DNA of 59,660 bases from positions 1-59,660 of the forward strand of contig CANMBF010000013.1 in the NCBI GenBank assembly GCA_947496065.1, read 5' to 3'. This document shows positions 1-59,660 of the stretch, in pieces (positions within the stretch are counted from its first letter, which is position 1; every line of letters starts with the position of its first letter). This DNA comes from Bacteroidota bacterium (GTDB taxonomy: Bacteria; Bacteroidota; Bacteroidia; NS11-12g; UBA955). Under the pieces are notes generated by a model. It worked only from the letters and a program-made list of their open reading frames with translations, did no database searches and was not told the DNA's origin. Position numbers and translations under genes: made by a program.

Positions 1-214
1 GGAGGTGGCTTCAATTGAACAATGCTCAAAATTCTAAAGATAATTTTATTAATAGAAAGTGGATGAGATTATTTGCATGATCTCAGGGGAGGTGGCTTCA
101 ATTGAACAATGCTCAAAATTCTAAAGATAATTTTATTAATAGAAAGTGGATGAGATTATTTGCATGATCTCAGGGGAGGTGGCTTCAATTGAACAATGCT
201 CAAAATTCTAAAGA
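1..214. repeat. 87-bp tandem direct repeat, 2.46 copies
   Basis: Copies start at 1, 88 and 175. The first two are identical over 87 bp. The third matches for 40 bp (175-214) and then diverges into a hairpin. Each unit contains the palindrome TTCAATTGAA and a small inverted repeat TGAGAT/ATCTCA. No coding frame is evident. Because it lies at the window edge, it could be a real tandem array or an assembly artefact at a contig end. Confidence 0.9.
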
Positions 215-324
215 ATTTTGAGCATTTATTTTTTCATCCAGTCCCCTTCAAGCACTTCGCGCTTGGGGGCCTAGATGAAAAAATAAATGGCCTTCCGCAT
301 TTGCGGAAGGCCATTGTTCAATTG
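186..324. repeat. Cloverleaf-like nested inverted repeat next to tRNA-Ser
   Basis: An outer 13-bp perfect inverted repeat (186-198 with 312-324) encloses three hairpin arms. Arm 1 is 195-208 with 213-226. Arm 2 is 223-238 with 274-289, capped by an inner stem 249-253/261-265. Arm 3 is 286-298 with 303-315. The arms share a few bases at the junctions, so the branch point could migrate. The right end overlaps the encoded CCA of tRNA-Ser. The left outer arm lies inside the third copy of the 87-bp repeat. The function is unknown; arm 3 can serve as the tRNA terminator. Confidence 0.85.
274..315 (-). terminator. Intrinsic terminator of tRNA-Ser
   Basis: A 13-bp GC-containing stem (286-298/303-315, 4-nt loop) lies 8 bp after the tRNA 3' end on the minus strand. 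A T-rich tract (complement of 274-285) follows it. Confidence 0.8.
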
Positions 325-410
325 GCGGAGAGTGAGAGATTCGAACTCTCGATACCTTGCGATATACACGCTTTCCAAGCGTGCTCCTTAAGCCACTCGG
401 AAAACTCTCC
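323..410 (-). tRNA. tRNA-Ser (anticodon GGA)
   Basis: On the minus strand the 7-bp acceptor GGAGAGT/ACTCTCC, the anticodon stem CACGC/GCGTG with loop TTGGAAA (anticodon GGA at 374-376), the long class II variable arm and the T arm with GTTCGAATC are all visible. A 3' CCA is encoded. The length of 88 nt including CCA fits serine tRNA. Confidence 0.97.
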
Positions 411-471
411 AGTTGCACTGAACAGTTTGGTTTTTGATTTCAAAAATTATTCTGGTTCAGGATTAGGGATG

Positions 472-479
472 CAAAGATA
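472..479 (-). promoter_or_regulatory. Bacteroidota -7 box for tRNA-Ser
   Basis: TATCTTTG on the minus strand is a perfect match to TAnnTTTG. It lies about 60 bp upstream of the tRNA 5' end, which leaves room for a 5' leader. Confidence 0.6.
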
Positions 480-566
480 TTTATTTAAGAGCGATTATAA
501 AATTTAAATGCACCTAGGCGCTTTGGGCTTTAATGCCAGCGCATTTATGCTCTCGATATATAATTG

Positions 567-574
567 TATATTTG
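567..574 (+). promoter_or_regulatory. Bacteroidota -7 box for rluF
   Basis: TATATTTG matches TAnnTTTG exactly. The rluF ATG begins 8 bases after its last G, so the transcript should be leaderless or nearly so. This supports ATG 582 over the upstream TTG at 564. Confidence 0.65.
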
Positions 575-581
575 CACCCAG

Positions 582-1787
582 ATGGAAACGCAAGGCATAC
601 AAATTAATAAATTCATCAGTTCTACTGGTTTTTGCTCGCGAAGAGAAGCCGATATTTTGGTAGAACAAGAACGGGTGACCATTAATGGTAAATTGGCCAA
701 ACCTACTAGTAGAGTAGGGGAGAACGATAAAGTGGCCGTGGATGATGAAATCATCAAAAACAAGAAAACAGAGTCGTTGTACATTGCTTTTAATAAACCC
801 AAAGGCATTACCTCAACTACAGATGAGAAAGATAAAACCAGTATCACCGCCTATATCAATCACAACAAAAGAATTTTTCCCATCGGTCGCCTAGACAAAG
901 ACTCAGAAGGGTTGATATTGCTCACCGATGATGGGGACATCGTCAATAAAATTTTAAGGGCTGGCAACGAACACGAAAAGGAATACATCGTAACGGTTGA
1001 TAAACCCGTTACCCCCGATTTTGTGATTAAAATGGCGGAAGGGGTGTCTATTTTAGATACGGTAACGCATCCTTGTATTGTAAAATCGCTCGGGAGTAAG
1101 AAATTTAAGATCATCTTGACCCAAGGTCTCAACAGGCAGATTAGACGCATGTGCGAAGTTCTGGGATACAAAGTAAGCGAATTAAAAAGGGTGCGTGTCA
1201 TGCACATTACCATTGGTGATTTGCCTTTGGGTAAATGGAGAAAGTTAACGCCCACCGAAATTAATAGAATGAACGAGTTTGTAAAAGGCTCATCGAAAAC
1301 ACCGCACAACGAAGTTCAGATGGAAGGTGCTACGCCTAAAGGAAAGAAGATAAAGTCGCGCGATCATTACAAACACGCGCCTCAATTCAACAGAGAGGAT
1401 AAGGGGTCTAAAAAAAGAGCGTCTAAATTTATACAGCCTTTTAAAGCGGGCGATGAAGTTTTAAAACCACGCGAACCCTTCAAAGGCAAACCTGCAGAGG
1501 TGCGCTATCCAGCAGGTATCGAGAATCAAAAAAACCGTTTCTCAAAAGCGGTGGCTAAGAAAAAATACGATGGCGAAGATTTGGGTTTTGGAAAGATTGC
1601 AGAAAAATTAGTAACGCCTAAACCATCAAGGGCCAAAGGTAAATATGTGGCTCCAGTGCCCAAAGATAAAATCACTTTGAAGCAAGAGAAAAACACGCGT
1701 TCAAAAGAACACCTGCAAGTAAGGGCTAAACAAAGTTCGCGCAAGAATTTTAATGCCGGTGCAAAAAAGAAAAAATCAGGTAAGTAG
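582..1787 (+). CDS. rluF: 23S rRNA pseudouridine synthase, RluF type
   Basis: Isomerises a uridine to pseudouridine in 23S rRNA (U2604 by analogy with E. coli RluF). An N-terminal S4 RNA-binding domain (about residues 6-60, with CSRREAD) precedes the RsuA/RluB/RluF catalytic domain. The GRLDKDSEGL motif holds the catalytic Asp (about residue 105), and QIRRMCEVLGYKVSELKRVR is typical of the RluF branch. The catalytic part ends near residue 240. A Lys/Arg-rich, probably disordered tail of about 150 residues follows, as is often seen in Bacteroidota homologues. ATG 582 was chosen because a perfect -7 box lies just upstream. The gene converges with the epimerase gene, overlapping it by 12 bp. The exact target base is inferred from family membership. 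Confidence 0.9.
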   Translation: METQGIQINKFISSTGFCSRREADILVEQERVTINGKLAKPTSRVGENDKVAVDDEIIKNKKTESLYIAFNKPKGITSTTDEKDKTSITAYINHNKRIFPIGRLDKDSEGLILLTDDGDIVNKILRAGNEHEKEYIVTVDKPVTPDFVIKMAEGVSILDTVTHPCIVKSLGSKKFKIILTQGLNRQIRRMCEVLGYKVSELKRVRVMHITIGDLPLGKWRKLTPTEINRMNEFVKGSSKTPHNEVQMEGATPKGKKIKSRDHYKHAPQFNREDKGSKKRASKFIQPFKAGDEVLKPREPFKGKPAEVRYPAGIENQKNRFSKAVAKKKYDGEDLGFGKIAEKLVTPKPSRAKGKYVAPVPKDKITLKQEKNTRSKEHLQVRAKQSSRKNFNAGAKKKKSGK

Positions 1788-2675
1788 TTGTTTGTAAATT
1801 AGATTTTCTAAGGCCAATTCAATGGTAGGATATTGGAATTGAAAGCCATGGTTCAACAAAGTTTCTGGATACACCCAACGACTTTTTAATACCAATTCTG
1901 TTTCAGTATTGATGAAGCGTGCACCGAGTTGCAGCAACCATTTAGGCGCAGGCAAACCAAAAGGTTTATGCATGGCTTTTCTCAACGCTTGCATCATGGT
2001 TTTGTTTTGAATGGCGTTCGGACTCACACAATTGATGGCTCCTTTTAGTTGTTCGTTTTGCAGGATGAACACCAATATGTTTTTTAAATCTTCGATGTGT
2101 AACCAACTGAATAGTTGTTGTCCATTGCCTTGTTGGCCGCCCAAACCAGATTTCACTAAATTTTTTAAAGGCACAAAAGCACCGCCTGCGTTGCCCAATA
2201 CAATGGCGATGCGCAAAGCCACTTGTCGTGTTTGTGGTAAGTTGAATGAGAAAAAGGTTTCTTCCCAAGCCTTTGCCACACTCACCGAAAAGCCTTCGCC
2301 TAAAATGCCAGTAGATTCTGTATTGGCAAGTGCTTCTTCATGTCTGTAAATGGTAGCGGTACTCGAATTCATCCACACTTTAGGTGGATTTTTACAAGCT
2401 TTTATGGCCTCGCCCAATTGTTGGGTAGTGTCTATCCGCGAGCTCAAAATTGCTGCTTTATTGGCTGCGTTATAACGGCAGTCGACTGACTTGCCCGCCA
2501 TGTTAATTAAACACTCGGCACCCTCCAATGCATTGGCAATGCCTTCAGTATCGGTCCATTGAATATGGGGTGCTTGTCTGGAGATGACGGAGACTTTATA
2601 CCCATTGTTTTTAAAATAATGGGAGAGGTAGTCGCCAATAAAACCGGTGCCGCCAGCGATGATTATTTTTTTCAT
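1776..2675 (-). CDS. TIGR01777-type NAD-dependent epimerase
   Basis: A 299-residue short-chain dehydrogenase/epimerase-like protein. The N-terminus MKKIIIAGGTGFIGDYLSHY carries the Rossmann GGTGFIG motif. The middle has INMAGKSVD and WLHIEDLKNILVF, and the C-terminal region (PKWLLQLGARF and the end with TIELALENL) resembles the DUF1731 tail of the YfcH/SulA-like TIGR01777 family. The substrate is unknown for the family. The start lies 8 bp after the stop of the small membrane gene upstream, so it is probably the last gene of the GbsR/membrane-protein operon, although its role there is not obvious. Confidence 0.85.
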   Translation of the reverse strand: MKKIIIAGGTGFIGDYLSHYFKNNGYKVSVISRQAPHIQWTDTEGIANALEGAECLINMAGKSVDCRYNAANKAAILSSRIDTTQQLGEAIKACKNPPKVWMNSSTATIYRHEEALANTESTGILGEGFSVSVAKAWEETFFSFNLPQTRQVALRIAIVLGNAGGAFVPLKNLVKSGLGGQQGNGQQLFSWLHIEDLKNILVFILQNEQLKGAINCVSPNAIQNKTMMQALRKAMHKPFGLPAPKWLLQLGARFINTETELVLKSRWVYPETLLNHGFQFQYPTIELALENLIYKQLLT

Positions 2676-2683
2676 AGTGTTTT

Positions 2684-3049
2684 TTATTTATAAACTTTCT
2701 TGATGTTGTAAACCACAAACAAAAAGGAATGGGCCACAAGGTAAGAGATAATGAGCACAGGTGCTAGATAATATTGCAGGTCGCAAATGCTTTCAGTGTT
2801 TATAATGGGGAAGGTAGAAACTATGAGAATGACAGCAAGAATGAGATATACATACATCCAAGACTGCGTGTTTGGATTGCGAAAAAACAAGATCAATGCA
2901 GTCAAGACTTGTAGGGGTCCAATCACCAACTCAATACAAGCCAAGGCTGGGATGGTATTGCGTTCAAAATTATCGATGGCAAAATACAGCAATGTGATAT
3001 TTGCTAAAACCATCAGTGTGCTATGCGCTGTAAACGTTTTGCTGTTCAT
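2684..3049 (-). CDS. Small integral membrane protein (4 TM)
   Basis: 121 residues with about four hydrophobic helices (around 12-29, 36-55, 63-83 and 92-114) and a basic C-terminus. I do not recognise a named family. It resembles the next upstream protein: both share a GPLQVLTA / GPIQILTA segment in helix 2 and an aromatic fourth helix ending in VVYNIKK / ALYDLSR. This points to an old tandem duplication. Its ATG overlaps the upstream stop (ATGA), indicating translational coupling within the cluster led by the GbsR-type regulator. Confidence 0.75.
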   Translation of the reverse strand: MNSKTFTAHSTLMVLANITLLYFAIDNFERNTIPALACIELVIGPLQVLTALILFFRNPNTQSWMYVYLILAVILIVSTFPIINTESICDLQYYLAPVLIISYLVAHSFLFVVYNIKKVYK

Positions 3050-3426
3050 GAGAATTGTTTGGTTATTTTTAAGCGACTTAAATCATACAGTGCAAAAACA
3101 AAATAGTGGGCGAGGCCAAAGCAGAAAAACATCAGTGAAATGCTAATCGTTTTTTCAAGGTCGTGGCTAATCAAATGATGACTGCCTATGATGAATAGGA
3201 GACCGACTAGGACCGTTAACAAAAGATAAATAATAAAATGGTCGCTCCAAAATCTTTTCCAAAAGAGCATAGAGAAAGCGGTGAGTATTTGGATAGGACC
3301 AACAATGCCGCCCGCAACCACAATGAGCTCCCAAATTCGCACTGACAAGCTGCCTGTCAGTGCGAATAATAAAAGGAGATTGATGATTGCTAGGAAGCCC
3401 AATTCAAAATAGAAGAGGATTTTCAT
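3046..3426 (-). CDS. Small integral membrane protein (4 TM), paralogue
   Basis: 126 residues, four predicted membrane helices (about 4-25, 31-56, 63-83 and 94-116), no enzymatic motif. The GPIQILTAFSMLFW segment matches GPLQVLTALILFF of the downstream paralogue. It overlaps that gene by 4 bp and starts 9 bp after the preceding gene, so it is within an operon. Function unknown. Confidence 0.75.
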   Translation of the reverse strand: MKILFYFELGFLAIINLLLLFALTGSLSVRIWELIVVAGGIVGPIQILTAFSMLFWKRFWSDHFIIYLLLTVLVGLLFIIGSHHLISHDLEKTISISLMFFCFGLAHYFVFALYDLSRLKITKQFS

Positions 3427-3435
3427 AAGCTAATT

Positions 3436-3825
3436 TTAAACTGTTTTAACATTCATTTGCAAGGCGCGTTGTTCTTTCGATTTTCTTTTGCCTCTAAAGA
3501 ACAAGTAAAGGTTTAAGAACAACATAATGCCCAAGTAAATAGAGAAGCCGCCGATTTTAGCACTCAGCAATTCTATCATCGATTGATAGTTGTACATGGA
3601 TTGGTTGAAGCGCAAAATAAGCAAGGCATAACCGATGTTTAAGAGGTAGAAGCCCACTTCGAAAAGCTTGTTCGTAGCATAGGCAATTTCTTCGCGGCCA
3701 TTAAAAATGTCGAGCATAAAAACCTTGCCGCTTTTAAATAAACTGCGCGCTACCGATAAGGTTAAAAAGATAGCGACTGGTAAGTAAATAATGTAAGCGA
3801 TGATGATAATTTTTTGATTGTCCAT
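3436..3825 (-). CDS. Small integral membrane protein, second paralogue pair
   Basis: 129 residues with an N-terminal hydrophobic helix (about 5-29) and two more helices (about 57-73 and 90-112), then a Lys/Arg-rich tail (RGKRKSKEQR). IAYIIYLPVAIFLTLSVARS and GFYLLNIGYALLIL match the upstream protein's YLVYLPITFYITIHIGKV and GYYLLNLGYAAITL, so the two are paralogues. Position in the cluster suggests a joint membrane function, but nothing in the sequence identifies it. Confidence 0.75.
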   Translation of the reverse strand: MDNQKIIIIAYIIYLPVAIFLTLSVARSLFKSGKVFMLDIFNGREEIAYATNKLFEVGFYLLNIGYALLILRFNQSMYNYQSMIELLSAKIGGFSIYLGIMLFLNLYLFFRGKRKSKEQRALQMNVKTV

Positions 3826-3851
3826 AATGATAAAATTTAAAGGATGAATAA

Positions 3852-4235
3852 TTAATTGTTAGTATGGTTCATGTTTTTAGTTTGCGTGCGGTTGATGCGT
3901 TGTGCAATGAGGTAGGTCATTAGCATGTTGTTAAAATGCATAACACCTAGTAGTAATATAATCTGACCGAGTTTGGTACCTATGGTTTCTATTAATACAA
4001 TCCAGTTGTCAATGTTTGGCCAAAAGCTTAGTGTAATAGCTGCATACCCTAGGTTCAATAAATAATAGCCTAAGAGTAGGAGTGAGTTAATGGCTTTTAC
4101 GATTTCAGGATGATCATTAATAATGCGGGCCAAATAGTGCTCACCATTGGTATAACACACTTTGCCAATATGAATGGTAATGTAGAAAGTGATTGGTAGA
4201 TACACCAGGTAGCCGATAATATTATAGTTAATCAT
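3852..4235 (-). CDS. Small integral membrane protein, second paralogue pair
   Basis: 127 residues with about three membrane helices, paralogous to the protein encoded at 3436-3825 through YLPI(T/A) and GYYLLNLGYA. The C-terminus is polar (RINRTQTKNMNHTNN). It is the first membrane gene after the GbsR-type regulator, which ends 52 bp upstream, so it is probably controlled by that regulator. Function unknown. Confidence 0.75.
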   Translation of the reverse strand: MINYNIIGYLVYLPITFYITIHIGKVCYTNGEHYLARIINDHPEIVKAINSLLLLGYYLLNLGYAAITLSFWPNIDNWIVLIETIGTKLGQIILLLGVMHFNNMLMTYLIAQRINRTQTKNMNHTNN

Positions 4236-4287
4236 ATTTAATATTCTATACTTTCAGTAATTATTGAAACATAGATGGCAAATTTTT

Positions 4288-4797
4288 TTACTTCACGAGT
4301 TTCATTAAGGTTTTGTAGAACCAGTTCTCATCCGATTTAATGAACTTGTCGACAATAGAATTGGCTTTATTGGTAAACTTACTCAACTCCTCAATGGTAT
4401 CCGAAAAGGCGGCTATCTCTGCTTTATTTTTACCGGTGATGTTCTCTTTTTTCAATTCGTTCACCACTTGTAAAATAGGTTCTATTTCTCTTTTTCTTCT
4501 TTCGTAGGTAATCTTTCTGGCCACTTCCCACATATCCTTGCCAGCATAGAAATACTCTTTTCTATCACCTGGTCTAATTTCTTTGGTCACCAAACCCCAG
4601 TCCATCAAGGCCCTTAAATTCATGTTGGCATTGCCTCTGCTAATATTCAATTGTTCCATCACATCTTCAGCAGATAATGGCTCGGCCGATACCAACAACA
4701 AGGCGTGAATCTGGGACATGGTGCGGTTAATTCCCCACTGAGAACCCAAGGTTCCCCATGATTGAATAAACTTGTATTTGGCTTCTTCTAGATGCAT
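4288..4797 (-). CDS. GbsR/MarR-family transcriptional regulator
   Basis: 169 residues. A winged helix-turn-helix spans about residues 25-80 (SQIHALLLVSAEPLSAEDV, then LNISRGNANMNLRALMDWGL and wing residues near RPGDRKEYF). A coiled helical tail for dimerisation follows. GWGTLGSQWG-like N-termini and SRGNANMNLR are typical of the GbsR branch (osmotic or betaine-type regulators in other phyla); the ligand here is unknown. It starts 5 bases after a perfect TAnnTTTG box and is followed in the same direction by four small membrane proteins, so it probably controls them and itself. Confidence 0.87.
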   Translation of the reverse strand: MHLEEAKYKFIQSWGTLGSQWGINRTMSQIHALLLVSAEPLSAEDVMEQLNISRGNANMNLRALMDWGLVTKEIRPGDRKEYFYAGKDMWEVARKITYERRKREIEPILQVVNELKKENITGKNKAEIAAFSDTIEELSKFTNKANSIVDKFIKSDENWFYKTLMKLVK

Positions 4798-4801
4798 AGT
4801 A

Positions 4802-4809
4802 CAAACGTA
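4802..4809 (-). promoter_or_regulatory. -7 box of the GbsR/membrane-protein cluster
   Basis: TACGTTTG on the minus strand, a perfect TAnnTTTG, with the regulator ATG 5 bases after its final G. A leaderless transcript is expected. Confidence 0.65.
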
Positions 4810-4932
4810 AAATATATTTTTAAACTTTCAATACTTTCTGAAACTTAATTTTAAAAATATTTATTAAATTGCTTAAAATGAAGTGTTTAATTTTTTTTGG
4901 AACAAGAATTATTCAAAGAAAAGCACAAAAAA

Positions 4933-4956
4933 AGGTGCAATGTTTCAATTGCACCT
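4933..4956 (-). terminator. Terminator after eno
   Basis: Perfect 8-bp stem AGGTGCAA/TTGCACCT with 8-nt loop, 24 bp after the eno stop on the minus strand, followed on that strand by a run of seven or more T. Confidence 0.85.
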
Positions 4957-4979
4957 CACTGTTATTTTAATACTGTTAT

Positions 4980-6787
<1,808 letters not shown>

Positions 6788-7870
6788 CTATGCTTGCATT
6801 GACTGAAAGAAATCATCGAAAAGATATCTGCTGTCATGCGGTCCTGGAGATGACTCAGGGTGGTACTGAACGCTAAAAGCTTTTTTGCCTTTTACGCGGA
6901 TACCTTCAATGGTTTCGTCATTTAAATTGATATGGGTAATTTCAATTTTATCATTCGGTTCGTTCTTCAAAGCGAAGCCGTGGTTTTGGGTGGTAATTTC
7001 GCAATGGCCGGTCGCTAAATTTTTCACTGGGTGGTTCAAGCCTCTATGACCGTTGTGCATTTTGAAAGTGTTCATGCCATTGGCTCTGCCTAATAATTGG
7101 TTGCCTAAGCAGATGCCAAACAAAGGCATGTTGTTGTCCATTAATTCGTTCACGGTTTCTACTGCATAGTCCATGGCCGATGGGTCGCCAGGGCCGTTAG
7201 AAATTAACACACCATCCGGTTTCCAATCCATGATTTGCTGGGCTGTTGCATGAGCATTAAAGACACCACACAAAGCATTGCGATCGTTCAAACATTGTAG
7301 CATGGTTCTTTTAACACCAAAGTCGAGCACCGCCACTTTGTATTCACTAAGGTCGGAACCCGTGGTATAAAAATCTTTAGTGGTTACTTGTGTTGAAAGT
7401 TCTAAGCCATCCATGTCTGGGGCTGCATCTAATATTGCTTTTAATTGCACTAAATCGGTAATCTCGCTGCTGATAATACCGTTCATTGCCCCCATGTTTC
7501 TTACGTGTCTAACCAATTGACGGGTGTCTATGTTTTGTATGCCGACTACTTGGTTATTTACAAAATAATCATCGATTGAAGAGGTGGCCATTTTTCTTGA
7601 TTGGTGGTGCGCAAAAGTGCTGCATACCAAACCAGAAATTTTAATGCCGCCCGATTCAACTTCCGTTAAATTGGTGCCATAGTTTCCAATGTGAACATTG
7701 GTTTGAACTAAGATTTGTCCGAAATAGGAGGGATCTGTGAAAACTTCTTGATAACCGGTCATTCCGGTATTAAAACAAATTTCGCCAGTAGTAGTGCCAA
7801 TTTTGCCTATTGCTGTGCCTATGAAATGCGTGCCATCTTTTAAAAGCAGAACCGCTTGTGTTGTACTCAT
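6788..7870 (-). CDS. carA: Carbamoyl-phosphate synthase small subunit
   Basis: The glutamine amidotransferase subunit hydrolyses glutamine and passes ammonia to CarB for carbamoyl phosphate, the precursor of pyrimidines and arginine. The N-terminal CarA domain (GEICFNTGMTGYQEV) is followed by a class I GATase domain with ISNGPGDP, the nucleophile Cys254 in LFGICLGNQLL, and His337/Glu339 in QYHPES. 360 residues is the normal length. carB is not in the window. The start is fixed by a perfect promoter 8 bases upstream. The gene is divergent from the crtD-like gene. Confidence 0.98.
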   Translation of the reverse strand: MSTTQAVLLLKDGTHFIGTAIGKIGTTTGEICFNTGMTGYQEVFTDPSYFGQILVQTNVHIGNYGTNLTEVESGGIKISGLVCSTFAHHQSRKMATSSIDDYFVNNQVVGIQNIDTRQLVRHVRNMGAMNGIISSEITDLVQLKAILDAAPDMDGLELSTQVTTKDFYTTGSDLSEYKVAVLDFGVKRTMLQCLNDRNALCGVFNAHATAQQIMDWKPDGVLISNGPGDPSAMDYAVETVNELMDNNMPLFGICLGNQLLGRANGMNTFKMHNGHRGLNHPVKNLATGHCEITTQNHGFALKNEPNDKIEITHINLNDETIEGIRVKGKKAFSVQYHPESSPGPHDSRYLFDDFFQSMQA

Positions 7871-7877
7871 TAAAGTG

Positions 7878-7908
7878 CAAAAGTAAACTTGTTGGGTCTA
7901 TTGACAAA
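7878..7908 (-). promoter_or_regulatory. carA promoter (TTTG-N19-TAnnTTTG)
   Basis: On the minus strand TTTG (7905-7908) is followed by 19 bp and then TACTTTTG (7878-7885). This is a full match to the Bacteroidota -33/-7 consensus. The ATG lies 8 bases after the box. Confidence 0.75.
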
Positions 7909-8035
7909 ACACAATTTAGTAACACATCATTGAATTGGTGCTTAAAGCTTGTTATTGTTGAGGTTTGGCATCATAAATAAATTTTCTATTGCTTAATATT
8001 TCAGCGAATTAAGTCGCAATTTGAAAAGTAAATCG

Positions 8036-8064
8036 TTGCGCACCCTTTTTTTTTAATAGTTTTG
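8036..8064 (+). promoter_or_regulatory. Promoter of the crtD-like gene
   Basis: TTG (8036-8038), an 18-bp spacer, then TAGTTTTG (8057-8064), a perfect TAnnTTTG. The ATG at 8076 lies 12 bases after the box. Confidence 0.65.
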
Positions 8065-8075
8065 AACTCAAATTT

Positions 8076-9554
8076 ATGGCAAAAGTTATTGTTGTTGGAG
8101 CGGGCATAGCGGGAATAGCGGCTGCAATAAGATTGCGTGCGAGTGGTCATGCTGTTTCGGTATACGAAGCGAATGCTTATCCTGGCGGTAAACTCAGCGA
8201 TTTTGAGGAAGCTGGCTTTCGGTTCGATGCTGGTCCTTCGCTGTTTACCATGCCTGAATTTGTTGAAGAATTATTTACCTTATTAAACGAACCTGTAGCG
8301 GCCCATTTCCAATATGAACAATTGGACATTGGTTGTCATTATTTTTATGAAGACGGCACCCAATTTAACGCACCAACGAATCGCGAGCAGTTTGCTGAAT
8401 TGTTAGAACAGAAATTGGGGGAGGATAAAAATGCGGTGAATGCATTCTTTAAAAAAGCGGCTTTTTTATACAAAATAACGGCCCCTGTTTTTTTAGAAAA
8501 TTCATTGCATCAACTCAGTACCTATTTAAACCGAAAAGGCTTGCGAGGCATTGCTAATTTATGGCGCATTAATTTGTTTAGCACCATGCACCAATTGAAT
8601 AGCAAACGGTTTAAAAAAGAAAAGACCATACAGTTGTTCGATCGCTTTGCAACATACAATGGCAGCAATCCTTACCAAGCTCCGGCCACATTAAACATTA
8701 TACCACACCTTGAATTTGGATTGGGTGTTTATTTCCCTAAGGGAGGTATGGTGAGCATCACCAATAGTTTAGTCGATTTAGCAAAAAGACATGGGGTGCA
8801 GTTTTTTTTCAATCAAAAAGTTGAACAAATTTTAACACAAGGTGAAAAGGTGATTGGTGTAAAAATAGGAGGTGAAAGTATACCTGCCGATCAGGTGGTT
8901 TGCAACATGGATGTGTTTCCTGCTTACAAATATTTGTTGCCTCAAATTGAAATGCCTGAAAAAGTGAAGCAGGTGAATTCATCGAGCAGTGCGTTGGTTT
9001 TTTATTGGGGCATTAAAAAAGAGTTTAAACAATTGGGTCTTCACAATATTTTATTTTCTGAAAATTATAAGAAAGAATTTGATGCCATTTTTAAATCCAA
9101 TACCATTGATGACGATCCAACGATTTACATCAACATCACTTCTAAATTGAATCCATCGGATGCGCCTGTTGAACATGAGAATTGGTTTTTAATGATCAAT
9201 GTACCAGCGAATGACGGTCAAGATTGGGAAGTGTTAGTTGCAAGTGCTAGAACCAATATTATTAATAAATTGAACCGTATGTTTAAGACGGACACATCCG
9301 ATTTAATTGTTTATGAGAAGGTGTTAGATCCTATTTTAATCGAGCAAAAGACTTCGAGTTACAGAGGTGCCTTGTATGGCAGTAGTAGCAATGATAGAAT
9401 GGCGGCATTTTTCAGACATGCGAATTTTTCATCGGCTGTTCAAGGATTATATTTTTGTGGTGGCAGTGTGCATCCTGGCGGCGGCATACCCTTGTGTTTA
9501 TTAAGTGCCAAAATAACAGCAACGCTTATAAACAAAAAAAAAGGAAAGGAATGA
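8076..9554 (+). CDS. crtD: CrtI/CrtD-family carotenoid desaturase, probably 1-hydroxycarotenoid 3,4-desaturase
   Basis: An FAD-dependent desaturase of carotenoid synthesis, membrane-associated. The dinucleotide-binding N-terminus VIVVGAGIAGIAAAIRLRAS and YPGGKLSDFEEAGFRFDAGPS are typical of CrtI-type enzymes. The C-terminal FAD signature GLYFCGGSVHPGGGIPLC is close to that of Bacteroidota CrtD enzymes, which add a 3,4 double bond to 1-hydroxylated carotenes on the way to myxol or saproxanthin-type pigments. 492 residues is the usual length. No crtB, crtI, crtY or crtZ is nearby, so assignment to CrtD rather than CrtI phytoene desaturase rests on motif resemblance only. It is transcribed divergently from carA. 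Confidence 0.8.
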   Translation: MAKVIVVGAGIAGIAAAIRLRASGHAVSVYEANAYPGGKLSDFEEAGFRFDAGPSLFTMPEFVEELFTLLNEPVAAHFQYEQLDIGCHYFYEDGTQFNAPTNREQFAELLEQKLGEDKNAVNAFFKKAAFLYKITAPVFLENSLHQLSTYLNRKGLRGIANLWRINLFSTMHQLNSKRFKKEKTIQLFDRFATYNGSNPYQAPATLNIIPHLEFGLGVYFPKGGMVSITNSLVDLAKRHGVQFFFNQKVEQILTQGEKVIGVKIGGESIPADQVVCNMDVFPAYKYLLPQIEMPEKVKQVNSSSSALVFYWGIKKEFKQLGLHNILFSENYKKEFDAIFKSNTIDDDPTIYINITSKLNPSDAPVEHENWFLMINVPANDGQDWEVLVASARTNIINKLNRMFKTDTSDLIVYEKVLDPILIEQKTSSYRGALYGSSSNDRMAAFFRHANFSSAVQGLYFCGGSVHPGGGIPLCLLSAKITATLINKKKGKE

Positions 9555-9601
9555 CCTAATGATGCCACCCCTTGCCCTTTTTAGTTCTAGTTTTATCTTT
9601 A

Positions 9602-9770
9602 CCAATCCTTGATATCTTTTGAAAAAAGATATTTTAAGATTGGTTATCCTGAACCGTGATATTTTCCAGCATGGAAAATATCTCTGGTTCAGGGTACTCT
9701 TTGTTTCTCTCCTCCTTTACCCTCAAGCGCAGCATCCCCATGGAAAATATCTCTGGTTCAGGTTACGCTT
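9602..9770. repeat. Intergenic hairpin cluster with a duplicated 3' arm
   Basis: Hairpin A pairs 9602-9607 with 9638-9643 and 9612-9620 with 9624-9632. Hairpin B pairs 9648-9655 with 9686-9693 and 9659-9668 with 9672-9681. Both have an outer stem, an asymmetric internal loop and an inner stem. The 23-bp 3' arm of B (9671-9693) is repeated exactly at 9740-9762, so the 5' arm of B could pair with either copy. AGGGTA (9691-9696)/TACCCT (9718-9723) and AAGCG (9725-9729)/CGCTT (9766-9770) are additional stems. The cluster lies between two convergent genes and may act as a bidirectional terminator. Confidence 0.8.
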
Positions 9771-12592
9771 TAATTCATCTTCGTTATTTTCGTTTTATAT
9801 ACAATCGCATCGTTGCTCATTACTTGCAGGAAGTAAATACCCTGACCTAAATTTTCGGTGCCATCTAATAGGAATAGCGCATTTGTGAAGTCGGTGCCGC
9901 CAGGTTTGTTCATCGTATAAACTGTTTGACCATATTCGTTAAATATTTGGATGGCGATTTGTTTGTTCGTGCTTGTTGGCGAATTGATATTAACGTTGAT
10001 ATTGCCTGTAAATGGATTGGGGAATACTTTGTAAACGGTCTTGTCAACGCAATCTAAATTAATCGGCACTATGGTGCGTTTTGTATTGTCGATATTAATT
10101 GAGTAGAAGCGGTACTTCACATTTTCAGCTTTTAACTTATCAATCGATAATTCGAATTCTTGACGACCGACACCCAAATTATTGAAATCAGATTTAATAT
10201 TGCCCAATGAGGTCCATGTTTCGCCATCATTGCTGGAGTATTCGATACCGAATGAGAAATGCTCTTCGGTTGGTGTTAAGCTCCATCTAAAATCAATGAC
10301 ACCATCTTTTGTGCAATTGCTTTCCAATGACAAATCATTTAAAGGCAAAGGCATAAGGATATTCATTGTATCCATAATAAAACAACCTGTGGTAGGGTCG
10401 GATACCTTTAAAGCCAAGTAACCTGTTGAAAGCATTGCTTTGGTTGTAGTTGGATTCGCCAAAGTTGAATCGTTTAATGATACGCTTGGCAACCATGCAT
10501 GTTCGATGGATGCACAACTTGTACAGGCTCCCGAAGGCAATGCCCCTACAACAAAAGTAGCTGGTGGTGAAGATACATCAGGACCGGCATTACTAACTGG
10601 CAACTCATTGAATGTTAACATGGCGGTATCGGGATTGTTACAACGGCCAGAAACCGAAGTGATGATGACTTTAACTGGCACGCCATAATCTGATACAACA
10701 GGTTCGTAAGTCGCGGTTGGTAAGGAGGTATTAATTGTGCCATTACCATCGGTTGTTGAATACAAATCATCCATAATAGAAGGCGAGCTTACCGTAATAT
10801 TAACAGGTATAAGGCCGCAAACATTGTTATTTGGGATGTTTAAGGTTGAAGTAAAACCTGGTGTTACTGTTATGGTATCTCTGGTTGTAGCTCCGCATCG
10901 GTCGACATAGGTGATAGAATATTTAAATGTGGTTGGTACCATCAATCTTGTAAAAGCTTTGATATTTTTGGTTGGTCCGAAGATGGAAGTTTTATTAACG
11001 ATAGCAGTGTCATTACACTGGGCTGCAAAATCTGGAAATACAGGGAATGTAGGTCTCTGACCGCTGGAATAGGTATGTCTTCTTACCCCGTTAATCCAAA
11101 TTTCGATCCTTCTGTTACTTAGTGTTCTAAATTCTATGACATCACTACCAGTATAAGTGCCTAAAGAAGCCTGCACTGATCCATTATAGTATGCAGTGAT
11201 AATACCACCGTTGTAATAGATTGAGTGTGTCATATCATTGTTATTACTTACATTGTTATTGTTAATGCCTACAAAGAATTTTTTGGTAGATTTATAGTCG
11301 ATATTGTAGCGGACAATACCACCAGCCAAAATGGAATCTTGACCTATTGCTCCATCGCTATTGCCGATAACCCAACCTGAAGTGCCAATTTGGCTTTTGT
11401 TGAGTACCGTTCGAGCTGAAGGTGATTTCCAGAAGGATTCTTCATAAAAATTATCACAAGGTTTTAGGATAAGTAGGCCATTGCTGAGTGACATGGTGTT
11501 ACCATTTTGATTTCTCACAGTCGTTACGGTAGTGGTTCCGAAATCAAGGGTATCACTGTAACAGTCGCAATAATTGCGGGGCATCTTTGGTATGTTATCG
11601 TGTGGGTCGGCATTTAATTTTTTGATAAAGATGGAGTCTCGAATGTGCACCGATGTACAGAAGTTTGAGAAATCAGCCTCCGCATACACCCAACCTGAAT
11701 CTGGCATGCTTATTTTAGCACTGTCGAGATTGGTAGCACCAATCACCAAAGAGGATGGTTTCCAATTGACATTTGATCTAACAACAGGACAAATAATGGT
11801 ATTGGGTTTTAAATATAATGTCGTTGAATTGGTGCAATAAAGGTTTAATTTATCGGCATCAATAACATCATTAACCATGATTTTGCTAATGGTAGGTTTG
11901 GTGGTATCACCACATATTACATCGAAGTAAGCATAAGCATAGTGCCCGAGTTTAATACAATCGCGTGTGAATAAACGTACTTCAATGGTATCGCCAACGA
12001 AACAAGCAAAATTTAAGACTTCCTTGGCCCAACCCACTGATTTACGAACACTGGAGGTGTCTTTGAAATTACCAACATTCCAAACATACGGGGCATCGGC
12101 ATTGCCACAAAAGAAGGCCCCTTTTAAACAATCTAATTTTTGGCCATTAACATATATTTCATAGCCGAATCCTGGCGCTTCGATGGTTGCTAAATTTCAA
12201 TAATTGTGCGCAATTTCCGAAACACCGCGACTGTAGATAGTTAATTTGTCTGATAAACTATCGATGACATATTTTCTGTAAACTGTATCGGCAGTTGCTT
12301 TGATACCTGCATTCCCAACTCTTGTTAGATAAGTGCCACAAGCAGGATCTGGTTTGCTGATAGTTCCTAACCATCTATCAGTGCTACCGTAACTTGCGAT
12401 TATTGGACTCAAACCTGGTTTGTAATATCTTCTGCTACCAGGGGTTATAAAATTACTATCTGTAGAAGTACTCCAAGGACTGAATACACCATTTTCAAAT
12501 CCAAGGTTAGAGGGACACTGGCCAAATAAGTCGCCAGTAGATGTTAGGGCCAATAATACCATGACCATAACGGTTTTCATGCTAGTTCGCAT
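9770..12592 (-). pseudogene. T9SS-secreted protein interrupted by an in-frame TGA
   Basis: Two open stretches on the minus strand, 12592-12200 and 12196-9770, are in the same frame and separated only by TGA at 12197-12199. Together they would encode about 940 residues. Part 1 has a signal peptide (MKTVMVMVLLALTSTGDLFG) and LGFENGVFSPW. Directly after the stop the reading continues plausibly (NLATIEAPGFGYEIYVNGQK, then DTIEVRLFTRDC and GHYAYAYFDVICGD), as in Bacteroidota adhesin-like proteins. The far end has VFPNPFTGNINVNI and GIYFLQVMSNDAIVYKTKI, a type A T9SS sorting domain. HNY-stop-NLA suggests TGG (Trp) changed to TGA. It could be a true pseudogene, a phase-variable allele or a sequence error. 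No regular SECIS context is expected in this family. Confidence 0.85.
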
Positions 12593-12617
12593 ATTAAAAT
12601 GAATTAAATGGAACTGG

Positions 12618-13130
12618 TTATAAACTATATGAATTCGACCAAATAACGTGTTGACCGTTAATTGTACCTGAAATTCTTACGACAAATGATGTAGCTTCAT
12701 TTGTGCGGTTTTCGGTCGCAAATGAAGTTTTATAATTGCCGAAAGGTGGCAGGTAGTCGAGCCCGAAGCCAACAAACTGTGGTCCGTATACTTTTTCAAT
12801 TGTATTTGGAACCTCTGCGTTGTTGAGCGTTTGGGAGATAGATTCTGTATTTAATGAATACCCCTTTAGATAGGTTTCTATAAAAAATGGGGTAATTGCC
12901 TCTAATTGATTGTTAACAATCTCTAACTTTAGCAAACTGTCGGGCGTATGAACAAACGATATTGTGAAGGCATTCTTCGACAATACAATTGTTGAATCCT
13001 CTTGGTGCTGCGCTTTTACTAGAAAGGCAAAAGAGCTGAAGAGAACGACCAGCAGCGTAGATTTCCTGGTCGGAAAATTCACAAAGGAATCTTTGTAAAT
13101 CTTGTTTAATGCGTAAATGTTGTGTTTCAT
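12618..13130 (-). CDS. Secreted protein of unknown function
   Basis: 170 residues. A hydrophobic segment STLLVVLFSSFAFLVKAQ near residues 24-41 looks like a signal peptide with cleavage after KA. It is preceded by an unusually long basic N-terminal stretch, so the true start may be internal, although no later Met precedes the segment. The mature part is beta-rich with no motif I recognise and no sorting domain. It lies 25 bp upstream of the broken T9SS cargo gene on the same strand, so the two are probably co-transcribed. Confidence 0.65.
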   Translation of the reverse strand: MKHNIYALNKIYKDSFVNFPTRKSTLLVVLFSSFAFLVKAQHQEDSTIVLSKNAFTISFVHTPDSLLKLEIVNNQLEAITPFFIETYLKGYSLNTESISQTLNNAEVPNTIEKVYGPQFVGFGLDYLPPFGNYKTSFATENRTNEATSFVVRISGTINGQHVIWSNSYSL

Positions 13131-13565
13131 AGTTTAGTTAGTTTTAGTATGTTTTATTTGAGGTGATCGGTTAGTTTTTCATGCGTATATTTTTAGGTTT
13201 TTAATCTCATTAAGTATATAATCCTATCGATTTCAATAACTTATACTCAAGTATACAAAAGAATTCAATGCGATTTCCAAAAGTTTGAAAATTTATGTAA
13301 AAAGCAGATTTACAGCACTTTATTTTTTACCTGTTCGATTCAAATTGTGCAATAATTTGAAATTTTAGGCATTTCGATTAAAAATTATTTTTTTTCTAAG
13401 CTTCAGAACACATCTACATAAAAATTGACTGGAAAATTTTAAATAACAATAAATCAATAGTTTACGTATTTATAGAGGGCCTCAATTAGTTTTTAGTACT
13501 AAATTTTTGCGGCTTCTTTAGGGTAAAATTGTCTTTTAAATCAACATCGGGACAATAACAAAGCC
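13131..13565. other. 435-bp AT-rich intergenic region
   Basis: No gene, tRNA or clear hairpin is seen. It is very AT-rich and contains homopolymer runs near 13380-13395. It separates the TPR gene's 3' end from the unknown secreted gene. Promoter elements for the latter are probably here, but no perfect TAnnTTTG box is positioned convincingly. Confidence 0.6.
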
Positions 13566-15080
13566 TTAAGCGCCGATTCTTTTTAGGCCACTTTTGGCCT
13601 TTTGTTCAATGCTGTTAACGTATTCCTTGTTTTTTGGAAAATCAGCAATGGCCTTGTTGTAATACAACTTAGCAGATGATTTATTATTTAAGTTTTCATA
13701 AATGTTTGCCATCTGTAAAGCTGAATAGGCTGCATAATAATAGGATTCTTTTTGGCCTAAAGTAATTACTTTGTCGTAAAGTACCAATGCGCTTCCATAG
13801 GCTTTGAGTTCGTGTTGAACACGTGCTTTTCTGTAATTAAATTCAAGTAAATGCTTCGTATTAACAAGTGTATTAGGCTTAATTTTATCTAATTTATCTA
13901 ATGCCTGTTGAAAGTAATGCCCATCAAATAACAACCGTGCTTCCAATAATTCATTTGGCCATTTAATAGGGTCTAGGGCTTCATTTAGTGCTTGTTTGTC
14001 TTCTTCTTGGTAGGTCTGTCCATATTTGGTACAAAGTGAGTAGTATGTGGTGGCAGCAATGCCGTTACCCGCAATTAACTCGGACCAGGCCAGATATCTG
14101 TAAGCCGACTTAATATAATTTTTACCTTTAAATTTAACGGTAAACATTTTTAGATGGATATTGGCCTCGGCATCTAATTTTCTTAATTTGGCCAAGCCTA
14201 ACATATATTCCATGTAATAAAATGGCAAAGCTAAAGCATGGTATGGTTTAGCATTCAATATGTTAATCTGTTCTTCGTTTTTGCCTGCATAGCCAGCAAT
14301 GGTCGCCCGCATATAATTTAATAAAATATAGTTTTTATAATCGGCAGTGTAGGGTGTAATGGTGCGCCAAGCTTCTTTCGATTTTTTTTGAAAATTATGC
14401 TGCAGTAGAGCGTAAATAAAGGCACTTTCAACCTTTAGCCACTGGTGCTCCTTGTCATTAAGATCTGATTCTAGATAAAGTTCAATTTTCTTTAAGCCTT
14501 CTTCTAAGTTACCTTCAAAACCCAATAAATTGCCAAGCCACGTATAATTTTTAGGAATAGCACTGAACAATGCACTAACCATACCCGAATTTTTGTTGTC
14601 GGGAAGGAAATTAGGAAATAATTTTTCGTTTTCTTTCAAAAGTGCATTGGCCAGTTTAATATCATTGCCCCCAGAGAAGTTATCGTTCATTTTTAACCGC
14701 ATAGCGGCCCTGTGCAAATACATATCGGATAAGATAAAACGATACCAAGCATCTTCAAAAGGTTGCGATTCTACCGATTTGATGAGGGCTTTCCAATTGC
14801 CCTGTTCGTGCTTATAATCGGTTTCATTTTCAGAAATAAAAAGGCCAATATATAAGCAATATTCCTGCAGCCAAGGAATGGCTTGATTATCTGGCGTTTT
14901 CGTTTTTTCCTCTAATAATATTTGATTGGCTTCGCTAATGCGCAGTTTATAAAGCAAAGCTTGGGCTCTTAAACATGGTTCGGTCATTTTAAAATAGGCC
15001 TTTGCCTCTGCTAAATTAATCAGCATAAAAAAAAGAACACCTAATAAGATGTTCTTTTTCAATATGGCTTTAAAAAGCAT
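13566..15080 (-). CDS. Exported TPR-repeat protein
   Basis: 504 residues. The N-terminal signal peptide is LLGVLFFMLINLAEA. The rest is helical with tetratricopeptide-like repeats, clearest near the C-terminus (YAAYSALQMANIYENLNNKS followed by AKLYYNKAIADFPKNKEY) and around residues 390-430 (DGHYFQQALDKLDKI). There is no lipobox or enzymatic motif, so it is probably a periplasmic or envelope scaffold. It starts 9 bp after the zinc-ribbon gene and looks like the last gene of a Nif3/zinc-ribbon/TPR operon. A terminator-like hairpin lies within its first codons. Confidence 0.8.
   Translation of the reverse strand: MLFKAILKKNILLGVLFFMLINLAEAKAYFKMTEPCLRAQALLYKLRISEANQILLEEKTKTPDNQAIPWLQEYCLYIGLFISENETDYKHEQGNWKALIKSVESQPFEDAWYRFILSDMYLHRAAMRLKMNDNFSGGNDIKLANALLKENEKLFPNFLPDNKNSGMVSALFSAIPKNYTWLGNLLGFEGNLEEGLKKIELYLESDLNDKEHQWLKVESAFIYALLQHNFQKKSKEAWRTITPYTADYKNYILLNYMRATIAGYAGKNEEQINILNAKPYHALALPFYYMEYMLGLAKLRKLDAEANIHLKMFTVKFKGKNYIKSAYRYLAWSELIAGNGIAATTYYSLCTKYGQTYQEEDKQALNEALDPIKWPNELLEARLLFDGHYFQQALDKLDKIKPNTLVNTKHLLEFNYRKARVQHELKAYGSALVLYDKVITLGQKESYYYAAYSALQMANIYENLNNKSSAKLYYNKAIADFPKNKEYVNSIEQKAKSGLKRIGA
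15030..15059 (-). terminator. Terminator-like hairpin inside the start of the TPR gene
   Basis: A 10-bp perfect stem (15050-15059 with 15030-15039, 10-nt loop) is followed on the minus strand by further T residues (complement of 15027-15029). It overlaps the signal-peptide codons of the TPR gene, just beyond the zinc-ribbon stop at 15090. It could terminate part of the upstream transcripts or be a chance result of KKN/VLFF codons. Confidence 0.4.
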
Positions 15081-15089
15081 GAGATGCTC

Positions 15090-15890
15090 TTATTTAGTAG
15101 CTTTAAGGGTTCTAACTCTGCGTTTAGGTTTTTCCTCCTCTACAATGATTTCACTCACAATACCTGTAACTGCATTGTCAACTAAAATTCTACCGCAGTG
15201 TTCGCAGTCAATAATTTTAAAATGTTGTTTGATATCGCTTTGTCTTTGAGGTGGAATTTTAGAAAAACAACCACCACAACTGCCTCTCATGATGGGCGCT
15301 ACAGCAATACCGTTTTTAACATTTTTGCGTATTCTCTTGTAAGCCTTAATCAAACGATCGGTCACTTGTTTTTCAAGACCAACACGCTCTTTTGTTAATT
15401 CTTTTTCTTCAACTTCTGTGTCGCCTACAATGGTTTTAAGTTCTTTCTTTTTGAAATCTAAATCCTTCTTGCGGCTTGCTATATCTTCTTTTACAGCATC
15501 TAAACCAACTTTTTTGTTGTCTATGTGTAAATGGGTCTCTTTGATTCTTTTTTCTGCAGCTAAAATTTCCAAACCTGCAATTTCGAGTTCTTTATTTAAT
15601 GCTTCGAATTCCCTGTTGTTCTTAACGGCACTTAATTGCGCTTTGTACTTTTTTTCAAGTTCTTCGAATTGTTTGATTTTAGCTTTGTAGCCTGCAATCT
15701 CACCTTCGTAATTCTTGATTTCAGTTTGCATGTTTTCTAATCGGGTTTCTAAACCAGCAATTTCATCTTCCAAATCATCAACTTCCATTGGTAATTCACC
15801 TTTTAACAAGTTTAACTGGTCAATTTTAGAATCGATTTCTTGTAATTCCCAAAGGGCCTTCAGTTTTTTTTCTATTGATATATCTACCAT
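15090..15890 (-). CDS. Coiled-coil C4 zinc-ribbon protein (CT398/HP0958-like)
   Basis: 266 residues. Residues 5-180 form a long coiled coil rich in Lys and Glu. The C-terminus holds a zinc ribbon with the Cys pairs in GSCGGCFSKIPPQ and IDCEHCGRIL. This is the architecture of the DUF164/CT398 family; the Helicobacter member HP0958 works in flagellar gene control, but that role does not transfer to this organism. It lies 3 bp downstream of the Nif3-like gene, a pairing common in Bacteroidota, and is probably translated from the same mRNA. Function here is unknown. Confidence 0.87.
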   Translation of the reverse strand: MVDISIEKKLKALWELQEIDSKIDQLNLLKGELPMEVDDLEDEIAGLETRLENMQTEIKNYEGEIAGYKAKIKQFEELEKKYKAQLSAVKNNREFEALNKELEIAGLEILAAEKRIKETHLHIDNKKVGLDAVKEDIASRKKDLDFKKKELKTIVGDTEVEEKELTKERVGLEKQVTDRLIKAYKRIRKNVKNGIAVAPIMRGSCGGCFSKIPPQRQSDIKQHFKIIDCEHCGRILVDNAVTGIVSEIIVEEEKPKRRVRTLKATK

Positions 15891-15893
15891 GGT

Positions 15894-16991
15894 TTATTTA
15901 AAATATTGAATTGGATTTGTATTTTCTTTGCAAAAAATGACCGCAAAATTAGGGTATTTTTCTTTAATTTCCTTGAAAAATATCTCTAAAGTGTAAATTT
16001 CAGACTCATAATGCCCTATATCACATAGCATATATTGATTTTCAACATCAAAAAATTCATGGTATTTGATGTCAGCAGTGATATAAGCATCTGCTTTAAT
16101 TTGCTTGATATTTTGAATTAAAAAACTACCCGAACCACCGCAAATAGCAACCGTTTTAATGGGCTTTTCGAAAGCTGTATGGCGAACCACTTGAAGGTTC
16201 AGTTTCTCTTTGATATACTTCAGAAATTGCTTGCTATCCATTGGTTTTGTAAGGTCGCCATAAATGCCAGCACCAATCGTTTGATTGGTGTTGTTGATTT
16301 GAATGAGGTCATAGGCAACCTCTTCGTATGGATGAATAGCGCGTACATTGGACAAAGTGCTTGCAATCAAATGCATTGGTAGCAATACTTCAATTTTAAT
16401 TTCTTGTATATTTTCGCGTTGGCCTGGCGTGCCAATTTTAGGATTACTAGTCAGTGCTGGTTTAAAACTCCCATTGCCTTGTGATTCAAAACTACATTCA
16501 GAATAATTGTTAATATGTCCTGCACCACTTTCAAAAAGTGCATTTTTGATGCTTTCGGCATTTTCTAATGGGGCATAAACCAATAGCTTGCAGATGGTGT
16601 CAAGTTTTGGCTGTATGATTTTTAACCGGCCTAATTCAAGTTTTTCAGCAATTTTGGTATTGACCCCATTTTGCAACATGTTATCCAGATTGGTATGCAT
16701 GGCATAAATGGCCACATTGTGTCGAATGGCTTTTATGAGGGTGCTTTCAACATAATTTTTACCATTTAATTTTTTTAAACCTTTAAATACAATTGGGTGG
16801 TGCGCAATAATTAAATTACAATCCATTTCTATCGCCTCATCGACAACCCTTTCAGTACTGTCAAGGCAAAGCAATATACCCGTTACCGCCATGTCCGAAT
16901 TTCCTACAATTAAGCCAGCATTGTCGTAATCTTCTTGATAGTGAAGGGGTGCAATCTTCTCAATTAGCGATGTAATGTCTTTAACCTGCAT
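15894..16991 (-). CDS. Nif3-like dinuclear metal-centre protein
   Basis: 365 residues, of the NIF3/YqfO family, which forms hexameric toroids with a two-metal site. Metal-binding motifs are visible at both ends: NLIIAHHPIVFKGLKK and AMHTNLDN in the N-terminal half, and DIGHYESE near the C-terminus. The length and the central segment fit the longer YqfO type with an inserted PII-like domain. Annotations such as GTP cyclohydrolase I type 2 are not firmly proven. It is the first gene of a run with the zinc-ribbon and TPR genes. Start ATG 16991; a perfect -7 box lies 17 bases upstream. Confidence 0.9.
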   Translation of the reverse strand: MQVKDITSLIEKIAPLHYQEDYDNAGLIVGNSDMAVTGILLCLDSTERVVDEAIEMDCNLIIAHHPIVFKGLKKLNGKNYVESTLIKAIRHNVAIYAMHTNLDNMLQNGVNTKIAEKLELGRLKIIQPKLDTICKLLVYAPLENAESIKNALFESGAGHINNYSECSFESQGNGSFKPALTSNPKIGTPGQRENIQEIKIEVLLPMHLIASTLSNVRAIHPYEEVAYDLIQINNTNQTIGAGIYGDLTKPMDSKQFLKYIKEKLNLQVVRHTAFEKPIKTVAICGGSGSFLIQNIKQIKADAYITADIKYHEFFDVENQYMLCDIGHYESEIYTLEIFFKEIKEKYPNFAVIFCKENTNPIQYFK

Positions 16992-17007
16992 GTGAATTTT
17001 AAAAAAG

Positions 17008-17015
17008 CAAAATTA
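17008..17015 (-). promoter_or_regulatory. -7 box upstream of the Nif3-like gene
   Basis: TAATTTTG on the minus strand, a perfect TAnnTTTG. The ATG is 17 bases after it. Confidence 0.55.
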
Positions 17016-17067
17016 GGGGATTGCATTGATTACTATTCTTTCGAAAATAATTATGCTTCAAAAATTA

Positions 17068-17075
17068 TACTTTTG
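17068..17075 (+). promoter_or_regulatory. -7 box upstream of lpxK
   Basis: TACTTTTG, a perfect TAnnTTTG, 27-33 bases before the candidate lpxK starts. It forms a divergent promoter pair with the Nif3 box at 17008-17015. Confidence 0.55.
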
Positions 17076-17101
17076 CATCTATCAAAGCACCACTAAAATA
17101 T

Positions 17102-18109
17102 TTGCTAATGCCATTTGGTTGGTTGTATGGTTCTATCACATCGCTCAGAAATAGACTTTATGATAAGGGTTTATTGAAGTCCTATCAATCTGAATTAAAA
17201 ACCATCGTGGTTGGTAACTTGCAGGTTGGGGGTTCGGGCAAAACGCCTCATACTGCCATGCTGTATCAATGGCTTTCAAATTATTACAAGGTTGGTATAT
17301 TGTCGAGAGGTTATGGTCGAAAAACCAATGGTCTCATAGTAGCAGATGCAACATCAAATGCAGAAACCATAGGTGATGAACCTTCTTGGTACCATCGCAC
17401 ATTGTCCAATGCTTGCGTTGTGGTGGCTGAACAACGAAGTCTTGGTTTAAAGTATTTTGAAAAGAATGGCACCGAGCTCGTGTTATTAGATGATGCCTAT
17501 CAACACCGAGCTGTTACCTGCAATCTTAATATTTTATTGTCTGATTTTAAATTGCCCTATTTCAACGACCATGTGATGCCTTACGGTCGATTGAGGGAGT
17601 GGAAAACAGCTGATAAACGGGCACACATCATCATCATTACCAAATGTCCAACCAACATCAAGTTGGAGCAAAAAATTGAAATGATACAAGCGATTAATCC
17701 ATTCGATTATCAGCATGTTTTTTTTACAGGCATTAAAGCCCATAAGCCCTTTGTTTTAAAAGGTTCGGCCGATTTTGATTCCGTCAATAACGGGCGTTTA
17801 ATTGCCATGAGTGGTATTGCAAATCCAGCGAGTTTTACGGCCCAATGTGAATTGTTAAACAAAAATATTGTACCCTATAGCTTTGTTGATCATTATGATT
17901 ATAAGGCCGCAGACATCTCAAAATTATTAAAGATGCTTGGTCAAAATGATGTGGTGATGGTAACGGAAAAAGATGCTTCAAAATTATTGAAACCCGCATT
18001 ATTGAAACTAATTCCCGACAATCAATTCTTTGTGTTGCCTGTAGAAATTTATTTCTTGTTCAACGAAGAAGAGCGGTTTAAAGCAACCGTAAAATCTTAC
18101 CTAAAGTAA
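17102..18109 (+). CDS. lpxK: Tetraacyldisaccharide 4'-kinase
   Basis: Phosphorylates the 4' position of the lipid A disaccharide at the inner membrane. An N-terminal hydrophobic anchor (LMPFGWLYGSITSLRN) precedes the P-loop VGNLQVGGSGKT, then SRGYGRK and LDDAYQHR, all diagnostic of LpxK. 335 residues is slightly short. The start is either TTG 17102 or ATG 17108: homologues usually begin with a few more hydrophobic residues before PF, which favours the TTG. It ends 10 bp before the stop of the convergent topA. No other lipid A gene is nearby. Confidence 0.93.
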   Translation: MLMPFGWLYGSITSLRNRLYDKGLLKSYQSELKTIVVGNLQVGGSGKTPHTAMLYQWLSNYYKVGILSRGYGRKTNGLIVADATSNAETIGDEPSWYHRTLSNACVVVAEQRSLGLKYFEKNGTELVLLDDAYQHRAVTCNLNILLSDFKLPYFNDHVMPYGRLREWKTADKRAHIIIITKCPTNIKLEQKIEMIQAINPFDYQHVFFTGIKAHKPFVLKGSADFDSVNNGRLIAMSGIANPASFTAQCELLNKNIVPYSFVDHYDYKAADISKLLKMLGQNDVVMVTEKDASKLLKPALLKLIPDNQFFVLPVEIYFLFNEEERFKATVKSYLK

Positions 18110-18119
18110 AACACTAGCC

Positions 18120-20489
18120 TTATTTTTTCTTCGCCTTTGCTTTGGCCTTTGCTTTCGCTTTGGCTTTCGGAGCGGTTCTCGTTGCAGCCGCTTTTTTGCT
18201 TTTTGCAGGAGGGGCCGAACTTTCAATAATCTTCATAATATCGGCATAAGGCATCACATTGGCATCTGCTCCTTTAGGAAATTTATAGTTGTCTTTTTTG
18301 TAAGAAATATAGGGTCCCCAACGGCCTTTTAAGATTTCAAGGTCTTTGTCTTCTTTGAAGGAACGCATTAATTTTTCTGCTTCGGCTTTTTGCTTAGCTA
18401 AAATTATTTCAATGGCTTCGGCAATATCAATGGCAAATAAATCTTTGTCTTTAGGAATAGAAGCAAACAAACTGCCGTATTTAATATAAGGACCAAATCG
18501 ACCAATGGCTGCTGTAACCTTTTCTTCGTTATAAGAACCGATTAAACGTGGTAATTTAAATAGTTCCAAGGCCTGCTCTAGGGTTATGTTTTCTAAAGTT
18601 TGACCGGGTCGTAAACTTGCAAATTTTTTGTTCTCATCTTCCGCATCTCCAATTTGCACCAAGGGTCCAAAACGACCAATTCTACCAATGATTTTTTTTC
18701 CTGACTCAGGATCGATACCAATAGACTTTTCGCTATTTGCTCTTTCGGCTGTAGCCAAAGTTTTGTCTACATCTTTGTGAAAAGGGGTGTAAAAACCTTC
18801 TAACATCTTTACCCAACCGGTTAAGCCTTGTGCGATTTCGTCGAATTGTTTTTCAACAGAAGCTGTAAAGCCATAGTCCATGATATCTTTGAAATGCTCG
18901 CTTAAAAAATCAGTCACCAATAAGCCAATGTCTGTTGGAAATAATTTACTTTTTTCGGCACCTACATTCTCAGTTTCCGTTTTGGTGCTTATTTGATGGT
19001 CCTTTAATAAAATACTTTGGAATTTTCTTGGAATACCATCCTTGTTGTCGCGAATCACATACCCTCTTTTTTGAATTGTAGAAATCGTAGGAGCGTACGT
19101 AGAAGGTCGTCCTATGCCTAATTCTTCCATCTTCTTAACCAAACTTGCTTCGGTATATCTTGGAGCAGGACGACTAAATTTTTGCTCAGCTAATAACTGT
19201 CTTAGATTCAGTATTTCATTAACCGACATAGGAGGCAATAAACCTGAGTTCTCTTCATCATCCTCATCGTCTTTACCCTCGAGATATACTTTTAAGAAAC
19301 CATCAAATTTGATAATCTCACCTTCTGCTTTTAAGTTTTTATCCGGGCGACTCACATTGATGTCAACAACTGTACGCTCTAATTCTGCATTGGCCATTTG
19401 ACTGGCAATAGAACGCTTCCAAATCAATTCGTATAATCTTACTTCTTGTGGCTCATCGCCAGCGGTATGGTTTTCGAAATAGGTAGGACGAATGGCTTCG
19501 TGGGCCTCTTGTGCACCAGCGGATTTGGTAGTGTAGTTGCGCGGCATGCTGTATTCAGCGCCATATGCTTTTTTAATTTCGGCAGCAGCGCCATTAATCG
19601 CTGTTTGTGAGAGATTCACTGAGTCTGTTCTCATATAAGTAATATGACCAGCTTCGTAAAGTTTTTGAGCCAATAACATGGTTTTAGCCACAGGGTAACC
19701 TAATTTTCTACTGGCCTCTTGCTGCAATGTACTTGTTGTAAAAGGCGCTGCGGCTTTGCGCTGTGCAGGTTTTACTTCAATGTTTTGTATTTTGTATTCG
19801 CTGCCATTGGCAAGGGTTACAAAATCTAGCGCCTCTGCTTCAGTTTTGAAACGCTGTGGTAATTCTGCTTTTATAATTTTATTGTCACCTTGTTTGGATA
19901 ATTCAGCTGTAATTCTAAAATCGCTAACTGATTTAAATATATTAATTTCTCTTTCTCTATCGACAATTAATTTAACGGCAACTGATTGTACACGGCCAGC
20001 AGACAGAGATGGTTTTACTTTTCGCCATAAGATAGGAGACAATTCAAAACCTACGAGTCTGTCTAAAATTCTTCGCGCTTGTTGGGCATCAACTAAATCC
20101 TTGTCAATGGTTCTTGGATTGAGGATGGCATTCTCAATGGCTGGTTTTGTGATTTCATGAAAAACAATGCGCTTGGTGTTGTTTTCTTTCAAGCCAAGTA
20201 CCTCGAATAAGTGCCACGAAATGGCTTCTCCCTCGCGATCTTCATCCGATGCCAACCAAACCATATCACTTTCCTTTGCTAGTTTTTTAAGTTCGCTTAC
20301 AACTTTCGATTTATCAGAAGGTACAATATAATTGGGTTTAAAACCATTTTTAATATCAATGGCTTCATCTCCTTTATCTAAGTCGCGAATATGACCAAAA
20401 CTAGACCTTACAGTATAGTCTTTGCCAAGAAACTTTTCTATCGTTTTTGCTTTCGCTGGAGATTCTACAATTACAAGATTTTTTGCCAT
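18120..20489 (-). CDS. topA: DNA topoisomerase I
   Basis: Type IA topoisomerase that relaxes negative supercoils. 789 residues. The TOPRIM domain (LVIVESPAKAKTIEKFL, then WLASDEDREGEAISWH) is followed by the catalytic core with the active-site Tyr (about residue 285) in GHITYMRTDS. The C-terminal half carries several small repeats with GRFGPLVQIG and GRFGPYIKYG in place of classic Cys4 zinc fingers. The protein ends in a basic Ala-Lys repeat tail (AKAKAKAKAKAKKK), probably for non-specific DNA binding. No clear promoter box is next to the start. Confidence 0.98.
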   Translation of the reverse strand: MAKNLVIVESPAKAKTIEKFLGKDYTVRSSFGHIRDLDKGDEAIDIKNGFKPNYIVPSDKSKVVSELKKLAKESDMVWLASDEDREGEAISWHLFEVLGLKENNTKRIVFHEITKPAIENAILNPRTIDKDLVDAQQARRILDRLVGFELSPILWRKVKPSLSAGRVQSVAVKLIVDREREINIFKSVSDFRITAELSKQGDNKIIKAELPQRFKTEAEALDFVTLANGSEYKIQNIEVKPAQRKAAAPFTTSTLQQEASRKLGYPVAKTMLLAQKLYEAGHITYMRTDSVNLSQTAINGAAAEIKKAYGAEYSMPRNYTTKSAGAQEAHEAIRPTYFENHTAGDEPQEVRLYELIWKRSIASQMANAELERTVVDINVSRPDKNLKAEGEIIKFDGFLKVYLEGKDDEDDEENSGLLPPMSVNEILNLRQLLAEQKFSRPAPRYTEASLVKKMEELGIGRPSTYAPTISTIQKRGYVIRDNKDGIPRKFQSILLKDHQISTKTETENVGAEKSKLFPTDIGLLVTDFLSEHFKDIMDYGFTASVEKQFDEIAQGLTGWVKMLEGFYTPFHKDVDKTLATAERANSEKSIGIDPESGKKIIGRIGRFGPLVQIGDAEDENKKFASLRPGQTLENITLEQALELFKLPRLIGSYNEEKVTAAIGRFGPYIKYGSLFASIPKDKDLFAIDIAEAIEIILAKQKAEAEKLMRSFKEDKDLEILKGRWGPYISYKKDNYKFPKGADANVMPYADIMKIIESSAPPAKSKKAAATRTAPKAKAKAKAKAKAKKK

Positions 20490-20503
20490 GGTTATTTTTC
20501 AAA

Positions 20504-22582
20504 TCAGTTTGCAAAGATTAACTTTTTACTGATAACTTGGTTGTTTGCTCTTATTTTTAAAATATAAACACCAATTAATGCAGTGCCGTTTTGTTTAAAA
20601 TCTATTGCAATGACGCCACATTTAGATTGTTCTTCTATCACCTGAACAATTTTTTGTCCGAGCATATTTTCAAGCCAAACTTCGGTTGGACCTGATTCAT
20701 TTTGATAATTAATGCTTAAAAATCGGGTAGCAGGATTTGGAAAATATTGCACTTGAAAAGCTTGCTCGGTTTCGATAATTCCACTGTAATAATTGCTAAT
20801 ATTTATATCATCAATATACACCGAATTGGTTCCACCACTTTCCACTTGTATTTTGAACCGAACATTGCTGTCATTTTCGTACACACTTAAATTATGACTG
20901 AGCAATTGCCATTCACTTTTATTTTTTGGTTTGAAATTGCTTTGATAGCTACTCGAATTATAAGACAAACTGTTGGCGCCTTTTTGAAATAACAATTCCC
21001 AAACATCACCGCAGCCCCTTGACATGTATAGTCTTAATTTTTCTGTTGAAGCGGTACTTTGTCGGATATAGGCTGCCATCATGGATATTTTTGGAGATAA
21101 ACCTTTGAGTGGTCGCAAATCGATGGGTGGACTTACCAACTCATACAATTGTGATTTGTAAGCCATATTATTAATTGGAGCAATTAAACATCTGTTTCCA
21201 GAATAGGCAACAGTTGGGTCAACTTTAAAGGCATCATCGCCTTGTTTCCAAATTTCCCAACCCGAAGTAGTAAGCCAATCGAGTGCCTCAAAGCCTTGTA
21301 AGAGTCCAGGTTTGAACAATGCAATGCGGTCTCTTATTTCAATATAATCTTCGACTGTTAGTAGGTCACTGCCATATGCGTTGCTAACATTTAAGTTAAC
21401 TTTATATTTACCAGGTTTGTTGTAATGAACTATCACTGTATCTTTAGTTGAGCTGTTCAAATTGGCACCTTCAAAATCCCAAAGTGTCGAAGTTGAAATT
21501 GCTCTGCAAGCATTGTTGTAATATGTCACGGCTTCGCCAACACAGGCTATTCGGGTATTGCTTGTGAAAAACGCAATTGGGCTTTGGTTGCTGAATTCGA
21601 CACCTGTTGCTTTCAAATTATTTAAGGAAACCATGATAGAACGAAAACTGAAATTGGCAAGGGTCGAACGCATGATATCTCTTTGGTCGCTCGAGAACAA
21701 AGATTGGCAAGCGCCATTTGAATAATCCATATAGTTTTCCCATTGATCAATTAAATCAGGGTTGTCGCTGTTGCATGAATTGCCATTCGAAGGACAACCA
21801 CTATTGGTAAATTCATTCGCTACCGGAGGGGTGTCGTCGCAATAGTCGGTGCCAAAACAGCCGTCATTGAAGGTGTGTATCAATCCTAAATAATGACCAA
21901 TTTCATGCGTCAATGTTGCGCCCATTAAATCGGAACGCCCAGTGCCAATGGTGCCAATGCAATTGTGTAATATGACGACACCATCAATAGGGTCATTGTT
22001 CCCACTAATACTGTAAGGCAAATAGGAATAACCGGCTACGCCTTGGCCTCCAGGGGTTTGATGGTCGATAAAAGAAACAGTCCATATGTTGAGGTATTGT
22101 GAATTGTCCCAACGCGCACCAGCAATATTTTTAACTTCATCTGTTGCACTTAAATGCAAGGGGCTGTAGATTCTGTTAATACCATCGGTACACTGACCAT
22201 AGGGATCTATTTTGGCCAATCGGAATTCTATTTCACAATTGCTAGCAATCGATTTAAAGGGTGCGCGAATACTGGCTTTGTTAGGATGGTTGTTGCTAAA
22301 GGCAAGATTTAATAAACGTATTGCATCTTCGATTTGTGCTTTGCTAATATTTTCAGCGCCATTGGTATGAATGACATGGAAAACAACTGGTATGATGATT
22401 TTAGTAGAACGTTGGGTGTTTGAAAAGTGTTGAATGGATTGATAAAATTGCTTGGCTTGTTGTTCAATACTCGGATTTTTATCAATGGCTTTTTGATAAT
22501 AAAAGTCGGTTAAACACTGGCCATTTATTTTCGAAAAAATAAAACAAAGTAGAATTAATTGAATGTATTTGAGCTTGGCCAT
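20504..22582 (-). CDS. M43-family metalloprotease with PKD domain and T9SS sorting domain
   Basis: Predicted secreted zinc protease, 692 residues. It has a signal peptide (LILLCFIFSKING), a pappalysin-type catalytic domain with HEIGHYLGLIH (His226, Glu227, His230, His236) and a Met-turn region around MDYSNGACQSLF. A PKD-like domain (about 345-415, SKPGKY-type NKPGKYKVNLNVSNAYG) and a beta-rich domain ending in VYIDDINIS follow. The last about 75 residues (YFPNPATRFLSINY … GVYILKIRANNQVISKKLIF) are a type A sorting domain for T9SS export and surface anchoring. It is a tandem paralogue of the next upstream gene, with the same length. Confidence 0.92.
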   Translation of the reverse strand: MAKLKYIQLILLCFIFSKINGQCLTDFYYQKAIDKNPSIEQQAKQFYQSIQHFSNTQRSTKIIIPVVFHVIHTNGAENISKAQIEDAIRLLNLAFSNNHPNKASIRAPFKSIASNCEIEFRLAKIDPYGQCTDGINRIYSPLHLSATDEVKNIAGARWDNSQYLNIWTVSFIDHQTPGGQGVAGYSYLPYSISGNNDPIDGVVILHNCIGTIGTGRSDLMGATLTHEIGHYLGLIHTFNDGCFGTDYCDDTPPVANEFTNSGCPSNGNSCNSDNPDLIDQWENYMDYSNGACQSLFSSDQRDIMRSTLANFSFRSIMVSLNNLKATGVEFSNQSPIAFFTSNTRIACVGEAVTYYNNACRAISTSTLWDFEGANLNSSTKDTVIVHYNKPGKYKVNLNVSNAYGSDLLTVEDYIEIRDRIALFKPGLLQGFEALDWLTTSGWEIWKQGDDAFKVDPTVAYSGNRCLIAPINNMAYKSQLYELVSPPIDLRPLKGLSPKISMMAAYIRQSTASTEKLRLYMSRGCGDVWELLFQKGANSLSYNSSSYQSNFKPKNKSEWQLLSHNLSVYENDSNVRFKIQVESGGTNSVYIDDINISNYYSGIIETEQAFQVQYFPNPATRFLSINYQNESGPTEVWLENMLGQKIVQVIEEQSKCGVIAIDFKQNGTALIGVYILKIRANNQVISKKLIFAN

Positions 22583-22587
22583 TTTGA

Positions 22588-22595
22588 CAAAGGTA
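22588..22595 (-). promoter_or_regulatory. -7 box of the M43 protease gene
   Basis: TACCTTTG on the minus strand, a perfect TAnnTTTG. The ATG is 6 bases after it, so this gene has its own promoter although its paralogue lies directly upstream. Confidence 0.65.
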
Positions 22596-22623
22596 TTAAC
22601 TATTTTTATTAATTAATAGAAAA

Positions 22624-22650
22624 CGGTCTGCTCCTGTGGAGGGCAGACCG
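22624..22650 (-). terminator. Terminator after the upstream M43 gene
   Basis: 8-bp GC-rich stem CGGTCTGC/GCAGACCG with an 11-nt loop, followed on the minus strand by TTTTC. It separates the two M43 transcription units. Confidence 0.8.
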
Positions 22651-22675
22651 CTATAGCATTTTATTTTTAAACTGC

Positions 22676-24754
22676 TTAATTTATGAAAATAACTTTCTTG
22701 CTAATGTAGCCATGGTCGGCCTTAATTCGCAAGAAATAGATGCCATTCGCAAGATTTTGGTCTTTCGTCCAATCAATCGAAATTGCACCTGTTTGGGTAT
22801 TGCTTTCTGAAATTTGAGCCACTTTTTTACCTTCAATATTTTCTAGCCAAACTTCGGTATTACCGGTAGTATTTTGGTATTGAATTGTTAAATGGTCATT
22901 GCTAGGATTTGGGAATACATTTAAAGCTATGGATTTGTCGATGGTAGAAACGGACGTATTGAACATGCTTATATTAATATCATCAATGTAAACAGGATTG
23001 CCCGCGCCGGTAGTGCCTGCTTCAACTTCAATCATGAATTGTACATTGCTATCGTTTTCGCAACCCACCAAACTATTGGTAATTAATTTCCATTGCGATT
23101 GGTCAGCAGGCACAAAATTTGAAGCGAATACAGCTGAATTGTAAGTCAGTGCACTGGCGCTTTTTAATGTTAATAGTGTCCATTCGCTACTGCAACCGCG
23201 CGATAAATAAATTCTTAATTTTTCTGATGAAGCAGATGTTTTTTTAACGTATCCAACCATCATTGAGATTTTTGGACTGAGGCCTTTCAATGGGCGCATA
23301 TCAATATTTGGAGAAACCAATTGGTATTTTTGGGTGGCTATTTCAGTAATGGTAACAGGCGCAACTATACATGAAAAGCCACTGTATGCTTGGGTGTTTG
23401 AAATGGTGTATTTAGCGGCGCCAATAGGAATAATTTTCCAGTTCGAGGTTGTAGTAAAGGTTGGACTTTCAAAACCTTCTTTCAACTCTGGTTTAATACT
23501 CGAAGCATTCGGCAATATTTCGATGTAATTATAAACTGAAAGTGTATTGCTACCAATGCTATTGTTAGCAATAAGGGTTACATTGTATTTGCCAGGTTTG
23601 CTATAAGTAATGGTTGGGGTATCTTTATTGGAAGACAAAGTATTTGAACCAGCGAATTGCCATTGGCGACTATCTACAAGTCCTTTGCAAGAATTATCGT
23701 AAAAGGTAATGGCTTCGCCAACACAAGCGACTTTTTTATTGCTAGCGAAAAATGCTTTAGGCGCCACATTTGAAAGTTCAACACCCGTGGCTTTTAAATT
23801 CGCTGCAGAAACCATATTAGTTCTAAAACTAAAATTTGTAAAAGTATTGTTCATGATGTTTTTTTGATTAATGCTGAACATGGCTTGGCAAGTACCGCCA
23901 GAATAATCCATGTAATTTTCCCATTGGTCTAATAAATCAGGAATATCATTAGTACAAGAGTTACCAGCAGAAGGGCAGCTAGCATTTGCAAATGTGCCTG
24001 TAACAGGTGGGGTATCTGCGCAATAATCACCAGTACCTGTGCAATCACCTTCGAAGGTGTGCAATAAACCAAGATAATGGCCAATCTCATGGGTAAGGGT
24101 TCTGCCTACTGAAGAAAAAGGATCGCCTCCTAAGGTACCCACACAGTCGGCACGGCAAACGATGCCATCAACTGGGCTGTTGCTTCCACTAATGCTATAA
24201 GGTAAGTAAGCATAGCCTAGTGTAGTGCCTTGGCCAGAGCCTGAATTAATAGAGTTGACAGTCCAAATGTTTAAGTATTTTGAATTGTCCCAACGCGCAC
24301 CAGCAATGCCTTTTACATTGTCCCTAGCATTGAAAGTTAGTGAGCTATAGATTCGATTAATTCCATCTGTGCAATTGCCATTTGGGTCGATTTTTGCTAA
24401 ACGGAATTGGATTTGGCAATCGGCCGCCAAGTTTTTAAACTGACTTCTAATAGCCGATTTGTTTGGGTTTGATAAACTAAAATCAAGATTTAATAAACGA
24501 ATTTGTTCTTCAATGGTTGCCTTACTTATATTTTCAGTGCCATTAAAATGAATAACATGAAAAACAACAGGGACGATATAAACAGTGGCGCGTTTGGTCT
24601 CGCTTGTTGGCTGAAGATGGGTGTAAAAATTGGAGGCATCAATTGCAATTTGTGGATTGTTTTTGATGGCTTGTTGATAGTAATAATCGGTTAAACATTG
24701 GCTAAAAGCATTGATACCAATAAACAAAGAAAGTGTAATAAATATTTTTTTCAT
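22676..24754 (-). CDS. M43-family metalloprotease with PKD domain and T9SS sorting domain (paralogue)
   Basis: 692 residues from ATG 24754, preferred over an upstream start at 24790 because MKKIFITLSLFIGINAFSQ is a clean signal peptide. The catalytic motif is HEIGHYLGLLHTFEGD, followed by CADTPPV and MDYSGGTCQAMFS. A PKD domain (YSKPGKYNVTLIANNSIGSN), a beta-rich domain and a type A sorting domain (NVFPNPSNDHLTIQY, GIYFLRIKADHGYISKKVIF) complete it. Identity to the downstream paralogue is high throughout, so this is a recent tandem duplication. Between them lie a terminator and a promoter, so the two can be expressed separately. Confidence 0.92.
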   Translation of the reverse strand: MKKIFITLSLFIGINAFSQCLTDYYYQQAIKNNPQIAIDASNFYTHLQPTSETKRATVYIVPVVFHVIHFNGTENISKATIEEQIRLLNLDFSLSNPNKSAIRSQFKNLAADCQIQFRLAKIDPNGNCTDGINRIYSSLTFNARDNVKGIAGARWDNSKYLNIWTVNSINSGSGQGTTLGYAYLPYSISGSNSPVDGIVCRADCVGTLGGDPFSSVGRTLTHEIGHYLGLLHTFEGDCTGTGDYCADTPPVTGTFANASCPSAGNSCTNDIPDLLDQWENYMDYSGGTCQAMFSINQKNIMNNTFTNFSFRTNMVSAANLKATGVELSNVAPKAFFASNKKVACVGEAITFYDNSCKGLVDSRQWQFAGSNTLSSNKDTPTITYSKPGKYNVTLIANNSIGSNTLSVYNYIEILPNASSIKPELKEGFESPTFTTTSNWKIIPIGAAKYTISNTQAYSGFSCIVAPVTITEIATQKYQLVSPNIDMRPLKGLSPKISMMVGYVKKTSASSEKLRIYLSRGCSSEWTLLTLKSASALTYNSAVFASNFVPADQSQWKLITNSLVGCENDSNVQFMIEVEAGTTGAGNPVYIDDINISMFNTSVSTIDKSIALNVFPNPSNDHLTIQYQNTTGNTEVWLENIEGKKVAQISESNTQTGAISIDWTKDQNLANGIYFLRIKADHGYISKKVIFIN

Positions 24755-24823
24755 TTTAACAGTTAAATCTGATGTAAAGTTAGACGACAAAAGTCGTGCA
24801 AATTACGTCATATTTCTGTCATT

Positions 24824-25882
24824 TTATTTAATATACCTTAAATTTAGTAAATATTGATCTGCCATTACCAAGGCTGCCATGGCCTCGACAATTGGAACTG
24901 CTCTTGGTAATACACAGGGGTCGTGGCGACCGGGTACTGACATAATTTCAGAATTGCCAGACGTATTTAACATGTTTTGAGGAAGACTGATGCTACTGGT
25001 AGGTTTAAAAGCCAACTCAAATTCAATAGTTTTACCATTGCTAATACCTGCGGTGATGCCACCATCGTGGTTGCTATTGTTGTTGATGGTGTCGTTGTTT
25101 TCGCTTCCTAACAGTTGCGTGCTTTCGAAACCCGATCCAAATTGTATACCTTTTACAGCATTGATACTGAGCATGGCTTTGGACAGTTCAGCATTTAATT
25201 TATTGAACAATGGTTCACCTAGGCCGATTGGTGCATTTTCAATTTTACAAGCAATGGTGCCGCCAACTGAATTGCCCTCTTGTTTCATGCGTTCAATCAA
25301 TGCAATCATTTCTGAGGCTTTTGTTTCATCAGGGCAACGCACTGCATTGCTCTCGGCAGTATACCAATCGTATTGGGTGTAAGGTTTTGCAAGGGCAATG
25401 TTATAGATACTGCTTACCATTGCACTTATTTTTATGCTCGAAACTGTTTTTAAATACAAGGCGGCTATGGCACCAGCGGCCACCCATCCGGCGGTTACGC
25501 GGGCACTGCTGCGACCGCCACCATTATAATCGCGGTTGCCATATTTTTTATCGTATACAAAATCGGCATGCCCTGGGCGGTAAATATTTTTCAATGCCTC
25601 ATAGTCTTTCGATTGGGCATCTTCATTGGGAATGATAATCATAATTGGTGCACCTGTGCTATGCTCGTTAAAGACCCCTGAGAGAATTTGAAACTGGTCG
25701 CTTTCTTTGCGTTGGGTGCTAATGCTCGATTGGCCTGGCTTCCTTCTGTCTAAAGCCTTCTGAATAAAGGCCTTGTCAATAAAAATATTAGATGGCAAGC
25801 CATCAATCACTACGCCAATGCAAGGACCATGTGACTCGCCAAAGGAGGTAACTGTTAATTGATTGCCAAAGCTGTTAGCCAT
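24824..25882 (-). CDS. aroC: Chorismate synthase
   Basis: Last step of the shikimate pathway: 5-enolpyruvylshikimate-3-phosphate to chorismate, using reduced FMN. Family signatures are present: NQLTVTSFGESHGPCIGVVI near the N-terminus, RRKPGQSSISTQRKE, YRPGHADFVYDKKYGNRDY with GGGRSSARVT, and VPGRHDPCVLPRAVPIVEA near the C-terminus. Start ATG 25882 (MANSFG) is preferred over the longer frame from 25924, because a perfect -7 box ends 5 bases before this ATG and lies inside the longer frame. 352 residues. Confidence 0.97.
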   Translation of the reverse strand: MANSFGNQLTVTSFGESHGPCIGVVIDGLPSNIFIDKAFIQKALDRRKPGQSSISTQRKESDQFQILSGVFNEHSTGAPIMIIIPNEDAQSKDYEALKNIYRPGHADFVYDKKYGNRDYNGGGRSSARVTAGWVAAGAIAALYLKTVSSIKISAMVSSIYNIALAKPYTQYDWYTAESNAVRCPDETKASEMIALIERMKQEGNSVGGTIACKIENAPIGLGEPLFNKLNAELSKAMLSINAVKGIQFGSGFESTQLLGSENNDTINNNSNHDGGITAGISNGKTIEFELAFKPTSSISLPQNMLNTSGNSEIMSVPGRHDPCVLPRAVPIVEAMAALVMADQYLLNLRYIK

Positions 25883-25886
25883 CCTG

Positions 25887-25894
25887 CAAATATA
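25887..25894 (-). promoter_or_regulatory. -7 box of aroC
   Basis: TATATTTG on the minus strand, a perfect TAnnTTTG. It fixes the start at ATG 25882, with 4 bases between box and ATG. Confidence 0.65.
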
Positions 25895-25976
25895 CCTATC
25901 CTTAATAGCTTTTTTACTTTGCAATAAAAGTTTAAATGAAAAGAAATTTAGGATAGGTTATACCATACCGTTAGCT

Positions 25977-26004
25977 TTTTCGATTTGCCTAGGCAAATCG
26001 AAAA
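25977..26004. promoter_or_regulatory. 28-bp perfect palindrome between divergent aroC and mce
   Basis: A 28-bp perfectly self-complementary sequence with centre GCCTAGGC, flanked by short A/T runs. It lies 95 bp upstream of aroC and 121 bp upstream of the methylmalonyl-CoA epimerase gene. No gene converges on it, so a terminator role is unlikely. It could be an operator or a mobile palindrome. Confidence 0.6.
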
Positions 26005-26124
26005 CTATCTGGTGTTGGTAGAACATAGAAATTTTCGACTTGTTGGTAAACAATTTGATAAAAAAGAAAGCCTGTTCAGTGGTGGAATCTAAATTACGAC
26101 TTAATATTGTAAACCATTATTTTT

Positions 26125-26538
26125 ATGAACAAAATTGAACACATAGGTATAGCCGTAAAAGATATTCATGTTTCGAATGAATTGTTTTCGAAATTATTGA
26201 ACACCACGCCTTATAAAATGGAGGAAGTAGAAAGCGAAGGTGTGATCACTAGTTTTTTTATGGTGGGCGAAACCAAAATAGAATTACTACAAGCCACAAG
26301 ACCAGATAGCCCCATTGCGAAATTTATTGAGAAAAAAGGAGAGGGCATACACCATATTGCCTTTGGGGTAAAGAATGCCCAAACAGAATTGGAACGCTTG
26401 TTGGCCAATGGTTTCGAAATGCTGAATCAAACCCCAAAGCATGGTGCCGATAATAAGCTTATTGCCTTTGCGCATCCTAAAAGTACCAATGGGGTGCTAA
26501 CCGAAATTTGTCAAGAAATTAATACGCATGTACTCTAA
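26125..26538 (+). CDS. mce: Methylmalonyl-CoA epimerase
   Basis: Interconverts (S)- and (R)-methylmalonyl-CoA in the propionate/succinate route. 137 residues with the vicinal-oxygen-chelate fold. The metal ligands are the His in KIEHIGIAVKD, a Glu in KIELLQATRPDSPIAKFI, the His in GEGIHHIAFGV and a Glu near the C-terminus (LTEICQE). A near-consensus -7 box (TAATATTG, one mismatch) lies at 26102-26109. Methylmalonyl-CoA mutase is not in the window. Confidence 0.95.
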   Translation: MNKIEHIGIAVKDIHVSNELFSKLLNTTPYKMEEVESEGVITSFFMVGETKIELLQATRPDSPIAKFIEKKGEGIHHIAFGVKNAQTELERLLANGFEMLNQTPKHGADNKLIAFAHPKSTNGVLTEICQEINTHVL

Positions 26539-26574
26539 GCAACGAATGGCATTCAATTTGAATCTACTGATAAT

Positions 26575-27726
26575 ATGAGGCGACTGATTTTTGGAATTTT
26601 ATTTATTTTCGGCAGCATTCAACAAAGTGCGGCACAATTGGTACCCTATCGTCTTGGCGATTTATGGGGCTTTAGTGATACTTCTGGTAAATTAGTTATC
26701 CAACCAGTTTATGCCTTGGCCGATTTTTTTGAGCATGGTGTGGCCTTCGTCAAGCGCGATAGTTTTTATTACGGCATTAATACAAAAGGCGAAATAATTA
26801 CCGAAGCGGGTGTGCATTATGGAAGATTTGAAAATGGACTTTGTCCTTTTACCAACAACCACAAGCAATCGTATTACATTAATGCAAGTGGTAAAAATGC
26901 ATTTAACATTGTGTTCAACGCCACCGAAAATTTTTCGGAAGGCATGGCCGTTGTTTCGATGAAGAACAAATGTGGTATTATTAATACCCAAGGTTTGTGG
27001 GTGCGCGAGCCCGATTTTGATTCATCGAGTTTGTATTTCAAATCAGGCTATTTATTGGCCAAATACAAATCGAAATTTATATACATTAACCGTTGGGGGA
27101 AACAATTACTATTGCCCGATACCATTCGCCCTGCGGGTATTTTTAGCGAAGGCTTAGCCGCAGTGTATGTCGAAACACGGTCGCTCATTAACAATACTTT
27201 GAATGTAAAAACCAATTTACAATTCATGGATACAGCAGGTCATGTAGTACTTTCTAAATTTGTGCACGAAGGGTTCGACTATGCCGATTATTTAAATTAT
27301 GAAAAAGAATTTATTGATGGCAAAGCCATTGTGAATGCGGCCAACGATTTGGCCTTCGACCGTTATTTTATTGATAAAAAAGGACAGTTTTCGCCCTTGT
27401 TTTCGTATGCCCAACAAATTGGTGATTCCTTGTTTTTAGGCGTTGTAGGTTATATGTTGCCAACCATTCGCTTGTACAATTCTACCTTCGATGTGATGGG
27501 AGATTACAGCATGCAATTGAGCAGTGTTGGAAAAATAGGCGATGGTTTAATTCCCATTCAAAATTTAGCAGGTTATTGGGGTTACAGCGATGACAATTCA
27601 AGATTGATTATTCCTTTTATTTACACGAGTGCCGATGCCTTTAAAAACGGTTATGCCATCATTAAAAGTGGCGGTCGTTTAGGTGTAATAAATACCAAAG
27701 GCAAGGAGTTTTTTAAGGGGCAGTAG
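26575..27726 (+). CDS. Secreted WG-repeat protein
   Basis: 383 residues. The signal peptide is LIFGILFIFGSIQQSAAQ. The mature protein is made of WG-type repeats: LGDLWGFSDTSGKLVIQPVY, GYWGYSDDNSRLIIPFIY and intermediate, more diverged copies such as NKCGIINTQGLWV and KSGGRLGVINTKGKEF. WG repeats are common in Bacteroidota; no enzymatic role is known. There is no sorting domain or lipobox, so it is probably periplasmic. It starts 36 bp after mce on the same strand. Confidence 0.85.
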   Translation: MRRLIFGILFIFGSIQQSAAQLVPYRLGDLWGFSDTSGKLVIQPVYALADFFEHGVAFVKRDSFYYGINTKGEIITEAGVHYGRFENGLCPFTNNHKQSYYINASGKNAFNIVFNATENFSEGMAVVSMKNKCGIINTQGLWVREPDFDSSSLYFKSGYLLAKYKSKFIYINRWGKQLLLPDTIRPAGIFSEGLAAVYVETRSLINNTLNVKTNLQFMDTAGHVVLSKFVHEGFDYADYLNYEKEFIDGKAIVNAANDLAFDRYFIDKKGQFSPLFSYAQQIGDSLFLGVVGYMLPTIRLYNSTFDVMGDYSMQLSSVGKIGDGLIPIQNLAGYWGYSDDNSRLIIPFIYTSADAFKNGYAIIKSGGRLGVINTKGKEFFKGQ

Positions 27727-27761
27727 TGTATTTTTTACGTAAAATAGTGCTAAAACTAAAC

Positions 27762-28172
27762 TTAATTTCTCACTGCAATTTTGGTGGCCAAATAGGCCAT
27801 TGGCATATAAGCCAAGGCTAAATCTAAAATGGTGAACCAAATAGGAGAAGGCAGCATAAAAACAGCAGCCGTTCCACCTAATAAAAAATAGACACCGATG
27901 CCATATGCCAATTTCTTTTGATGGGTTGCACCAAAAAATGAGGCAATGATGGCGCCAGTTAATGTACCCAAAGCATGGGCTAAAAACGGCATTAAAAAAT
28001 GCTTGGGTTCAAATAAATGAATAGTTGATTTTAAGCCTTCAATGGTACTTGCATCTGCTCCATTTGGAGGTGGAATAATGGTGCCGCTGATTTTGATAAT
28101 GCCCATGTTGACAATACTGCCAAGCAAAATGCCTGCAATGCAAGCCAATATGTTGCGAAGGATTGGATTCAT
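27762..28172 (-). CDS. Conserved integral membrane protein
   Basis: 136 residues from ATG 28172 (MNPILRNILACIAG), with about four membrane helices: 4-25, a second after the polar loop PPPNGADASTIEG (FLMPFLAHALGTLTGAIIASF), then YGIGVYFLLGGTAAVFML and IWFTILDLALAYMPMAYL. Similar small proteins are widespread, but I know of no function. The frame stays open to 28196; the internal ATG gives a cleaner membrane start. Confidence 0.75.
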   Translation of the reverse strand: MNPILRNILACIAGILLGSIVNMGIIKISGTIIPPPNGADASTIEGLKSTIHLFEPKHFLMPFLAHALGTLTGAIIASFFGATHQKKLAYGIGVYFLLGGTAAVFMLPSPIWFTILDLALAYMPMAYLATKIAVRN

Positions 28173-28260
28173 ATGAAGGATGATTAGTTTTAACAAACAT
28201 ACTCATATTTTTTAAGCAAAACAATGCCATTTGGTTTGATGATGGCACTTTATAAGGCCA

Positions 28261-28300
28261 TATAAAAACCCCTTCTAAATTTTTAGAAGGGGTTTTTATA
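28261..28300. terminator. Bidirectional terminator after the RND operon
   Basis: Nearly perfect 19-bp stem with CCCCTTCT/AGAAGGGG flanked by A5 and T5 runs, 8 bp after the stop of the RND transporter gene. Confidence 0.9.
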
Positions 28301-28307
28301 AAGTTTA

Positions 28308-31300
28308 TTAATAATCCAAATCACCATAATCAATTTTGGTGCGTTTAATCCAAATTACAAAACGCAAGATTAAAATAAGGAAAGGAATATACATTAACAC
28401 GGTGGGCACTTGAAAATGATTTAAAATAATCACCGATTTTCTTTTTAATCTCTCGGCAATTAAATACATACTCGGAATTAACAACAAGGTTAAGATGGTG
28501 GCAAAGAACAATCCAAAAATCATGGTCCAGCTGAGCGGTCCGAAGAATGTTACGTTGTCGCCACCAAAGAAAATATGTGGATTCAATTCGGTTAATAAAG
28601 TACCGAAGTTAATGTTCAAACCAACCGCTAAAGGAATTAAACCTAAGATAGCAGCCGTAGCCGTTAATATAACGGGTGTCATACGGGTTCTGCCAGCTTC
28701 AATAGTCGCATCGTATAAATTCATACCACCCTCGCGCGAGAATTCTGCAAACTCTACGAGTAGGATGCCATTCCTAACCACTATACCGCCTAGGGCAATA
28801 ATACCCACACCGGTCATTACAATACTCATTTCCATTTTGAAAATAGAAACACCAATTAACACACCAATGATACTCAATACAATTTCTGAAAGGATAATCA
28901 AAGGTTTGCCCAGTGAGTTAAATAAGCCCACCAAAACTAGCATCATCAAACCAATAGCGGTTAACATGGCGCCACCTAAGAAACTCATCGTAGCAGCTTG
29001 TTCTTCTTTGTCGCCAGCAAATTTAACTTCTACTTCGCCCGTTGGTTTGTAGTTTTCCATTGCTGCTTGTACTTTGGCAACTACTTCATTTGGATTGAAC
29101 CCTTCTTTCACATCAGATGATAAAGTGATGACACGTTTGTCGTTTTTGCGTTTGATCCCCGCATAGGTATAATCGTATCGCACATCGCAGAAGGCAGATA
29201 CAGGTACACTTCGAATGACACCACCCATGGTCATATCGCGGTAAGTAATTTTTAAATTTCGCAAAGTTTCAATGTCTACTCTTTGGTCTGATTTATATCT
29301 TAGTTGAATAGGGTATTCATCGTCAACATCTCTGAATTTAGAGGCTTCGATACCATAAACAGCACCGCGAATTTCCATTGCCAATTGATAAGCTGAGATG
29401 CCTTCGCGCAAGGCCCTTTCTCTATCGATATCAAATACAATTTCTGGTTTGTTGCTTACGAAATCTGATTTCAAATTGTCAACACCTTCAATTTTTGAAT
29501 TGTTGATGAATTTTCTAACATTGTCAGCATTGCTCACCAATTGATCAAAATCTTCACCTATGATTTCTAAACTGATGGGTTTAGGTGTTGGAGGTCCGCT
29601 TTGTTCTTTGTTGACCGCAATTTCTGCGGCCGGAATATCCCACTTCAATGCTTGTAATTTTTTCAAGTAATCGGTTGTAGAAACACCATGGCGTTTTTCA
29701 AATTCAACAAAAGCAATCGCAATTTTACCTTTGTTTGGATAAGAGTTCATATCACCATCACGAGGGTCCGTAACACCAATGGTTACGTTACTAATCATCG
29801 ACTCAACAACAGGGTCGTTCTTTTTAATAACAGTATTCACCTTTGCTTCAACTTTACGCATAATCGCGTTGGTCACCGCAGGGTCGGTGCCTTCTGGTAA
29901 TTTAACATAGACATACACATTGTTTGGGTCGCCACCTGGAAAAAATACCACTTTCGGTCCACGAACTATGAAGAACACGATAGAAGCAAAGAAAAGAATA
30001 ATGACATATAAAACGGGTCGCCAAGGTTTACGCAAACACCATACTAATAACTTGGTATAATTATTTATAATGCCTGGCCATATTCTGAATTGCCATGCCT
30101 CAATTACTTTGTATAACCACAGCCTGTTTAATATAAGGAAGAAGGCCAGGAAGACTACAAAATTACCTGCACCAATATTGCCAGATACATAAGCGATAAG
30201 TGCAACAACGGCATATAAAATTAGTTGTAAACGCGCTTTGCGTGTAAGCTTGCCATATTGTTGTTTTTCTTCTTCGTGCGATTTCATAAAATCAACCGCA
30301 AAAACTGGGTTAATAATATAAGCCACGAACAAGGAAGCCAACAAGGATATGATTAAAGTAACAGGAATAAAGTACATGAATTTACCGATGATACCACTCC
30401 AAAACACCAATGGAATAAATGGTGCAAGTGTTGTAATGGTGCCCGATAATACAGGTAAGAATACTTCACCAACCGCCATTTTAGCCGCGGTTTTAATGTC
30501 CCGCTTACCATTGTCAAAGAGCCGATGTGTATTTTCAATAACTACAATGGCATCATCTACCACAATACCCAAAGCGAGAATAAAGGAGAACAACACCATC
30601 ATGTTAAAGGTGAAGCCAATGCTTGGCATAATTAAGAAGGCTATGAACATTGAAAGTGGCACTGATAGTGCAACGAATAAAGCATTGGTAACACCCATGA
30701 AGAACATCAATACAATGGTTACTAAAATAAAGCCAATGATAATGGTGTTAATCAAATCGGTTAACATCACCTTGGTTTTATTGCTTTGGTCGCCGCTTAC
30801 TGTTACATCTAATCCTTTCGGAAATTCTTTTACTTTCATGTCCTTAATGATGGCTTGAATTTTATCGGCCGCATCAATTAAGTTTTCGCCGGAGCGTTTA
30901 ATCACATTCAGTGTGATTACATTTTTACCATTTGAACTTGAGTAACTTTCTTTTTCTTTATAAGTATCTACTACTTCGGCAAAGTCTCTGATAGATAATT
31001 TTGCGCCAGAAGCGGATGTAACAATGATGTCCTCAATTTCTTTAGGATCTTGGAATTCACTCTTAATACTCAAAGTTGGTTTCATGCCATTGATGGGCAC
31101 ACTGCCGCCATTGATGGTCATGTTTTCTGAAGAGATGGCGCGTTGAACATCGGCCAGTGTAAGTTGTGCAGCTTGTAATTTGTAAACATCAATGTTCACT
31201 TGAATTTCTCTTTCAAGTGCACCCACTAATTTTACCTCAGTAATTTCTCTCAAGCCTTCCACACGGTCTTGTAAATCCTCTGCATATTTTTTCAATTTTT

Positions 31301-31772
31301 TCAAATCGTATTTGCCAGAGATGTTGATGTACATGATGGGCATTTCAGAGAACGCAACCTCTTTGATCATCGGTTCTTTGGTAAGGGTTGCAGGCATGTC
31401 GCCACGGGCAGCATCTACAGCATCTTTTACACGTTGTTTGGCCACCTCAACTTTAACATCTGTATGGAATTCAACCGTGATGACAGAAACATCTTGTAAA
31501 GAAGTACTATTGAATTTTTTGACACCTGATAAGGCTTTCAATTTTTTCTCTATCGGTTTGGTAATGGTATTTTCAATATTGGTAGGAGAGTTACCACCAT
31601 TAATAGTATTAATATAAATGGTTGGGACAGTAATGTCGGGGAAGTTTTCTTTTGGCAACGAATTGTATGCCATGATACCTGCAAGGGTGATAAAAATAGT
31701 TACTAAATAAATGGTAATTTTATTATCAATGGCCCAACTGGAGGGTTTAAATTCTTTTATTTTATCTAACAT
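28308..31772 (-). CDS. RND-family multidrug efflux permease (AcrB-like)
   Basis: Inner-membrane proton-driven pump of a tripartite efflux system. 1154 residues, about 110 longer than AcrB. The N-terminal helix is followed by the porter domain (PKENFPDITVPTIYI), the proton-relay pair in LGIVVDDAIVVIENT, a second porter domain and the final helices (GIIALGGIVVRNGILLVEFA). Two extra hydrophobic segments lie near residues 505-560 (LILYAVVALIAYVSG, VVFLAFFLILNRLWLY). An extra C-terminal helix ends in WIKRTKIDYGDLDY. Such insertions occur in Bacteroidota homologues. It lies 41 bp downstream of the membrane fusion gene in a tetR-tolC-MFP-RND operon. Confidence 0.95.
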   Translation of the reverse strand: MLDKIKEFKPSSWAIDNKITIYLVTIFITLAGIMAYNSLPKENFPDITVPTIYINTINGGNSPTNIENTITKPIEKKLKALSGVKKFNSTSLQDVSVITVEFHTDVKVEVAKQRVKDAVDAARGDMPATLTKEPMIKEVAFSEMPIMYINISGKYDLKKLKKYAEDLQDRVEGLREITEVKLVGALEREIQVNIDVYKLQAAQLTLADVQRAISSENMTINGGSVPINGMKPTLSIKSEFQDPKEIEDIIVTSASGAKLSIRDFAEVVDTYKEKESYSSSNGKNVITLNVIKRSGENLIDAADKIQAIIKDMKVKEFPKGLDVTVSGDQSNKTKVMLTDLINTIIIGFILVTIVLMFFMGVTNALFVALSVPLSMFIAFLIMPSIGFTFNMMVLFSFILALGIVVDDAIVVIENTHRLFDNGKRDIKTAAKMAVGEVFLPVLSGTITTLAPFIPLVFWSGIIGKFMYFIPVTLIISLLASLFVAYIINPVFAVDFMKSHEEEKQQYGKLTRKARLQLILYAVVALIAYVSGNIGAGNFVVFLAFFLILNRLWLYKVIEAWQFRIWPGIINNYTKLLVWCLRKPWRPVLYVIILFFASIVFFIVRGPKVVFFPGGDPNNVYVYVKLPEGTDPAVTNAIMRKVEAKVNTVIKKNDPVVESMISNVTIGVTDPRDGDMNSYPNKGKIAIAFVEFEKRHGVSTTDYLKKLQALKWDIPAAEIAVNKEQSGPPTPKPISLEIIGEDFDQLVSNADNVRKFINNSKIEGVDNLKSDFVSNKPEIVFDIDRERALREGISAYQLAMEIRGAVYGIEASKFRDVDDEYPIQLRYKSDQRVDIETLRNLKITYRDMTMGGVIRSVPVSAFCDVRYDYTYAGIKRKNDKRVITLSSDVKEGFNPNEVVAKVQAAMENYKPTGEVEVKFAGDKEEQAATMSFLGGAMLTAIGLMMLVLVGLFNSLGKPLIILSEIVLSIIGVLIGVSIFKMEMSIVMTGVGIIALGGIVVRNGILLVEFAEFSREGGMNLYDATIEAGRTRMTPVILTATAAILGLIPLAVGLNINFGTLLTELNPHIFFGGDNVTFFGPLSWTMIFGLFFATILTLLLIPSMYLIAERLKRKSVIILNHFQVPTVLMYIPFLILILRFVIWIKRTKIDYGDLDY

Positions 31773-31813
31773 GGGGTTATCTGTTATGTCTAACTTTTGT
31801 ATTGTTGGAACGT

Positions 31814-32929
31814 TTATTTTTTAACAGTGATTTTATCACCTTCGTTAATTAAATCATACCCTTCGATAATTAATTGATCGCCTTCAATGAGTCCTGAAAT
31901 AATTTGTGCATAACCATTGTATTCTTTGCCGATTGTGATTACTTTTTTGACAGCTACACCGTTTTCTTCAACCAATACAAAATTCTCGTTATTGCTTTTT
32001 TGAATGTAGCGAATTGGCACGATCATTTCTGGCTTATTAGATTGATAATCGTTGATTTTAATTTTAGCCACCATGTTAGGGTGGTAGTTTTTGTTGTTAG
32101 CCAATAACACCTCAACACCAAACGTTCTATTCAGTGGATTGATAGCGCGCGATGCGTAATTTACTTTTGATGAAAGTGAGTCGTTGATGTCTGGGAAATA
32201 GATTAAAACAGTGTTACCTGTTTTTACCCTTTGAGAATAGCTTTCTGCAACATCTGCTTTTACTTTTAAGTTCGAGAAATTTACAACATTAATAGCATTC
32301 ATGCCTGGCATAATGGTTTGTGCCAATTTAATGTTAACCGCATCTACAGTGCCGCTGATTGGCGAAATAATTTTGCTCATGCGCAATTGCTCTTGCATCA
32401 AACTTATTTTTTTCTCTAAGCTTTCTTTGGTGGTTTTAGCCTGTAGGAATTGTATTTCAGTACCTATTTTATGGTTCCATAAATTTTGTTGTTTTTGAAA
32501 CACTTGTTTAGATAAATCGAGGTTGGTTTGTAAATCCGAAATTTGTTGGTAGATGGCACTTGCATCGGTTTCTGCTAATACTTGTCCTTTGCTAACCTCT
32601 TGACCAACTTTTACGTTGATTTTTGTTACCATGCCACCCATTTGAGAAGAAAGCGATACGTTCTCATCTGCATCTACACGGCCTTGTATTTCAATATATG
32701 TTTTAAAAATACTAGGCGCCAATGCCATGGTAGTAACTTCAGATACTTTGTCAACTTTCGCTGATGTATCGAGTTTAGCAATTTCTTCTTCAAGTTTTTT
32801 AATCTTTTCTTGCGTGGCAGTCAAACCAGATTTTAAACCTTCAAGTTCTTTTTTCTTTTTTGCGAGTTGATCAGAATTACATGCAGTTAATAAAAGTGCT
32901 GCAACAATGATGGATACTAAAGTCTTCAT
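31814..32929 (-). CDS. RND efflux membrane fusion protein (lipoprotein)
   Basis: 371 residues, the periplasmic adaptor between the RND pump and TolC. A lipoprotein signal MKTLVSIIVAALLLTAC with lipobox Cys17 is followed by a short coiled coil (AKKKKELEGLKSGLTATQEK). A biotinyl-lipoyl-like half-motif (INVKVGQEVSKGQVLAETDA), the alpha-hairpin, the second lipoyl half (MSKIISPISGTVDAVNIK) and the beta-barrel and membrane-proximal domains follow. Gene order and spacing show it works with the adjacent RND and TolC genes. Confidence 0.95.
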   Translation of the reverse strand: MKTLVSIIVAALLLTACNSDQLAKKKKELEGLKSGLTATQEKIKKLEEEIAKLDTSAKVDKVSEVTTMALAPSIFKTYIEIQGRVDADENVSLSSQMGGMVTKINVKVGQEVSKGQVLAETDASAIYQQISDLQTNLDLSKQVFQKQQNLWNHKIGTEIQFLQAKTTKESLEKKISLMQEQLRMSKIISPISGTVDAVNIKLAQTIMPGMNAINVVNFSNLKVKADVAESYSQRVKTGNTVLIYFPDINDSLSSKVNYASRAINPLNRTFGVEVLLANNKNYHPNMVAKIKINDYQSNKPEMIVPIRYIQKSNNENFVLVEENGVAVKKVITIGKEYNGYAQIISGLIEGDQLIIEGYDLINEGDKITVKK

Positions 32930-32967
32930 TTTGTGAATAATATTGGGGTGGTTATGATTTTTACTAA

Positions 32968-34293
32968 TTAATTGAATTTGGTGGGTTGTCCCATGGAGGT
33001 GTTGTAATCGATTTTAGCAATGATTAAATCGTATAGCGCATTGAGGTAATTGGTTTGTGCATTCTTTTGATCTTGGGTAGCAGTGGTTACTTCAAGATTA
33101 CTGCCTACACCCTCTTTGTATTTAATCATGGTAATGTTTACAATCTTATCGGCCAAGGCTAGGTTTTCTTTTTGTTGTAATACATATTCTTCTGCCCGCA
33201 AGTATTTTTGCTTGGCTTGAAAAACTTCGAGGGTCAATAAATTTTCTACATTAGCAATCGAATTTTCGGTTTTTATTTGGGTAATTTTTGCTTTTTGTAT
33301 TTTGGCATTGTTGCCAAATCCTCCAAACACTGGCACACTTAATTGTACTGCCAAGAAATAATTATCATACCATTTGCTGTAATTAACAGTTTCGCCAAAG
33401 GTGCTTTGTTGGTAAGAGAAAGCACTAGCTAAGCTTGGATATTTGCCGTATTGGTAGCGTTGAACATCGTATTTGTTAAGCAACAATTGTTGTTGCAAAA
33501 TTTGGTATTCGGCACGGTTGCTTAATTTCAAATCGCTGGTATCAGTAACTGTATATTTCTCATTAATCAAATTAATATCATCCATCAATTTCATCGCTTG
33601 TTCTGGATTCATACCCATTTTCGATTTCAATAAAGCCAATACAATTTGGTATTGGTCATTTAATTTATGTTGGGTAATGGTAATATTATTGAGTTGTAAT
33701 TTCAAGCGGTCAACATCTAACGATTCTGCAAAACCTTCTATGTTTAAAGCAGAAGTTTGTTTGTAAAGCGAATTAATGGTGTTGTAACTATTGCCTACCA
33801 ATTTGATGTTTTCTAAAGTGATGAGCGCCATAAAATAAGTTTTAGAAACATCCGTACGAATGTCTAACTCGCTTTTGTAAGCTAATTTTCTAGACATTTC
33901 TGTAAATTCACCTGCTGCTTTTAATCCGAGAAAATATGAACCATCTAGCATCAACCAAGTAACATTTAATGCTGCTTGGGTGGTGTACTTATTACCAATT
34001 CTGATGGGGGTGGGGATACCATTGATTGGAAATACAAAAACTTGTTTTTGTATCGCGTCTTGCATTTGAACATTGATTTTTGCCTGCGGAATACCGATGG
34101 ATTTTACCTCTTTTACTTGCTGCTGTGCATAAGCCACATCGGCTATAGCATTTTTGTAATTGGGGTTGTTGGTCAAGGCGTAATCAATGGCTTGCTGTAA
34201 GCTAAAAGAGAGCGTATCGGCTGTCTTTTTGTTTTGACTGTAAATATTCGCGCTGGTAGCCAGAATAAATACGAATAGCAATGTATGTTTCAT
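32968..34293 (-). CDS. TolC-family outer-membrane efflux protein
   Basis: 441 residues. It has a signal peptide (LLFVFILATSANIYS) and two OEP repeats, each of long helices: SLQQAIDYALTNNPNYKNAI at about 30-50 begins the first, and the second begins near residue 250. The C-terminal ATQDQKNAQTNYLNALYDLI is typical of TolC. It forms the outer-membrane channel of the efflux pump encoded downstream. Its ATG shares one base with the stop of the tetR gene (TAATG), so translation is coupled. Confidence 0.94.
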   Translation of the reverse strand: MKHTLLFVFILATSANIYSQNKKTADTLSFSLQQAIDYALTNNPNYKNAIADVAYAQQQVKEVKSIGIPQAKINVQMQDAIQKQVFVFPINGIPTPIRIGNKYTTQAALNVTWLMLDGSYFLGLKAAGEFTEMSRKLAYKSELDIRTDVSKTYFMALITLENIKLVGNSYNTINSLYKQTSALNIEGFAESLDVDRLKLQLNNITITQHKLNDQYQIVLALLKSKMGMNPEQAMKLMDDINLINEKYTVTDTSDLKLSNRAEYQILQQQLLLNKYDVQRYQYGKYPSLASAFSYQQSTFGETVNYSKWYDNYFLAVQLSVPVFGGFGNNAKIQKAKITQIKTENSIANVENLLTLEVFQAKQKYLRAEEYVLQQKENLALADKIVNITMIKYKEGVGSNLEVTTATQDQKNAQTNYLNALYDLIIAKIDYNTSMGQPTKFN

Positions 34294-34925
34294 TATTGCA
34301 AGGTTAGATTGGTTAATGTTTTTTTATTTTTATTAAAGTATTGTAGGCCTTCTTCGGTGCAGATGGCGTGAAAATGATAATTGATAAGCGCAGCATATTT
34401 TTCAGGAAAACTTTTGTTTTTTGAATGACCAACATGCCCATCGATGCTGGTGTATACAAGGTTCATGTACATACTAGCCGTTAATTCTACAGGAATGTCT
34501 TTTCTGTAGAATTTTTGTTTAATGCCAGTGCTTAAATTATTGGAGACTTGCACAAACATGGTTCTCTCGCGGTGCTCGGTTAATAAGTCGAAGGTTTCCG
34601 GGTGAAATTTTTTAAGATCGAAGAGCAAGCCTTCGCTTACCTCGTTGTGCAAGAGTATCATCATATCAGCAATTTTTAAGATTTGCTGAATGGCGTTTTC
34701 TTCTTTCGACATAACGGTTTGTACCATTTGATCTATTTCTTCTAGGTGGATACTGATGGTTTTTTTTACTAAATCATCTTTATCAGCTACATATTGGTAC
34801 AAAGTCTTTTTGGAGATACTTAATTCCCTTGCTACATCATCCATTGTAATACTTCGGATGCCATAGCGCATGAATAATTTTTGCGATATCTGACAAATTC
34901 TAATTAACATTTTTTGGTAGTGCAA
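34293..34925 (-). CDS. TetR/AcrR-family repressor of the efflux operon
   Basis: 210 residues. The N-terminal helix-turn-helix (about 10-55: LFMRYGIRSITMDDVARELS then KKTLYQYVADKDDLVKK) is the TetR DNA-binding domain; the C-terminal helices would bind the inducer. It is the first gene of the tetR-tolC-MFP-RND operon with 1-bp overlap to tolC, so it is likely an autorepressor that senses a pump substrate. A weak -7-like element (TATTTTG) lies just upstream; no operator palindrome stands out. Confidence 0.9.
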   Translation of the reverse strand: MHYQKMLIRICQISQKLFMRYGIRSITMDDVARELSISKKTLYQYVADKDDLVKKTISIHLEEIDQMVQTVMSKEENAIQQILKIADMMILLHNEVSEGLLFDLKKFHPETFDLLTEHRERTMFVQVSNNLSTGIKQKFYRKDIPVELTASMYMNLVYTSIDGHVGHSKNKSFPEKYAALINYHFHAICTEEGLQYFNKNKKTLTNLTLQ

Positions 34926-35478
34926 AATAATGTTAAATAAACCGAGGAAACAAATTTGATTTCGAAAGTTTCCGCAGTTTATTGATGAACCTTGTTTTTT
35001 ATCGGATTAAAAATTCATGGTTTGTTAAGGAGGAAATGACTTTTTTCAAATTGTATGCTAAAGCGGTGCGAATTTACGAACCTTATTTTAATATAAAGTT
35101 AAATTCTTTGTATTTGAAAGTGAGATTTTTAATAAACAAAAAAGCTACTTAAAAAAATAAGTAGCTTCTTTGCATCAGCATATAACATGGGGAATTGCAA
35201 AAACAGAATTTACAATCACATTTAATAGATAGACGCAATGGTTTTAAAAAAGTTGCAATGGGGGGTGATTAATGACGGAAAAATGACAGAGAAACAATAT
35301 GATAATGAGTTAATTTGATAATTTGATAATGATGAAAGTCCTGCTATTATTAGATGTTGTGATTATGTTTAGGTTTTTACCTTTGATTGAAAATGTTAGG
35401 GGGATGTGAGTCTAAAATTATATTTTTCGAAAAAGCGATTCTTCATATTATCAAATTATATTTGCGCTAGTAAATAAA
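34926..35478. other. 553-bp AT-rich intergenic region
   Basis: No coding frame is convincing. It contains a 10-bp hairpin at 35142-35151/35158-35167 (AAGCTACTTA/TAAGTAGCTT) followed on the minus strand by a T run, several GATAAT repeats near 35297-35330, and the tRNA-Arg promoter box at its right end. The hairpin looks like a minus-strand terminator, but no gene precedes it on that strand, so a short unannotated transcript cannot be excluded. Confidence 0.6.
35457..35464 (+). promoter_or_regulatory. -7 box of tRNA-Arg
   Basis: TATATTTG, a perfect TAnnTTTG, 14 bases before the tRNA 5' end. Confidence 0.65.
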
Positions 35479-35550
35479 GGCTTTATAGTTCAATGGATAG
35501 AACGAGGGTTTCCGAAGCCCTAAATTCAGGTTCGATCCCTGATAAAGCCA
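35479..35550 (+). tRNA. tRNA-Arg (anticodon CCG)
   Basis: 72 nt. Acceptor GGCTTTA/TAAAGCC (7 bp), D arm GTTC/GAAC, anticodon stem AGGGT/GCCCT with loop TTCCGAA (anticodon CCG at 35512-35514) and T arm TCAGG-TTCGATC-CCTGA. Discriminator A at 35550. CCA is not encoded. Confidence 0.97.
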
Positions 35551-35680
35551 CAAGCTCTTTTTGATTGCTGCCGAAGGCAGCAATTTTTGTTTGGAGGACT
35601 TTGAAAATTTATTTTCAAAAGGCCTTCCAACAAAAATTGCAAAAATGCCATGCATTTTTAAGCAATCAAAAAGCGCTTGT
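35550..35680. repeat. Cloverleaf-like nested inverted repeat abutting tRNA-Arg
   Basis: The outer stem pairs 35550-35569 with 35661-35680 (19 of 20 positions). Inside are arm 1 (35565-35572/35576-35583, loop GAA), arm 2 of 61 nt (35580-35591 paired with 35629-35640, and 35600-35607 with 35612-35619) and arm 3 (35641-35648/35652-35659, loop CAT). Arms 1 and 2 share bases at the junction. The block starts at the tRNA discriminator base. Its plan matches the block at 186-324, although the sequences differ. Confidence 0.85.
35565..35592 (+). terminator. Intrinsic terminator of tRNA-Arg
   Basis: 8-bp stem TTGCTGCC/GGCAGCAA with loop GAA, then TTTTTGTTT, 15 bp after the tRNA. Confidence 0.85.
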
Positions 35681-35686
35681 TAGGCA

Positions 35687-35762
35687 CCCTATGGCAGAGA
35701 AAGCTCGAAATGAAAATTACGGGTTTTATTGCCAATTTGGGTCGAGCTTTCACGCCATAGGG
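35687..35762. repeat. Two-stage inverted repeat (9 + 9 bp)
   Basis: CCCTATGGC (35687-35695) pairs with GCCATAGGG (35754-35762). After a small internal loop, AAAGCTCGA (35700-35708) pairs with TCGAGCTTT (35742-35750), enclosing a 33-nt loop. It resembles the outer-stem/internal-loop/inner-stem plan of the hairpins at 9602-9693. It lies between the cloverleaf and the convergent T9SS gene. Confidence 0.8.
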
Positions 35763-35848
35763 CTAGCCCCGAGAGGCACAACGCAGTTATCCCTGATAAA
35801 GCGGGTTGTATTTAATACAATGGAAAACTCCATCCAAAAAAGGGTGAA

Positions 35849-37900
35849 TTACCAAACAATTACTTTTTCAAAAAATAGTGATTGATTTACCAAGAACCTG
35901 AACAAATAAACCCCTTTAGGTAAGTTAACCTCAGAAACATTTTCAGTTTCAATTATTTTTTTTCCGGTGATATCTGCTACAAGCAATTTATAGTCCTTTT
36001 CATAAGAAATAAATACCTTTTCATTGGTTGGGTTTGGGTAAATTTTGATCCCTGCATTCTGCAAACTAATGAAGCTAACGCTAAGTTTGTTTACATTGTA
36101 TTCTAAACTGCTTCTATTACAATGACCTTTCTTTGCTGCTTCGACCCGGTAAGTGCTAGTATCAGTTAATTTGATAAAAGGTTGTTTCGTAATTAAATAC
36201 TGGACATTGTTCTTATACCATACAAAGCTATCTGCAAGTTGGTGGTAGGTGTATAATGTGTCGTTGCTTCTATAAATGCTTGGAATGGTTAGATTGTTAA
36301 TACATTCTGTAATCACCATCGTGTCGATTACTGCGCAAAAAGATTGACTGATAGCCGTACAAATAAATACACCTACTGTATCGGCATTATAGGTGCTTAA
36401 ACTTGAACCATCTTTGAGCCAAATTTGGCAATGCATGCCATAAGGTGCTTTCAACTGTTTATTAATTAATGAGCCTGAAGCAAAAGATGTGTCATTACCC
36501 AAATACTGCTTAGTTATTTTAGGGTAAATATAAATTGTTTTAATGATTGTATCATTTCTGCTGCCTTTAATTGCAATATAACTAATTTGATAATTACCAG
36601 TATCCGCAAAATAATGACTTATATTTTTTGTAGTATAGGTTGCTTCAATTTGCTTATTACTTTTTTTGATTTGCCAGTTATGGGATGTTGCATAAAACGT
36701 ATCTCGTCCTTCAAATTTCACGGAGTTGCTAATACAATCATAGTTATATGCAAAGTCTACTGTAGGAGTAAAGAAATAGCTTTGAATAAAATTTGGTAGA
36801 CCGAACATATTTCTTTGAGGATATATGCTATCCTTCTTTAGCGGATTTATTCCCGAAATAACATATTGGTTTGCATTATCGATGGCCGTTAGATATGATG
36901 AATCAAAGTAGGTTAAGTATATAATCCCATTACTTGCCGACTGAACACTTTGGATTACATTACCCATTTTGAATTTTTTTATGATTCTTATCTTGTTATT
37001 AGAAATACTATATATGCATACAAAGTTGGTATCACTTGTAAAACCAGTAATTATTAAATTACTGTCATTTTCCGAAAATTCAAGACCATAAGGCTGAAAA
37101 TTAAGCTTAATAAACTTGTAGAAACTTAGTTTTCCGCTAATATTTGAAAATGTAAATAACTCAACTTTTTTATTATCTAAGAGTGTGTTAGCAATGAACC
37201 TGGAATTATGGGAAGCTTTCAGATACCCTTCACAATTCGGTCTAAAATTTATATTATAATTTAAAAAGCTACCAACAGGTGACAACACCGGGCAATTGAT
37301 CACTCCATTTTCCTTAATGAGATAAGAAATGAATATATTGTCAATATAAGTATGGCCAATGATCCATAAATCCTTGTTGTTCTGATGGAATACAGACGTT
37401 AGTTTTTCTGTTGATGATGAATTCAAAGGAATATTTTTCCTGATTACTCTTCCTTTCCCCCCATTCTGATATATATTTATAAGTGTGTAATGTAACCCTC
37501 CATAATCCAGAACAAAAGGAGTTGTAAAAATGTAGTATAAACTGTCATTGTCTGGGTGTTTACAAATGGTAGCTGATTGGGTGGAAGAAGTATGTCCTAA
37601 TAGTCCATCTGTGATGGTATCATGGAATTTATTCCACACTGTAAGCCCATCTGTGTACAATAGAAGATTACCGGCAGTATCTGATATTATTGATGAACCT
37701 TCTGTAGCGAGCATTTTGCCATCAAATAATTTTGAAGGTGGTATTGAATTCAAATTAGTTCCTGCATATTGTCCAAAATACCAAATATTAGTTCTTTTCC
37801 TTTCAGGATTAGTTTCATAACTTCGGTTTGACTGTCCGTGGCTAATGGAAAACTTTATTAGTAGCAGAAAAAGTAATATATTTTTAATCCCTCTTATCAT
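35849..37900 (-). CDS. T9SS-secreted protein with propeller-like N-terminal region and PKD-like domain
   Basis: 683 residues. The signal peptide is NILLFLLLIKFSISHGQ. The N-terminal NIWYFGQYAG, ISDTAGNLLLYTDGLTVWN and GLLGHTSSTQSATI patterns are characteristic of a large Bacteroidota group of secreted proteins with a beta-propeller-like region. A PKD-like segment lies near residue 400 (KSNKQIEATYTTKNISHYFA), and an Ig-like stretch follows. The C-terminus (IKIYPNPTNEKVFISY, GVYLFRFLVNQSLFFEKVIV) is a type A sorting domain. The role is unknown; surface adhesion or gliding-associated function is possible. It converges with the tRNA-Arg block. Confidence 0.88.
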   Translation of the reverse strand: MIRGIKNILLFLLLIKFSISHGQSNRSYETNPERKRTNIWYFGQYAGTNLNSIPPSKLFDGKMLATEGSSIISDTAGNLLLYTDGLTVWNKFHDTITDGLLGHTSSTQSATICKHPDNDSLYYIFTTPFVLDYGGLHYTLINIYQNGGKGRVIRKNIPLNSSSTEKLTSVFHQNNKDLWIIGHTYIDNIFISYLIKENGVINCPVLSPVGSFLNYNINFRPNCEGYLKASHNSRFIANTLLDNKKVELFTFSNISGKLSFYKFIKLNFQPYGLEFSENDSNLIITGFTSDTNFVCIYSISNNKIRIIKKFKMGNVIQSVQSASNGIIYLTYFDSSYLTAIDNANQYVISGINPLKKDSIYPQRNMFGLPNFIQSYFFTPTVDFAYNYDCISNSVKFEGRDTFYATSHNWQIKKSNKQIEATYTTKNISHYFADTGNYQISYIAIKGSRNDTIIKTIYIYPKITKQYLGNDTSFASGSLINKQLKAPYGMHCQIWLKDGSSLSTYNADTVGVFICTAISQSFCAVIDTMVITECINNLTIPSIYRSNDTLYTYHQLADSFVWYKNNVQYLITKQPFIKLTDTSTYRVEAAKKGHCNRSSLEYNVNKLSVSFISLQNAGIKIYPNPTNEKVFISYEKDYKLLVADITGKKIIETENVSEVNLPKGVYLFRFLVNQSLFFEKVIVW

Positions 37901-38046
37901 ATAAGATTTAAGACACTAAGGTAATGTTTTATGTTGTATTTTGTAATTTGGTTCATTAATTCCAATGCTATGAATGCATTGGCAAATATAATTTAACTGA
38001 TTGGTTATTGTTTATAAATAAAACATGTTATAAATCTACAAAAAGT

Positions 38047-38637
38047 TCATCTCATCAACACCAATTGAGCGCTATACCCTAAATCAGGAATGCGAAGGGT
38101 ATACAACCCATTCTCAAATTCGAATAAATTTATTTCAATAGTTGAATCCCAATAATTGCCAGTAAACACAAGTCTGCCACTAGGGTCATAAATGTCAATT
38201 GCCACTGGTTTAGAGAGAGGATGTTCGAATCGTATATTTAAATTTCCTTGGCAAGGATTTGGGAAAATGAACTCTAAATTTAGTGGAGTTGAATCAATGT
38301 CAATTTTTGAAAGAAGATTAGACTTTATGATTTTATAGTTTTTTGTTGTTGAATTAAGCTTAAAGCTCACTAAATATATGCCATTTGGTAAACCTGCGCC
38401 AAAATAAAAAGCATAGGAGCCACTTTGCAAAAAGGTATCCTTATACAAAGAATCAACTTTTTGTCCAAGTGTATTGTAAGCAATAATTGAAACTTTTGTG
38501 GCTGAAGCGATATCAAAACTTATTAAAATTGAATCGCGAAAAGGGTTGTGAGAAAATCGCAAGTTGTCTTGTGCAAATAATCTACTTACGCTAATTAGTA
38601 AAAAGGCCAATAGAATAATCTGCTTTGATGGTCTCAT
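38047..38637 (-). CDS. Secreted protein consisting of two T9SS sorting-domain-like modules
   Basis: 196 residues from ATG 38637, chosen because MRPSKQIILLAFLLISVSRL with cleavage near LFAQ is a signal peptide and a perfect -7 box lies 7 bases upstream. An ORF open to 38730 adds no plausible start. Module 1 (about 22-105) has FSHNPFRDSILISFD, YNTLGQKVDSL and GIYLVSFKLNSTT. Module 2 (about 122-196) has FIFPNPCQGNLNIRF, YDPSGRLVFTG and NGLYTLRIPDLGYS. Both follow the PNP...GxYxxxx pattern of type A sorting domains. No cargo domain lies between signal peptide and modules. It might be a decoy, an adaptor or the remnant of a larger protein. Confidence 0.82.
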   Translation of the reverse strand: MRPSKQIILLAFLLISVSRLFAQDNLRFSHNPFRDSILISFDIASATKVSIIAYNTLGQKVDSLYKDTFLQSGSYAFYFGAGLPNGIYLVSFKLNSTTKNYKIIKSNLLSKIDIDSTPLNLEFIFPNPCQGNLNIRFEHPLSKPVAIDIYDPSGRLVFTGNYWDSTIEINLFEFENGLYTLRIPDLGYSAQLVLMR

Positions 38638-38643
38638 CCAAAA

Positions 38644-38651
38644 CAAATATA
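38644..38651 (-). promoter_or_regulatory. -7 box of the two-module T9SS-type gene
   Basis: TATATTTG on the minus strand, a perfect TAnnTTTG. The ATG at 38637 lies 7 bases after it. Confidence 0.65.
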
Positions 38652-38700
38652 AGTAAATGTAATTGGTTTGTGCGACTCTTTTTTTTGATGTGAATGAATG

Positions 38701-38760
38701 CAGTTGGTGAGAACACCAACTGCGGAACATGAGAACACCAAATGCGGCACAGGAGAATGC
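38701..38760. repeat. 22-bp periodic repeat with hairpin
   Basis: GAGAACACCAA starts at 38709 and 38731, with a degenerate third copy (GAGAATGCC) at 38753, giving a 22-bp period. The first copy also forms a perfect 9-bp hairpin CAGTTGGTG-AGAA-CACCAACTG (38701-38722). It lies between frr and the two-module gene, both on the minus strand. Confidence 0.7.
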
Positions 38761-38786
38761 CTGCCGTGAAAAATCAAATGCACAAA

Positions 38787-38812
38787 AAAAGGCCCTCGAC
38801 TTGAGGACCTTT
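38787..38812 (-). terminator. Terminator after frr
   Basis: Stem AAGGCCCTC/GAGGACCTT (one mismatch, 5-nt loop) followed on the minus strand by a run of T (complement of 38784-38790), 24 bp after the frr stop. Confidence 0.8.
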
Positions 38813-38834
38813 CCTATTTAAATTTTAATTGACC

Positions 38835-39398
38835 TTAAACGGTCATGATTTCTTTTTCTTTGTCTACACCCAAAGCGTCAATTTTGGCAATGGTAGCATC
38901 CAATTGCTTTTGCACCTTGGCTTCAGCATCTTTGGCTTCGTCTTCGCTCAAACCATCTTTCTGAAGTTTTTTGATTTTTTCGTTGGTGTCTTTGCGGTAG
39001 TTGCGGGCAACAATTTTACTGTTCTCGCCCTCTTGCTTTACCATTTTGGCCAATTGCACCCTGCGCTCTTGGGTCAATGGTGGTATCGTAATGCGTATGA
39101 CATTGCCATCGTTGCCAGGGGCAAAACCTAAATTGCTATTGATAATGGCTCTTTCAATTTCACCAATAATATTTCTCTCCCAAGGTTGAACAGAAATGGT
39201 TCTGCTATCGGGCGAAGAAACGTTGGCAACCTGACTCAAAGGCACTGGTGCACCATAATATTCTACCATTACACTGTCTAACATGGCTGGCGATGCTTTG
39301 CCCGCTCTAATATTGTTGAACTCATGCATGGTGTGGTTAATACACTTTTCAAGATTGTGACTGTAGTCACTCATTACGCCATTTATTGTATCACTCAT
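38835..39398 (-). CDS. frr: Ribosome recycling factor
   Basis: Splits post-termination ribosomes together with EF-G. 187 residues with the family's three-helix domain. Visible signatures are HEFNNIRAGKASPAMLDSV, YYGAPVPLSQVANVSSPDSR, ISVQPWERNIIGEIERAI, NSNLGFAPGNDGNVIRI and the C-terminal coiled helices (ARNYRKDTNEKIKKLQKDG). pyrH, the usual upstream neighbour in many bacteria, is not present; a convincing promoter box is not seen either. Confidence 0.98.
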   Translation of the reverse strand: MSDTINGVMSDYSHNLEKCINHTMHEFNNIRAGKASPAMLDSVMVEYYGAPVPLSQVANVSSPDSRTISVQPWERNIIGEIERAIINSNLGFAPGNDGNVIRITIPPLTQERRVQLAKMVKQEGENSKIVARNYRKDTNEKIKKLQKDGLSEDEAKDAEAKVQKQLDATIAKIDALGVDKEKEIMTV

Positions 39399-39573
39399 TG
39401 TTTGCTATTAATTAGAACTACAAAACAACGACATTTTTTTAAATTTTTAAAAATTAATATTTTCAAGTCAATCGGCACCCGAACTTGATTGGGTGTCGCA
39501 AAGTGTCATTTTAAACAATAGGGCTATCCTTATTCGAAATTCAAAAACAACCTTTCGATAGTGATAAATTGCT

Positions 39574-39581
39574 TAATTTTG
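39574..39581 (+). promoter_or_regulatory. -7 box of the nitronate monooxygenase-like gene
   Basis: TAATTTTG, a perfect TAnnTTTG. The ATG at 39589 lies 8 bases after it, the same spacing as for rluF and carA, and favours this ATG over the TTG three bases earlier. Confidence 0.65.
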
Positions 39582-39588
39582 CCTTTTG

Positions 39589-40530
39589 ATGCAAAACAGA
39601 ATCACAGAACTTTTTAAAATTCAATATCCCATTGTTCAGGCAGGCATGATATGGTGCAGCGGTTGGCGCCTAGCCTCAGCGGTTTCAAACGCAGGTGGAT
39701 TAGGGCTCATCGGAAGTGGAAGCATGTATCCCGAGGTATTGCGCGAGCATATTCAAAAATGCAAGGCAGCAACTTCAAAACCCTTTGGTGTGAATGTGCC
39801 TTTGATATATCCTGATATTGAAAAGCATATTCAAATAATCATAGAAGAAGGTGTAAAAATAGTATTTACCAGCGCAGGCAATCCGACCACTTGGACAAAA
39901 CATTTAAAAGACCATGGCATTAAGGTGGTGCATGTGGTGGCCAATGTAAAGTTCGCCAAAAAATGCGAGCAGTGTGGAGTCGATGCCATCGTTGCCGAAG
40001 GCTTTGAAGCTGGCGGTCATAATGGAAGAGAAGAAACCACTACCATGTGTTTAATTCCTTTAATCAAGCAACATTGCAATTTGCCATTAATTGCAGCAGG
40101 TGGTATTGGAAGTGGTCATGCAATCGCTGCTGTGATGGCTTTAGGAGCCGATGGGGCACAAGTTGGTAGTCTTTTTGCAGCGAGCGAAGAGAGCAGCGCC
40201 CATGCGAATTTCAAAGAAAAAATAACCCACTTAAACGATGGTGAGACAGAACTTTCTTTAAAACAATTAAACCCCGTTCGTTTAATCAAAAATTAATTTT
40301 ACCACAGCATAAAACAAGCCGAATTGAATGGCGCAACAAAAGAAGAATTAGAAACATTGTTGGGGCGTGGCAGAGCGAAGAAAGGCATGTTCGAAGGCGA
40401 TATGGTAGAGGGTGAATTAGAAATCGGTCAAGTTGCAGCTTCGTTTAAAGCGATTTTACCTGCTGCTCAAATAATGCAAAACTTGATAAGTGAATACAAT
40501 CAAACATTACCTCAATTACAGTCATTTTAA
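39589..40530 (+). pseudogene. Nitronate monooxygenase (2-nitropropane dioxygenase family), broken by in-frame TAA
   Basis: Two open stretches lie in one frame, 39589-40293 and 40297-40530, separated only by TAA at 40294-40296. Together they would make 313 residues, the normal family length. The N-terminal part has QYPIVQAGMIWCSGWRLASA, GGLGLIGSGSM, the FMN region AEGFEAGGHNG and AAGGIGSGHAIAA. After the stop the family sequence continues (FYHSIKQAELNGATKEELE, GRGRAKKGMFEGD, IGQVAASFKAILPAAQIM). The stop follows NPVRLIKN, where homologues usually have Lys, so AAA to TAA is likely. A product ending there would lose about 78 conserved residues. It could be a real pseudogene or a sequence error. 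The M16 peptidase gene follows 9 bp downstream. Confidence 0.9.
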
Positions 40531-40539
40531 ATAAATACA

Positions 40540-41769
40540 TTGATAGATTTTCAGATTCATACATTAAAAAATGGTTTGCGCATTGCCTACAAGCAAGCCT
40601 TTAATACAGCCGTTACACATTTAGGTTATACCATCAACGGAGGCGCACGCGATGATGCTGCCTTGCCAGGGATAGCGCATTGCTTTGAACATATGTTGTT
40701 TAAAGGCACACAAAAAAGAAATGCCCTCAATATCATTAACCGTTTGGAAGTTGTTGGTGGCGAAATGAACGCTTTTACAACGAAGGAGATTACTGTTTTA
40801 TATGTTTCTGTGGTAAGCGAATATACCGAACGCGCATTGGATTTGTTAAGTGATTTGACGTTCAATTCAATGTTTCCAGAAAAAGAATTGAGCAAAGAAA
40901 AAAAGGTGATTACTGAGGAAATTAATATGTATTTGGATACACCCGAGGAAAATATTTACGATGAATTTCAAGAGATGGTATTCAAAGGACATTCTATGGC
41001 GCCTAATATTTTAGGAACCATTGAAAGTTTAAATAAAATTAGCACCAATGATCTTAGAAAATTTCATCAGGTATATTATCATCCTAAAAATGTTGTACTG
41101 AGTATTAGTACGAATTTGCCCTTCCAGCAAATCATTGATTGGGCCGAAAAACATACGGAGAACATTCAATTTAAAACTTTTAAAATAGAAGAGAGACCAC
41201 TTTTTAAAAATTATAGAGCGAAGCATAAAACGAAAGAAACTGAACATGTACAATGCCATGCCATTTTGGGCAACACTTGTTTTAAACACAGCAGCAAAGA
41301 ACGTTTCCCCATGATGCTCTTGAATAATTTGTTGGGCGGTCCTGGTATGAACTCGCGTTTAACCTTGGCCATCAGAGAAAAACACGGTTATACCTACAAT
41401 GTTGAAAGTGGATATTCGGCTTTTAGCGATACAGGATTGTTCCATTGTTATCTTTCCACAGATAAAAAATATTTGGACAAATCGGTGGCATTGGTCTACA
41501 AAGAATTGCAAAAATTAAAGGAGAAAAAACTTTCTGTTCTCCAGTTACACCAAGCAAAAACCCAATTGAAAGGTCAAATTGTTTTGGCAGAAGAAAGCCG
41601 AATGAATTTAATGCTTTTAATGGGAAAAAGTTTAGCACAAGGACAAGAACTTGAAACATTGCCCGAAGTTTTACACAAATTAGATGCTATTGCATCGGAT
41701 GAAATTCAAACCATAGCGAACAAAGTTTTCAACTTTGATAAAATGAGTTATCTTGCATACGTTTCCTGA
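40540..41769 (+). CDS. M16-family zinc metallopeptidase
   Basis: 409 residues. The inverted zinc motif HxxEH is visible as HCFEHMLFKGT (His47, Glu50, His51) with the distal ligand Glu127 in VITEEINM, 76 residues later. FNSMFPEKELSKEKKVI and GPGMNSRLTLAIREKHGYTY (middle to late part) are typical of processing-peptidase-like M16B proteins. Such proteins often work as pairs with an inactive partner, but no second M16 gene is adjacent. The start is TTG 40540, the only start codon between the preceding stop and the family N-terminus (IDFQIHTLKNGLRI). There is no signal peptide, so it is cytoplasmic. Confidence 0.93.
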   Translation: MIDFQIHTLKNGLRIAYKQAFNTAVTHLGYTINGGARDDAALPGIAHCFEHMLFKGTQKRNALNIINRLEVVGGEMNAFTTKEITVLYVSVVSEYTERALDLLSDLTFNSMFPEKELSKEKKVITEEINMYLDTPEENIYDEFQEMVFKGHSMAPNILGTIESLNKISTNDLRKFHQVYYHPKNVVLSISTNLPFQQIIDWAEKHTENIQFKTFKIEERPLFKNYRAKHKTKETEHVQCHAILGNTCFKHSSKERFPMMLLNNLLGGPGMNSRLTLAIREKHGYTYNVESGYSAFSDTGLFHCYLSTDKKYLDKSVALVYKELQKLKEKKLSVLQLHQAKTQLKGQIVLAEESRMNLMLLMGKSLAQGQELETLPEVLHKLDAIASDEIQTIANKVFNFDKMSYLAYVS

Positions 41770-41784
41770 TAACCATATAAAGTC

Positions 41785-42426
41785 ATGGCACCAGTACATT
41801 CTATTAAAAAATTAATTGCAGCTGGAGAGGGTAGCACACTCGATTTTAAACAAACCATTTCAGATGCGCCAAAAATTGCCAAAACCTTGGTGGCTTTTGC
41901 CAACAATAAAGGTGGTACGCTTTTAGTTGGCGTGCGCGATAATGGCAGCCTTGCTGGTATCAAAAGCGAAGATGAAAAATACATGTTAGAATTGGCGGGT
42001 CATATGTATTGCAAGCCAGCTATTGATGTTAATTTTAGAGAGTATGAGATAGAGGGTAAAACCATTATCGAGGCCACCATTCCTGAAGGATTCAATAAAC
42101 CCTATTATGCCCGAGATACTGATGGTAAATGGTGGGTTTATAACCGTGTAAGTGACAAAAGTTTGTTGGCAAGTGCTGTCATGTTTCAGGTCATTAAGAG
42201 AAAAAATGCCAATGCAACGACTGTGCTTAAATATAGTTTTCTTGAGAACCAAATCCTCAGTCATTTAAAAGCAGTTCCTCATTCGACACTTCAAGAGCTT
42301 GTTAATGCTTTAAATATTAAAAAGCATCGGATTATTCACAGCCTGGGCAAGCTCATTTATTTTAACTTAATTGCCGTTGGATTTATTAATAAGCATGAAA
42401 CCTATGCTTTAAATCCTACCAGTTAA
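41785..42426 (+). CDS. AlbA_2/Schlafen-type ATP-binding domain protein with winged helix
   Basis: 213 residues. The N-terminal half has EGSTLDFKQTI, AFANNKGGTLLVGVRDNGSL and GFNKPYYARDTDGKWWVYNR, the hallmark of the AlbA_2/Slfn (divergent AAA-4) putative DNA-binding domain. The C-terminal part (FLENQILSHLKAVPHSTLQ and NIKKHRIIHSLGKLIYF) looks like a winged helix. Related proteins serve as regulators or in defence; no effector domain is present here, so a DNA-binding regulator is the modest guess. It follows the M16 gene by 15 bp. Confidence 0.83.
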   Translation: MAPVHSIKKLIAAGEGSTLDFKQTISDAPKIAKTLVAFANNKGGTLLVGVRDNGSLAGIKSEDEKYMLELAGHMYCKPAIDVNFREYEIEGKTIIEATIPEGFNKPYYARDTDGKWWVYNRVSDKSLLASAVMFQVIKRKNANATTVLKYSFLENQILSHLKAVPHSTLQELVNALNIKKHRIIHSLGKLIYFNLIAVGFINKHETYALNPTS

Positions 42427-42839
42427 TTCAATACCTTCCTATAATCTCCGGTTCATCCCTAAAAACTTCCGATTAACAACATTCTTTTTTGACTTCGGTT
42501 TTAAATGTTTTTTTTATTTTTTAAATTAAATGTTTGAATACATCATACGCTTTATTAGAAGTAAAAAGTAAGCGGAATGTTGCGGTTAATTAGGCAAAAA
42601 CAAGTAATAAAATATTTTAAATAGCTGAAAAATAGTTGTTTACTGTAAAATATTAAGAATATTTATATTTTTAAGTTTTGTGTTGTATGTTTGTATATAA
42701 GGCGCTGATTATCATAAGTATAAGTACTTATAAGTATAAATACTCATAATAGCTACCTCGAATAATTAGTTTAGAAAAATTATAATTTGGTTTAACACAC
42801 ATGCTAAAAATTAACAAAACAAGTAAAGTGAAAACTACA
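42427..42839. other. Intergenic region with promoter and AAGTA palindromes
   Basis: About 400 bp, very AT-rich. It holds a perfect -7 box TATGTTTG at 42686-42693, then a cluster of ATAAGTA units with the 14-bp palindrome TATAAGTACTTATA (42719-42732). The beta-barrel gene downstream would have a leader of about 140 nt, unusually long for this window. No other gene is seen. Confidence 0.6.
42686..42693 (+). promoter_or_regulatory. -7 box of the outer-membrane barrel gene
   Basis: TATGTTTG, a perfect TAnnTTTG, about 150 bp before the ATG at 42840. The AAGTA palindromes fall between them. Confidence 0.55.
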
Positions 42840-43727
42840 ATGAAAATTTGTATTTCTATTGTAGTATTGCTTACTTCACCAATCGCAGTCAGGGCCCAGA
42901 GCGTTGATCTTTTTTTTGGAGGAGGTACAGCAAATTTCCTTGGAGATTTAGGCGGCAAGCCTACACTTGGCACAAATGATGCCCAAGATTTGGACATCCT
43001 TTCTACGCGTTATGGATTAACTGCTGGCGCAAGAATCAATTTCGGTAAATACTTCGCATTAAGATCTCAATTATGGTATGCCCGTTTATCGGCCAACGAT
43101 AAATACACAGTGAATCGGGAAAGAAGAGACCGCAATTTGAGTTTCTTCACTAACATCTTTGAAGCCGATGCCTTGGCCGAAATTAATATTAAACGTTTTA
43201 ATAAAGGCAAAGGTCTTTTGTATGTTTTTGGTGGCATAGGCTATTTCCATTTTAATCCTAAAACAAGAATGAATGGCACGGTATACCAATTAAGAGACTA
43301 TGGCACTGAAGGTCAGTTTTACATTCCTGGTAAATCGCCTTATTCTTTGTCTTCAATTGCATTTCCTTCGGGCATAGGTTATAAAATGGCCTTAAGTAAA
43401 GGTTCTTACTTAACTTTCGAATTAAACATGCGTAAAACCAAAACTGATTATATTGATGATGTGAGTGGGTTCTTTGCCGATCCTGTTAAATTAGCCGAGA
43501 TGAAAGGTCCTGTGGCTGCGCAGCTAGCCGATAGAAGTAATGGGACTGTGCCGAATCTTAGCTCAACCGGCAGTATTAGAGGGCACTATTGGAACAATGA
43601 TTCTTATTTATTTTTGAGTATAACCTACAACACAACTTTGGGCGCTTCCAAAAGAAGTTCGGCGTTTAAAGCGGGTCGCCCAAGAAGAGGCAATATTAAA
43701 GGTAAACACAAGTGCTTTGAGTTCTAA
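42840..43727 (+). CDS. Outer-membrane beta-barrel protein, DUF6089-like
   Basis: 295 residues from ATG 42840, where MKICISIVVLLTSPIAVRAQ is a signal peptide; an in-frame start at 42801 would place charged residues before it. The mature N-terminus VDLFFGGGTANFLGDLGGKP resembles the DUF6089 signature (flux of Gly with a YIGDL-type turn). Amphipathic strands follow (ALRSQLWYARLSAND, LLYVFGGIGYFHFNPKT, YLFLSITYNTTLG). The C-terminus is Lys/Arg-rich. It is likely an eight-stranded outer-membrane barrel; function unknown. It converges with the DUF5686 gene with a 4-bp overlap. Confidence 0.75.
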   Translation: MKICISIVVLLTSPIAVRAQSVDLFFGGGTANFLGDLGGKPTLGTNDAQDLDILSTRYGLTAGARINFGKYFALRSQLWYARLSANDKYTVNRERRDRNLSFFTNIFEADALAEINIKRFNKGKGLLYVFGGIGYFHFNPKTRMNGTVYQLRDYGTEGQFYIPGKSPYSLSSIAFPSGIGYKMALSKGSYLTFELNMRKTKTDYIDDVSGFFADPVKLAEMKGPVAAQLADRSNGTVPNLSSTGSIRGHYWNNDSYLFLSITYNTTLGASKRSSAFKAGRPRRGNIKGKHKCFEF

Positions 43728-46141
43728 TAGGAGAACTTATTTGAACGGGCATCGTATCCCTCAATCGTAAATTTGAATTGTGGTGTGTAGCTGTATTGAT
43801 TGCTAGCAGCCATCACATAAAAAAAGCCAATTTTAAATCGCTCTTTCCATACCTTTACAACTTTTTCTAACCCTATAAATACCTCAGCGTATTTCATGTT
43901 GCGTTCGCGCGTATACAGCAGCCCGCCTCCAACACATTCGATTAAATTGAGTTTCTTGATTAGCGGAATCTTGTTTAATAAAGCCCCATTAAAACGGTGA
44001 AAATAATGGGCCTCATAAAATCTTTTAATGGTGCTATAAGTGCTGTCTATGCCTTGGAATGAGAATAATGGATTCGTAAAAAATATAGGACCAGCTCTGC
44101 GTTGAAACTTGAAATCGATAAGGCGCAAATCCTTGTTTGAAAGGAACTCACCTGAAACAATTCTATAACGGCTAATACCGGCTAAGCCAACTTTGAATTC
44201 TTGATCAGCAGCAAATTCTAAATAATCAAAATTAATACTGCTGCCTAATGCATTGATGCCTTTGCGATAGCGAACAGACAACTCTGGCCAACGCGAACCT
44301 AAAATGAGTTTTTGATTGGGTTCTCGAATGTATTTTTGAAAAGGTACGTAACTTAAGGTTACACCGGCGTACAAGGCCAAATAATAAGGGAAATCGATGG
44401 CTTTGTTTAAACCATAAAGCGAACCACTATCAGCAGATTGGTCAAATTTGTAATTGGCAATGGAGCGCCTGTTGGTAAATTCAACTTCGTTGCCTAAATA
44501 CAAACCATTAACTAATTCAACACGGTGCGCAAGGGTACCACCATCTTGGGCATAAAAATTACTGCGTTTAAATATTGCTATCCATGCATCATTGGGATTG
44601 ATGATGCCAAAGTCGCTGCCCACAGAGGCCGACCAATAACCACGGTTAAATGGATTGTAGAGTCGGCCTACTGATACTGTGCCTTTTAAATCTTGGTTGT
44701 ACAAACCGTAATTGGCACGTGTGAATACATCCAATGTTTTTTTGTTTTTATAAGTTTTGTTATAACTTACCCAATAGTTAATGCGCGGTCCTGCAATGTA
44801 TACAGGGGTGTAGGCAAATACCAAAGGTTTAAAGCCCCAGTAACGTTCGATACTTCTTTTGTAATTTCCTTGGCCAGTTAAAAATAATTTTTTAGGTGTT
44901 ACTTTGTTGTAGACAGCATCAACAGAATCTTGCCATTTTTTTTGAGAATGTAAGGCCTTTGTACTATCGCTTTTTCTGATAAATTGTATTTCTTCAGGCG
45001 TAAAAGGTTCTTTGCGTATTTGTGTCCAGAAATTTGAATCACGTTCGTAAGCTAATTGCGCTGTACTGCTCAATTCATTGTTAAAGAATTTCTTTTTAAA
45101 TTCAGGTTTGAATTTATAATTTGAGTAATATACCACGGTACGTCCACTCGACTTAGAACGACCATATTTGGCAACATAGTTGAATTCTTGTTTTTCAATG
45201 TAATAGCTGCTGTCTTTGAGTGTATACGTTTGATTAATTTCAAATAGGTCATACTCTACCAAATGGTATTTTGGCAATTTTAATTGCACTGAAGCGATGC
45301 ACCAAAAACTATCCATGATGACCAATTCACCACTTACCAATGCATTCCCAAGAACACCGGGTGTAACCTTTATTCTATAGTACTTATAGTCGCCAATATA
45401 GAAGCTTTCTAACATTTTATATTTGTAGGCATACAAACCGCTATTGCTTATGGGCGATAGAAATGGCGAGGCAGAGAGGGCCGGCACTTCCACTAAATTC
45501 TTGTACCAATTAAATTCTCCATCGGTATGGGTTAAGAAAAACAAGCCATTCTTGTTGCCTCTAATGTCAACCCCTGTGCGTTCTTCCTTTATTTTTTGTG
45601 GGGGGGAATAATTGAGCGTCATGTAGATTTCGGCTAAGTTTAAATTCTCAGAAAACAGGGTGGTGTCTTTTTTCTTCTTGATGGTGCTCTCTTGCTGTTT
45701 TGCTTTTATATAGGCATTAACGGTATAGGGTACCGAATTGCCATAGATGTGTTTGCGGTCAATTACTTTTTTAATAATTTCTTCAGAACGGTCGATGCGC
45801 TTACCTTTGATAACTATGCCTTTTATTTCGCGATTTTCTGACTCCATAATCGCATTTTGTACCATGCCTTTGCGGTCGATAATAACAGGAATTTTAATGG
45901 ATTTGTAACCTACAAATGAAAAAACAATTACATAAGATCCAGTGCGTAAATTAATGGTGTATTCTCCTTTTAAATTGGTAGTTGTACCAATGGTTTTGTC
46001 CTCAACTACAGAAACATTGACATAGGCCATGGGTTCCATACTCGCATTGGTTACCTTACCAGTTAATTGATAAAATTGCCCATTTAACCGAACGGAAAAC
46101 GAAAGACTCAATAAAGCTAAAAAAAGTAATCTTGTTGGCAT
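43724..46141 (-). CDS. DUF5686 outer-membrane protein with carboxypeptidase-like domain
   Basis: 805 residues. It has a signal peptide (LLFLALLSLSFSVRLNGQ), then a CarboxypepD_reg-like domain (about 25-110: YQLTGKVTNASMEPMAYVNV, NLKGEYTINLRTGSYVIVFS). A long DUF5686 region follows (EEIIKKVIDRKHIYGNSVPY to the end) with many amphipathic strands in its second half (about 440-805), consistent with a large outer-membrane barrel. There is no TonB box or plug, so this is not a TonB-dependent receptor despite the shared N-terminal domain. The substrate or role is unknown. Confidence 0.88.
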   Translation of the reverse strand: MPTRLLFLALLSLSFSVRLNGQFYQLTGKVTNASMEPMAYVNVSVVEDKTIGTTTNLKGEYTINLRTGSYVIVFSFVGYKSIKIPVIIDRKGMVQNAIMESENREIKGIVIKGKRIDRSEEIIKKVIDRKHIYGNSVPYTVNAYIKAKQQESTIKKKKDTTLFSENLNLAEIYMTLNYSPPQKIKEERTGVDIRGNKNGLFFLTHTDGEFNWYKNLVEVPALSASPFLSPISNSGLYAYKYKMLESFYIGDYKYYRIKVTPGVLGNALVSGELVIMDSFWCIASVQLKLPKYHLVEYDLFEINQTYTLKDSSYYIEKQEFNYVAKYGRSKSSGRTVVYYSNYKFKPEFKKKFFNNELSSTAQLAYERDSNFWTQIRKEPFTPEEIQFIRKSDSTKALHSQKKWQDSVDAVYNKVTPKKLFLTGQGNYKRSIERYWGFKPLVFAYTPVYIAGPRINYWVSYNKTYKNKKTLDVFTRANYGLYNQDLKGTVSVGRLYNPFNRGYWSASVGSDFGIINPNDAWIAIFKRSNFYAQDGGTLAHRVELVNGLYLGNEVEFTNRRSIANYKFDQSADSGSLYGLNKAIDFPYYLALYAGVTLSYVPFQKYIREPNQKLILGSRWPELSVRYRKGINALGSSINFDYLEFAADQEFKVGLAGISRYRIVSGEFLSNKDLRLIDFKFQRRAGPIFFTNPLFSFQGIDSTYSTIKRFYEAHYFHRFNGALLNKIPLIKKLNLIECVGGGLLYTRERNMKYAEVFIGLEKVVKVWKERFKIGFFYVMAASNQYSYTPQFKFTIEGYDARSNKFSY

Positions 46142-46326
46142 AAAAGTATCAACGTAACAAAGAAACGTATATTATGCTGTTTTTGTTACGCAAAATTCTA
46201 TTAACAATCGTTTTCATTGGATTTAATTATAATGGTCTCATTTTAATAGCATGTTTTAAAGCCGCCTATACAATATCATATTGTATTAAAAATTGTTTTC
46301 TTATCCCAAAATAGGAAACTTTCAAA

Positions 46327-46334
46327 TATATTTG
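46327..46334 (+). promoter_or_regulatory. -7 box of glyA
   Basis: TATATTTG, a perfect TAnnTTTG. The ATG at 46344 lies 10 bases after it, which rules against starts further upstream. Confidence 0.65.
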
Positions 46335-46343
46335 CCGCTCATT

Positions 46344-47618
46344 ATGCAGCGCGATACTAAAATATTTGATCTAATTCAACTTGAACTACAACGCCAACAA
46401 CACGGCATTGAATTAATAGCTTCAGAAAACTTTGTGACCAAACAGGTAATGGAGGCCATGGGCAGTGTTTTAACCAACAAATATGCCGAAGGTTTGCCAG
46501 GAAAAAGATACTATGGTGGATGCGAAGTCGTGGATCAAGTAGAACAAATTGCAATCGATCGTTTAAAACAATTATTTGGTGCGGAGTGGGCGAATGTGCA
46601 GCCACACAGCGGTGCACAGGCCAATGCAGCGGTCATGCTAGGTTGCTTGAATCCAGGTGATAAAATATTAGGATTCGATTTGAGTCATGGTGGTCACTTG
46701 ACACATGGTTCGCCAGTCAATTTTTCTGGTAAACTTTATCAACCTAGTTTCTATGGTGTTGAAGAGGCAACTGGAATGATAGATTTTGATAAGATTGAAA
46801 CCATAGCCATAAAAGAACAACCTAAACTAATTATTTGCGGTGCCTCTTCTTATAGCCGCGATTGGGATTATAAAAAATTAAGAGAGATTGCAGATAAAGT
46901 TGGTGCACTATTAATGGCCGATATCGCTCACCCTGCTGGACTTATCGCTACAAAATTATTAAATAATCCATTGCCCCATTGCCATATTGTAACGTCTACC
47001 ACTCACAAAACCTTAAGGGGGCCACGAGGTGGTATTATTATGATGGGCAAAGATTTTGAAAACCCATTTGGTCAAAAAACACCAAAGGGCGAAACCAAAA
47101 TGATGAGTGCCATTTTAGATGGAGCTGTTTTTCCAGGTACCCAAGGCGGTCCCTTAGAGCATGTTATTGCTGCTAAAGCTGTGGCATTTGGCGAAGCCTT
47201 AACACCCGCGTTCGAAGTGTATTGCAAACAGGTAAAAGTCAACGCCTCTGCACTTGCAAAGGCAATGGTTGACCTTGGTTACAAAATTATTTCTGGCGGT
47301 ACCGATAACCATTTAATGTTAATTGATCTCCGTCCGAAAGGTGATCATATAACGGGTAAATTAGCCGAGAATACACTGGTCAAATGCGATATCACCATCA
47401 ATAAAAATACGGTGCCATTCGAAACCCGTTCGCCATTTGTAACATCTGGTATGCGTTTGGGCACACCTGCAATGACTTCAAGAGGGATGAAAGAAAATGA
47501 CATGCCTCTAATTGCAGAATTAATTGATGAGGCTTTGATGAACCATGGCAATGAAACCCGTTTGAAAGAAATTAAAACGAAGGTAAACAGCATGATGCAA
47601 GGTTTTCCACTTTATTAA
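46344..47618 (+). CDS. glyA: Serine hydroxymethyltransferase
   Basis: PLP enzyme that converts serine and tetrahydrofolate to glycine and methylene-tetrahydrofolate. 424 residues from ATG 46344. The family motifs are [72 protein letters not shown], the PLP lysine (about residue 222) in [14 protein letters not shown], and a C-terminal region with [16 protein letters not shown]. The small membrane gene follows 9 bp downstream and may be co-transcribed. Confidence 0.99.
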
Positions 47619-47627
47619 GATGAGCGC

Positions 47628-48041
47628 ATGTTAGTTTTAAGGACTGTTTTTTTATGGCTTGCCTTTGCCATTTTACTGTTTTTAGAACTTAATATTTTAC
47701 CCGAATTGTATTTGAAGGTTAGCGCTATCATGCGACTAATTCCTAGTGCCTTGTTGTTAGGTTGGTTTGTGATTTATATTTTCAATAAAGATAAATCTCA
47801 ACTGAGTAAATATGCACCAAAGTCCACTCTTACATGGTTGTCGGTATTAAAAACTATAGCGAATTTAGCCATTGTCTCAGGCGCAGTGACGCGAATTTTA
47901 CATTACACACATTCACAATTGTTGTTGGTTTCTGGCATTGGTTTTTTAGCCCTTTGGTCGAGTGTATTAGCCTATTATTCAGAGCTTAAATCAGATTTTA
48001 ATCCAGACATTATTGATGCGGTTGAGGATGATGAAAATTAG
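47628..48041 (+). CDS. Small integral membrane protein
   Basis: 137 residues, about four membrane helices (LWLAFAILLFLELNILPE, LIPSALLLGWFVIYIF, WLSVLKTIANLAIVSGAV and LLLVSGIGFLALWSSVLAYY) and an acidic C-terminus (DIIDAVEDDEN). Conserved in Bacteroidota near GldL-like sized proteins, but I see no family signature. It starts 9 bp after glyA. Confidence 0.7.
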   Translation: MLVLRTVFLWLAFAILLFLELNILPELYLKVSAIMRLIPSALLLGWFVIYIFNKDKSQLSKYAPKSTLTWLSVLKTIANLAIVSGAVTRILHYTHSQLLLVSGIGFLALWSSVLAYYSELKSDFNPDIIDAVEDDEN

Positions 48042-48074
48042 ACGTTGATTTAAGGGAAATCCAAAAAAATACTT

Positions 48075-48082
48075 TATCATTG
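48075..48082 (+). promoter_or_regulatory. Near-consensus -7 box before the 48090 gene
   Basis: TATCATTG differs from TAnnTTTG at one position. The ATG at 48090 lies 8 bases after it, the spacing also seen for rluF, carA and the nitronate monooxygenase-like gene. Confidence 0.45.
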
Positions 48083-48089
48083 CCTTACT

Positions 48090-48716
48090 ATGAAAATGAA
48101 TTTAATACCATTATTAATATTTGGACTATTCATCCAATTATCATTTGGTGCTAAGAAACCATTGTTGTATTGGGGAATTGCCGCTAATAATTTCGTTGCC
48201 GCTAAGCCTATTTCGGGTTTCTCAAAAATGTTTTACAGTCAATTTCACCCAGGATTAACTGTCAGTACAGGATTTAATTGGAAAGAAAAGCCAAAACACA
48301 ATTTGATGCAATCGCTTAAAGTAGGTTACTTTAGCCATCGCTTTATTCAACGCAGTATTATGTTGTATACAGAATTTGGATACCGATATAAAGTTGGAAA
48401 TAATCTAGGATTAAGTGTTGCTATGGGTGGAGGCTATTTACACATGATTCCTGCCACACAGCAATTCAAAATGAAGGATGATGGCACGTGGGAGCAAATG
48501 AATTTAAAAAGTCGTCCACAAGGGTTGATTAGTTTGTCAATAGGGGTTGATTATAAAATAAATGCAGCAGGTTGGAGAACCTTTATAAGGTATCAAAATA
48601 TGTTACAAACACCCTTCGTATCAGGATATGTGCCCTTGCTGCCATACAATGTCCTGCATGTTGGCGTAACAGTGCCAATGAGTGCTTTAAAAAAGGGAGG
48701 GAGCAATGCAAAATAA
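48090..48716 (+). CDS. Small outer-membrane beta-barrel-like protein
   Basis: 208 residues. Signal peptide MNLIPLLIFGLFIQLSFGAK. The remainder has regularly spaced amphipathic strands (LTVSTGFNWKEKPKHNLMQS, LGLSVAMGGGYLHMIP, GLISLSIGVDYKINAAGW) and ends with VLHVGVTVPMSAL, as expected for an outer-membrane barrel, but no family is recognised. It overlaps the following lipoprotein gene by 11 bp, so the two are coupled. Confidence 0.7.
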   Translation: MKMNLIPLLIFGLFIQLSFGAKKPLLYWGIAANNFVAAKPISGFSKMFYSQFHPGLTVSTGFNWKEKPKHNLMQSLKVGYFSHRFIQRSIMLYTEFGYRYKVGNNLGLSVAMGGGYLHMIPATQQFKMKDDGTWEQMNLKSRPQGLISLSIGVDYKINAAGWRTFIRYQNMLQTPFVSGYVPLLPYNVLHVGVTVPMSALKKGGSNAK

Positions 48717-49911
48717 ATTTAATTTTAATTGGGCCGATCAACGCTTATTGTTAATTGTCATTGTATTTGCTTTTGCATCTTGTAAAAAGGCAATTGTTGG
48801 TAAAACCGAAGCATGCAATTCCAATTATGCAGATAGCAGTTATAAGCATCCGAAGCGTGCAGTTTTTCAAGCGATTTTAGAAAAATACCACAAGAAGGGC
48901 TTGCCTGGTATTGCTTTATTACTAGAAGATGAAGATGGGACTTGGATTGGAAGTATTGGTAAATCTGATATATCTGAGAACATTGATTTTAAACCTTGCA
49001 CTATTAGTAAAGCAGCAAGTATTACCAAAATGATGTTTGGGTCGGCTGTTATGCAGTTGCGCGAGCGCGGAGTGGTTAATTTAGATGATAAAATTAGCAA
49101 ATGGTTAGACAAAGAAATTATTGACAATGTAGCCAATGCCGATCAAGCAACGATTCGCGATTTAATGCAGCACAGTTCGGGCATTTACGACATTATTACA
49201 GATGGCGATTTTTATCTTGCAATAATGAATAATCCTAACAAAAATTGGAGCGGCAAAGAATTGATAAAATTCGCTTACAAAAAAGACAAGGTGTTTACCT
49301 ATATACCCAATGCCACCGAAGGAGAGTATAGTAATACCAATACATTGCTCTTGACCATGTGTATTGAGTCCATGACTGGTAAACCACATCAACAATGGAT
49401 GCATGAATTGGTAATTGATAAGGTTGGTATGTCCAATACCTATTATGCTCACCACGATGCATTGCCTAGTTATACTGCGCAAGGGTATTACGATTTATAT
49501 AATAATGGTTCAATTATCAACGTTTCTAATTTAGTGACTGGTAGTGGCAATGGCTACGGCGGTGTTTATAGCACTGTGATTGATTTGCATAAATTAATGA
49601 AAGCTCTTTTTATCAATAAAACATTAGTTAACCAGCAATCTTTAGAGATTATGCAAACATGGATCGATGATGATGACAGAGGTAATTTAGGCGTTGGCTT
49701 ATTACAACAATACAAACATTTGAATTTAGGTCATATGGGTGTTGGTCATAGTGGTAGAGACTTAGGCTACAGTGGAGATTCCTTCTTTTTTCCTACCAAA
49801 AACAATAGAATGTTTATCAATTTGGTAAATTATGGCACCAATGGTAATACACCACTGCGTCAGGTTTTTCGCGACATGAGCGACGCATTTGTAACCGAAT
49901 TATTAAAGTAA
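48706..49911 (+). CDS. Serine hydrolase of the beta-lactamase/PBP-like (S12) family, lipoprotein
   Basis: 401 residues. A lipoprotein signal ends at FAFASC (Cys26). The catalytic SxxK is SITK (Ser105, Lys108), and YSN (208-210) is the second motif. The third region is GHSGRDLGYSGDS near residue 347. The protein resembles D-alanyl-D-alanine carboxypeptidase/esterase-type serine hydrolases rather than a true beta-lactamase; the substrate is unknown. It overlaps the barrel gene upstream and is followed by the GSCFA gene, 14 bp downstream, suggesting a three-gene operon. Confidence 0.87.
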   Translation: MQNKFNFNWADQRLLLIVIVFAFASCKKAIVGKTEACNSNYADSSYKHPKRAVFQAILEKYHKKGLPGIALLLEDEDGTWIGSIGKSDISENIDFKPCTISKAASITKMMFGSAVMQLRERGVVNLDDKISKWLDKEIIDNVANADQATIRDLMQHSSGIYDIITDGDFYLAIMNNPNKNWSGKELIKFAYKKDKVFTYIPNATEGEYSNTNTLLLTMCIESMTGKPHQQWMHELVIDKVGMSNTYYAHHDALPSYTAQGYYDLYNNGSIINVSNLVTGSGNGYGGVYSTVIDLHKLMKALFINKTLVNQQSLEIMQTWIDDDDRGNLGVGLLQQYKHLNLGHMGVGHSGRDLGYSGDSFFFPTKNNRMFINLVNYGTNGNTPLRQVFRDMSDAFVTELLK

Positions 49912-49925
49912 TTAATTATAAAAAC

Positions 49926-50876
49926 ATGATTAGATACTCACTTGGTATTAGAGTTGAGCCGTATCAGAAACCCATGCATTACAAAGATAAAATTGCTTTG
50001 ATGGGGTCGTGTTTCACTGAAAATATTGGCAAAAAATTAAATGATTATTATTTCAATACGATGCTTAATCCCAATGGTATTGTTTTTAATCCAATTAGTT
50101 TAGCCGAGCCATTTCGCAGACAATTCAATCAAATTGCCTATGCCGAAAGCGATTTAATTTATAACAATGATCGTTGGGCAAGTTGGTTTCACCATGGAAA
50201 ATTTTCAAATGAAAGTAAGGAGATTCTTTTAGCCACAATCAACCATGAACAGAAAGTATTCGAACAGTTTATTAGCGAAGCGCAATGGCTTGTTATAACA
50301 TTTGGGACCGCTTGGGTTTATCATTTTTTGCCCGAACAATTATTGGTAGCCAATTGTCATAAGGTAGCAGGTCAACAATTTGAAAAGCGTTTGCTCGAGG
50401 TAGATGAGATTGTCATGTGTTGGCAAAAAATAATTACTCAACTTAAAGCTATCAATCCCTCGCTTCAAATAATATTCACTGTTTCACCTGTTAAACATTT
50501 GAGAGATGGAGTTGCAGAAAATACAGTGAGTAAGGCCACCTTGCATCTAGCAATTGATAAATTAGTGGGCAATCAAGTTTCCTACTTTCCTGCCTATGAA
50601 TTGGTGAACGATGATTTAAGAGATTATCGTTTTTATGAACCCGATGGGGCGCATCCAAATACGATGGCAATCGATTATGTTTTTGAGAAATTCTGTAGCA
50701 GTGTAGTATCCCATGAAGCCAATGAAATCATGCCTGCCCTTGATGCTTATAACAGATTAAAACACCATAGACCTTTGTCAGATTCGGAATCTAATCAGTC
50801 TTTTTTACATCAAAAATTAGAGGCAAAAAGATTGGAATTAATAGCGCAATTTCCGGAATTAAAGGAGCGCCTCTAA
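49926..50876 (+). CDS. GSCFA domain protein
   Basis: 316 residues. The family name motif appears as LMGSCFTENIGKKL, followed by NPNGIVFNPISLAEPFRR, IITFGTAWVYHF-like VITFGTAWVYHF and IFTVSPVKHLRDGVAENTVS, then EPDGAHPNTMAIDYVFEKF. GSCFA proteins are SGNH-like hydrolase relatives that are common in Bacteroidota; the activity is unproven. There is no signal peptide. The gene ends at a bidirectional terminator facing the DPP III-like gene. Confidence 0.92.
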   Translation: MIRYSLGIRVEPYQKPMHYKDKIALMGSCFTENIGKKLNDYYFNTMLNPNGIVFNPISLAEPFRRQFNQIAYAESDLIYNNDRWASWFHHGKFSNESKEILLATINHEQKVFEQFISEAQWLVITFGTAWVYHFLPEQLLVANCHKVAGQQFEKRLLEVDEIVMCWQKIITQLKAINPSLQIIFTVSPVKHLRDGVAENTVSKATLHLAIDKLVGNQVSYFPAYELVNDDLRDYRFYEPDGAHPNTMAIDYVFEKFCSSVVSHEANEIMPALDAYNRLKHHRPLSDSESNQSFLHQKLEAKRLELIAQFPELKERL

Positions 50877-50892
50877 TCAAACTCAAATAAAA

Positions 50893-50923
50893 AAAACCGC
50901 AATAGAAATACTACTGCGGTTTT
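50893..50923. terminator. Bidirectional terminator between GSCFA and DPP III-like genes
   Basis: 9-bp stem AAAACCGCA/TGCGGTTTT with a 13-nt loop, with A and T runs on either side, between two convergent genes. Confidence 0.85.
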
Positions 50924-50945
50924 CATAAAGTATTTTTTATATTAA

Positions 50946-53012
50946 TTAATTTTCATAAGGCAACAAGCCATATTCTTTGCTAAAGCGCAACATCTGTTCA
51001 ACAAAGGTTTCAGTATAATCAATTTTAACATCTGTAATAACACCATCGGTCATTACTGCGGTATATCTTGGTTGTATGAATCCACGGTAGGCAGCTACAT
51101 CGAGTGCTTTTACTCTGCTCAAAACTTCGTTGTGGATAGTAGTTTTAACTTTTACCCCGTATGTTTCTACCAGTTGTTGGCCAGCAGCTGCATCTCCTGT
51201 CGATTTGATGGTTTGAATTTTATTCAATAATTCGCCAAATAAAACCCTTAATTTATCATAATCGTTGATCACAAAAAACGTTTTGCCATCTTTTGTTTTT
51301 TTCTCAATTACATTGTCTTTTTTGCCAGCTTCATAAACCCACAAGGCCACCATCTGACGGTTGCGCATGTGGTCTTCTTCTAAATTTTCTCCAGCCTGCA
51401 ATCTTCTCAACTGAACCATTAATCCATTTCTAATATAATCATCATATTCTGCCTTGCCAACTTCGATACTTGGTATCAGTTTTAATTCAACCAATTTAGG
51501 ATCTAACATGTAATACAAGGCTACTAAATCAGCGCGCGCTTCTTCAAGCGTTGAGCCATATGCGCCAAGGTTATCCTTGGTTATACCAATATTCATTTTG
51601 CCGCTTGCATGGCCTATCACTTCGTGCATTGCGGTATGCATTTTAGCAGCTAATTGACCATAGTTTTTTGATCGGTTTACTTGTTCGTCATTCCAACAAA
51701 ATTCTTGCAAAATGCCGCCTGAATTGGCTTTATTATACGCTTCTAATACATTGCCCAAACTAACCGATTTAGAGCCGTGCTCTTCTCTTATCCATTCCAC
51801 ATTTGGTAGTTTAATGCCAATGGCTGTAGAAGGGGCTAAATCGCCACCTTCGAAGGCTACATTCACCACCTTGTAGGTAATGCCAGTTACTCTTTCTTTT
51901 TTGTATTTGGCCTCTATTGGCGAATTGTTTTCGAAATACTGTGCATTCTCGCCAAGGGTTTTCATTCTTTTACTTGCTTCAAAATCGTTTATTTCAATAG
52001 CACTTTCGAAATTGGCGCGCATGCCAATGGCGTCGTGGTATACTTCAATAAAACCGTTCACAACGTCAATGACACTGTTAACGTCTTTAACCCATGCAAT
52101 GTTATAAGCATCCCATGTTTTTAGGTCGCCTGTTTTATAGAACGAAACTAGTAGGTTTAAAGCATCTTTTTGTTCTTTATTGTCGGCCACTGTAATCGCT
52201 TTTTCAAGCCATTCCACCATTTTTGTGATGGATGCCCCGTACATGCCATTTGCCTTCCAAACCTTTTCTTTTATTTCACCATTTTCTTTAACGAGTTTTG
52301 AATTTAGTCCCCAACTAATCGGACGAATAGAATCATTGTGTTTCTTTTCACTGTAAAAGCTATTCACTTCTTCTTCGGTTAATCCTTCATAAAAATTATT
52401 GGCAGATAAGGCTATTTTATCAACCCCTTCGGCCTTATTAACACGTTTAGCTGCGATATTTGGATTGAAGATCAAATCGATTAACCAAGTTCTAAAACCA
52501 ATGGTATCCTTGTCTTTAATTAAAGGGAGTTGTGCTTTTGGCGATTGATTTAATAAACTTAGAAAATAGTTAGAAGAGAATTCGGCTTGTAATTTATTTT
52601 CACCATAATGATGATGAATGCCATTGCTTATCCAAATGCGTTTCAATAAAACTTCAAAACGTTTGAAATCATCTGATTTTCTATCGCCTTGAAAATTCAC
52701 ATAGAGTTCCTCTAAAGTTTTTCTTAACCGTAAATTGTGTTTGTTGTTTTGGTCATAATTAATATCGCGACCGCAAGCAGCAGCTTGACTTAAATAATAA
52801 ACATATGTTTTTTGTTGTAAGGTAAGGGCATTAAAACTTGGGACTTCGTATCGCAATAATTCGACGTCAGCAAATCTGTTTTCATCTGGATACAATTTGT
52901 AAACAATTTTAGCGGAGTCAGAGCCTATGCCTGAGTCGTTTTTTTTACCATTATTGCTGCAGCTGTTTAGCACTAAAATGGCAATTGTAAAGAGAATTAA
53001 TTTATTTTTCAT
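50946..53012 (-). CDS. Dipeptidyl-peptidase III-like (M49) lipoprotein
   Basis: 688 residues from ATG 53012, chosen because MKNKLILFTIAILVLNSC is a lipoprotein signal with Cys18; a frame open to 53072 starts with an implausible basic leader. The zinc motif HEVIGH (in MHTAMHEVIGHASGKMNIG) and the second ligand region STLEEARADLVALYYM are diagnostic of family M49, which trims dipeptides from peptide N-termini. Bacteroidota homologues are sometimes mislabelled as dihydrofolate reductase. It starts 5 bp after the Ldh2-type gene and is the last gene of a three-gene cluster. Confidence 0.9.
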   Translation of the reverse strand: MKNKLILFTIAILVLNSCSNNGKKNDSGIGSDSAKIVYKLYPDENRFADVELLRYEVPSFNALTLQQKTYVYYLSQAAACGRDINYDQNNKHNLRLRKTLEELYVNFQGDRKSDDFKRFEVLLKRIWISNGIHHHYGENKLQAEFSSNYFLSLLNQSPKAQLPLIKDKDTIGFRTWLIDLIFNPNIAAKRVNKAEGVDKIALSANNFYEGLTEEEVNSFYSEKKHNDSIRPISWGLNSKLVKENGEIKEKVWKANGMYGASITKMVEWLEKAITVADNKEQKDALNLLVSFYKTGDLKTWDAYNIAWVKDVNSVIDVVNGFIEVYHDAIGMRANFESAIEINDFEASKRMKTLGENAQYFENNSPIEAKYKKERVTGITYKVVNVAFEGGDLAPSTAIGIKLPNVEWIREEHGSKSVSLGNVLEAYNKANSGGILQEFCWNDEQVNRSKNYGQLAAKMHTAMHEVIGHASGKMNIGITKDNLGAYGSTLEEARADLVALYYMLDPKLVELKLIPSIEVGKAEYDDYIRNGLMVQLRRLQAGENLEEDHMRNRQMVALWVYEAGKKDNVIEKKTKDGKTFFVINDYDKLRVLFGELLNKIQTIKSTGDAAAGQQLVETYGVKVKTTIHNEVLSRVKALDVAAYRGFIQPRYTAVMTDGVITDVKIDYTETFVEQMLRFSKEYGLLPYEN

Positions 53013-53017
53013 ATGGT

Positions 53018-54115
53018 TTAAAATGGATGGTCTAACTTGTATTTTTCGGCCAATTGGGTAAGGTCGGCACACACCTTGTCAATTAATGGAATACCCTGCA
53101 ATTGTCGACTAATGGACATCCAATATTCAGGTTCACCATGCACCAATACTTTTTGATTATCATTGACGGGGGTGGCGCTTTTAAAACGTTCAATCCAAAG
53201 GTCCATGCGCTCAAGAAACTCCTCTGTTTCATCAAAACCGCTTACGTCCATGGCACCTACAAAATGTCCAAGGCCTTTGCCAGGTAAATTATCTAACACA
53301 GGTAAAAAGGCAACAAAAGGGGGGACCCATGGTCCAAAATTTGCACCAGGCAATACACCACTGAGAATGTCTACGAGTGCGCCAAGACCGTAGCCTTTAT
53401 GACTGCCGTGGTCTTTGTCGCTGCCCAATGGTAATAAATGGCCGCCTTCTTTTAAGTCCTTTGGGTCGTTGGTAGGGGTGCCGTTTTTAGTTTCTAACCA
53501 GCCCTCTGGTACTGGTTTGTTTTGGCGCTCTGCAATTTCTAATTTGCCATTTGCCGCCGCACTGGTGGCCATGTCTAAAACAAAAGGAGGATATGATTTG
53601 GCAGGTATGGCATAGCAGATGGGATTGGTGCCCAACATGCGCTCTTTGCTATAAGTTGGTGCTACAAGTTGACTCGCATTGGCCATGGCCATGCCACCAT
53701 AATTTTTTTCTAAGGCCATCATCGCATGGTAAGCGGCAATACCAAAATGGTTACTGTTTCTAACAGCTCCAAAGCCGGCCCCATGCAAACCTGTTTTTTC
53801 GATCGCAATTTGCATGGCTTTAGGCGCTACTACCAAGCCTAATCCACTGTCGCCATCGATGGTAAAAACACTGCCTTTTTCGCGCACTAATTTAATATTT
53901 GGCTGGGTATTGATACGTTGGTTTTCAAAAAGTCTAACATAGCCAACTAAACGGGCAATACCATGAGAATCGATGCCGCGCATATCCGCTTTAATTAGTA
54001 CATCTGTCGCAAGTTTTGCATCAGCGTCATTGCATCCAATGGCTTTGAAAATGGAGACCGTGAATTGGGTTAAATCATCGGCTGTTATGGTGGTGTAATT
54101 AGCAGAGGCAGTCAT
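53018..54115 (-). CDS. Malate/L-lactate dehydrogenase-type oxidoreductase (Ldh2 family)
   Basis: 365 residues. This NAD(P)-dependent family (MDH2/LDH2, ureidoglycolate and 2,3-diketogulonate reductases) is recognised by ADMRGIDSHGIARLVGYVR, RNSNHFGIAAYHAM, MLGTNPICYAIPA, LDMATSAAANGKLEIA, LPLGSDKDHGSHKGYGL and GHFVGAMDVSGF. The exact substrate cannot be read off. It lies between the LutA-like and DPP III-like genes with gaps of 5 bp, so a role in lactate or hydroxyacid use is conceivable. Confidence 0.93.
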   Translation of the reverse strand: MTASANYTTITADDLTQFTVSIFKAIGCNDADAKLATDVLIKADMRGIDSHGIARLVGYVRLFENQRINTQPNIKLVREKGSVFTIDGDSGLGLVVAPKAMQIAIEKTGLHGAGFGAVRNSNHFGIAAYHAMMALEKNYGGMAMANASQLVAPTYSKERMLGTNPICYAIPAKSYPPFVLDMATSAAANGKLEIAERQNKPVPEGWLETKNGTPTNDPKDLKEGGHLLPLGSDKDHGSHKGYGLGALVDILSGVLPGANFGPWVPPFVAFLPVLDNLPGKGLGHFVGAMDVSGFDETEEFLERMDLWIERFKSATPVNDNQKVLVHGEPEYWMSISRQLQGIPLIDKVCADLTQLAEKYKLDHPF

Positions 54116-54120
54116 AAATT

Positions 54121-54813
54121 TTAAAGTGCTATTGCATACAAATCGATAAGATGCATGGCTTTTAATTGAGGGTAGTTAACAAGATTTAGTTGCAATTGCT
54201 GTAGGCAAATTTCGTTGGTTGTAAGAATCGTATCAGCGCCAGCATCTATCGCTTGTTGTATTAGGTTTTGACTCATATTAGTGGCTTCTTTATGGTTCAG
54301 TGAGGGTAAACAATAGCCAGCGCCACAGCATGTGTTTTCTAGTTTTAGAAAGCTGAATTGTGCATTGTTGAAAGGTTCAATCCATTGTTTTTGAATTGTA
54401 CCTTTTTCGTTGCAATCTACTACCATAAAAAAGTGATTATTAATGTTAGCGGCAGTCAGCAATTTTAATTTCGAAAATAAAAAATCTAATCCTTTAGCCG
54501 CTGTGGCCATTTTCATACATTGAATATGAGAAACCGTATTATTGAGTATTTTTGGGTAGCTAGTGGTGTAGGTCTTTTCACATTTTAACGAAGCACTTAA
54601 AATGGGATGGTCTCCAAATACATTTAAATTGTATTCTGAAATGGCTTTTGCTGCCTTTTGTTCTCCTTTTTCAAAGTAAGGCAAGCCACAGCAAGTTTGA
54701 TTTGTTGGGATGGTGTAAGGAATCTGTATAGAATTACACAGGCGTTTAAGATTTTCAACCGTTTCAGGGAAATTGTGAAACATAACGCAGGGTATTTGAA
54801 TAACTAATGACAT
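54121..54813 (-). CDS. LutA/YkgE-like CCG-domain iron-sulfur protein
   Basis: 230 residues. Two CCG-type cysteine motifs are present: NQTCCGLPYFEKG (about residues 39-51) and NTCCGAGYCLPSLN (about 159-172). In LutA the second motif usually reads CCGFGGTF; here it is altered. LutA belongs to the lactate-utilisation complex with LutB and LutC, neither of which is nearby, but the adjacent Ldh2-type dehydrogenase gene is suggestive. It may be a heterodisulfide-reductase-like redox subunit. A near-consensus -7 box lies 7 bases upstream. Confidence 0.83.
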   Translation of the reverse strand: MSLVIQIPCVMFHNFPETVENLKRLCNSIQIPYTIPTNQTCCGLPYFEKGEQKAAKAISEYNLNVFGDHPILSASLKCEKTYTTSYPKILNNTVSHIQCMKMATAAKGLDFLFSKLKLLTAANINNHFFMVVDCNEKGTIQKQWIEPFNNAQFSFLKLENTCCGAGYCLPSLNHKEATNMSQNLIQQAIDAGADTILTTNEICLQQLQLNLVNYPQLKAMHLIDLYAIAL

Positions 54814-54819
54814 TCACTG

Positions 54820-54827
54820 CAATAATA
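54820..54827 (-). promoter_or_regulatory. Near-consensus -7 box of the LutA-like cluster
   Basis: TATTATTG on the minus strand, one mismatch to TAnnTTTG. The ATG at 54813 lies 7 bases after it. Confidence 0.45.
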
Positions 54828-54984
54828 CCAAAAGGATTAATTAATTTTACACATTAATTTTGAACCAATTCAGCACAATTTTATAAATATTTGAAAAAAT
54901 GTTACCTAACCATGCCACGAATTAAATAAATTGGGTGTCTATGGTTAAAAATAGCAAAAATTGTGGGCCAATATCAAACATCGA

Positions 54985-55521
54985 ATGACAGAAGAAGAGC
55001 TATTAAAGGGCTGTTTAGAGGAGCGACAAGAGTGTCAAAGGGAATTGTACAAACGGTTCGCTGGCAAAATGATGGTGGTATGTATGCGCTATGCAAAAGA
55101 TAAACTAGAAGCAGAAGATATGTTGCAAGATGGTTTTATAAAGGTTTTTGATAATGTTGGGAAATTTAAGCAGGAAGGCTCTTTAGAGGGCTGGGTGCGA
55201 AGAATTATGGTAAATACTGCTTTGAATAAAATTAGAGCCAATAAAATGAAGTTTGAAGACATTAGTGAAACCGGCAGTCATTTGGCCGATGGTGACGCAA
55301 ATGCCATCGATAAATTAAGTGAAGAGGCCATCTTAGAAATTATCAGCCGTTTGCCCAATGGCTACAAATATGTGTTTAACATGTTTGCTATTGAAGGCTT
55401 TTCACACAAAGAAATTGCAGAAAAACTTGGCATAGAAGAGGCTAGTTCTAGAAGCCAATATGCCAAAGCTAGAAAATATTTACAAAACCAAATCATTCAA
55501 CTCGAACAAATTAAATTATGA
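54985..55521 (+). CDS. ECF-type RNA polymerase sigma factor
   Basis: 178 residues from ATG 54985, chosen over TTG 54961 because the ECF domain begins directly after it (MTEEELLKGCLEERQECQRE). Region 2 has RYAKDKLEAEDMLQDGFIKV and region 4 has GFSHKEIAEKLGIEEASSRS. The C-terminus overlaps the next gene by 4 bp (ATGA). Pairing with a predicted dual-membrane anti-sigma protein suggests control by an envelope signal. No promoter box is clear upstream. Confidence 0.95.
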   Translation: MTEEELLKGCLEERQECQRELYKRFAGKMMVVCMRYAKDKLEAEDMLQDGFIKVFDNVGKFKQEGSLEGWVRRIMVNTALNKIRANKMKFEDISETGSHLADGDANAIDKLSEEAILEIISRLPNGYKYVFNMFAIEGFSHKEIAEKLGIEEASSRSQYAKARKYLQNQIIQLEQIKL

Positions 55522-56990
55522 CGAATAATAATTTTGAGAAGCGGATTCAAGATAAACTCAATCAATACGAGATTGAGCCTTCTGAAAATCTGTTTAACGA
55601 TATTCTTAAAAAACGCGCATCGCGTCCAAAATCCATTTTAAAACTCACCTATGCGAAATTAGGTGTTGCTCTATTGGCAGTTGCGGCAATTACACTTTTT
55701 GTATTAGTGGATACTAGATCCAATTCTACTTCAAATGACAATGCTTCAATTTCAGTTGCTGAAAAGGATGCAAGCAATAGCAATAACATTGCTGAAGCTG
55801 GTGGTTTAGGGTCAAATGCAAAAACAGCAAAAGAAACTGTCGTAGCCAAAGAACGCCTTAAAACAGTTAAACAGAAATCAACGACTAACGTTGAAAAGCA
55901 AGCCTCTGGCAAGAAGGATGTTTCAAATTCAGATGTTAAATGGACGAATAATGCGCCATCACCTACTCAAAATTCAGCAATTGCGAATGCTAGCAATAAC
56001 ATTCAAAAAAGTACCAAACAAACTAAAACCTACCCAGGTTATCAAGATAATGGTGCTAATATTTCAGAGCGCTATTTTAATATCGATTCAAAAGACCGCC
56101 CAATCATAGCAGGACAGCAACACCAAGGCAAATCCCATTTATATGTGTACCATTCAATGGATGAAGCCCTGATAAATTCGCAAGATTTAAGCTATTTGGT
56201 TCTCAAGCCATTGCGCGTAATCAAACCATCTGCCACCCAAGATCAAATTGCTGCATTCGAAAAAAAACAATTAAAAACCGAGCATAAAAAACAACAACCT
56301 TTTTATTTGGATTTGTATTATACTGCGTATCAAACTAGCCATTCTGCGATTGGAAATAGTGAAATGGCAAACAATTATAAAACTTTGGCAAAAACGGATC
56401 CTAACCATGCCTTTAACGTAAGATTTTCAACGCCAATTAATAGCCATATAAATTTGTTTACTGGTTTTGGTTTGAATCAAATCAATACAAAGTTTGACGG
56501 GCAGATTCCTAACACAACGAATAAAGTGCATTACGAAACTTCTACCTATTATATTAATGATCCAATCACGGGTCTTCCTAAATTGGTGCAACAAATGGAT
56601 ACCATATTAAATGGTCCAGTAAGTTACAAATTTGCCAACCGTTATACCCTTATGCAAATTCCAATTGGATTAAGTTACAATATTGGGTTTGATAAAATGG
56701 ACATTGGAATTCATGGTTCAGCCTTGATGAATATCACAGGCAAAGCGCATGGCATGAATCCGGATTTCAATTTAGAGAAAATGCAAGGTTTTAGTTCTAA
56801 TCAAAAACAAATTGGAATTGGTGCCTCTGTAAGCCTAATGGTTGCCTATAAATTAACCAACAAAATTAAAATTATTGCAGAGCCAGGTTTACAATTTTAT
56901 CAATTGGGTGGCAAGAAAATTGGCAACGCAATGAACGAAAATATCTTGAATAAAGGACTCATTATTGGTCTAAGATATACCTTGTTTTGA
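55518..56990 (+). CDS. Predicted dual-membrane anti-sigma factor with outer-membrane barrel
   Basis: 490 residues. The N-terminal cytoplasmic region (1-42, NFEKRIQDKLNQYEIEPSEN) resembles an anti-sigma segment. One membrane helix follows (about 46-66, LGVALLAVAAITLFVLV), then a low-complexity Ser/Asn/Lys/Thr-rich periplasmic linker (about 67-200), and then a predicted beta-barrel (about 260-490: VRFSTPINSHINLFTGFGLN, MQIPIGLSYNIGFDKMDIGI, GLIIGLRYTLF). This domain order fits the dual membrane-spanning anti-sigma (Dma) family described in Bacteroides. The gene starts inside the sigma gene's stop, so the two are translationally coupled. The next gene starts with a TTG overlapping its stop. Confidence 0.8.
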   Translation: MTNNNFEKRIQDKLNQYEIEPSENLFNDILKKRASRPKSILKLTYAKLGVALLAVAAITLFVLVDTRSNSTSNDNASISVAEKDASNSNNIAEAGGLGSNAKTAKETVVAKERLKTVKQKSTTNVEKQASGKKDVSNSDVKWTNNAPSPTQNSAIANASNNIQKSTKQTKTYPGYQDNGANISERYFNIDSKDRPIIAGQQHQGKSHLYVYHSMDEALINSQDLSYLVLKPLRVIKPSATQDQIAAFEKKQLKTEHKKQQPFYLDLYYTAYQTSHSAIGNSEMANNYKTLAKTDPNHAFNVRFSTPINSHINLFTGFGLNQINTKFDGQIPNTTNKVHYETSTYYINDPITGLPKLVQQMDTILNGPVSYKFANRYTLMQIPIGLSYNIGFDKMDIGIHGSALMNITGKAHGMNPDFNLEKMQGFSSNQKQIGIGASVSLMVAYKLTNKIKIIAEPGLQFYQLGGKKIGNAMNENILNKGLIIGLRYTLF

Positions 56991-58516
56991 TAAAAAAGAT
57001 TTGCATATTATTAATTGGTTTTGTTGCACTTAATGGAGCGGCACAGAAAAATTATGCCAGTGTTAATAACCGTTTAAGTGCAGGTGTTAATGCCAAAGGG
57101 TTTTTGTTCGATAGTTTAGGCTATCCAGCATTGACAGCAGCTAACTTGATGTTGTCAAATGGGGCCGGCATTTGGCTCTCTGCCAAAGATAGCTTGGGCG
57201 AGATAAGGGTCGCAGCACACGATGTTTTAAAACATCAACATGAATTTTGGCCAGGTCCGCTTCAGTTAAAAACAGCCATTCCTTCGGATAGTAATACATG
57301 GAATCATATTTACCCAATTAGTTCAGCACAAATTAAATTTCATAGGGCGCATTATAAGGACAATCAGTACCAAGCTGCTGCAGAAATTTTAAATTGGCCA
57401 GGTTCATTGGGGGCACCTTATACCCAAATACTTGCACCATTTGTAGATGCTAAAGTTAACGATCAAATATACACCCCTACTTCAGGAGATTTTCCATATA
57501 TCAACTGCAATCAATTAATTTATAGCATTGCCAATGACAATGCAGGGCCTCACAATATAAGTCAAGCTAAATCCTTAGGGGTAGAGGTACATACAAGTGT
57601 ATATAATTTTAATGCCACTGATTCTTTTCTTAATAATAGTGTTTTAGTAAGATATGTGGTGCACAACCGATCAACAAGGAATTACAAAAACTTTAGATTG
57701 AGTGCCATTACTTCTTTTCAAATAGGTAACTTAGAAAATGAATTCTTAGGAACGGATATTCCAAACCAAACGTTGTTTGCAATAAATGATACAAGTGAGG
57801 CAACGTTTAAAAATAAGTTGGTGTCTATTGGTTGTATGGCCATTAATCAAAAAATATCTTCTACCATGTATTTCAATGATGATAATAATTTATTGAATGG
57901 AAGGCCATCAACACCTACCCATTTTTATAATCTCATGCAAGGCAAATGGAAGAATGGTAAAAGTTTGGGCTTTGGCGGCACTGGAATTGATGGGAATGGT
58001 AAGGCGAAATTTGTGTACCCCTATGCAAGCGATGATTCTAATGGCAATATTTTATGGAATGAATATGGTAATATATCTGGCAAACGCATTGGTATTTTAA
58101 ATTCCGATTCACTAGAATTAAAATCTGGCGCTGCAAATATTTATGATTTTGTCTATTTTATTGTAGAAGAAAAGTTTAATAATATTAAACAAATTAACCA
58201 TTTTTGTTTAAGTCTTAAAAAGGGTTTAGATGAGCGAAAAGTACTAAAAGTGGTACCTGAAATGGGAGTATCCAAGACCAAAATTAACCTTTTCCCAAAT
58301 CCACTTTCAGCAGGTGGAAAACTGTTTATTGAAATGAAGACAGATTTACCAATGTTTGCGAGGATTATCGACATTAATGGTAAAGAAATTTCCAATTATA
58401 ATTTGCATGGTCCTGAAAATTATATTATCTTACCAAATAATTTAGTGGTAGGGTTGTATTTTATGGAATTTAAAACATTAAACACAATTGAAAGGCAAAT
58501 ACTTAACATAAATTAA
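56987..58516 (+). CDS. T9SS-secreted protein, type A sorting domain
   Basis: 509 residues. The signal peptide is ICILLIGFVALNGAAQ. The start is TTG 56987, whose last two bases are the first two of the TGA stop of the previous gene, a tight translational coupling. The mature protein is beta-rich with no recognised enzyme motif (GIWLSAKDSLGEIRVAAHDV, VLVRYVVHNRSTRNYKNFRL). The end (INLFPNPLSAGGKLFIEM, GLYFMEFKTLNTIERQIL) is a T9SS sorting domain. Its place in the sigma/anti-sigma operon suggests it is regulated by that sigma factor or works with it. Confidence 0.88.
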   Translation: MIKKICILLIGFVALNGAAQKNYASVNNRLSAGVNAKGFLFDSLGYPALTAANLMLSNGAGIWLSAKDSLGEIRVAAHDVLKHQHEFWPGPLQLKTAIPSDSNTWNHIYPISSAQIKFHRAHYKDNQYQAAAEILNWPGSLGAPYTQILAPFVDAKVNDQIYTPTSGDFPYINCNQLIYSIANDNAGPHNISQAKSLGVEVHTSVYNFNATDSFLNNSVLVRYVVHNRSTRNYKNFRLSAITSFQIGNLENEFLGTDIPNQTLFAINDTSEATFKNKLVSIGCMAINQKISSTMYFNDDNNLLNGRPSTPTHFYNLMQGKWKNGKSLGFGGTGIDGNGKAKFVYPYASDDSNGNILWNEYGNISGKRIGILNSDSLELKSGAANIYDFVYFIVEEKFNNIKQINHFCLSLKKGLDERKVLKVVPEMGVSKTKINLFPNPLSAGGKLFIEMKTDLPMFARIIDINGKEISNYNLHGPENYIILPNNLVVGLYFMEFKTLNTIERQILNIN

Positions 58517-58535
58517 AAAGCATTTACAAACAACG

Positions 58536-59660
58536 ATGAAAAAAATATACAACATTTTACTGATTCTTTCAGTTTTTTTAATGGCTGATTCTTTGAAGGC
58601 CTCACACATGATGGGGAGTGACGTGTCCTACATATGCATTAGTCCAGGTAAATACAAAATTATTGCAAAGGTGTATCGCGACTGTCGTGGTATTCCGCTG
58701 AATAGCCCTAACATACAAGCGTTTAGTCCAAGTTGTGGTTCTTCAATAGCCATTTCGTATACCAGAACGGCTATCAACGATATTTCGCCAACTTGTATTG
58801 GTGGTACTGCTCCATGTAATCCTCAAAATACCACTGTTGGTAACGAGGGTATTGAAGAGCACGTGTTCGAAGGAACCGTCAACTTTAACACATCACCAAT
58901 GGATGCATTTGTAAAAAACGGCTGTTGTCAAGTTTATTTTTCTGTAGATCAGTGTTGTAGAAACGGTGCCATCACAACCTTGAATCAAGGTAATTTATAC
59001 ACTGAAGCGATGATTGATTTGTGTAATATTAAAAAGAAATGCAATACATCTCCTCAATTGTCAATTCCTCCGGTGGCTTACATTTGTTGTAATTTGCCTT
59101 TTACATTTAACAATGGTGCTTTTGAGTTTATTGATGGCGATAGCTTATCTTACAAACTTGCAAATCCATTGCAAGGGCATGGTTCAAACGAATCTTACCA
59201 AGGTACTTTCACGCCAACCATTCCAATGACACCTTTCTGTTTACCGCCGGGTGTTATCAATTGTAAAGCTTTGCCAAACGCAAAACCACCACGTGGCATG
59301 TATTTCGATGGAAATACTGGTGATATTATCTTTACACCTTCAAAATGTGATGAGGTAGGGGTTATTGTAATTCAAATTGATGAGTATCGAAAAGATTCCG
59401 CCACCGGGCAGTACTTGCTCGTAGGTGTTACAAGGCGGGATATGCAGTTAGTTGTAACCAAGTGTGCTGATAATAATCCGCCTCAGATTCCGACCAATAA
59501 TAAACAGACCATTTGTGAGGGTAATAAGGTTTGTTTTAAAATTCAATCAAGAGATACACGTGCCATCAATGCCACAAAAGATGATACCACACAGATGTGG
59601 TGGAATTATGGAATACCTGGCGCAACGTTTACTATTGTAGATCCAACAGCCCGTGAAAAG
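58536..59660 (+). CDS. Large secreted protein, 3' truncated by the window end
   Basis: 375 codons from ATG 58536 to the window edge without a stop. The signal peptide (IYNILLILSVFLMADSLKA) is followed by SHMMGSDVSYICISPGKYKI, the start of a known group of large Bacteroidota surface proteins that often carry T9SS type B (gliding-associated) C-termini; the C-terminus is not visible here. The many cysteines (CCQVYFSVDQCC, YICCNLPF) suggest disulfides. It lies 19 bp after the preceding T9SS gene, so it is probably the fourth gene of the sigma-factor operon. Confidence 0.85.
   Translation, partial: MKKIYNILLILSVFLMADSLKASHMMGSDVSYICISPGKYKIIAKVYRDCRGIPLNSPNIQAFSPSCGSSIAISYTRTAINDISPTCIGGTAPCNPQNTTVGNEGIEEHVFEGTVNFNTSPMDAFVKNGCCQVYFSVDQCCRNGAITTLNQGNLYTEAMIDLCNIKKKCNTSPQLSIPPVAYICCNLPFTFNNGAFEFIDGDSLSYKLANPLQGHGSNESYQGTFTPTIPMTPFCLPPGVINCKALPNAKPPRGMYFDGNTGDIIFTPSKCDEVGVIVIQIDEYRKDSATGQYLLVGVTRRDMQLVVTKCADNNPPQIPTNNKQTICEGNKVCFKIQSRDTRAINATKDDTTQMWWNYGIPGATFTIVDPTAREK

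Follow-up and report, generated by a model that had tools for sequence, protein, structure and literature searches.

Known elements at tRNA ends and folded recombination sites

The 3' ends of tRNA genes are a classic docking site of bacterial mobile DNA, where the integrase is encoded by the guest. Other mobile DNA is recognized by its shape: the attC sites of integrons are read as folded single-stranded DNA, are defined by their fold with little conservation of sequence, carry asymmetric extra bases in the stem and consist of one hairpin that contains the R and L boxes (GTTRRRY etc.). Repeats behind a tRNA gene are also known from E. coli, where tyrT is followed by tandem 178-bp units (rtT RNA) that all include a copy of the tRNA 3' end; we know of no cloverleaf plan or conserved right-end hairpin in them. 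Casposons and Cas1-type integrases target the extreme 3' end of tRNA genes, duplicating 14-15 bp there (PMC6977970). REP elements are described as small, gene-less hairpins of 20-40 bp with a GTAG tag varying to GYAG (PMC3733652).

The folded units characterized here measure ~130-220 bp and stand behind tRNA genes. As with integron cassettes, units that differ from one another line up behind a single anchor, the site is defined by its fold with little sequence conservation, genes are occasional and, as a hint only, a stem carries asymmetric extra bases; unlike such cassettes, the units are anchored at a tRNA gene, are mostly gene-less and have four stems instead of one, and the genome in which we found them has only two Phage_integrase proteins, both of Xer size (306 and 312 aa) and of unassigned class. 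They share with casposons the position at the tRNA 3' end; in Sphingobacterium a 17-bp repeat (AATCCC..CCGC) flanks units on both sides, which, in the absence of a clean empty site for comparison, may or may not be a duplicated target. By our reading they have no inverted repeats at both ends, and Cas1 is missing from 9 of 14 carriers. Like the REP/BIME elements, which RAYT (Y1) transposases move, they are small gene-less hairpin structures, often with GNAG after the fold, but they are longer, the tRNA end is repeated and several carriers have no Y1_Tnp. As for a MITE-like build, the outer stem provides inverted repeats only at the left end, and the right end lies past its 3' strand. Because of their small size there is no room for an integrase gene inside, and none of the genes located between right ends is an integrase. 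No description of such units was found in text searches of mainly open-access literature, which included no preprints and few subscription papers.

Two cloverleaves behind the two tRNA genes of the window

The window, i.e., the whole stretch of DNA analysed, comprises 59,660 nucleotides of contig CANMBF010000013.1 from a Bacteroidota bacterium (assembly GCA_947496065.1). The initial annotation, made from the letters alone, had proposed that its only two tRNA genes are each followed by a block of the same plan, an outer stem enclosing three arms. ARAGORN indeed finds two tRNA genes (Table 1). For tRNA-Arg(CCG), direct reading of the outer stem (ACAAGCTCTTTTTGATTGCT at 35550-35569 against AGCAATCAAAAAGCGCTTGT at 35661-35680) confirmed that 19 of its 20 positions are paired and that its first base is the discriminator base of the tRNA; of the three arms that it encloses, the first is a short GC hairpin whose loop is GAA, the second is long (~60 nt) and the third is again a hairpin. 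Folded as single-stranded DNA, positions 35551-35683 adopt this cloverleaf with -42.9 kcal/mol and a z of -8.65, a value that none of 200 dinucleotide shuffles equalled. The same plan holds at tRNA-Ser(GGA), with a z of -12.78 and again 0 of 200 shuffles. Since the outer stem and arm 1 share a few bases, arm 1 has an alternative, longer terminator-like hairpin, GCTGCCGAAGGCAGC, followed by AATTTTTG. The cloverleaf fold is also present in the units at tRNA-Arg(CCG) of three relatives.

Table 1. Position of the tRNA genes and of the adjoining structured features in the window
Feature	Positions	Strand	Basis or remark
tRNA-Ser(GGA), anchor of first block	323..410	-	ARAGORN
First cloverleaf, outer stem from tRNA end	188..322	-	Fold
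Tandem 87-bp 5'-truncated units with right ends GAGATCATGCAAATAATCTC	1..214	-	Overlap the end of the first cloverleaf
tRNA-Arg(CCG), anchor gene	35479..35551	+	ARAGORN; Rfam gives 35479-35550
Cloverleaf: outer stem, terminator-like arm 1, long arm 2, arm 3	35550..35680	+	Reading, fold, closed-fold test
Tail 3' of outer stem, TAGGCACCC	35681..35689	+	Counterparts in relatives AAGGCCACCC, TAGGCCACCC
Second palindromic unit, CCCTATGGCAG...GCCATAGGG	35687..35762	+	Sequence reading
Variant right end AGAGGCACAACGCAGTT (AAC/GTT around GCA loop) and tRNA 3' copy	35772..35802	+	

Directly after the cloverleaf at tRNA-Arg stands GTTAGGC, the place occupied by GNAGRMC in other units, and directly after the variant right end a 14-nt copy of the 3' part of the tRNA is found (ATCCCTGATAAAGC, 35789-35802). 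The tRNA was the sole family above the gathering score when Rfam 15 was run on the window, and again the only one to reach it when the region 35450-35850 and four other loci were searched with an E-value threshold. Phage matches of the locus are confined to the tRNA.

Several features of the surroundings deserve mention. A build similar to that of the second palindromic unit was seen by eye after tRNA-Arg(ACG) (L048), after tRNA-Phe (L060) and, behind a terminator, after tRNA-Val (L054). Between the tRNA-Arg array and the gene of the ribosome recycling factor (35849-38730) lie genes of 683 and 227 aa with a secretion sorting tail, which may be cargo of the array; the relative G004 has no match to this segment and a far shorter gap there. 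A repeated palindrome, GCAGTTGGTGAGAACACCAACTGC, is present at 38698-38757 and is found inside the tRNA-Arg array in the relatives G006 and G011. At the other end of the window, the contig stops inside the tRNA-Ser(GGA) array after 2.5 truncated units, and some contigs of relatives likewise stop near arrays.

Closed folds at the tRNA ends of the genome

The frequency of such folds was determined for 28 ARAGORN tRNA genes of the same genome (G000), taken from the window and 20 further regions. A fold was called closed if it started at most 4 nt from the tRNA end, closed at 95-160 nt, contained at least two hairpins, had 70% of its bases paired and reached -0.33 kcal/mol per nt. This energy test took the place of two others: a loose multibranch test, which could not tell tRNAs from shuffles, and an ungapped 12-nt outer-stem test, which could not tell tRNAs from ORF ends or random points. 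Closed folds were found at 7 of 28 tRNAs, at one of 286 ORF ends, at none of 600 random points and in none of 560 dinucleotide shuffles, in line with the earlier claim that two such blocks are unlikely to be chance. Four energy thresholds were computed; with the laxer one of -0.30 the figures are 7/28, 1/286, 2/600 and 1/560. The seven genes are Ser(GGA), Arg(CCG), Asp, Ser(TGA), Cys, Ser(GCT) and Arg(TCT), and the minimum-energy fold has three hairpins in all of them except Ser(TGA), which has two. The other 21 tRNAs fail the test, and several of them have other palindromes. Two findings had been named in advance as refuting the idea of a family: an equal frequency in shuffled DNA, which is excluded, and tRNA genes without the structure, which do exist (21 of 28) and are compatible with elements that occupy only some sites.

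A conserved right end that copies the T-arm

A conserved right end, GGATCAYGCARTAATCCC, stands 3' of the fold. The fold is followed by a tail with CCC and then by the motif, e.g., GGGATCACGCAGTAATCCC, which is itself a hairpin of the form GGGAT-c-AY-[GCA]-RT-a-ATCCC, its 3' strand copying the 3' strand of the T-arm of the tRNA. The T-stem of the tRNA-Ser(GGA) of the window ends in CTC and the 5' strand of its right end is GAGAT; the 5' strand is not adapted in the second unit of the locus L110. In the genome of the window, the right end of the Arg(CCG) unit is a variant, and the canonical motif is lacking in the units at Asp and Cys.

Allowing up to one mismatch, the pattern occurs in 10 of 17 genomes of the genus and in 14 of 59 genomes overall (the present one included), at 35 places in these 59 genomes against one for the reversed control. 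In nine named genomes, 22 of 26 places found with the same tolerance follow a same-strand tRNA by no more than 800 bp (none for the reversed control), and two of the four others belong to an array that we read as cut off by an island. Searching 84,980 species genomes for the exact motif gave 79 matches in 71 stretches. Of these, 46 follow a same-strand tRNA at a distance of up to 400 bp (129-168 bp for 32 of them), and none of the 79 lies only upstream of a tRNA or only on the opposite strand. The 46 are not independent, since tandem copies were counted singly and one genome is represented by two records. All except one belong to records with Bacteroidota titles, whose genus placement we presume, or to the genus-mate G004 (L142); the exception, 359 bp from a tRNA in an Acetatifactor record (L130), is probably due to chance. 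Many of the remaining 33 matches are in other phyla or near a contig end. The Y/R pair of the hairpin near tRNAs is C-G in 25 cases, T-A in 20, T-G in one and C-A in none, while away from tRNAs C-A accounts for 8 of 33. The exact 18-mer was absent from 394 other genomes of a phylum sample, and in IMG/VR the right end has a single match, at a locus without a tRNA.

One plan in unrelated sequences

The initial annotation had further suggested a family of structured elements at tRNA 3' ends. This family is real, and its plan is common to other Bacteroidota: the 32 distinct units delimited by a tRNA and an exact right end fall by blastn into 29 sequence groups, and 29 of the 32 have a z below -4 (median -7.2). 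In only 17 of them does the minimum-energy fold both begin no more than 6 nt from the tRNA and contain at least three hairpins, competing pairings being found in others. In many units, as judged by eye, a T-tract follows the GC hairpin that forms arm 1. A crude test for a bulge in arm 2 detected an apex in 21 of 39 units, the 3' side being longer in 17; some of these hits were other arms, and the asymmetric bulge near the tip of arm 2 is a hint only.

In Sphingobacterium the cloverleaf unit is multicopy, without matches in plasmids or phages, and the covariation check advised at the outset could be carried out there. The alignment (A1) contained 32 units, picked by a regular expression from 32 of 40 loci (L264-L295) and two further loci, with non-fitting copies excluded, and its structure was supplied by hand. 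Covariation was borne out: 96.8% of the cells are paired and 16 of 32 pairs show changes on both sides. The covariation score was 0.248, compared with 0.133 in shuffles (0 of 500 as high) and 0.04-0.08 when partners were slid by 1-3 columns; the shuffles ignore relatedness and the slid-partner control keeps it. Further pair types numbered 31 versus 26.2 in shuffles (4 of 500). RNAalifold alone recovered arms 1 and 2 from this alignment and neither the outer stem nor arm 3, in part owing to gapped 3' columns. When the outer stem was anchored at its inner end, its paired cells numbered 338; shuffles averaged 305, and none of 2000 was as high.

A second family of units, ~150-170 bp long, is also found behind tRNA-Ser in Sphingobacterium (L167, L281, L283, L287). 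It opens with a terminator-like hairpin (GGAGCTTCAATC... in L167, L281 and L283) and closes with another hairpin, then AATCCC and the tRNA 3' end.

Signs of insertion in relatives and arrays

Comparison of relatives provided several signs that units may have inserted at given tRNA genes. In Sphingobacterium allocomposti, units that are 90% alike are present at tRNA-Ser(GCT) and tRNA-Ser(GGA) (L160, L167); the copy at tRNA-Ser(GGA) stands behind a different first unit, and each copy is flanked on either side by the AATCCC...CCGC of its own tRNA, a repeat of 17 bp. Two species also differ at a syntenic tRNA-Ser(TGA) that is divergent from tRNA-Arg(TCT): the cloverleaf is present in one and a different unit in the other, and the identity of 84% over 377 bp ends at the last base of the tRNA. 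The locus of the window behaves similarly: G006 (90.6% identity along 1627 bp) and G011 (92.6% along the final 95 bp) match it up to 35551, diverge exactly there, have another unit and rejoin at 35772-35810 with 92-100% identity. G004 keeps the cloverleaf of the window (79.7%) and is 100% identical at the variant right end, but its matches to 35689 and from 35772 sit 2 bp apart; the ~82 bp in between (35690-35771) are absent there, and a palindrome of like build is placed after the right end instead. We did not encounter a clean empty site; what was found were sites holding another unit, such as the syntenic tRNA-Ser(TGA).

Further observations come from the arrays. Tandem units within one array are often near-identical, and downstream units are often 5'-truncated. 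Arrays of unlike units sharing an end also occur (L304, L306), with genes in L097 and L194/L098; recombination at the shared end was not shown. The genes between right ends encode an AraC-type regulator and a short-chain dehydrogenase in L097, WapI-like and WG-repeat proteins as well as two without family in L194/L098, and one without family in L099. A complete Weeksellaceae chromosome contains three units in a row after an 18-nt fragment of a tRNA-Ser, with an integrase gene adjoining, which we read as an array severed from its tRNA by an island. Its middle unit is unlike its neighbours in sequence, yet folds into a cloverleaf (z of -9.43), and its first two units recur after an intact tRNA-Ser. 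Separately, the region 5000-8400 of L194 resembles a cassette array, with gene-bearing stretches of ~1 kb split by tRNA-3'-like ends, e.g., CCGGTTCGAATTCTATCCAATAGGGATCAC.

These data bear on the best surviving alternative, namely that the structure is a terminator or 3' processing RNA element of the tRNA, owned by the host and inherited with the gene, with tandem units and copies of tRNA 3' ends having arisen when the AATCC of the T-arm and the one after the right end recombined by unequal crossing-over. The terminator-like first arm, the near-identity common among tandem units and the fact that none of Y1_Tnp, Cas1 and RVT_1 is common to the carriers all speak for such an element. We nevertheless regard it as unlikely, because three quarters of the tRNAs (21/28) do without the fold, unlike units occupy the same tRNA in genomes that are 90-92% identical there, as well as the syntenic tRNA-Ser, and neither a right end located beyond the terminator, nor genes between right ends, nor unlike units within one array would be expected of it. 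The word used at the outset was that the elements settle at tRNA ends. This mobility remains an inference: it is supported by the unlike units at one tRNA in relatives, by the arrays of unlike units and by the repeated tRNA ends, while no enzyme was identified and no event was seen.

The search for a moving enzyme

Four enzyme families were searched: Phage_integrase, Y1_Tnp, Cas1 and RVT_1. The genome of the window has two Xer-sized Phage_integrase proteins and two Y1_Tnp proteins, and neither Cas1 nor RVT_1. Y1_Tnp (PF01797) has matches in 13 of 19 genomes and is absent from the carriers G005, G007, G519, G504 and G495; Cas1 (PF01867) was detected in 5 of 14 carriers only, RVT_1 is absent from 10 of 14, and an integrase beyond Xer size is absent from some. 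The carrier G495, for instance, has two Phage_integrase proteins and one RVT_1, without Y1_Tnp or Cas1. Within these four families, an Xer-sized integrase is thus the only common denominator, which points to an Xer-type or an unknown enzyme acting on folded single-stranded DNA; this is a guess, not a result. A casposase-like integrase making staggered cuts would fit the 17-bp repeat, but Cas1 is missing from most carriers. Target-primed reverse transcription was considered as the origin of the 5'-truncated downstream units and is disfavoured, since RVT_1 is missing from so many carriers and palindrome-linked deletion at short repeats is simpler.

Other recombinases were noted in the course of this search. 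A recombinase of 345-379 aa in relatives has no tRNA in the stretches examined around it. A shortened tyrosine recombinase of 235 aa, resembling XerA and integron integrases with scores below the cut-offs, lies beside the distal end of the array of G456 (L304, 6321-7028); it scores 170 bits against TIGR02249, below the cut-off of 265.

Integrases of ~400-450 aa are located directly behind tRNA genes in relatives, and this raises a second alternative: the units could be debris from the attachment sites of ordinary tRNA-targeting islands or phages with tyrosine integrases, the palindromes being a by-product. Islands do seem to have displaced arrays: at L191 (9700-10100), L264, L266, L270 and L304 (7000-7700) only a 3' fragment of the tRNA is left before the cloverleaf array, and there islands appear to have moved the array away from its tRNA. 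Debris is nonetheless an improbable origin, as no cloverleaf was seen between the tRNA and the integrase in six such loci (L188, L189, L192, L196, L198 and L199, inspected by eye and not folded), one plan of ~130-170 bp is kept across unrelated sequences, and carriers exist with only two Xer-sized integrases. Finally, hot-spot inverted repeats perfected by template switching, without selection or mobility, are a very improbable source: template switching can perfect imperfect palindromes and the truncated downstream units fit palindrome-linked deletion, but the right end is conserved beside tRNAs across many Bacteroidota, the three-arm plan is kept in unrelated sequences and its start is fixed at the tRNA-end base.

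A proposed mechanism and its significance

We therefore hold it probable, with mobility as the inferred part, that the units are miniature, usually gene-less, non-autonomous cassettes of Bacteroidota which insert directly at tRNA 3' ends. The reading rests on the observed fold and its covariation, the position at the tRNA end, the conserved right end, the repeated tRNA 3' ends, the arrays of unlike units and the unlike units at one tRNA. One unit of ~130-220 bp would consist of a cloverleaf and a right-end hairpin. The outer stem of the cloverleaf would begin at the last base of the tRNA, the long arm may often have an asymmetric bulge near its tip, and the first arm, a GC hairpin with a T-tract, should be able to end transcription of the tRNA. 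The right-end hairpin, often with a GNA triloop, would present as its 3' strand that of the T-arm of the target tRNA. Insertion is envisaged to keep the tRNA whole and to place beyond the unit a second copy of the tRNA 3' part, which runs from the A of the T-loop to the acceptor end (17 bp for Sphingobacterium tRNA-Ser). With this part repeated beyond each unit, the locus could take up more units and grow into an array of unlike ones, in some cases with genes between right ends. A site-specific recombinase or integrase acting in trans is inferred to move the units, and their fold may be kept because this enzyme, still unidentified, reads it as folded single-stranded DNA.

In our opinion the units are probably small non-autonomous mobile elements, with a real chance of being a new class. 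The full form of that class can be put forward only tentatively, as a possibility short of a probability: fold-recognized cassettes docking at tRNA 3' ends, which read the T-arm via the complementary right-end hairpin, replace the terminator of the tRNA, build integron-like arrays and are moved in trans by an unknown recombinase, perhaps of the host (Xer-type).

For Bacteroidota, these results mean that in many of their genomes the 3' ends of tRNA genes are occupied by gene-less folded units, in which the sequence is free and the structure is kept. The units may underlie some of the repeats and contig breaks seen downstream of tRNA genes and, if they are mobile, their covarying cloverleaf makes the search for an enzyme that reads DNA folds directly testable. 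They can supply the terminator of the tRNA and build arrays with occasional genes and, if they are mobile, they would provide an integron-like route of gene capture without a known integron.
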